Virus record (IMG/VR): IMGVR_UViG_3300043419_000923
Coordinates: 1 to 22,055 of that record
Strand: one strand, 5' to 3'
DNA: 22,055 bases
Source of the DNA: a virus
Shown: piece by piece, positions 1 through 22,055 of the stretch
How the letters are laid out: each line of letters starts with the position of its first letter
Numbering within the stretch: the stretch's first letter is position 1
The notes under the pieces: model-generated
What the model was told of the DNA's origin: nothing
The model's input: only the letters and a program-made list of their open reading frames with translations
Database searches by the model: none
Program-made: the position numbers and the translations under genes

Positions 1-1
1 C

Positions 2-67
2 GCAGAAATGCGCGATTTCCATATCTGGGCAGGCACACTGATTTCACTGATTAGGGAGATACGATGA
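2..67 (+). CDS. Possible C-terminal end of an upstream gene (partial)
   Basis: An open frame enters from the left edge and ends at a TGA (65-67) that overlaps the ATG of the next gene as ATGA, the same coupling used elsewhere in this window. The visible part reads AEMRDFHIWAGTLISLIREIR. It is too short to assign a function. A start at the internal ATG (position 8) would make a 19-residue peptide, so a truncated longer gene is more likely. The frame is chosen only because of the overlap geometry. Confidence 0.3.
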   Translation, partial: AEMRDFHIWAGTLISLIREIR

Positions 68-213
68 AGTTGACAAAGCGCCAAAGGCAAATTCGCGCTC
101 TTTTGATATTGGCAGCGATAGTCGCTGTGTTCTTGGTCGCAAAGAATCTGTGGTGGGTCGGCGACGGCTACTGCTGGGGTTCAATGACCGAGTGTCTTTT
201 AGGGGAGAAATGA
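64..213 (+). CDS. Small single-pass membrane protein (49 aa)
   Basis: The start follows AGGGAG (53-58) with good spacing. The protein has a basic N-terminus (KLTKRQRQIR), one hydrophobic segment at about residues 11-26, and a short C-terminal tail with WW, a GDGY motif and two cysteines (C37, C44) that could pair if exported. By the positive-inside rule the basic N-terminus stays in the cytoplasm. The stop TGA (211-213) shares one base with the ATG of the ribbon-helix-helix gene, so the two are translationally coupled. Similar short membrane proteins occur in actinophages, but no function is known to me. It reads toward the late operon and is probably the end of an early or accessory operon. 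Confidence 0.7.
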   Translation: MKLTKRQRQIRALLILAAIVAVFLVAKNLWWVGDGYCWGSMTECLLGEK

Positions 214-350
214 TGAGCAACGCAACACCAATACGCACCGTTCGCGTGGACAACAAGCTGTGGAAGGCAGCCAAAGTCCAAGCGAAACGCAGTGAGACGA
301 CAGTGTCTGAGGTAATAGTCCAGGCGCTGCGCGACTTCACCGCGAAATAA
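213..350 (+). CDS. Ribbon-helix-helix DNA-binding protein (45 aa)
   Basis: The short sequence has the Arc/CopG-type pattern. A beta strand (TPIRTVRVD, about residues 5-13) would insert side chains into the DNA major groove as a dimer. A first helix follows (LWKAAKVQAKR), then a turn with ETTVSEV, then a second helix ending in LRDF. Of two adjacent ATGs, the one at 213 is preferred: AGGGGAG (201-207) is too close to the ATG at 210, and the 213 start gives a one-base TGATG overlap with the gene before. The protein is at the lower size limit of the family. It is likely a transcriptional regulator or an accessory DNA binder; the target is unknown. It is the last plus-strand gene and ends just before the shared terminator. 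Confidence 0.75.
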   Translation: MSNATPIRTVRVDNKLWKAAKVQAKRSETTVSEVIVQALRDFTAK

Positions 351-397
351 AGAAAGACCCCCGACACCTGGTTTGCGCAGGTGTCGGGGGTTTCTTT
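351..397. terminator. Bidirectional intrinsic terminator
   Basis: A perfect 14-bp GC-rich stem (357-370 with 378-391) closes a 7-base loop, extended by a G-T wobble and A-T pairs. The left flank is AAAGA-rich and the right flank TTTCTTT, so transcripts from both strands end in a hairpin followed by U-rich sequence. It lies between the stop of the plus-strand RHH gene (350) and the stop of the minus-strand lysin (407), and would end both convergent operons. Confidence 0.92.
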
Positions 398-406
398 GTG
401 TTTAAA

Positions 407-868
407 CTAGAGAGGTCGTGCAACCGCCATGATGGACGGGTATTTGCGCTTTTTGATGTAGAAGCCGTCGCCGTTTGATTGGCTGCCCTTAGAGTCGGCG
501 CTTGTGTTGCCTTCCCAGACCTTCAGGTACTTCAGTTTCGTGTTGTGATATCGCACGATACCAACATGGTCGGGCTGCTTGTCGTCATCGAATTGAAAAA
601 AGACGATATCGCCGCGCTTGGCTTCACCGATTGGCACCAGCTGGCCGTTGGCCGCGAGGTACTTGAGCCACTCGTCGCAAGATGCAAACCCCTTGGGCTT
701 GGTCTTTGGTGCGACCTTCTTAATCAGACCTGCTTCGTGGTAAATCTTTGAGACTGCCATCGCGCACCATGGCTGGTGGTTGAGCTTGTACCACTTGCCG
801 AACTCGGTGTCGTTGTTTGGGCCTTCAGTGTAACCGACGTATCCGTCTGCGATTTGTGTCAGACTCAT
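407..868 (-). CDS. CHAP-domain endolysin
   Basis: This peptidoglycan hydrolase would cut peptide or amide bonds in the host wall at lysis. The 153-residue protein is essentially one CHAP (NlpC/P60-like cysteine peptidase) domain. The catalytic Cys is C35 in QPWCAMAVS, the His is H101 in PDHVGIV, and the third polar residue is probably E119 or N121 in WEGNT. The typical GDIVFF strand sits at residues 86-91. No separate wall-binding domain is present, so it is short compared with modular lysins. The start ATG overlaps the stop of the holin candidate as ATGA. It is the last gene of the late operon, next to the terminator. An alternative role as a virion-associated hydrolase is less likely given its place after the holin candidate. 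Confidence 0.88.
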   Translation of the reverse strand: MSLTQIADGYVGYTEGPNNDTEFGKWYKLNHQPWCAMAVSKIYHEAGLIKKVAPKTKPKGFASCDEWLKYLAANGQLVPIGEAKRGDIVFFQFDDDKQPDHVGIVRYHNTKLKYLKVWEGNTSADSKGSQSNGDGFYIKKRKYPSIMAVARPL

Positions 869-1101
869 TTCTTGCCCTTGGTTTCGTTGAATGCGGACTC
901 GATTTCGTCTTTGCTGAGCTTGCCGTCTGCAATATAAGCCTTGGCTAGCGATTCGCCGACCTTGGCGACTGCAAGCAGTCCCGCGATTCCAGCCATTGTG
1001 GCCGCTTCAATGCCAAAAAGTGAACCTGCGCCGATGGTTGCGAGCGCGGATACGTAGAAAACGGCCGCTAGGCGAATGATTAGCTTCTTTGTCTCTTTCA
1101 T
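865..1101 (-). CDS. Putative holin (two-TM, 78 aa)
   Basis: This small membrane protein has a basic N-terminus (KETKKLIIR), a hydrophobic segment at about residues 8-29, a short turn and a second segment at about 33-47, then a charged C-terminal tail rich in K, E and D. That layout fits a class II-type holin that would open the membrane so the cytoplasmic lysin reaches the wall. AAGGAG lies 6 bases before the ATG. It overlaps both neighbours by ATGA, with the CHAP lysin directly downstream. The call rests on size, topology and position; there is no diagnostic motif, and the neighbouring single-TM protein could be the holin instead. Confidence 0.65.
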   Translation of the reverse strand: MKETKKLIIRLAAVFYVSALATIGAGSLFGIEAATMAGIAGLLAVAKVGESLAKAYIADGKLSKDEIESAFNETKGKK

Positions 1102-1298
1102 TTGTTCTCCTTTGTTAGCATTTTGATGACGAGTTCCATTTGGGTTTCGAGTCTGTTGACAGAGTCTCTAAGACTTGAACCACCGTTTGGCTTGAGTTCA
1201 TTCAGGTAGTGCTTGACGAGCCATCTAACTCCAAGGGCTACCGCTGTCACGATTGATATGATGGCGACAGCTAGTTGCGCCCACTCTGTTGGTGTCAT
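1098..1298 (-). CDS. Small membrane protein with coiled-coil tail, lysis cassette (66 aa)
   Basis: One membrane segment at about residues 7-28 (AQLAVAIISIVTAVALGVRW) is followed by VKHYLNELKPNGGSSLRDSV and a helical tail with heptad-like hydrophobic spacing (VNRLETQMELVIKML). The LKPNGGSSLRDSV block recurs in small membrane proteins next to lysins in actinophages, where it is often labelled holin or unknown. Here it may be a second holin or an antiholin paired with the downstream two-TM protein. GGAG precedes the start by a few bases, and its stop overlaps the next gene as ATGA. Confidence 0.7.
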   Translation of the reverse strand: MTPTEWAQLAVAIISIVTAVALGVRWLVKHYLNELKPNGGSSLRDSVNRLETQMELVIKMLTKENK

Positions 1299-1389
1299 TA
1301 TTCTCCAGTAAGAAGCCCAGCGCTTCAGATTCGTCCACGCTGTCGTCTATTGTTCGGACTACTGGTACCAGTTCATGCAGTAGTGTCAT
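1225..1389 (-). CDS. Doubtful small ORF between fibre and lysis genes
   Basis: An ATG at 1389 opens a 54-codon frame whose first 30 residues (MTLLHELVPVVRTIDDSV and onward) look like a plausible acidic protein. The last third overlaps the well-supported 66-aa membrane gene by 74 bases in another frame and reads like out-of-frame sequence (SCRHHINRDSG). It overlaps the 45-aa coiled-coil gene by 17 bases. The ribosome site is weak. It fills the only otherwise unassigned stretch here (1299-1372), which is the main argument for it. No function can be proposed. Confidence 0.3.
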   Translation of the reverse strand: MTLLHELVPVVRTIDDSVDESEALGFLLENNDTNRVGATSCRHHINRDSGSPWS

Positions 1390-1510
1390 TGGTGTTTTCC
1401 AGCTCTTGAAGTCGTGCAGTCAGCATCGCCTTGTCAAGTGCTAGCAAGCCAATCTGCTCTCGCAGTGATGCGATGACCAGATTGATGTCGAGCTCTGTCG
1501 TTTGTTTCAT
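1373..1510 (-). CDS. Small coiled-coil protein downstream of tail fibre (45 aa)
   Basis: The start ATG overlaps the stop of the 563-aa fibre as ATGA, so it is coupled to it. The protein is almost entirely one amphipathic helix (LVIASLREQIGLLALDKA, then MLTARLQELEN) with Leu/Ile heptad spacing, which suggests a short coiled coil. Such small helical proteins are common after fibre genes, and it may help fibre trimerisation or assembly. Its function is inferred from position only. Confidence 0.65.
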   Translation of the reverse strand: MKQTTELDINLVIASLREQIGLLALDKAMLTARLQELENTNDTTA

Positions 1511-3198
1511 TGTGTGCCCCCCTCGAGCGTTGTTACACGTGCGTGCAAATCCTGAATCAGTGCCAGCATGCCTGGAATGATAAAACGCTCGTTCCAGTTC
1601 TCGACCAAACCGTCGCTGTGGTCGGCCGCGATTGGGTAGTGCTCGGCGACCTCTTCTGCAACCAAGCCTGGCACTAACATGCCCGCCCTATTGTCGGTTT
1701 GGTCGAGGTAGTCAGACTTGAATCTAAATGCGCGAATCGGTAAAGAAAGAAGCTTTGAAGGTGCCATGTCGGGCACATTCGTGATGTCTGTGATGTCTTC
1801 TTTGAAACGAGCGCTCGAAGCCGTGCTGCGCCTTGTGCGGCCGTCTGTATCCATGCGGGTGTTGGCGGCGTTCGCGCTGGTTGATGCGTCTTGATTGTAA
1901 AAAGCATCAAGAGTGTAAACGTTTCCGTTCATCACGACGCCCGTTGTACTAACTTGAACATACTTGGTAGAGCTAAAGGCCATACGCACATCACCAGATG
2001 AAACATAGCTGTTTGGATAGGTCGTCACGTTTGGGTCAAAGGTTGCGCCGTAGTGTGTAACGACTCCCGAAACAGACGCTGGACCAACCCAGCCAACAAC
2101 CGAGCCCGATTCTCTGAACGAAATGGCGTTGTTTGCGGCAGAGATTGTGACGCGGCGAGTGCCAGTCGAAGTCTGAAGTGTGAAAGCAGTAAGTGTGCCA
2201 GCAGTTAAGCGGTCCACGGTGATTGAGTTAGCCGCGATTTCGGCCGCCGTGATAGTGTCCGCAGCGATTTCAGCCGCGGTGATAGTGCCACCCGCGATTT
2301 GGTCTGCGGTGATGGTGGCAGTGGCGATGTTGCTGGCGGTGATAGTGCCTGCAGCTATTTTGGTGCCAGTGATTGTGCCTGCCGCGATTGAAACTGCCTC
2401 GATAGTGCCGACTGCAAGCTTGACTCCAGTGATAGTGCCCGCTGCAATCGAGACTGCTTCAATCGTGCCCGCAACGAGTTTGGCGCCAGTGATGCTGGCA
2501 GCTTGAATGCGGTCTGCATTCAACACACCAGTCGAGATGTTGCCAGCGTTGATGTTCGAGACTGTGATAACTGAGGCGTCAATAGTGCCCGCGGTTAACT
2601 TGGTGGCAGAAAGATTTGCGATTGCGTTATTGCCCAATGAAAAAGCAGAAAACGCACCACTGGTGAAGCGATAGAACCTGTTGTCGTCATCAGTGTCAAA
2701 CCACAAGTCACCCTCTGAGAATGGCCCAGTGGTGGGCATGGTGGTTTGTCTGTAGATTCGGTTTTTGCCGTCAGCCGTAGTCTGTGCGGCTGTTGCCGCG
2801 GACGCTGCCGCCGCTGCCGCTGCTGTCGCAGATGCCGCTGCTGCAGATGCTGCTGCTGCTGCAGATGTTGCCGCCGCTGCTCCAGCTTCAGCTGCTGCGA
2901 TTCCGAGGTCTTGCACTGAAACCCAGGCTGTGCCTGTCCAGTAATATGACTTGTTGCCGTCGTCTGTGTCAAACCAAACGTCGCCCTCGACCAGTGGAAA
3001 GGCAGAGCCGTCTGGCGCTGTTGGCTGGCGGTAGATGTGGTTCTTGCCGTTGACAGACGCTTCGATTGAGTTAATCTCGACTTGGAGCTCGTCAGTCTCC
3101 TCGGTGGTGGCCGCGACGATTGGAATGATAGAAGTCTGAGTCATGCCAGTCGAAGTGACGGTGACTGGTGTGATTGTGATTTGCGGACAAAGTGGCAT
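1507..3198 (-). CDS. Tail fibre/tailspike with C-terminal S74 intramolecular chaperone
   Basis: This 563-residue fibre has visible modules. Residues 1-48 form an N-terminal attachment region. Residues 51-97 and 144-188 are two copies of a module with GKN-IYRQ, GD-WFDTDD and an aromatic end. Between them lies an Ala-rich helix (100-142). Residues about 200-335 are a decapeptide repeat built on AGTIT. Residues 340-455 are a beta-rich tip. The end is an endosialidase-type chaperone domain (Peptidase_S74) beginning SSARFKEDI at 461-469. In that family the chaperone trimerises the fibre and then cuts itself off before a Ser, here S461 or S462, releasing about 100 residues. AGGGGGAG lies just before the start. 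It follows the minor tail protein by 8 bases and probably sits at the tail tip for host adsorption. No enzyme domain is visible. Confidence 0.85.
   Translation of the reverse strand: MPLCPQITITPVTVTSTGMTQTSIIPIVAATTEETDELQVEINSIEASVNGKNHIYRQPTAPDGSAFPLVEGDVWFDTDDGNKSYYWTGTAWVSVQDLGIAAAEAGAAAATSAAAAASAAAASATAAAAAAASAATAAQTTADGKNRIYRQTTMPTTGPFSEGDLWFDTDDDNRFYRFTSGAFSAFSLGNNAIANLSATKLTAGTIDASVITVSNINAGNISTGVLNADRIQAASITGAKLVAGTIEAVSIAAGTITGVKLAVGTIEAVSIAAGTITGTKIAAGTITASNIATATITADQIAGGTITAAEIAADTITAAEIAANSITVDRLTAGTLTAFTLQTSTGTRRVTISAANNAISFRESGSVVGWVGPASVSGVVTHYGATFDPNVTTYPNSYVSSGDVRMAFSSTKYVQVSTTGVVMNGNVYTLDAFYNQDASTSANAANTRMDTDGRTRRSTASSARFKEDITDITNVPDMAPSKLLSLPIRAFRFKSDYLDQTDNRAGMLVPGLVAEEVAEHYPIAADHSDGLVENWNERFIIPGMLALIQDLHARVTTLEGGTQ
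2194..2601 (-). repeat. 30-bp-period repeat encoding AGTIT decapeptides
   Basis: Inside the 563-aa fibre, about 13 successive ten-residue units follow the pattern (I/L)xAGTI(T/E)xxx, for example IAAGTITGVK, LAVGTIEAVS and IAADTITAAE. The DNA shows the matching 30-base periodicity. Such hydrophobic-spaced repeats usually form a trimeric beta-helical or beta-prism shaft. The unit containing VSIAAGTITG appears twice almost identically, so copy number could change by slippage or recombination. Confidence 0.85.
2773..2901 (-). repeat. Ala-rich low-complexity codon tract in fibre gene
   Basis: This is a GCN-rich tract (gct/gcc/gca codons with interspersed Ser and Thr codons) coding residues 100-142 of the fibre, nearly all Ala, Ser or Thr. 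It likely forms a helical linker or coiled coil between the two duplicated IYRQ/WFDTDD modules. On the opposite strand it creates spurious Leu/Gln-rich open frames. Confidence 0.8.
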
Positions 3199-3206
3199 CG
3201 CTCCCC

Positions 3207-4295
3207 CTAGAGTGTGATGGTGTAAGGGTCAACTACTGAAGTGAAATAGCTGACGCGCCAGTTGTCGGCAGTGATTGAGTGTGCAAGTCCTTCGACCACG
3301 CAGTTGATGGTGATGTTGCGACCATCATAGGTGCGGCGTTTGACTTGAACCAAGTCGTTCAGTTCAGTCTCTAGCATGTCGGTTGCAAGTGCCCCGATGC
3401 CGATAGCCGTGAAATCAATCTGCTCGGCCAAAACCACGGCGTCTGCGTCTTTGCGTGCTGCATAGAGCGCGAGGTTGGCAGCGCTGGTCTCATTAAATAC
3501 TGGAGCATCGAGCTTCTTGGATTTCAAGCCGTAAGTCGAAACGCTAGAGGAGAAGCGGGCTGTTTTTTGTGTCTTTTTTGGGCCGCGAAAGATAATGGCC
3601 TCATTGTAAACATAGTCAGTGCCTGGGTTTGTGATGATGCCATCGTAGCCGACGCTGTTGGCGTCGCCTTGGTCGGAAAAGAGAAGCCTGGTCGGGCGAG
3701 AGAACTTGTCTGCGATATTGACAAGTGTTGCGACCCCAGTGCGGCTGACGTAGAAACGCCCACCCACGCAGTTGGCGCATTGTTCGAGCATTTCCAGACA
3801 GCTCATGTTCTGTTTGGTCTTTTGCATCACAGTGCTGCCAGTCAGGCTGCGACCACCTGTCCAGTCTGCAAGGTTCAAAGCGCGAGCTGCACGCAGAGCG
3901 GCGGTCTCTTGGAATTGAGAAGTAGCCAGCGCTGGTGCGATTGCTTTGGCAATCTGAGCCAAGCCATCGACGAAAGTGAGTGAGACAGTCGGGTAGATGC
4001 CTTGGTTTACTGCGTTGTCCTCGAGGTAGCCAGTGTAAATGACAGTGCTGTTTGCAGTGATTCGCACCTGCATGCCAGCGATAAGGACGTTATACCACGG
4101 GCTTGAAGTGTTGCTTGGGTCAAAAGCGCCAGACTGGTTGTTCAAGATGACAGCGGCAGTGCCAGACTCTAAAAAGTCGTTTTGGTACTGTCGGCCGCGT
4201 CTGATATCAACCTCGAGCAGCAAATCATCACTGACGTTTGTGAACGAGCCGCTGATGCCAAATGCGACTGTGAGCGTTGGCGCATTTGCTGGCAT
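3207..4295 (-). CDS. Minor tail protein (tail-tip/baseplate type, 362 aa)
   Basis: It directly follows the tape measure, the usual place for the distal-tail or tail-hub proteins of siphophages. The N-terminal half carries a pattern common to actinophage minor tail proteins: VDIRRGRQYQ, then GTAAVILNNQSGAFDPSN, SSPWYNVL, and MQVRI with IYTGYLED. The rest is beta-rich with an LEQCANCVGGRFYV segment and ends in TSVVDPYTITL. It probably caps the tube and anchors the fibre encoded next. The start shares one base with the tape-measure stop (TAATG). Confidence 0.75.
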   Translation of the reverse strand: MPANAPTLTVAFGISGSFTNVSDDLLLEVDIRRGRQYQNDFLESGTAAVILNNQSGAFDPSNTSSPWYNVLIAGMQVRITANSTVIYTGYLEDNAVNQGIYPTVSLTFVDGLAQIAKAIAPALATSQFQETAALRAARALNLADWTGGRSLTGSTVMQKTKQNMSCLEMLEQCANCVGGRFYVSRTGVATLVNIADKFSRPTRLLFSDQGDANSVGYDGIITNPGTDYVYNEAIIFRGPKKTQKTARFSSSVSTYGLKSKKLDAPVFNETSAANLALYAARKDADAVVLAEQIDFTAIGIGALATDMLETELNDLVQVKRRTYDGRNITINCVVEGLAHSITADNWRVSYFTSVVDPYTITL

Positions 4296-5860
4296 TAGAG
4301 CACCGCAAACTGGCTGCCAGCACGGCGGCGCATTAGAGTAGCCAAGCCATTTTTAATGCCGTTGATAAGGTCGCCTTGTGAAACCACTGAGCCTGCGACG
4401 TTCACTGTGATGTTGCCCCCATTTTGAGTCGTGTTTGACGCGATATTGCCGTGTCCAGCTGAAGCCAAAAGTGAAATGGTCGGGCTCGAAATGCCGAGTT
4501 TTGCTTGCTTGACTTGGTTCTTGCGAATCGCTTCGAGTGTGATTGGGTCAGTCTCTTTCAGGCCCTTGAGCCCGTATTGTTTTTGCAGCTTTAGAAGCAA
4601 CGCGCTCGCCTTTGCAGCGTTCGTCGTTGCACCAGTAAGCCCGTTGGTTGCACCAGTCATGCCTTCGATGCCCTTGGTGTAGTCGCTGGCAGTTGCAGAG
4701 AAGCCCTTGGCATTGTAGTCGAACTTGCCGAGTGCGTCGGCTGCTTTGTCCGAATCTTTATTGAACTTATTGGCGGCCACGCCGATACCAACCAGTGCGA
4801 CTCCAAAGGCTGCAGCACCAGCCGCCGCAGAAATACCGCCAGTCGCCAATGCTGTGGCAGCTGCCGATGCGAGCGAGACTGTGCGCAACGCCTTCATGAC
4901 TTTAATAATCGCCTGGATACCAGTGACAAGAGCTGCGACTGCACCTGCGACTTTTGCACCAAAGAATGCAGCGATGATGACCGCGCCGAGTGTTGCAAAG
5001 ACTTTGATGTTGCGGGCTACGAAACTGAACATGTCGAACATCAGCTTGGCGAATGCGATACCGTACTGAATCGAAGTCTTGAAGCCCGCGGCTATTTTGT
5101 CGCCGTTCTCGTCAACGAACTTCTGAATGGCGGGAATTGCCTTGTTAATGATGAGGTCCGCAAAAGACTGAATCTGTGGAAGCAGCTTGTAACCGAGAGA
5201 CTCTGATGCTTCGCCGAACGCGAGTTTGATGCGCTCCATTTGGCCAGCAAACGTGTTAGCGGCAGCTGCAGCCGCGCCTTTGGTCTCTGCTGAAATCTCG
5301 CGCATCGCGCCCGCAAAGTCTTTTGATTTGACAGTGGCGGCGGATATCTGTGGGAACAACTTCTTAAGTGCGCCGATGTTGCCACCGTACGCCTTAGACA
5401 CGAGTTTGGAAGCAGTATCGAGGTCAACGCCCTTGGCTGCGGAGATGTCCATAGCAACACCAAGCAAAGCCTGTGCCTTACCGACATCGCCAGTGACGGC
5501 CGCGAGTTTAGCCAGCGCTGGACGAAGTTGGTCGTCTGCGATGCCGAACTCTGCCTGCATGGCAGTAATGTACTCTTCTGTAGCCGCGATTGCAGAGTCT
5601 GTGGCGCCGACTGTGTTACGAAGCGAGTTCGCAAGTAGGGTTTGAGACTTTTGGTCTTCCATCGCGGCCTTGACCGCGTCATAACCGACCTTAGCTGCAA
5701 AAGCACCAGCGGCGAGCGCCGCAACACCGAAAGCCTTCGCGGATTTGTTGGCGAAATCGCCGAACTTCTTTTCCATCTTGCTGATGTCTTTTGTGGCTTG
5801 CTTTGTGCCCTTGTCGGAATACTGAGTGAGAATCCGAGCAACAATCGCCCCAACTGCCAT
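4295..5860 (-). CDS. Tape measure protein (521 aa)
   Basis: This long helical protein would set tail length and help pass DNA into the cell. Residues 1-35 are charged and helical (ISKMEKKFGDF). Ala/Gly-rich hydrophobic helices lie near residues 43-58, around 290-320 (FATLGAVIIAAFFGAKVAG) and about 340-370. The middle has motifs typical of TP901-type tape measures (EEYITAMQAEFGIADDQLRPA, AMREISAETKGAAAAAANTF). The C-terminus is beta-rich. At about 0.15 nm per residue it implies a tail near 80 nm, so it is a short version. No lysozyme or peptidase domain is seen. It follows the gp10-like gene by one base. Confidence 0.88.
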   Translation of the reverse strand: MAVGAIVARILTQYSDKGTKQATKDISKMEKKFGDFANKSAKAFGVAALAAGAFAAKVGYDAVKAAMEDQKSQTLLANSLRNTVGATDSAIAATEEYITAMQAEFGIADDQLRPALAKLAAVTGDVGKAQALLGVAMDISAAKGVDLDTASKLVSKAYGGNIGALKKLFPQISAATVKSKDFAGAMREISAETKGAAAAAANTFAGQMERIKLAFGEASESLGYKLLPQIQSFADLIINKAIPAIQKFVDENGDKIAAGFKTSIQYGIAFAKLMFDMFSFVARNIKVFATLGAVIIAAFFGAKVAGAVAALVTGIQAIIKVMKALRTVSLASAAATALATGGISAAAGAAAFGVALVGIGVAANKFNKDSDKAADALGKFDYNAKGFSATASDYTKGIEGMTGATNGLTGATTNAAKASALLLKLQKQYGLKGLKETDPITLEAIRKNQVKQAKLGISSPTISLLASAGHGNIASNTTQNGGNITVNVAGSVVSQGDLINGIKNGLATLMRRRAGSQFAVL

Positions 5861-5861
5861 T

Positions 5862-6443
5862 TTAGACTCGCTCTCTGTTTAAATGCTTTTGTAGTTCAGC
5901 CTTGGCCTCTTCGAGTGCGCGGGCCACGTTCTTTTCGATTTTGTCTTTGTCTTTGTCAACAACACGCCACACAAGACGCGAAGCCTTGCCGAACCTGTTG
6001 CCCAAAGTACGCAAGAACTGGGCAGAACCTGTGCGGTCTGCCGTGCCTTTGGTCTTGCGACCTGCGATTTCAAAGATAGCACCAGCCGCAGACTTGTTGA
6101 TTAGCGCACCCGATGAGGTGGTGTAATCAGCTCGAGTCTTGCCCTGTGCCTTGGTCTTGCGAATGCCCGCTTGAATGACACCAGTGTTCCAACCTGGCCA
6201 ACCTGCACCACCGCGAGTTGACCTGCGTGGTCTGGCTGGGTCGTTTGGACTCCAGCCGCTCATTGGTGTGCCGCTTGGCCCGTAGCCGCTGGCTTCTGAT
6301 ACGAGTGCGCGGGCATCTCGTTCAGCGCCAGCAAGCTCCGAGTTGATGACCTTGTTGAATCGCTTGACTGCGTCCTTGTCGAACTCTTTGAGCGCGGTAA
6401 GTGTTTCGTACACCCCCGTCAAGATAATCGCTTCGTCAGCCAT
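5862..6443 (-). CDS. HK97 gp10-like/minor tail-associated protein (193 aa)
   Basis: The N-terminus (LTGVYETLTALKEFDKDAV, then a long helix with ERDARALVSEA) follows the HK97-gp10-like pattern of neck or tail-completion proteins. The middle is Gly/Pro-rich (MSGWSPNDPARPRRSTRGG, GWPGW). The end is a basic helix (DKDKDKIEKNVARALEEA). Proteins of this style occur before the tape measure in actinophages. Its place after the chaperone rather than near the adaptor is unusual for a classic gp10, so a tail role is equally possible. Its ATG overlaps the end of the frameshifted chaperone frame by 8 bases. Confidence 0.6.
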   Translation of the reverse strand: MADEAIILTGVYETLTALKEFDKDAVKRFNKVINSELAGAERDARALVSEASGYGPSGTPMSGWSPNDPARPRRSTRGGAGWPGWNTGVIQAGIRKTKAQGKTRADYTTSSGALINKSAAGAIFEIAGRKTKGTADRTGSAQFLRTLGNRFGKASRLVWRVVDKDKDKIEKNVARALEEAKAELQKHLNRERV

Positions 6444-6842
6444 TGTTCTTTTTCGCCCGTTCTTTTAGGTAGGCAGTTATCGCTTCAAGTATCCCCTCGG
6501 GGGCATCAAGCAAGTCAATAGGTGAAATGCCTGTTTCCACCGAGATAGCCGCTACAGTGTAGGTTAGGCTGTCTCGGTGGACCCGAAAGACGCGTCAGCG
6601 TCTAATTCTGCAGAAATGATGGTGTCTAGGAACTCTGGGCCCCATGGCTTAATCACCAGTCCAGCTGCACCCATGCACTTCCATGCAAGCCAATAAATGT
6701 GCTCGATTTTTTGCTCTTCACCAAGCAGCTTTGGCATTCCTTTGCCGTATTGCTGCTCGAATCCCACGATGACGCGAGGTGTCAGTTTATACGTCGCCTC
6801 GACGCCGTCTGTGGTTTTGACCTTGATTCCTAAGCCGTCCAT
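6436..6842 (-). CDS. Tail assembly chaperone, long -1 frameshift product (gpGT-like, about 135 aa)
   Basis: Siphophages make a short chaperone and, by programmed frameshift, a longer fusion; both guide the tape measure during tail assembly. Here frame 0 gives 92 residues ending at 6564. The -1 frame is open from after a TGA at 6597-6595 to a TGA at 6436-6438. It reads protein-like sequence with RDSLTYTVAAISVETG, ISPIDLLDAPEGILEAI and a basic end KERAKKNNG. A slip at T TTC GGG (6588-6582) joins 86 residues to 49 more. No separate start is needed for the extension, and the extension fills the otherwise empty gap before the gp10-like gene. Order (tube, chaperone, tape measure) fits. Confidence 0.85.
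6564..6842 (-). CDS. Tail assembly chaperone, short product (gpG-like, 92 aa)
   Basis: This is the frame-0 product of the chaperone gene. AAGGGGGA lies a few bases upstream of the ATG. The protein reads YKLTPRVIVGFEQQYGKGM and HIYWLAWKCMGAAG, the helical pattern common to actinophage tail assembly chaperones, and ends ADASFGSTETA. Most ribosomes would be expected to stop here, giving an excess of the short form over the fusion. It lies between the second tail-tube gene (18 bases upstream) and the gp10-like gene. Confidence 0.85.
   Translation of the reverse strand: MDGLGIKVKTTDGVEATYKLTPRVIVGFEQQYGKGMPKLLGEEQKIEHIYWLAWKCMGAAGLVIKPWGPEFLDTIISAELDADASFGSTETA
6582..6588 (-). other. Candidate -1 ribosomal slippery site TTTCGGG
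   Basis: In frame 0 it reads TCT TTC GGG. Slipping back one base lets tRNA-Phe re-pair perfectly (TTC to TTT). GGG to CGG keeps two pairs. It is the best candidate in the allowed window: the -1 frame is open only after 6595 and the frame-0 stop is at 6564-6566. It differs from the GGGAAAG type of lambda, so the exact slip point is inferred. Confidence 0.65.
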
Positions 6843-6860
6843 TTGTTCCCCCTTGTTAGT

Positions 6861-7250
6861 TTATGACTTTGTAATAACGCCGCTGATTGGCCAGGTGACC
6901 GATGCGGTTGCTAACTCTCCGACGGCACCATTAAGCGGTGTCCACTCGGAAACCAACGCACTGAACGAGTATGCAGGTGAGCTGCCAGCAACAGGACGCA
7001 CGGTCATCGAGACCGCTGTGCCGATTGTTGGGTAGATGACAGACTCAAGTGCGCCACCTGCGTAGTCCTGGTTGAACTCCAGCGAAACGCTGTTGTCCGC
7101 AAGACCAGCAACGCGAGTACGAGCCGTGTTGCCAAAAGCCGTTGTCTCAACCACATCAAGCGTTGTGCCCAAAGTGACTGAAGTGACGTAGCTGGAAATG
7201 TCTGTGGTGCCGAATGTGACTGCGACGTTTGTGAGTACAATGCGAGCCAT
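6861..7250 (-). CDS. Major tail (tube) protein, second copy (129 aa)
   Basis: This beta-rich small protein is paralogous to the gene immediately upstream. Both start MAR-VLTN, share ETTAFG, ARTRV, GLADNSV, EF-QDYA, PAYSF and LVSEWTPL-GAVGELATASVTWPI, and are well over half identical by eye. ETTAFG followed by GLADNS is typical of tail-tube subunits. The ATG at 7250 is chosen, rather than upstream starts, because it aligns with the paralogue's start and shares one base with that gene's stop (TAATG). It lacks a few residues of the first copy between the tube core and PAYSF. One copy may form the tube and the other a cap, a base segment or a surface domain. Confidence 0.85.
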   Translation of the reverse strand: MARIVLTNVAVTFGTTDISSYVTSVTLGTTLDVVETTAFGNTARTRVAGLADNSVSLEFNQDYAGGALESVIYPTIGTAVSMTVRPVAGSSPAYSFSALVSEWTPLNGAVGELATASVTWPISGVITKS

Positions 7251-7666
7251 TATGCAACCGCCTTTGCGATAGCGCCATCGATTGGCCATGTAACGCTGGC
7301 AGTTGCAAGTTCTCCGACAGCCCCACTAAGCGGAGTCCACTCGGAAACCAAGCAGTTGAATGAATATGCAGGGTTGGCAGCGGCTGTGGTTGAGCCATTT
7401 GGTTTGACAACCACTGCAGTGACTGTGCCGACGAGTGACGGCGAGCCGTTGATTGTAGCTTCGACTGATGAAGCCGCATAGTCTTGATGAAACTCAAATG
7501 CCACTGAGTTGTCGGCAAGACCGCCGACTCGAGTGCGAGCTGATGTGCCAAAAGCCGTGGTCTCGATGACGTCGTCTGTCGTGGTCAGCGTGATTGAAGC
7601 GATGTGGTCTGAAAGATTAACGCCATTGATTGTGACAAAGGCGTTTGTTAGGACTAAACGGGCCAT
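7250..7666 (-). CDS. Major tail (tube) protein, first copy (138 aa)
   Basis: This tail-tube-like subunit would stack as hexameric rings around the tape measure. It carries the tube-family pattern VIETTAFGTSARTRVGGL, then DNSVAFEFHQDYA, a variable loop (GSPSLVGTVTAVVVKPNG), PAYSFNCLVSEWTPL and ASVTWPIDG. Its start shares a base with the stop of the 55-aa gene (TAATG), and its stop shares one with the second copy. The position before the chaperone and tape measure fits the tube gene. Which of the two copies is the abundant one cannot be told from sequence. Confidence 0.87.
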   Translation of the reverse strand: MARLVLTNAFVTINGVNLSDHIASITLTTTDDVIETTAFGTSARTRVGGLADNSVAFEFHQDYAASSVEATINGSPSLVGTVTAVVVKPNGSTTAAANPAYSFNCLVSEWTPLSGAVGELATASVTWPIDGAIAKAVA

Positions 7667-7833
7667 TATTCGGCTCCTTCTGCTTGTGTTTTGACGGGGC
7701 TATTGCTTGATAGGTGCCCACCGCCGACAAGCGCGGCGATATTGAGTCCAGCTTCTAGCAATTCTTTATCTGCGACTTGGTCGCCTTTTTTCTTGTTGGC
7801 CACCGAAAAGGTGTCCGAGGTGATTGTATACAT
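7666..7833 (-). CDS. Small conserved protein of the head-tail region (55 aa)
   Basis: The start MYTITSDTFSVANKKKGD is followed by a helical patch QVADKELLEAGLNIAALVGGGHL and a polar tail ending KTQAEGAE. Proteins of this length with an LLEAGLNI-AL--GGHL-like motif occur between the tail terminator and tube genes of other actinophages; their role is not known to me. It begins directly after the tail-terminator stop and ends overlapping the tube start by one base. It could be a tail or neck assembly factor. Confidence 0.7.
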   Translation of the reverse strand: MYTITSDTFSVANKKKGDQVADKELLEAGLNIAALVGGGHLSSNSPVKTQAEGAE

Positions 7834-8241
7834 TTAGTCTCCTTGACCATACACGGTGAGTCGATAGCGATAAGATAGGTAATCAATGTCGCCCATTTGA
7901 TAAGTGCCAGACTCTGCAGAGGTGACGCGCAACGTGTCGCACGCACCGCCCAAAGTACGGTCAGATTCGATGGCCGCCTTGATTGAGTTGTCACCAGAAC
8001 CCGCTAGATACGTGTCTAACTTATCCTGCCCAGTTCGCTCTGAAAAGCGTTGGACGATGACGAACACATCAAGATTGGCTTGGTCTAGGCCGCGGGCGTT
8101 GTTCAAATCGAAAGTGAAATCGAGCTGACCAACTACCACACACGGCGGGACGATTACGTCTGGAACGAGGTCGTAGCAGCGTAGCCCCTCGATAGAAGAA
8201 AGGTTTTGTTTGATGCCTTCACGAATATCGGAGATTATCAT
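7834..8241 (-). CDS. Tail terminator protein (135 aa)
   Basis: Tail terminators cap the tube once the tape-measure length is reached and form the joint to the head. The sequence shows the actinophage pattern: IREGIKQNLSSIEGLRCYDL near the N-terminus, VPPCVVVGQLDF, FVIVQRFSERTGQDKLDTYL, SIKAAIESDRTLGG, and a final strand YLSYRYRLTVYG. Length is normal for the family. The ATG overlaps the adaptor stop as ATGA. Order (adaptor, terminator, tube) agrees, and no separate head-tail stopper is seen between them. Confidence 0.8.
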   Translation of the reverse strand: MIISDIREGIKQNLSSIEGLRCYDLVPDVIVPPCVVVGQLDFTFDLNNARGLDQANLDVFVIVQRFSERTGQDKLDTYLAGSGDNSIKAAIESDRTLGGACDTLRVTSAESGTYQMGDIDYLSYRYRLTVYGQGD

Positions 8242-8846
8242 TTGACAAGACCATTGAGCCTACGGAATGGGCGAATCAAGGCTTCAACGTCTGGGTCAAG
8301 GCGAGAAGAAAGCCTGACTGTGCCAAGGTCTGGTGTGCCCGCGATGCCGAATGGTGATTGACGGCGAATAAAGAGGCGAGAAGCCTGAAGCTTGGTGGCC
8401 ATTTGGATTTCGTTTGGAATCGATGTCCAGCCCCATACCGCTTTGATGCGGACTGTCTGTGGGTAAAGGCGTGGGAAAAGGTAAGAGTCCACTGCGAGGA
8501 TACGAGTGAACGGCCAGCCTCGGCGTGGGTTGTTGATTGGTTCGACCATGTAATCGCTTGCTGCCCAAACAGTGGTGTAGCTTTGGTTGAAGTTCTCGTC
8601 TGTTGCAATCTCGTTGAGCGAGATGAAGTCGTCTGTGTTGCAAATCCACCAGTCGTCTGGTGTGTAGTAGCGCGTTACTGGTGAGCCTGTTGTGCCGTCT
8701 CTGTAAAAGAATCGGCCTGTGTAGTCATCAACCATGCGGCTAGCTGTGAGGATAGCGGCTTCTAGCGCTGTGTCGTCTTGAATGTCCTCGATTGCGAGGC
8801 TTGTTTTCAAGTCAGACAGTGTGCAATAGCAGTTTGTTAGGGCCAC
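8238..8846 (-). CDS. Head-tail adaptor (gp6-like connector, 202 aa)
   Basis: The protein starts with a gp6-type helical region (CTLSDLKTSLAIEDIQDDTALEAAI, then RMVDDYTGRFFY) that forms a ring below the portal. Its middle has DYMVEPINNPRRGWPF and VRIKAVWGW, both typical of actinophage adaptors. It ends in a helical LDPDVEALIRPFRRL. The start codon is GTG, supported by AGAGGA about 7 bases upstream; no ATG is available nearby. It is the first gene after the hairpin that follows the capsid gene. Confidence in the role is high because motifs and position agree. Confidence 0.85.
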   Translation of the reverse strand: MALTNCYCTLSDLKTSLAIEDIQDDTALEAAILTASRMVDDYTGRFFYRDGTTGSPVTRYYTPDDWWICNTDDFISLNEIATDENFNQSYTTVWAASDYMVEPINNPRRGWPFTRILAVDSYLFPRLYPQTVRIKAVWGWTSIPNEIQMATKLQASRLFIRRQSPFGIAGTPDLGTVRLSSRLDPDVEALIRPFRRLNGLVK

Positions 8847-8874
8847 GCTGTGTCCTCTTTCTTGGGTGTTGTGG

Positions 8875-8916
8875 GCGCAGAGCAGATGAGTCGGGGGAGT
8901 CTCATCTGCTCTGCGC
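8875..8916 (-). terminator. Perfect 16-bp stem-loop after the capsid gene
   Basis: GCGCAGAGCAGATGAG (8875-8890) is exactly complementary to 8901-8916 with a 10-base loop (C-rich on the transcript strand). It begins 20 bases past the capsid stop. No U-run follows on the minus-strand transcript, so it may act as a weak or factor-dependent terminator, or as an mRNA 3'-end stabiliser. Either would raise capsid message relative to the downstream tail genes. Confidence 0.75.
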
Positions 8917-8935
8917 TTGTACTAAAGGCCTTCGA

Positions 8936-10282
8936 TTAGAAGGTTGGAGCTACCAAACCAGTGCCTGAGATGATTGAGGCTGCTGCTGGGTAACGGCCTG
9001 CTGAGAAGGCTGCGTAGCCATAAACAACAGACTTGATTGTCAAGCTGCCAGCACTAGTCGCGTCAAAGTTGAGCGCGAATGGTGAACCTGGTTGCTCCCA
9101 AAGGTGCATTTCAGGTGCAGCAACGCAATATATCTTGTCCTGGTTTGTGCCAGCACCTGCGTTTGTAACAACGTTCGCGTCTGTAACGATTGGAAGGCCC
9201 ATCAATGAGTAACCTGAGTTACCATATGAAGAAGCTCCAGCTCCAGATGCGATTGCGTTCATTGGGCCGCCAGCTGTTGGTACAACAAGTGGACGATTAG
9301 ATGAGTCAACTGCTGCCAACAAATAAGCTAGGCGGCGTGGGTGCATAATCCAGTGTGTTGGTTGCTGGAATGCTGTTGTCTGAATCTGTTGTACAGCGTC
9401 AGCTAGCTTTGGGTAAAGAAGCTGTACTGTTGGAGATGATGATGTGTAAGTGATTGCGTTTCCACCTGAAGCATCAAGACCAAGAACTGTGCCTGATGTA
9501 CCAGCACCGTTTAGGCATTGGTTGTCAAGTGTTGTGTGCCATGAGCGAATGAGGTCTGCAAGAATGAATGAATCGATTCCTGTTCCACGTTCGATTGCCT
9601 GGCGTGAGATGTCCTGTTGTCCAGCCACTGTGCGCACGTTGATAGTGAGCAGCGTATCGTCAGCGTCTGTGTTTGAGACTGCTGCGTTTTCTGTTGCCTG
9701 GATTGCAGTAGTTGTACCAGTCGTCATACGACTGATGTTCAATGTCATACCAGAGGCAGGCAAGGCATGCTTGTTTGTGGCAGCGTCCAAGAATGGACGT
9801 CCTGCGCGAGCAAACGGCGCAGCTAGGTCTGTGAGGTATTGAGGTACTACGAGGCCATCGAAGTTGCCTGTTGCAACTGCGCGGTTTTCAACTGATTCTT
9901 CACGCATGTGGCGTGCAAGACGCTCAGAAGCTGCGAAGTCATTCTTGAACTGTGCGTTGTACGCGTCCTTCACGAATGATGCTTCAGCTTCTGGTGTGTA
10001 TGTGCGAGCTTCTGAGATGACGCGAGCGCCACCTACTGCTGGAGTTGCAACTGGTGCAACTGCTGCACGGATTTCTGCAGCCTTGACATCGGCATCAGCC
10101 TGTGTCTTTAGCTTTTCGATTTTTGTATCGAGTGAACGTGACTCTTCAACAAGAGCGTCAACCTTCTCGGTCTCCTCTGCAGTAAGGTCGGTACGGTTCT
10201 CTTCAGCTACTGCTTCAAGAACTGCGTCCATTTCTACCTTTACTGCATCACGGCGCTCGATTACTTTGTCAAGATATGACAT
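8936..10282 (-). CDS. Major capsid protein, HK97 fold with N-terminal delta domain
   Basis: This 448-residue shell subunit has two clear parts. Residues 1-about 130 are a charged coiled coil (VIERRDAVKVEMDAVLEAV, VDALVEESRSLDTKIEKL) that acts as built-in scaffold and is removed by the protease. From about 141 (FDGLVVPQYLTDLAAPFA) comes the HK97 fold with TAIQATENAAVS, QQDISRQAIERG, HWIMHPRRLAYL and PIVTDANVV. AAGGAG precedes the ATG by 9 bases. The 116-base gap upstream from the protease shows no clear promoter. Codons favour A/T-ending forms (GCA, GCT, CGT, GTT) more than neighbouring genes, consistent with high expression. A stem-loop follows. Confidence 0.95.
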   Translation of the reverse strand: MSYLDKVIERRDAVKVEMDAVLEAVAEENRTDLTAEETEKVDALVEESRSLDTKIEKLKTQADADVKAAEIRAAVAPVATPAVGGARVISEARTYTPEAEASFVKDAYNAQFKNDFAASERLARHMREESVENRAVATGNFDGLVVPQYLTDLAAPFARAGRPFLDAATNKHALPASGMTLNISRMTTGTTTAIQATENAAVSNTDADDTLLTINVRTVAGQQDISRQAIERGTGIDSFILADLIRSWHTTLDNQCLNGAGTSGTVLGLDASGGNAITYTSSSPTVQLLYPKLADAVQQIQTTAFQQPTHWIMHPRRLAYLLAAVDSSNRPLVVPTAGGPMNAIASGAGASSYGNSGYSLMGLPIVTDANVVTNAGAGTNQDKIYCVAAPEMHLWEQPGSPFALNFDATSAGSLTIKSVVYGYAAFSAGRYPAAASIISGTGLVAPTF

Positions 10283-10398
10283 TGTACTCTGCTCCTTATG
10301 TGTTTGGATTCGAGGTGGTGGCGATAGTGCTCACGGCGCTTTTGGGGTGTGAGTCTCGCTCCGACTTCGGTATCTGCGGGCTATTTGCCAGCAGAATG

Positions 10399-11382
10399 TT
10401 ATTTTGTGCTGTTGATAATCGCTTTTGCAAGACGCAGTGAAATCGAACGACCAGCAACAGCTGCTGGCATCACTTCGCTTGCTGGCATCAACTCAACCTC
10501 TGGGTTTTCAACTTCAACCGCTGGTGTCATTGTGTCCAGGCCTAGCAAAACCTCGAGCATCGACTTGCCCTCTTCAAGTGAATCGAATGACTCGCTCACT
10601 TTGTCCAGGATTGTGTTGATGACCAGAGTGCTTTCGCCGTCTAGTGCGCGTCCTTCTTTTAGTGCTTCCATGGCGAGTGCCAATCTCTGTCGAGCTTCGA
10701 CAGTCGTTGTTGGGTATGCAGGATAAGTGACGACTGATACATCGCCGTCCGCAAGTGAAACTTCAGTCAGAGTACGCTCTGTGCGCTCTTTGTTCCAAGC
10801 CTGACGGATAACGCGGAATGCAAAGCTCATCTGGTCAACGTCGCCGCGCTGGACCAAAGTCCACAAATCGCGTGCTTCTGTCGTGTTTGGCAAGATGGCG
10901 TCAATATAGAGGCCAGTGGAATCTTCAGTCAGTGTGAGGGTGTTGTTCTTTGTTCGTGCGAGTGGCAAGCCTTCGTGGTTGATTAGAAGGCGCACGTCTG
11001 GTGTCTCGCTCAAAGTCTTGCGAAATGCTCCAGGTGCGATGCGCTCGCTGAAAGGTAGTGGGACGCTTGGGTCATTAAAAACCGCCGCATAGCCAGCAAG
11101 GCGCATTGTGCCGTCGCCCTCTTGGCGTGTTTCGATGTTGCGCACTGTGAAAGTGCGGCGCTCAATCTGCTTCATCTTGCTCCTGTCTTCCCCGACGGAA
11201 TCTCGCTTGCCAACTTCGCCGCCTGGGTCCATGCCTTCAGAGATTGAAGCTGCAACCATTTGGTCAATCGCACCCTGCTTTGTGTCGTGACACCCGATTG
11301 TTCTGTAGCTGCCGTTTGGCTCTTGCTTTACTGCTGCCCAACCCGAGCAGTCGCTCTGCTGGTCAGAAATGAAATATGGCAT
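10399..11382 (-). CDS. Prohead protease with N-terminal extra module
   Basis: This HK97-type (U35) serine protease matures the capsid. Residues 1-about 69 form a separate module (PYFISDQQSDCSGWAAVK, then TKQGAIDQMVAASISEGM) seen on some actinophage proteins. The protease domain starts at about 70 with RRTFTVRN and LAGYAAVFN. Likely catalytic residues are H136 in NHEGLPLART and S186 in QMSFAFR, with E207 in LTEVSLADGDVS a candidate third residue. The C-terminus is acidic and helical, perhaps scaffold-like. A Met at residue 70 (codon at 11175) has its own AGGAG 4 bases upstream, so a shorter product is likely. The first start shares one base with the portal stop (TAATG). Confidence 0.9.
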   Translation of the reverse strand: MPYFISDQQSDCSGWAAVKQEPNGSYRTIGCHDTKQGAIDQMVAASISEGMDPGGEVGKRDSVGEDRSKMKQIERRTFTVRNIETRQEGDGTMRLAGYAAVFNDPSVPLPFSERIAPGAFRKTLSETPDVRLLINHEGLPLARTKNNTLTLTEDSTGLYIDAILPNTTEARDLWTLVQRGDVDQMSFAFRVIRQAWNKERTERTLTEVSLADGDVSVVTYPAYPTTTVEARQRLALAMEALKEGRALDGESTLVINTILDKVSESFDSLEEGKSMLEVLLGLDTMTPAVEVENPEVELMPASEVMPAAVAGRSISLRLAKAIINSTK

Positions 11383-12827
11383 TATTGGACCTCATAGACT
11401 GATTGTGGGTTGGCTGGGTCGATAGTTGAGACCTGCTGCAACTGACCCGTTGGAACTCCAGTGTGACCCATTGGTGGCAAACCGACTGCAGCCAAAACGG
11501 CCTTAGGGTCGAAGCCTACTTGAATCAAGTTGGTTGCGATTTCTGTTCTCAGCTTCATACCGACGTCTTTTGCGTCTTTTGAGTCGATGTTCTGCAGTGG
11601 AACTCTGTATTGGTCTCCAGACTCGCCAAGTGGTGCGAGGTCTTCAACTGAACGGACGTCGTTGAGTGACAAAAAGCCCTCGTTGAGTCCCTTTGTGTAA
11701 GCGTCGTAGCGCTCGAGTGTTGTGCCGCGAAGCAGTGCATCAAGATTGAACTTGATAAAGCCGTCAGACTCTGGTAGCAGAGCCGAAAGAGCTTGCTCTA
11801 GGCGCTCCAAAAGTGGGCGCAGTGAGTGCTGGACGAATGAAAGGTTTTGTGCTTCAACTGATGCAAACGACATGGCGCCAGCAACTGGGTGGCCGAGTAG
11901 AGAAATCGGGACACGGAATAGGCGTGCGATTTCTTCAACTCCAAAACGGCGAACTTCGAGAAGTTGCGCGTCAGATGCGTTTAGTGTTAGCGGCTTGAAA
12001 GAGGCACCACCAGTCAGAACACCGAGCTTGCCTGCTCGGTACGGACCAGTGTGTGACATGTTCCAGTTGCGAGCGATATCCGAAATCTGCTCCTCGGTCA
12101 ACTCGCCTGGAGACTCAATTACGCCGCCTGGGTTTGCAGCGTTTCCAAAGTAACTCGCGGCGTAAACTTCTGCAGCCATCGCAGAGCCCAGAGTTATTCT
12201 GGCTGCAGCGATTGGACCAAGACCAAGAAGCTGGCCTGGAAGTCTGAACATTGGAATATGCAACATTTCGTTCTTTGTTAGGACCATCGTGCGTGTTGAT
12301 TGAGGGTCAAAAGGTTGCATGTTGTCGTAGAACTGGTTGACTGGGTTTTGCGCGTTTATGCCGATTGTGACGACATACTCAATCTCGCCCATTGGGTCTG
12401 GACGGCGAATGCGGACCTGAAGCGGATTGATGCAGTAAAGCTCTTTGACATCGCCCATGTCGTCGCGGACTGTCAAAATAAAAGCGTTGCCGTGCAGGTT
12501 CAAAGACGAAATGACTTGCTCGTAGAACTCCAGACGTGTAGCTTCTGGGTTTGGCTTTGTTACCCACTCTGGCATTTCGCCATAGGCTGACGCGTATGAG
12601 ATTCGAGCGCGGCCTCTCCGCACGTAGGCAGAAAGAGGTAAAGAACTAATTGTATCACCCAAAAGGCGCACACACGCGTAAACGGTGGACATGCGAATTG
12701 CCGTGTCGGAGTTGACATCAACGCCAGCTGGAGTTGCATACAAGCCGCGACCAGGCAAGAACGGCTCTAGGTATTGACCGTTTGACCGTTGTTCGCCCGC
12801 TTTGCGCAGTCTGTTCGATAAGCTCAT
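11382..12827 (-). CDS. Portal protein, HK97 family
   Basis: This forms the dodecameric ring through which DNA enters and leaves the head. Family patterns run in order: VYACVRLLGDTISSLPL near residue 50, then NPEATRLEFYEQVISSLNLHGNAFI, the crown/stem region with GELTEEQISDIARNW, LGVLTGGASFKPLTLNASD, and RRFGVEEIARLFRVPISLLG, followed by EQALSALLPESDGFIKFN. The length (481 aa) is normal. ATGA overlap with the glycosyltransferase upstream and TAATG overlap with the protease downstream show it is translated within the same operon. Confidence 0.93.
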   Translation of the reverse strand: MSLSNRLRKAGEQRSNGQYLEPFLPGRGLYATPAGVDVNSDTAIRMSTVYACVRLLGDTISSLPLSAYVRRGRARISYASAYGEMPEWVTKPNPEATRLEFYEQVISSLNLHGNAFILTVRDDMGDVKELYCINPLQVRIRRPDPMGEIEYVVTIGINAQNPVNQFYDNMQPFDPQSTRTMVLTKNEMLHIPMFRLPGQLLGLGPIAAARITLGSAMAAEVYAASYFGNAANPGGVIESPGELTEEQISDIARNWNMSHTGPYRAGKLGVLTGGASFKPLTLNASDAQLLEVRRFGVEEIARLFRVPISLLGHPVAGAMSFASVEAQNLSFVQHSLRPLLERLEQALSALLPESDGFIKFNLDALLRGTTLERYDAYTKGLNEGFLSLNDVRSVEDLAPLGESGDQYRVPLQNIDSKDAKDVGMKLRTEIATNLIQVGFDPKAVLAAVGLPPMGHTGVPTGQLQQVSTIDPANPQSVYEVQ

Positions 12828-13900
12828 TTAGTGGCCTTTTCTGTGTCGAGTTGGTACCAGCCGTCGTCCCAAAGGGTCAACAACCGCTTGAAATAGCGCT
12901 CGTATTGCACGCCGACTGCTTCGAGTGAATACTTCTCAATCGCTTGCTTTCGGATAGCTGCGCGGTCTAGGGTTTTGACGTCCTCTGCCGCTTGCACGAA
13001 CTCTGCCAGCGTGTGGCATCTGTAGCCAGTCACACCGTTGATGTTTGTCTCTGTAAAAGCGCCCCAGTCGGTGGTGATTGTCGGAGTGCCGCAAGTCTGA
13101 GCTTCGACCACGATGTTGCCGAATGGCTCGATGTAGGTAGTCGGCGCAAAAAGCGCAGTAGCGCCGCCCATCAACTCGGCCCGCTGTTCTGGGCCAACGT
13201 TGCCAACAAACTCGCCGTACCCGCCATTTGGAGTGCCAGGTCCCGCGATTATGAGTCTCTTGCCGAGACGCTCGCAGACTTCTTGCGCGATGTTGTAGCC
13301 TTTTCGCTCAATGAGTCTGCCAATGAAAAAGTAGTAGTCGCCGTCGCCTTTGCCTTCGGGGAACATCTCGGGTTCGAGGTACCCTGGGATTACAGCGTCA
13401 AAAAAGCTGCCATCTGCAGTCGTCGGGTTTTTCCAGCCTGCGTACATGGAGTGCATCCACGCATAAGACTCGTACACCTTGAACTTCGCGAATGTGCCGC
13501 CGTAGCCAACACCAAACTCCACCGAGGTGTGAGCGGGGAAAGCGTCGGCGATTGGCTTTTGTGCGTGCCCGCCAATCAAGCAAATGAAGTCTTTCGGCTC
13601 CAGGCGCTCGCGTATTCTGTTGATGACTGTCGCATTGAAAACCTGCCAGTGCGGCAAGCTGGTGTCAAACGACGCGGTCGTGTAGTGACCGTCGCCCACG
13701 GCCGCAGCCCTGAGTTCTTCACTTATGCAGACCACGTGCTCTGTCACTGGTGCTTCGTTTTGCTCGCCCGCATAAAGAATGACCTCATGTCCGAGGTCTG
13801 TCATCATGATGCAGAAACGACGCACTTTCTCAGTAAAAGCGCAAGTTGCAAAGTCTTTTGTTACCTGCGTGTGTGGCAGTGCTACAACGTGAAATCTCAT
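12824..13900 (-). CDS. Glycosyltransferase, GT-B fold, GT4-like
   Basis: This 358-residue enzyme would move a sugar from a nucleotide-sugar donor to an acceptor in the cytoplasm. The N-terminal Rossmann half holds MRFHVVALPH, LGHEVILYAG and ICLIGGHAQKP. The C-terminal donor half holds FFIGRLIERKG with R195 and K200 (phosphate contacts in GT4), RLIIAGPG, ALFAPTTYIEPFGNIVVEA with the E-x7-E pair E258/E266, then CGTPTITTDWGAFTE. All key residues look intact. GGGGGA sits upstream of the ATG. The gene lies directly before the portal with an ATGA overlap and after the adhesion block. Likely acceptors are virion proteins rather than DNA, but the sugar and target are not shown by the sequence. Confidence 0.88.
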   Translation of the reverse strand: MRFHVVALPHTQVTKDFATCAFTEKVRRFCIMMTDLGHEVILYAGEQNEAPVTEHVVCISEELRAAAVGDGHYTTASFDTSLPHWQVFNATVINRIRERLEPKDFICLIGGHAQKPIADAFPAHTSVEFGVGYGGTFAKFKVYESYAWMHSMYAGWKNPTTADGSFFDAVIPGYLEPEMFPEGKGDGDYYFFIGRLIERKGYNIAQEVCERLGKRLIIAGPGTPNGGYGEFVGNVGPEQRAELMGGATALFAPTTYIEPFGNIVVEAQTCGTPTITTDWGAFTETNINGVTGYRCHTLAEFVQAAEDVKTLDRAAIRKQAIEKYSLEAVGVQYERYFKRLLTLWDDGWYQLDTEKATK

Positions 13901-13917
13901 TGGTCCCCCGACCTTGT

Positions 13918-14070
13918 TTATAGAAGTGGCTTTGCAGCTTCTTGCTGTGCAATCATTTCGTCATATGTGCTTTTTAGCATTGAGGTGAAAGAACCGTCGC
14001 CATTGTCAATGACGGCGTGTGTTTCAGTAAGGCCGAATGTCTCGATTTCGATGAAGGTGACGTTGTCCAT
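13918..14070 (-). CDS. Small protein between fibre and glycosyltransferase (50 aa)
   Basis: An ATG one base past the end of the 335-aa fibre gene (14072) opens a frame ending TAA at 13918. The protein starts DNVTFIEIETFG, has the turn DNGDGSFTSM and a helix STYDEMIAQQEAAKPLL. Short proteins with a DNGDGSFTSM--YDE-like motif often follow fibre genes in phages, so it may be a fibre-associated or assembly protein. The function is unknown, but coding is supported by position, size and natural composition. Confidence 0.7.
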   Translation of the reverse strand: MDNVTFIEIETFGLTETHAVIDNGDGSFTSMLKSTYDEMIAQQEAAKPLL

Positions 14071-14071
14071 T

Positions 14072-15079
14072 TTATAGCTCCGCCGTTAATCCAAAGTATG
14101 AAGTGTTTGTGCCAGCAATCGCGTTATTTACAACGCCAACGTCGTTAGCCGTTATGCCTGTTGTGGCGTAGTTCAAGCAGCTAGCATCAGGAGATGAAGT
14201 GTTCAATGTCCAAGTGCCACCTTGAAAATTGCCAGCAGTGCGAAAGGCGTAAAATCCAATATTTGCATAATCTAAAGCATATGGTGTTACGCGCATTTTT
14301 ACTGGATGTTGTATTGGACACCATACCGATGTTGATGAACTACCATAACCAGTAAGTGGAATAGCATTATATTGGCCAGTGTAAGCGCCATATGTTCGGT
14401 AGTAATACCGCTGACACAATGCCAACTCCCCGCCGATTGAGCCGCCAGCGCGGGAAAACGGAGTGGCGACAGAGCCAATCTCGAGCTGCACATTCCCAAA
14501 GATGACGTGCTCTGTATTGGCAAAAGTGCCGCCGCTGATAACGCCAACCTTTAGCGTCCTGACATTTGAAGGAATAGTCGCAGTGATAGTGATTGTGCTG
14601 AATGTGCCAGATGTAAGCGCGACGTCGGCGCTGTTGGCAACGACCGTAGTTACAGAAATGGGCGTAGTGTCAACACCAGTCGATGAATACAAATAAACCG
14701 CGACAGTTTTTCCCGTTGTGCCAGTCACTTGAGCTTGCAAAGTAACCGTTTTCCCAACAAGTGGGAGTGTATTTGCTGTCTCAATGCCTTGATAGACTCC
14801 GAACGTCCCACCCGCAGCGGTTGAAGTGTATTTATACGCGTAGCGAGCGCCCGCTGGCACCGTGGTCGTTTCTTGCGATATGGTGTTTCCAGCAGTACCA
14901 ACGAAAAAAAGCCACCTGTCGGCTAGATATCTTGGGTCAAATGCGCCGAAGCTTAGCGTGGTTCCTCTTTGCCAAATGTCCATGCCACCATTAATTACAA
15001 AGTTCTTACCCGCAGCAAACGGCGGCACAGCACCGCCGAGGTTGTCTTGTTGGTCAGCTATGTCGCGGGCACGTGTCAC
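14072..15079 (-). CDS. Tail fibre/receptor-binding protein with carbohydrate-binding-like domain (335 aa)
   Basis: The N-terminus carries KNFVINGGMDIWQRGT (residues 25-40), a motif widely seen at the start of phage fibre tip domains. Residues about 60-215 form a beta-rich, CBM-like jelly roll (GKTVTLQAQVTGTTGKTVAV, ending QLEIGSVATPFSR). A C-terminal tip begins with ALCQRYYYRTYGAY, another common fibre pattern. The start is GTG, overlapping the previous stop (TAGTG); no closer ATG fits. It likely binds a host surface sugar. No hydrolase residues are recognisable. It ends the fibre part of the block before the glycosyltransferase. Confidence 0.8.
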   Translation of the reverse strand: MTRARDIADQQDNLGGAVPPFAAGKNFVINGGMDIWQRGTTLSFGAFDPRYLADRWLFFVGTAGNTISQETTTVPAGARYAYKYTSTAAGGTFGVYQGIETANTLPLVGKTVTLQAQVTGTTGKTVAVYLYSSTGVDTTPISVTTVVANSADVALTSGTFSTITITATIPSNVRTLKVGVISGGTFANTEHVIFGNVQLEIGSVATPFSRAGGSIGGELALCQRYYYRTYGAYTGQYNAIPLTGYGSSSTSVWCPIQHPVKMRVTPYALDYANIGFYAFRTAGNFQGGTWTLNTSSPDASCLNYATTGITANDVGVVNNAIAGTNTSYFGLTAEL

Positions 15080-15297
15080 TAGAGCGCTGCAATCTCTTCT
15101 GCAGTCAAGCCAAGTGCGGCCAGTTTGGCTTCTGCAGACGCTTTGGCTGCGGCTTTGGCTTCAGCTTCGGCTTCTGCTGCAGCTCGGTCGGCTTCGAAAT
15201 CTGCTTGCGCTTGCGCTTGTGCGGCAAGCTCGTCTGGTGTCATGTCGCGTTCTGTTGAAATGCCAGTGGCACAATCAATCTCGATTACTTTGCCCAT
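15079..15297 (-). CDS. Small Ala/Glu-rich coiled-coil protein (72 aa)
   Basis: The N-terminus MGKVIEIDCATGISTERDMT is followed by a long Ala/Glu/Lys helix and ends LAALGLTAEEIAAL. This type of short protein, with a beta-strand start and a coiled coil ending in a TAEEI-AL motif, commonly sits beside fibre genes and may act in fibre assembly or attachment. It starts 4 bases after the 178-aa protein and overlaps the 335-aa fibre start. Composition supports a soluble helical rod. The precise role is unknown. Confidence 0.75.
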   Translation of the reverse strand: MGKVIEIDCATGISTERDMTPDELAAQAQAQADFEADRAAAEAEAEAKAAAKASAEAKLAALGLTAEEIAAL

Positions 15298-15300
15298 TGT

Positions 15301-15837
15301 TTAGCCTTTCGTGATTCCGTAGAGAGTGAAGGTTGAGTGTTGTCGAATGCCGCCACCAAGTGCATATATGGTCATGGTCGTAATCGCTGAAGTATCCAGC
15401 CAGACACCAGACAGCAAAGACTGCAACGCGCCAGCGGCGTTGTTTTCTGTAACGCTGTCGATAATCACAGACTTGAAGTTGCCACCAGTGTAGCCAGGAA
15501 TGTAATAGTCGTTGCTTGCGTAGGTGTTTGCGGTTGTACCATTCTCGTTTAGGTAGGCAAGCCAAAGGTAATTAGGGGTGTAGCCGTAGCCGTTGTTTCC
15601 AACAATCACACTGTTCGTGCCTAGCCCAATGAGGTAATTGTGATTGTAATTGGCTGATGCACCATTAAATCGGACAGAAAGCGGGTCGCCTGGTCCACCA
15701 CCTGTGGTCGTATTTGAGCGCACACTGGTGACCAACTTCAAATCCGTAAAAGTCTGCGGGATATTGTTAAAAACAACGGTAGAAGCACCACCAGCACCAA
15801 CGGTTTGCGTGTAAATCGGTTGTAGTCCGATAGCCAT
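15301..15837 (-). CDS. Receptor-binding-like tail protein, paralogue 3 (178 aa)
   Basis: This single beta-rich domain is shared with the next two genes. It has VVFNNIPQTFTDLKLVTSVRS at residues 21-41, a Gly/Asn/Tyr-rich middle that varies most among the copies (NYNHNYLIGLG, NNGYGYTPNYLW), a central strand SVIIDSVTE, and a final STFTLYGITKG. The NIPQTF-DL start and LYGI end recur in small structural or adhesion proteins of many phages. It starts directly after the stop of paralogue 2. It is probably a virion surface or fibre-tip domain binding a host glycan. Confidence 0.75.
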   Translation of the reverse strand: MAIGLQPIYTQTVGAGGASTVVFNNIPQTFTDLKLVTSVRSNTTTGGGPGDPLSVRFNGASANYNHNYLIGLGTNSVIVGNNGYGYTPNYLWLAYLNENGTTANTYASNDYYIPGYTGGNFKSVIIDSVTENNAAGALQSLLSGVWLDTSAITTMTIYALGGGIRQHSTFTLYGITKG

Positions 15838-16368
15838 TTACGCCCCCGTCGCAGAGCTAGTAGTGAAACCATAAAGGTCGCATCGAGACCCACTCACGAA
15901 GTCATTGACCGACAATGGGAATATTTGAATAGCCGATATCGCAGGCGTTGCCATATAAAAGCCAGACACAAGGCCAACGACACCAGAACCATTGTTGTCC
16001 CAACCACAAAGGGCGCGGACCGTAGTATTCTTGTTGGTGTTGTTAGCATCGAGTATGTCAATTACAGCAGAACCAAAAACGTTGGCTGTTGCGGTATTGG
16101 CGACCCCAATCGGCCAACGCATTGAGTTCCAAGGAATTGATGCTTGCACACCAGAGGTGGCTGTGGAACCGTCGCCACTAAGGCGGTGGTTCACGTACAA
16201 ATCGCTCGAGTCGCTATTAAACCGCATGATAAAGCCGTCGGACGTTGCCGAGGCGGTGCTTCTATAAGATAGTCGGATTTGAAGGTGTGCAAACCCAGTT
16301 GGGATAGATGAAAAAGAAAAAGACCCAGCACTCCCCAGCGTGCTCCCAGCAATCCAAACCATGCTCAT
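15838..16368 (-). CDS. Receptor-binding-like tail protein, paralogue 2 (176 aa)
   Basis: It has the same single-domain plan as its neighbours: FSFSSIPTGFAHLQIRLSYRS near the start, DGFIMRFNSDSSDLYVNHRL, a central strand GSAVIDILDANNTN, and the ending SRCDLYGFTTSS. It is more diverged from the other two than they are from each other. The ATG overlaps the stop of paralogue 1 as ATGA. A second in-frame ATG two codons later is possible. It is likely part of the same surface or fibre complex. Confidence 0.75.
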   Translation of the reverse strand: MSMVWIAGSTLGSAGSFSFSSIPTGFAHLQIRLSYRSTASATSDGFIMRFNSDSSDLYVNHRLSGDGSTATSGVQASIPWNSMRWPIGVANTATANVFGSAVIDILDANNTNKNTTVRALCGWDNNGSGVVGLVSGFYMATPAISAIQIFPLSVNDFVSGSRCDLYGFTTSSATGA

Positions 16369-16967
16369 GAACTGGCCGCCCTAATCCCATAAAGAGTGAT
16401 TGTGGAACCCGTTGTAAATGAGATTGAAGGAGTCAGGTAAATCGTGTTGATGGCTGCGGTTTGTCTCCACAACCCAGCACTTAAAGTAGTGGCGCCCGTT
16501 CCATTCAAATCTGCAGCGCAACGCATTAAATACGTTTTAAAAGTTGAAGTATTGCGATAATTGAGTATGTGCATATTCATCGAACCGAATATGCCAGCAC
16601 CAGAACTCAACGCTGGAATTGAACCGTCACCCCAAAGGCCAGCTTCGTTTGTGTTCCGTGTTGAAGAGAATGCACTTGTGTTCCCGATTAGACTGGTCCA
16701 AGAGTAGTTGGTGTTACTGCCGTAGTTACCATTAAAGCCGCCAAAATAACCGCCAGAGGGAAGTGTTTGGTTTGAACGGCCATAAACAGTGACAAACAAA
16801 TCCTGGAACGTTTGCGGTATGTTTGTGAAATAAACATCTCCTGCTGTCGTCAGTGTTTGGCTAGCAATCGGCACCACCGCACCGAACTGGTTGTTCGCAT
16901 TCATGCTAGTGTACAGAGTGCGGCCAGTTTTTATGCTGCCAGCACCAGAAAGCTCATAGACTCCCAT
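16365..16967 (-). CDS. Receptor-binding-like tail protein, paralogue 1 (200 aa)
   Basis: It has about 40 residues before the shared domain (MGVYELSGAGSIKTGRTLYT onward), which the other two copies lack in this form and which may serve for attachment. The shared domain starts VYFTNIPQTFQDLFVTVYGRS, has a variable Gly/Asn/Tyr-rich middle and ends TGSTITLYGIRAASS. The start shares one base with the previous stop (TGATG). It is likely a structural adhesion protein. The longer N-terminus makes it the candidate that docks the set to the fibre. Confidence 0.75.
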   Translation of the reverse strand: MGVYELSGAGSIKTGRTLYTSMNANNQFGAVVPIASQTLTTAGDVYFTNIPQTFQDLFVTVYGRSNQTLPSGGYFGGFNGNYGSNTNYSWTSLIGNTSAFSSTRNTNEAGLWGDGSIPALSSGAGIFGSMNMHILNYRNTSTFKTYLMRCAADLNGTGATTLSAGLWRQTAAINTIYLTPSISFTTGSTITLYGIRAASS

Positions 16968-17272
16968 CAGGCGATTTCTACCCCGCTGATGTGAAAGTTG
17001 ATTGTGGTGGCAGAGGCACCGCCAGTGATTGTTTGTGTGGCAGTCAGCGGTTGTTTGATGTCAATAACTGTCGAGTCGTTTCCGCCAACTGCAATCAACG
17101 TGCCAAAGTTAGTGCCGCCGAGTCCCAGTGTGAATGTTCCTGCACTCGCAGACGTGTTGGTGACAACGATGTTAGTAACAACCGTGACCGTCGCAGACGG
17201 CACAGTGTAGAGGGTCGTGCCGACAGTCGTTGTTGCAGCTCCGCGAAAGAGTGCTTTTGATGTTGTTGCCAT
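16967..17272 (-). CDS. Small beta-rich structural protein (101 aa)
   Basis: The sequence reads as one beta sandwich: GAATTTVGTTLYTVPSAT, VTNIVVTNTSASAGTFTLGL, VIDIKQPLTATQTITG, and a final INFHISGVEI. This pattern (a VPS strand, IVVTNTS and an ISGVEI end) is seen in small virion proteins that accompany fibres in many phages. It begins 19 bases after the collagen-like gene, with GGAG upstream. A decoration or fibre-linker role is likely but not proven. Confidence 0.7.
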   Translation of the reverse strand: MATTSKALFRGAATTTVGTTLYTVPSATVTVVTNIVVTNTSASAGTFTLGLGGTNFGTLIAVGGNDSTVIDIKQPLTATQTITGGASATTINFHISGVEIA

Positions 17273-17291
17273 TAGTTACAACTCCATTTTC

Positions 17292-19499
17292 TTAGTATTG
17301 AACCATGATTTCGGCGATTGTCGCGCTCTGAAGTAGGGCATCGACTTGAGCAATCGTGTAAGTGTTTGCCACGTTGAATGCGCCGTACGCCACCACATTG
17401 AGTGTGTCGCTGAGGGTGGCCGCAATCGCAAGCACAACCGAAGTTCCATTCGAAGCTGTGTAATCGGTGGTGCGAACAAGAAGCACACCGTTGAGGTAGA
17501 CTTGCTCTGCGCCGACTGTGTAAGCGAGAGTGACACCGTTGGCGTCTGCACCACTAAAAGTCGCCTGTCCAGCCGTGGCAAGGTAGTAGTAGGTTACTGC
17601 AGCTGCAGAACCCGCAGCGCCCGTTGGACCTGTTGGGCCAGTTGAACCTGTAGCGCCGACTGGGCCTGTTGGGCCTGTCGCACCCACGGGGCCTGTTGCA
17701 CCGACTGGGCCTGTTGCACCGATTGGGCCTGTGGCACCTGTAGCGCCATCGACACCTGCGGGGCCTGTAGCGCCAACGGGACCTGTGGCACCGATTGGGC
17801 CTGTTGGACCTGTAACACCGTCAATTCCTGCGGGGCCTGTTGGGCCTGTGGCGCCTGTTGCGCCGTCCGTGCCGTTCGTGCCTGCGGGACCTGTAGCTCC
17901 AGTTGCGCCGACGGGGCCTGTGGCACCGACTGCACCTGTTGGGCCAACAGCACCAGTCGCACCAACGGGGCCTGTAGCACCGACTGGGCCTGTGGCACCG
18001 ATTGGGCCAGTGACACCGACGTCGCCTTGGATTCCTTGAATACCTTGTGGACCTGTCGCACCTGTGGCACCTGCGGGGCCTGTGGCACCGACTGGTCCTG
18101 TTGCACCGACTGGGCCTGTTGGACCAGTAGCGCCATCAACACCTGCAGGGCCTGTCGCTCCGACTGCGCCTGTTGCACCAGCTGGGCCTGTAGTGCCGAC
18201 TGGACCTGTAGCACCGATTGGGCCTGTTGAGCCTGTTGGGCCAGGGACTGTTGAATCTGTGCCACTCGCACCCGTCGCACCGATTGGTCCTGTTGGTCCT
18301 GTCGAGCCTGTTGGACCTTGCGGGCCTGTGGCGCCTGTTGGGCCTGTTGGACCGACTGGACCGATAGCCGCTTGTAGCGAAGTGATTACATAAGAGTAGT
18401 GCTGTGTGCCTTGTGTGTACCAAGTCAGAGCCTTAGCACCACCGCTTTGTACAGACCCGTAGATTTCCACAATCATGCGATTGGTTGGGTCCACAGCAGT
18501 CGTCGGCAAGACGATTTCGGTGACGACTTCAACAGGATTGGAAGCGTTGTAGCCGACTAGCACTGGGTTCGTGCTGCCAATGGTTGAAAGGACAGTGCCC
18601 GAAGCGTTTGCGAGCTTCAAAGTGCAAGACATCTGCACCGCATCTGCGTTGTTATTCTTGAGGGCGTAAAGGTAGAAACGTTGCACACCCGACGGAATGA
18701 GCGAGAAGCCAAACGGCTCTGTTATGTAAGACTGAACAAGCACTGGAGTCAAAGTCGCAGAAATCGCGATTGATTGCTCCGCAGCTGAGACTGGTTCTTC
18801 ACCAAGCTGCTTGAAGCCAGTCAGTTCTGTTACGGTCTCATTGAAATAGTAGAAACGGCCAGATGAGTAGCCCTGCGGGCCAGTCGAGCCTGTAGCTCCA
18901 GTCGCGCCCGTTGCACCCGTTGCGCCGATTGGGCCCGTTGGACCTGTCGCGCCGATTGGGCCTGTCGCACCAGTTGGGCCAGGGACAAACGAGTCTGCAC
19001 CCGTTGGGCCTGTCGCACCAACTGGGCCTGTGGCTCCAGTGGCGCCGACCACGCCTTGAACACCTTGTGGGCCTGTTGCACCAACTGGGCCTGTAGCACC
19101 GACTGGGCCTGTTGAGCCTGTTGGGCCAACAACGCCAGTCGCGCCTGTTGCCCCAGTTGTGCCTTGTGGACCTGTTGCACCGATTGGGCCAGTTACGCCG
19201 ACCTCGCCCTGAATGCCTTGAATGCCTTGTGGGCCTGTCGCGCCGATTGGACCTGTTGGGCCAGTAACGCCGATTGGGCCTGTTGCACCGATTGGGCCAG
19301 TGACGCCGATTGGGCCTGTTGGACCCGTCGCGCCGCTTGGGCCTGTGGCACCGATTGGGCCAGTTACGCCTGTCGGACCGAGTGGGCCTGTTGGGCCTGT
19401 TGGACCTGTTGAGCCGACTGGGCCTTGCGCGCCAGTGTCAGAGATAAGGACAGTGTTGATGTCCTTGACGATGGTGACTTCGTTTTGGCTATCAGACAC
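17292..19499 (-). CDS. Collagen-like fibre protein with two Gly-X-Y rods (735 aa)
   Basis: The plan is: N-terminal attachment (1-22), first Gly-X-Y rod (about 23-210), globular beta domain (211-379), second rod (about 380-630) and a C-terminal knob (631-735). Each rod has one break, [11 protein letters not shown] (167-177) and [11 protein letters not shown] (413-423). Rods are dominated by [12 protein letters not shown] and GVT triplets, with Thr often in the third position. The knob ([19 protein letters not shown], ending [15 protein letters not shown]) resembles the C-terminal part of phage fibres and would nucleate trimers. The start codon is GTG with AGAGG upstream, overlapping the 116-aa gene by 8 bases. 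It is probably a long flexible virion fibre. The prolyl hydroxylation state is unknown, and no hydroxylase gene is in the window. Confidence 0.88.
17610..18362 (-). repeat. Gly-X-Y coding repeat, second collagen rod
   Basis: A 9-base periodic tract (on the plus strand, recurring blocks such as GGGCCTGTTGCACCGACT) encodes about 250 residues of Gly-X-Y. Many 18-27 base blocks are near identical, which makes copy-number change by recombination with the first rod tract plausible. It also produces Pro/Val/Ala-rich antisense open frames that are not genes. Confidence 0.85.
18870..19433 (-). repeat. Gly-X-Y coding repeat, first collagen rod
   Basis: This is the same 9-base periodic pattern as the second rod tract, encoding about 188 residues of Gly-X-Y. 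It includes the [10 protein letters not shown] block that also occurs in the second rod, which shows the two tracts share ancestry or exchange sequence. Confidence 0.85.
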
Positions 19500-19842
19500 G
19501 TGTGACCTCTGGTGCCACTGTTAGCTGGCCCTGAATCAAACGGTCTTTGTATGCGCCAGATGTGAGCTCAACGTCATAAACGTAGTAACCCTCTTCGAGT
19601 GCCGCAGTCTGTGCAGCCGTGATGGTGATTGTGACAACGCCAGTCAATGGCGTGATAACGATGCCGCCACTTGGGCTGGTTAGCGTCAAGTCGGCAGTCT
19701 CAGAGCTATACTGTTGGCGCACCTGCATGGCAGCTGTGTAGCCAGTCAAGTTGATTGGCGTACCAGTTGAGTCTTTGTATGTGACTACGACGCTCCAGGT
19801 TGCACCCTGGTCGATAGTCGCGTTGTAAATGCCAGCGGTCAT
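19492..19842 (-). CDS. Beta-sandwich virion protein, fibre-locus type (116 aa)
   Basis: A single Ig-like or BppU-N-like beta domain: [38 protein letters not shown], a middle [21 protein letters not shown], and [11 protein letters not shown], ending [16 protein letters not shown]. The DQGATW, LTGYTA-MQVR and [11 protein letters not shown] blocks are typical of small proteins encoded just before fibre or collagen-like genes in diverse phages. It overlaps the collagen-like gene by 8 bases, so a role as adaptor or anchor for that fibre is likely. Confidence 0.78.
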
Positions 19843-19982
19843 TAATCAGCCTTTTCTGTAGCCCAAACGAGGAAGGAGCCGAGAGCGATGAGTGCAAACG
19901 GCGGTGAGAACAACCAAAGACCGACAGTTACGAGTGCAACTCCGACTATCTCAATGGCAAGTCCAGCATCAAAACGCTTCAT
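19842..19982 (-). CDS. Two-TM mini membrane protein (46 aa)
   Basis: The ATG at 19982 has AGGAG a few bases upstream and lies 7 bases after the terminase stop, so it is preferred over the longer in-frame extension that would run back into terminase. Two hydrophobic segments (about residues 7-25 and 28-41) are separated by SPP. The ends are MKRFD and ATEKAD. The stop shares a base with the next start (TAATG). A membrane protein between terminase and virion genes is unexpected. It could be an extra holin-like or superinfection-related protein; its function is unknown. Confidence 0.7.
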   Translation of the reverse strand: MKRFDAGLAIEIVGVALVTVGLWLFSPPFALIALGSFLVWATEKAD

Positions 19983-19989
19983 TTTTCTC

Positions 19990-21549
19990 CTAGACTTGAA
20001 TCGTGCGGTAAGCAACTTTGGGTGCCACGGGTTCTGGATTGATAAGCGCCTCTGTGCGGCCCAAGTAAGCGAGCACTGCGGCAATCAAACCGTCAATCTT
20101 GTGACTGTGCGATGGCTTCATGACCTGGCCGTACCGAGTCGGCACTGCGTTGGTCACGTGTCTTGTAAGTTCGGCTGCGCCGCTGTGTTTCAAACGGCCT
20201 TCGAGTGTGTCCTCGAGAAAACGGTCGAGCCCCTGCGCCATGAGCTTTCGCTGGCTTGAAGGATAGACCGCAACGACTTTATCGGCGAATGTTGAGTTCC
20301 AAGCGTCCAAGTAGGACTGCCAACCCGAAGGGTCTGCCCATATCTTGTGGACCTTGTACTTGGCGAATGCCATTCGCACTGCTTCATCAACTTCGACTCT
20401 GGGAACTTCCCACCCATAGCCCGCAGGCCCAGGTGGTCGCTCCCAGCATTCGAGCTGAAAAATCTTGCCGTCTTCAACACGGCACGCAACCAAAACAGTC
20501 GCGTCGTCTTTTCTCGAACCGTCGTAACCAAGCACGACCTCGGTGCCTTCGAGCAGCTCTTCAGGTTCGGCCGCTGCGTTCCATGCTGTGATGTCCATGT
20601 AGCGGTCGGTGTCTGTGGACGGCTGGTTTAAAAAGTAGCGTCTTGCGTCTGACGCTTTCGTCATTGGGTCTTGGATTTCGGCCATTAAACGGTCGGCGTC
20701 CAGCCATTTGAAAGCTGGGCCATACACAACAGCGAGCGCCTTTCGGAGCTTGTCGCTGTCGTGTAGGTCAGGGACCTCAGGTGCTTGCTTGTGGTCGAAT
20801 AACAGGCCTGGATTTTTAGTGCGGCCTTCTTGTATCGAAATCCACAAGCGGTGCGTTTGTTCGGCGATTGATTCCTCGCCGACTGAGTACATTGTCGAGG
20901 TCTCGAGCATCCAAGGGTCCGCAATCTTGCGCTTGGCGAGGTTACGCCGAACGGTTTCGTGCATTCGCTTGAGCTCGGGGCTCGAATAGAGGTGTGTTTC
21001 GTCAGCAACCGCAAACGACTCTTTGCCGCCGTCTTTTGATGCAGATGCCGCAGTTGATGGGACGATTTCGCCGCCGCCTTTTAGGAAGGTGCGTGTCAGT
21101 CCAACGTCAATGCCTGGATACTCGGTGCCAAAGTTCGTTTTGATGTGCTCGAGCATGTAACGCACGTTGTCGTACGTGTTGCCCGACTGCGATTCTTCAG
21201 TTGCTAGACACCTGATGAACGGGTACTGGACTGGCTTGCCGACTGGGTTGCCGTGCTGGTCCCAGTAGTCAAAGCGAGCAGGGCCGAGAGCCTCAAAGCA
21301 AACGAGCATTCCAGCCAGTTCAGACTTCGCACGTCCTTTGGGGCGCGAAAAGAAAGCTCGCCTTGTGACTCGTCGTCCATTCTTGTCCAGTTCGTATGCT
21401 TTTAGTATGAAAGTCGCTTGTTCATCGTCTAGAACGATGGCCTCACCCTGCACGTCGCCTGGTCCGTGAACTAGATAGGTCTCAATCCAGTCAATCGCGT
21501 CCCAACCGAGCGAGATGAAGCTACTCTGTTGCCGTTTCTTCTTTGTCAA
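19990..21549 (-). CDS. Large terminase subunit (TerL)
   Basis: This is the motor ATPase and nuclease that packages DNA through the portal. The ATPase half has a Walker-A-like SRPKGRAKSE (68-77) and Walker B FAVADETH with D183/E184, followed by the coupling region MLETSTM. The RNase-H-like nuclease half has acidic residues D343 (LGYDGSRKDD), D406 (IWADPSGW) and D486 (HKIDGLIAA). All are intact. Length (519 aa) is normal. The start is TTG: an in-frame TGA lies just upstream, no ATG or GTG is available, and GGGGGAG sits beside it. The gene overlaps the small subunit by 29 bases. Confidence 0.93.
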   Translation of the reverse strand: MTKKKRQQSSFISLGWDAIDWIETYLVHGPGDVQGEAIVLDDEQATFILKAYELDKNGRRVTRRAFFSRPKGRAKSELAGMLVCFEALGPARFDYWDQHGNPVGKPVQYPFIRCLATEESQSGNTYDNVRYMLEHIKTNFGTEYPGIDVGLTRTFLKGGGEIVPSTAASASKDGGKESFAVADETHLYSSPELKRMHETVRRNLAKRKIADPWMLETSTMYSVGEESIAEQTHRLWISIQEGRTKNPGLLFDHKQAPEVPDLHDSDKLRKALAVVYGPAFKWLDADRLMAEIQDPMTKASDARRYFLNQPSTDTDRYMDITAWNAAAEPEELLEGTEVVLGYDGSRKDDATVLVACRVEDGKIFQLECWERPPGPAGYGWEVPRVEVDEAVRMAFAKYKVHKIWADPSGWQSYLDAWNSTFADKVVAVYPSSQRKLMAQGLDRFLEDTLEGRLKHSGAAELTRHVTNAVPTRYGQVMKPSHSHKIDGLIAAVLAYLGRTEALINPEPVAPKVAYRTIQV

Positions 21550-21970
21550 GCTCCCCCACCACTTTCAACAGACGAGTTCGCCGCTGGTCAGATAGGGTCT
21601 TGTTAGATTTGGCCCCCTCTGCTTCACCATCAACCTGCAGCCGAAGCCGCATTCTGTCTTCAGGTGTAGCGCCAAACTTCGCGACTCGAAGCCGCAATTC
21701 TGCTCCTACGTTGTCACCGTTCCAAAAGGACGAGTGCAACAGGGCCGTGTCAATCAAGAAATCCCAGTCAGTGTCTGTGAAAGTGGCAGCTTGCGCAGAC
21801 TTGCGCCAAGTATCCCACCAAGTGAAGGTCTGAGTATGCCAAGGGTAGCCAGCTGGCAGGTCTGGGCCTCGCAAGATACCGTCTTGCACCACGACTTGAG
21901 TAGGCACAGGGTCCGCATTTCTGCGTCTGCGCTGCTCTGCGTCCTTTGGTGCTGGACCTTTGCCTGCCAT
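21521..21970 (-). CDS. Small terminase subunit (TerS)
   Basis: The DNA-recognition subunit of the packaging machine. The N-terminus MAGKGPAPKDAEQRRRRNADP is typical of actinophage TerS. It is followed by WHTQTFTWWDTWRKSAQAATF, TDTDWDFLIDTALLHSSFW, and the conserved ELRLRVAKFGATPEDRMRLRL, then a charged tail. AGGAG (21975-21979) precedes the ATG by 4 bases. It is the first gene of the late operon in this window and lies upstream of TerL with a 29-base overlap. The packaging site it recognises is not identified. Confidence 0.9.
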   Translation of the reverse strand: MAGKGPAPKDAEQRRRRNADPVPTQVVVQDGILRGPDLPAGYPWHTQTFTWWDTWRKSAQAATFTDTDWDFLIDTALLHSSFWNGDNVGAELRLRVAKFGATPEDRMRLRLQVDGEAEGAKSNKTLSDQRRTRLLKVVGELDKEETATE

Positions 21971-21995
21971 GTTGCTCCTAAAGTTGACTAGTCAT

Positions 21996-22014
21996 TGAAT
22001 GGTCTGACCATTCA
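21996..22014. promoter_or_regulatory. Perfect 9-bp inverted repeat upstream of terminase
   Basis: TGAATGGTC-T-GACCATTCA is a perfect dyad with a 1-base centre, 26 bases upstream of the small terminase ATG. Its size and symmetry suit a dimeric repressor or activator site. It would overlap the transcription start predicted from the nearby -10-like hexamer. It could instead be part of a packaging site or a weak hairpin in the leader. Confidence 0.5.
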
Positions 22015-22016
22015 GG

Positions 22017-22022
22017 ATTCTA
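22017..22022 (-). promoter_or_regulatory. Possible -10 element (TAGAAT) for the late operon
   Basis: TAGAAT on the minus strand matches the -10 consensus at five of six bases and lies just upstream of the dyad and terminase. No good -35 hexamer is present at 16-18 bases, so an activator or extra sigma factor would be needed if this is real. The remaining 22023-22055 shows no certain gene. Confidence 0.3.
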
Positions 22023-22055
22023 AACCCGTACGCGCCGCGATTGCTGGGGCAGCGG

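Follow-up and report, generated by a model that had tools for sequence, protein, structure and literature searches.

The tail tube of a siphophage is usually a polymer of one protein, and the question raised by this locus is what a phage would do with two. The window, a 22,055-base virus record that was analysed at its full length and whose structural genes lie on the minus strand, contains two adjoining genes, A (the upstream copy) and B (the downstream copy), which a first-pass annotation had taken for a tandem duplication of the tail-tube gene with products more than half identical. The resemblance is as described: A and B are identical at 79 of 136 aligned positions (58%, with 75% positives and E 6e-54 in a single pairwise comparison), the PAYSF, LVSEWTPL and ASVTWPI blocks are present in both, and the alignment gaps fall before PAYSF, where the copies had been said to differ. 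The N-terminal cores are similar, and to call them near-identical slightly overstates it. The reported TAATG overlap is also there on the coding strand, where the junction reads GCATAATGGCT and the TAA of A and the ATG of B overlap by one base (Table 1). The start of A overlaps the stop of the preceding 55-aa ORF as TAATG too.

Table 1. Features of the paired tail-tube locus and its surroundings in the window
Feature	Position	Strand	Basis or remark
Probable tape measure, 521 aa	4295..5860	-	phrog_1272 weak, E 3.7e-4; position and length
92-aa gene, tail-assembly-chaperone position	6564..6842	-	Named by position only
Copy B, 129 aa, likely lower-copy specialised tube subunit	6861..7250	-	phrog_4574, AlphaFold, Foldseek, VIA-align, AAGG
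TAATG junction, one base common to the A stop and B start	7248..7252	-	
Tail-tube protein copy A, 138 aa, likely main tube subunit	7250..7666	-	phrog_4574, AlphaFold, Foldseek, AAGGAG
55-aa ORF, stop overlapping the A start	7666..7833	-	ORF at the same place in single-copy relatives
Tail terminator, used for the phage tree	7834..8241	-	phrog_17840, E 1.3e-29
Head-tail adaptor (neck), used for the phage tree	8238..8846	-	phrog_442, E 8.9e-16

The pair sits within a structural gene cluster. Along the minus strand the genes run from the small terminase (PF25673), large terminase (PF20441), portal (PF04860) and prohead protease (PF04586) to an HK97-type capsid (PF05065), the neck (phrog_442), the terminator (phrog_17840), the 55-aa ORF, and then A and B. 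These are followed by the 92-aa gene, which has no PHROG or Pfam match, a 193-aa gene, the probable tape measure and further tail genes. Between the terminase and portal genes, a 735-aa protein (17292-19499, minus strand) carries long collagen-like G-x-x repeats (GPTGPTG...), and a glycosyltransferase-like gene (PF00534; 12824-13900, minus strand) adjoins the portal gene; glycosyltransferase or similar genes are also found among the structural genes of the Pontimonas phage phiPsal1 and of locus L079. A tail fibre-like protein with repeats (1507-3198, minus strand) has a weak match to PF13884, the endosialidase chaperone domain (E 0.0016, below the curated cut-off).

Both products look like tail-tube proteins. 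A and B match the major tail protein family phrog_4574 over most of their length (A, E 1.4e-22 over residues 1-132; B, E 7.6e-21 over residues 14-125), which makes them putative members by profile; Pfam had no match for either. AlphaFold models built from 50-row alignments of window and IMG/VR sequences reached a mean pLDDT of 88.0 for A and 84.7 for B. The highest-ranking Foldseek hits of both are to tail-tube proteins, among them monocin MttP, R4C, phiCD508 and lambda gpV, with 35 matches at E ≤ 0.001 for B and 25 for A, and VIA-align gave B a Z of 12.4 against monocin and 11.9 against R4C. Both models thus predict the tail-tube fold, a beta-sandwich with a helix and a long beta2-beta3 loop, and the order of these elements agrees with tube proteins as described in PMC8718954. 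Polymerization of A and B into the virion tube is the role predicted from profile and model. A search of solved structures by sequence returned four matches, all to SopA-type ligases (E 0.062 to 0.2), which we take as chance. The pair is not a fused two-domain tube protein of the T5 or P74-26 type, as a stop separates the A and B frames, nor is it a frameshift pair of the SPP1 type, as B is a second gene of full length that has a start codon to itself.

How widespread is the pair? Seven IMG/VR scans (the best 80 matches of each), one genome scan and phage records gave 506 usable loci, many of them from the same contigs, and 505 hold a match. At least 399 of these 505 matching loci listed have two copies. 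By profile score, 389 of the 399 are ordered A then B, eight are scored A then A with a second copy that scores nearly as well for B, and two, scored B then B, are one contig (L135/L311). On that contig (L135:2-732) two B-type copies stand in tandem with a TAATG junction at the contig end, which may reflect a recent duplication of B or a replacement of A. The 386 complete two-copy loci listed represent 198 distinct A-B regions; the 13 of 399 that are cut were omitted from the 46-phage, tree and 53-phage correlation analyses, and these locus counts and the analyses built on them omit L152, L153, L308 and L387-L390 (the window's own copies, named phages and WhiB loci). Within type, identity goes down to 54% among A copies and 40% among B copies (46 phages).

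The loci with one copy among the 505 listed comprise 97 of A type and 9 of B type. Among the latter, eight begin right at the edge of their locus; the remaining one, with scores of 69 and 78, comes from EBPR siphovirus 6, a distant and partial record. Since 81 of the 97 A-type loci have at least 430 bases on both sides of the gene, they are true single copies, and the single-copy phages examined have the same gene order with B absent. The scan of genome contigs produced two loci only. Searches of the phage collection matched seven records with A and six with B, each at one place, and revealed no two-copy phage. A single-copy relative with 54% identity to A (L309:6001-6402) is found in a Pirellulales-named MAG, on a contig of 318 kb that may be either a prophage or a mis-binned phage contig.

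Trees of the neighbouring genes place the origin of the pair at a single point. From 359 rows we took 16 two-copy and 16 one-copy rows, all under 80% identity to one another, and built a neck-plus-terminator tree in which all 16 two-copy rows fall on one side of a branch with support 100/100 and the 16 one-copy rows on the opposite side, so that copy number is explained by one change; no loss of B was seen among these 32 rows. In a tube-protein tree of 73 rows, which omits edge-cut one-copy loci and the partial record L157, all 30 sampled B copies form one clade (SH-aLRT 91, on a branch that is not starred). The A/B pair is one old duplication among the phages sampled, and the proposed tandem duplication of a tail-tube gene is supported by the similarity of the copies, the phrog_4574 matches, the folds and the trees alike. 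We considered whether the single-copy phages had lost B, as the tube-protein tree mixed single copies among the A copies, but rejected this because the neck-plus-terminator trees place them outside. The one-copy rows that appeared inside the two-copy clade in an earlier neck-plus-terminator tree (L075, L293, L028 and L051) belong to loci that end close behind the copy, and the terminators of the one-copy loci L485 and L504 are nearest to those of one-copy phages.

Decay of one copy in relatives was looked for and did not turn up: both genes are open and both are under purifying selection. The comparison of dN/dS across relatives, which the first-pass annotation had suggested as a check, gave low medians of 0.096 for A and 0.069 for B, with largest values of 0.53 and 0.62 (508 pairs with dS of 0.05 to 1 in both genes, pairs that are not independent; three of 119 two-copy regions, L070, L115 and L135, were dropped). 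We rejected a fixed faster copy, since the more diverged copy switches: in the 65 regions where B is 129 aa long, A is more diverged in 1700 of 2080 pairs, but only in 166 of 1275 in the 51 regions that remain (again pairs that are not independent).

Each copy has residues of its own. In most of 116 phages A has I13, V16, L78 and T83 where B has F13, T16, T75 and V80. At 21 type-specific positions defined in 28 phages, the single-copy consensus, which takes in some loci cut at one end, matches A at 11 positions, B at 3 and either neither or both at the other 7; A appears from this to be the conservative copy that keeps the ancestral residues. The type-specific residues lean to predicted outer elements (15/37 vs 6/83 in 28 phages, 9/37 vs 4/83 in 46 phages), and A and B tend to differ in beta1, the helix and beta4. 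According to PMC10276861, each R4C ring touches the one beneath it through the long loop, and subunits next to each other in a ring are joined by beta5-beta2 bonding and salt bridges. In a weak alignment to R4C (hhalign E 0.038) that is in order with the structural match, most loop contacts fall on residues common to A and B. With most loop contacts in common, the two proteins could be stacked within a single tube while presenting different outer or lateral surfaces.

The expression signals of the two genes are strongly unequal across phages. In the window each of the two starts forms TAATG with the stop before it, which makes the sites comparable in kind; A has AAGGAG as its Shine-Dalgarno match 7 nt before the start, and B has the shorter AAGG 10 nt before. 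Across 46 non-redundant phages the match at A is 6 nt in 42 and 4 nt in 4, whereas at B it is 6 nt in 1, 4 nt in 18, 3 nt in 5 and absent in 22. It is longer at A in 44 phages, equal in 2 and shorter in none, and anti-SD pairing is stronger at A in 44 of the 46. With each phage's capsid gene as reference, A shows better codon adaptation than B in 29 of 33 phages (Wilcoxon 7e-8; the 13 of 46 phages without a capsid gene are omitted), and also in 29 of 33 when only aligned positions with the same amino acid are compared; the two tests have equal rank sums by coincidence, and their exceptions differ. The window's own pair shows a very small codon gap, 0.033 with all positions counted and 0.006 with matched ones. 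When the tape measure replaces the capsid gene as reference, A is the higher in 71 of 95, with medians nearly equal at 0.67 and 0.66.

Measured against other structural genes, codon adaptation of A lies above that of the neck in 28/32 phages, the terminator in 28/32, the gene in the chaperone position in 29/31, the tape measure in 18/19 and the tip in 6/8. The corresponding counts for B are 10/32, 17/32, 10/31, 5/19 and 3/8. Single-copy tube genes exceed neck and terminator in 11/11 phages (11 of the 41 one-copy phages with a capsid gene, the rest having lacked 900 bases of that gene, been cut or been named edge loci). New here is that A combines ancestral residues with a strong Shine-Dalgarno site and capsid-like codons, as single-copy tube genes do, and that B has a weak site or none, with the codon usage of low-copy structural genes. 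In solved phages the terminator and neck are present in six to twelve copies, according to the descriptions of JBD30 and R4C (PMC10276861), and the signals of B resemble those of terminator and neck genes, unlike those of the bulk tube protein. Overall the signals favour an unequal pair with A major and B minor, which is easier to reconcile with a specialised ring than with A and B mixed in equal amounts.

We tentatively favour one tandem duplication followed by a division of labour, in which A builds the tube and B is a low-copy specialised subunit, perhaps of the end ring or rings. In the ancestor of an actinophage-like group the tail-tube gene would have duplicated in tandem. A would have kept the ancestral job, being made in bulk and stacked as tube rings around the tape measure; B would be translated at a lower level from the same message, probably in part through coupling across the A/B junction, and a small number of its subunits would enter the tube that A forms, where they would most likely make up one or a few B-only rings at one end, with an outer face unlike that of A. 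This reading draws on the single old duplication, the fixed A-then-B order, the constraint on both genes, the conservative character of A, the unequal signals, the tube fold and the precedent for end rings. Of the first-pass proposal of a two-subunit tube or a specialised ring at one end, the computed signals lean towards a ring over an equal mix; that B is in the virion, in low copy, in rings of its own and at an end is what we infer. Several points weigh against this reading. The codon gap is very small for the window's own pair, and across phages the medians nearly coincide when the tape measure serves as reference. Weak Shine-Dalgarno sites can still yield well through translational coupling, the ring-stacking elements look common to A and B rather than specialised, as those of an end ring might need to be, and an early hint of B at the tip was not borne out.

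The common ring-forming elements, together with adjacency, fixed order and coupling, would also suit alternating A3B3 rings, an arrangement that would be the unfused equivalent of the tubes of T5 and P74-26, which are trimers of duplicated fused domains as described in PMC9022992 and PMC10034513. PDB entry 9vne, whose title names a T6SS Hcp2-Hcp3 heterohexamer, belongs to the same class of fold and points the same way. Such an arrangement is hard to square with Shine-Dalgarno and codon signals that are strongly unequal across phages, and single-copy relatives manage with an A-type copy alone, so we regard it as unlikely; if true, an A3B3 pseudo-hexameric tube would be a living counterpart of the unfused stage before fusion of the T5 and P74-26 type. 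We give a similarly low probability to B as a minor subunit sprinkled through the tube, replacing A at scattered sites to give a different outer face. SPP1 offers the model, as its tail mixes gp17.1 and gp17.1* at 3:1 in the account of PMC8718954, and the outward lean of the type-specific residues and the shared stacking elements agree with it. Against it, B has no added decoration domain in its 129 aa, and the outer elements also vary more within each type.

Two further explanations seem far less probable. Two near-equivalent copies might merely raise the amount of tube protein, which the high similarity of A and B and the one contig with a recent B-B tandem (L135/L311) would allow. This we consider very improbable, given type-specific residues kept across phages, unequal expression signals and lineages of A and B that stay separate. 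B might instead act as an assembly factor outside the finished virion, for which its low-copy signals would be suitable; the tube fold, which is complete in B, and the retention of the residues common with A make this, too, very doubtful.

If B forms rings of its own at an end, which end would it be? The low-copy signals of B would fit a tube-initiator ring of the Afp5/Pvc5 or CD1367 type, a single ring that lies between tube and tip. In distance correlations over 19 phages, B tracked the protein after the tape measure (partial 0.62; 0.29 for A), and A tracked the other six genes better than B. This hint of B at the tip was not reproduced in larger sets: the difference in tip-protein correlation had an interval of -0.36 to 0.65 in a common set of 24 phages and was -0.11 (interval -0.24 to 0.05) in 53 phages. 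B tracked the tape measure better than A in the 24-phage set (interval 0.09 to 0.66), and in the 53-phage set the corresponding interval includes zero.

Paired or duplicated tube subunits have precedent in the published descriptions of SPP1 gp17.1/gp17.1*, the fused proteins of T5 and P74-26, and Afp1/Afp5. SPP1 likewise has two tube subunits per tail, but there one gene yields both by a frameshift that adds an FN3 domain (PMC8718954), whereas the window has two genes. T5 pb6 and the P74-26 tube protein likewise have a duplicated tube domain (PMC9022992, PMC8718954, PMC10034513), and differ from A and B in that the domains are fused in one polypeptide and form trimeric rings. The tube initiators Afp5/Pvc5 and diffocin CD1367 are each a second tube-related protein beside the main one, CD1367 being described as forming, in six copies, a ring beneath the first ring of the tube (PMC13324602, PMC13277306, PMC12961389). 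These belong to contractile systems, and we liken them to B by description and not by sequence. Closer to the window, phiPsal1, the Rhodococcus phages REQ1 and Shagrat, and the one-copy IMG/VR relatives have a homologous tube protein at the same place after the terminator, but in one copy, unlike A and B.

In the open-licence PMC papers searched, we found no report of an adjacent, unfused and anciently kept pair of tail-tube genes. A pair kept for so long with unequal signals lends itself to questions about how tube rings select their neighbours, what might mark the end of a tube and how duplicated domains become fused, and the related single-copy phages, of which phiPsal1 is cultured, serve as controls.

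Of 27 long records from one-copy and two-copy phages, 17 carry WhiB genes; of 14 control genomes, that of Corynebacterium glutamicum alone has one. This distribution points to actinobacterial hosts, and the hosts of the paired-gene phages are probably Actinobacteria. Some actinophages (clusters EL, DJ and others) have more than one annotated major tail protein, as reported in PMC11080557 and PMC10652937. The Microbacterium phage DizzyRudy (L308) has three genes annotated as major tail protein, of about 286, 586 and 255 aa, the first of them one gene away from the other two, and differs from the A/B pair in the number of these proteins and in their very unequal length.
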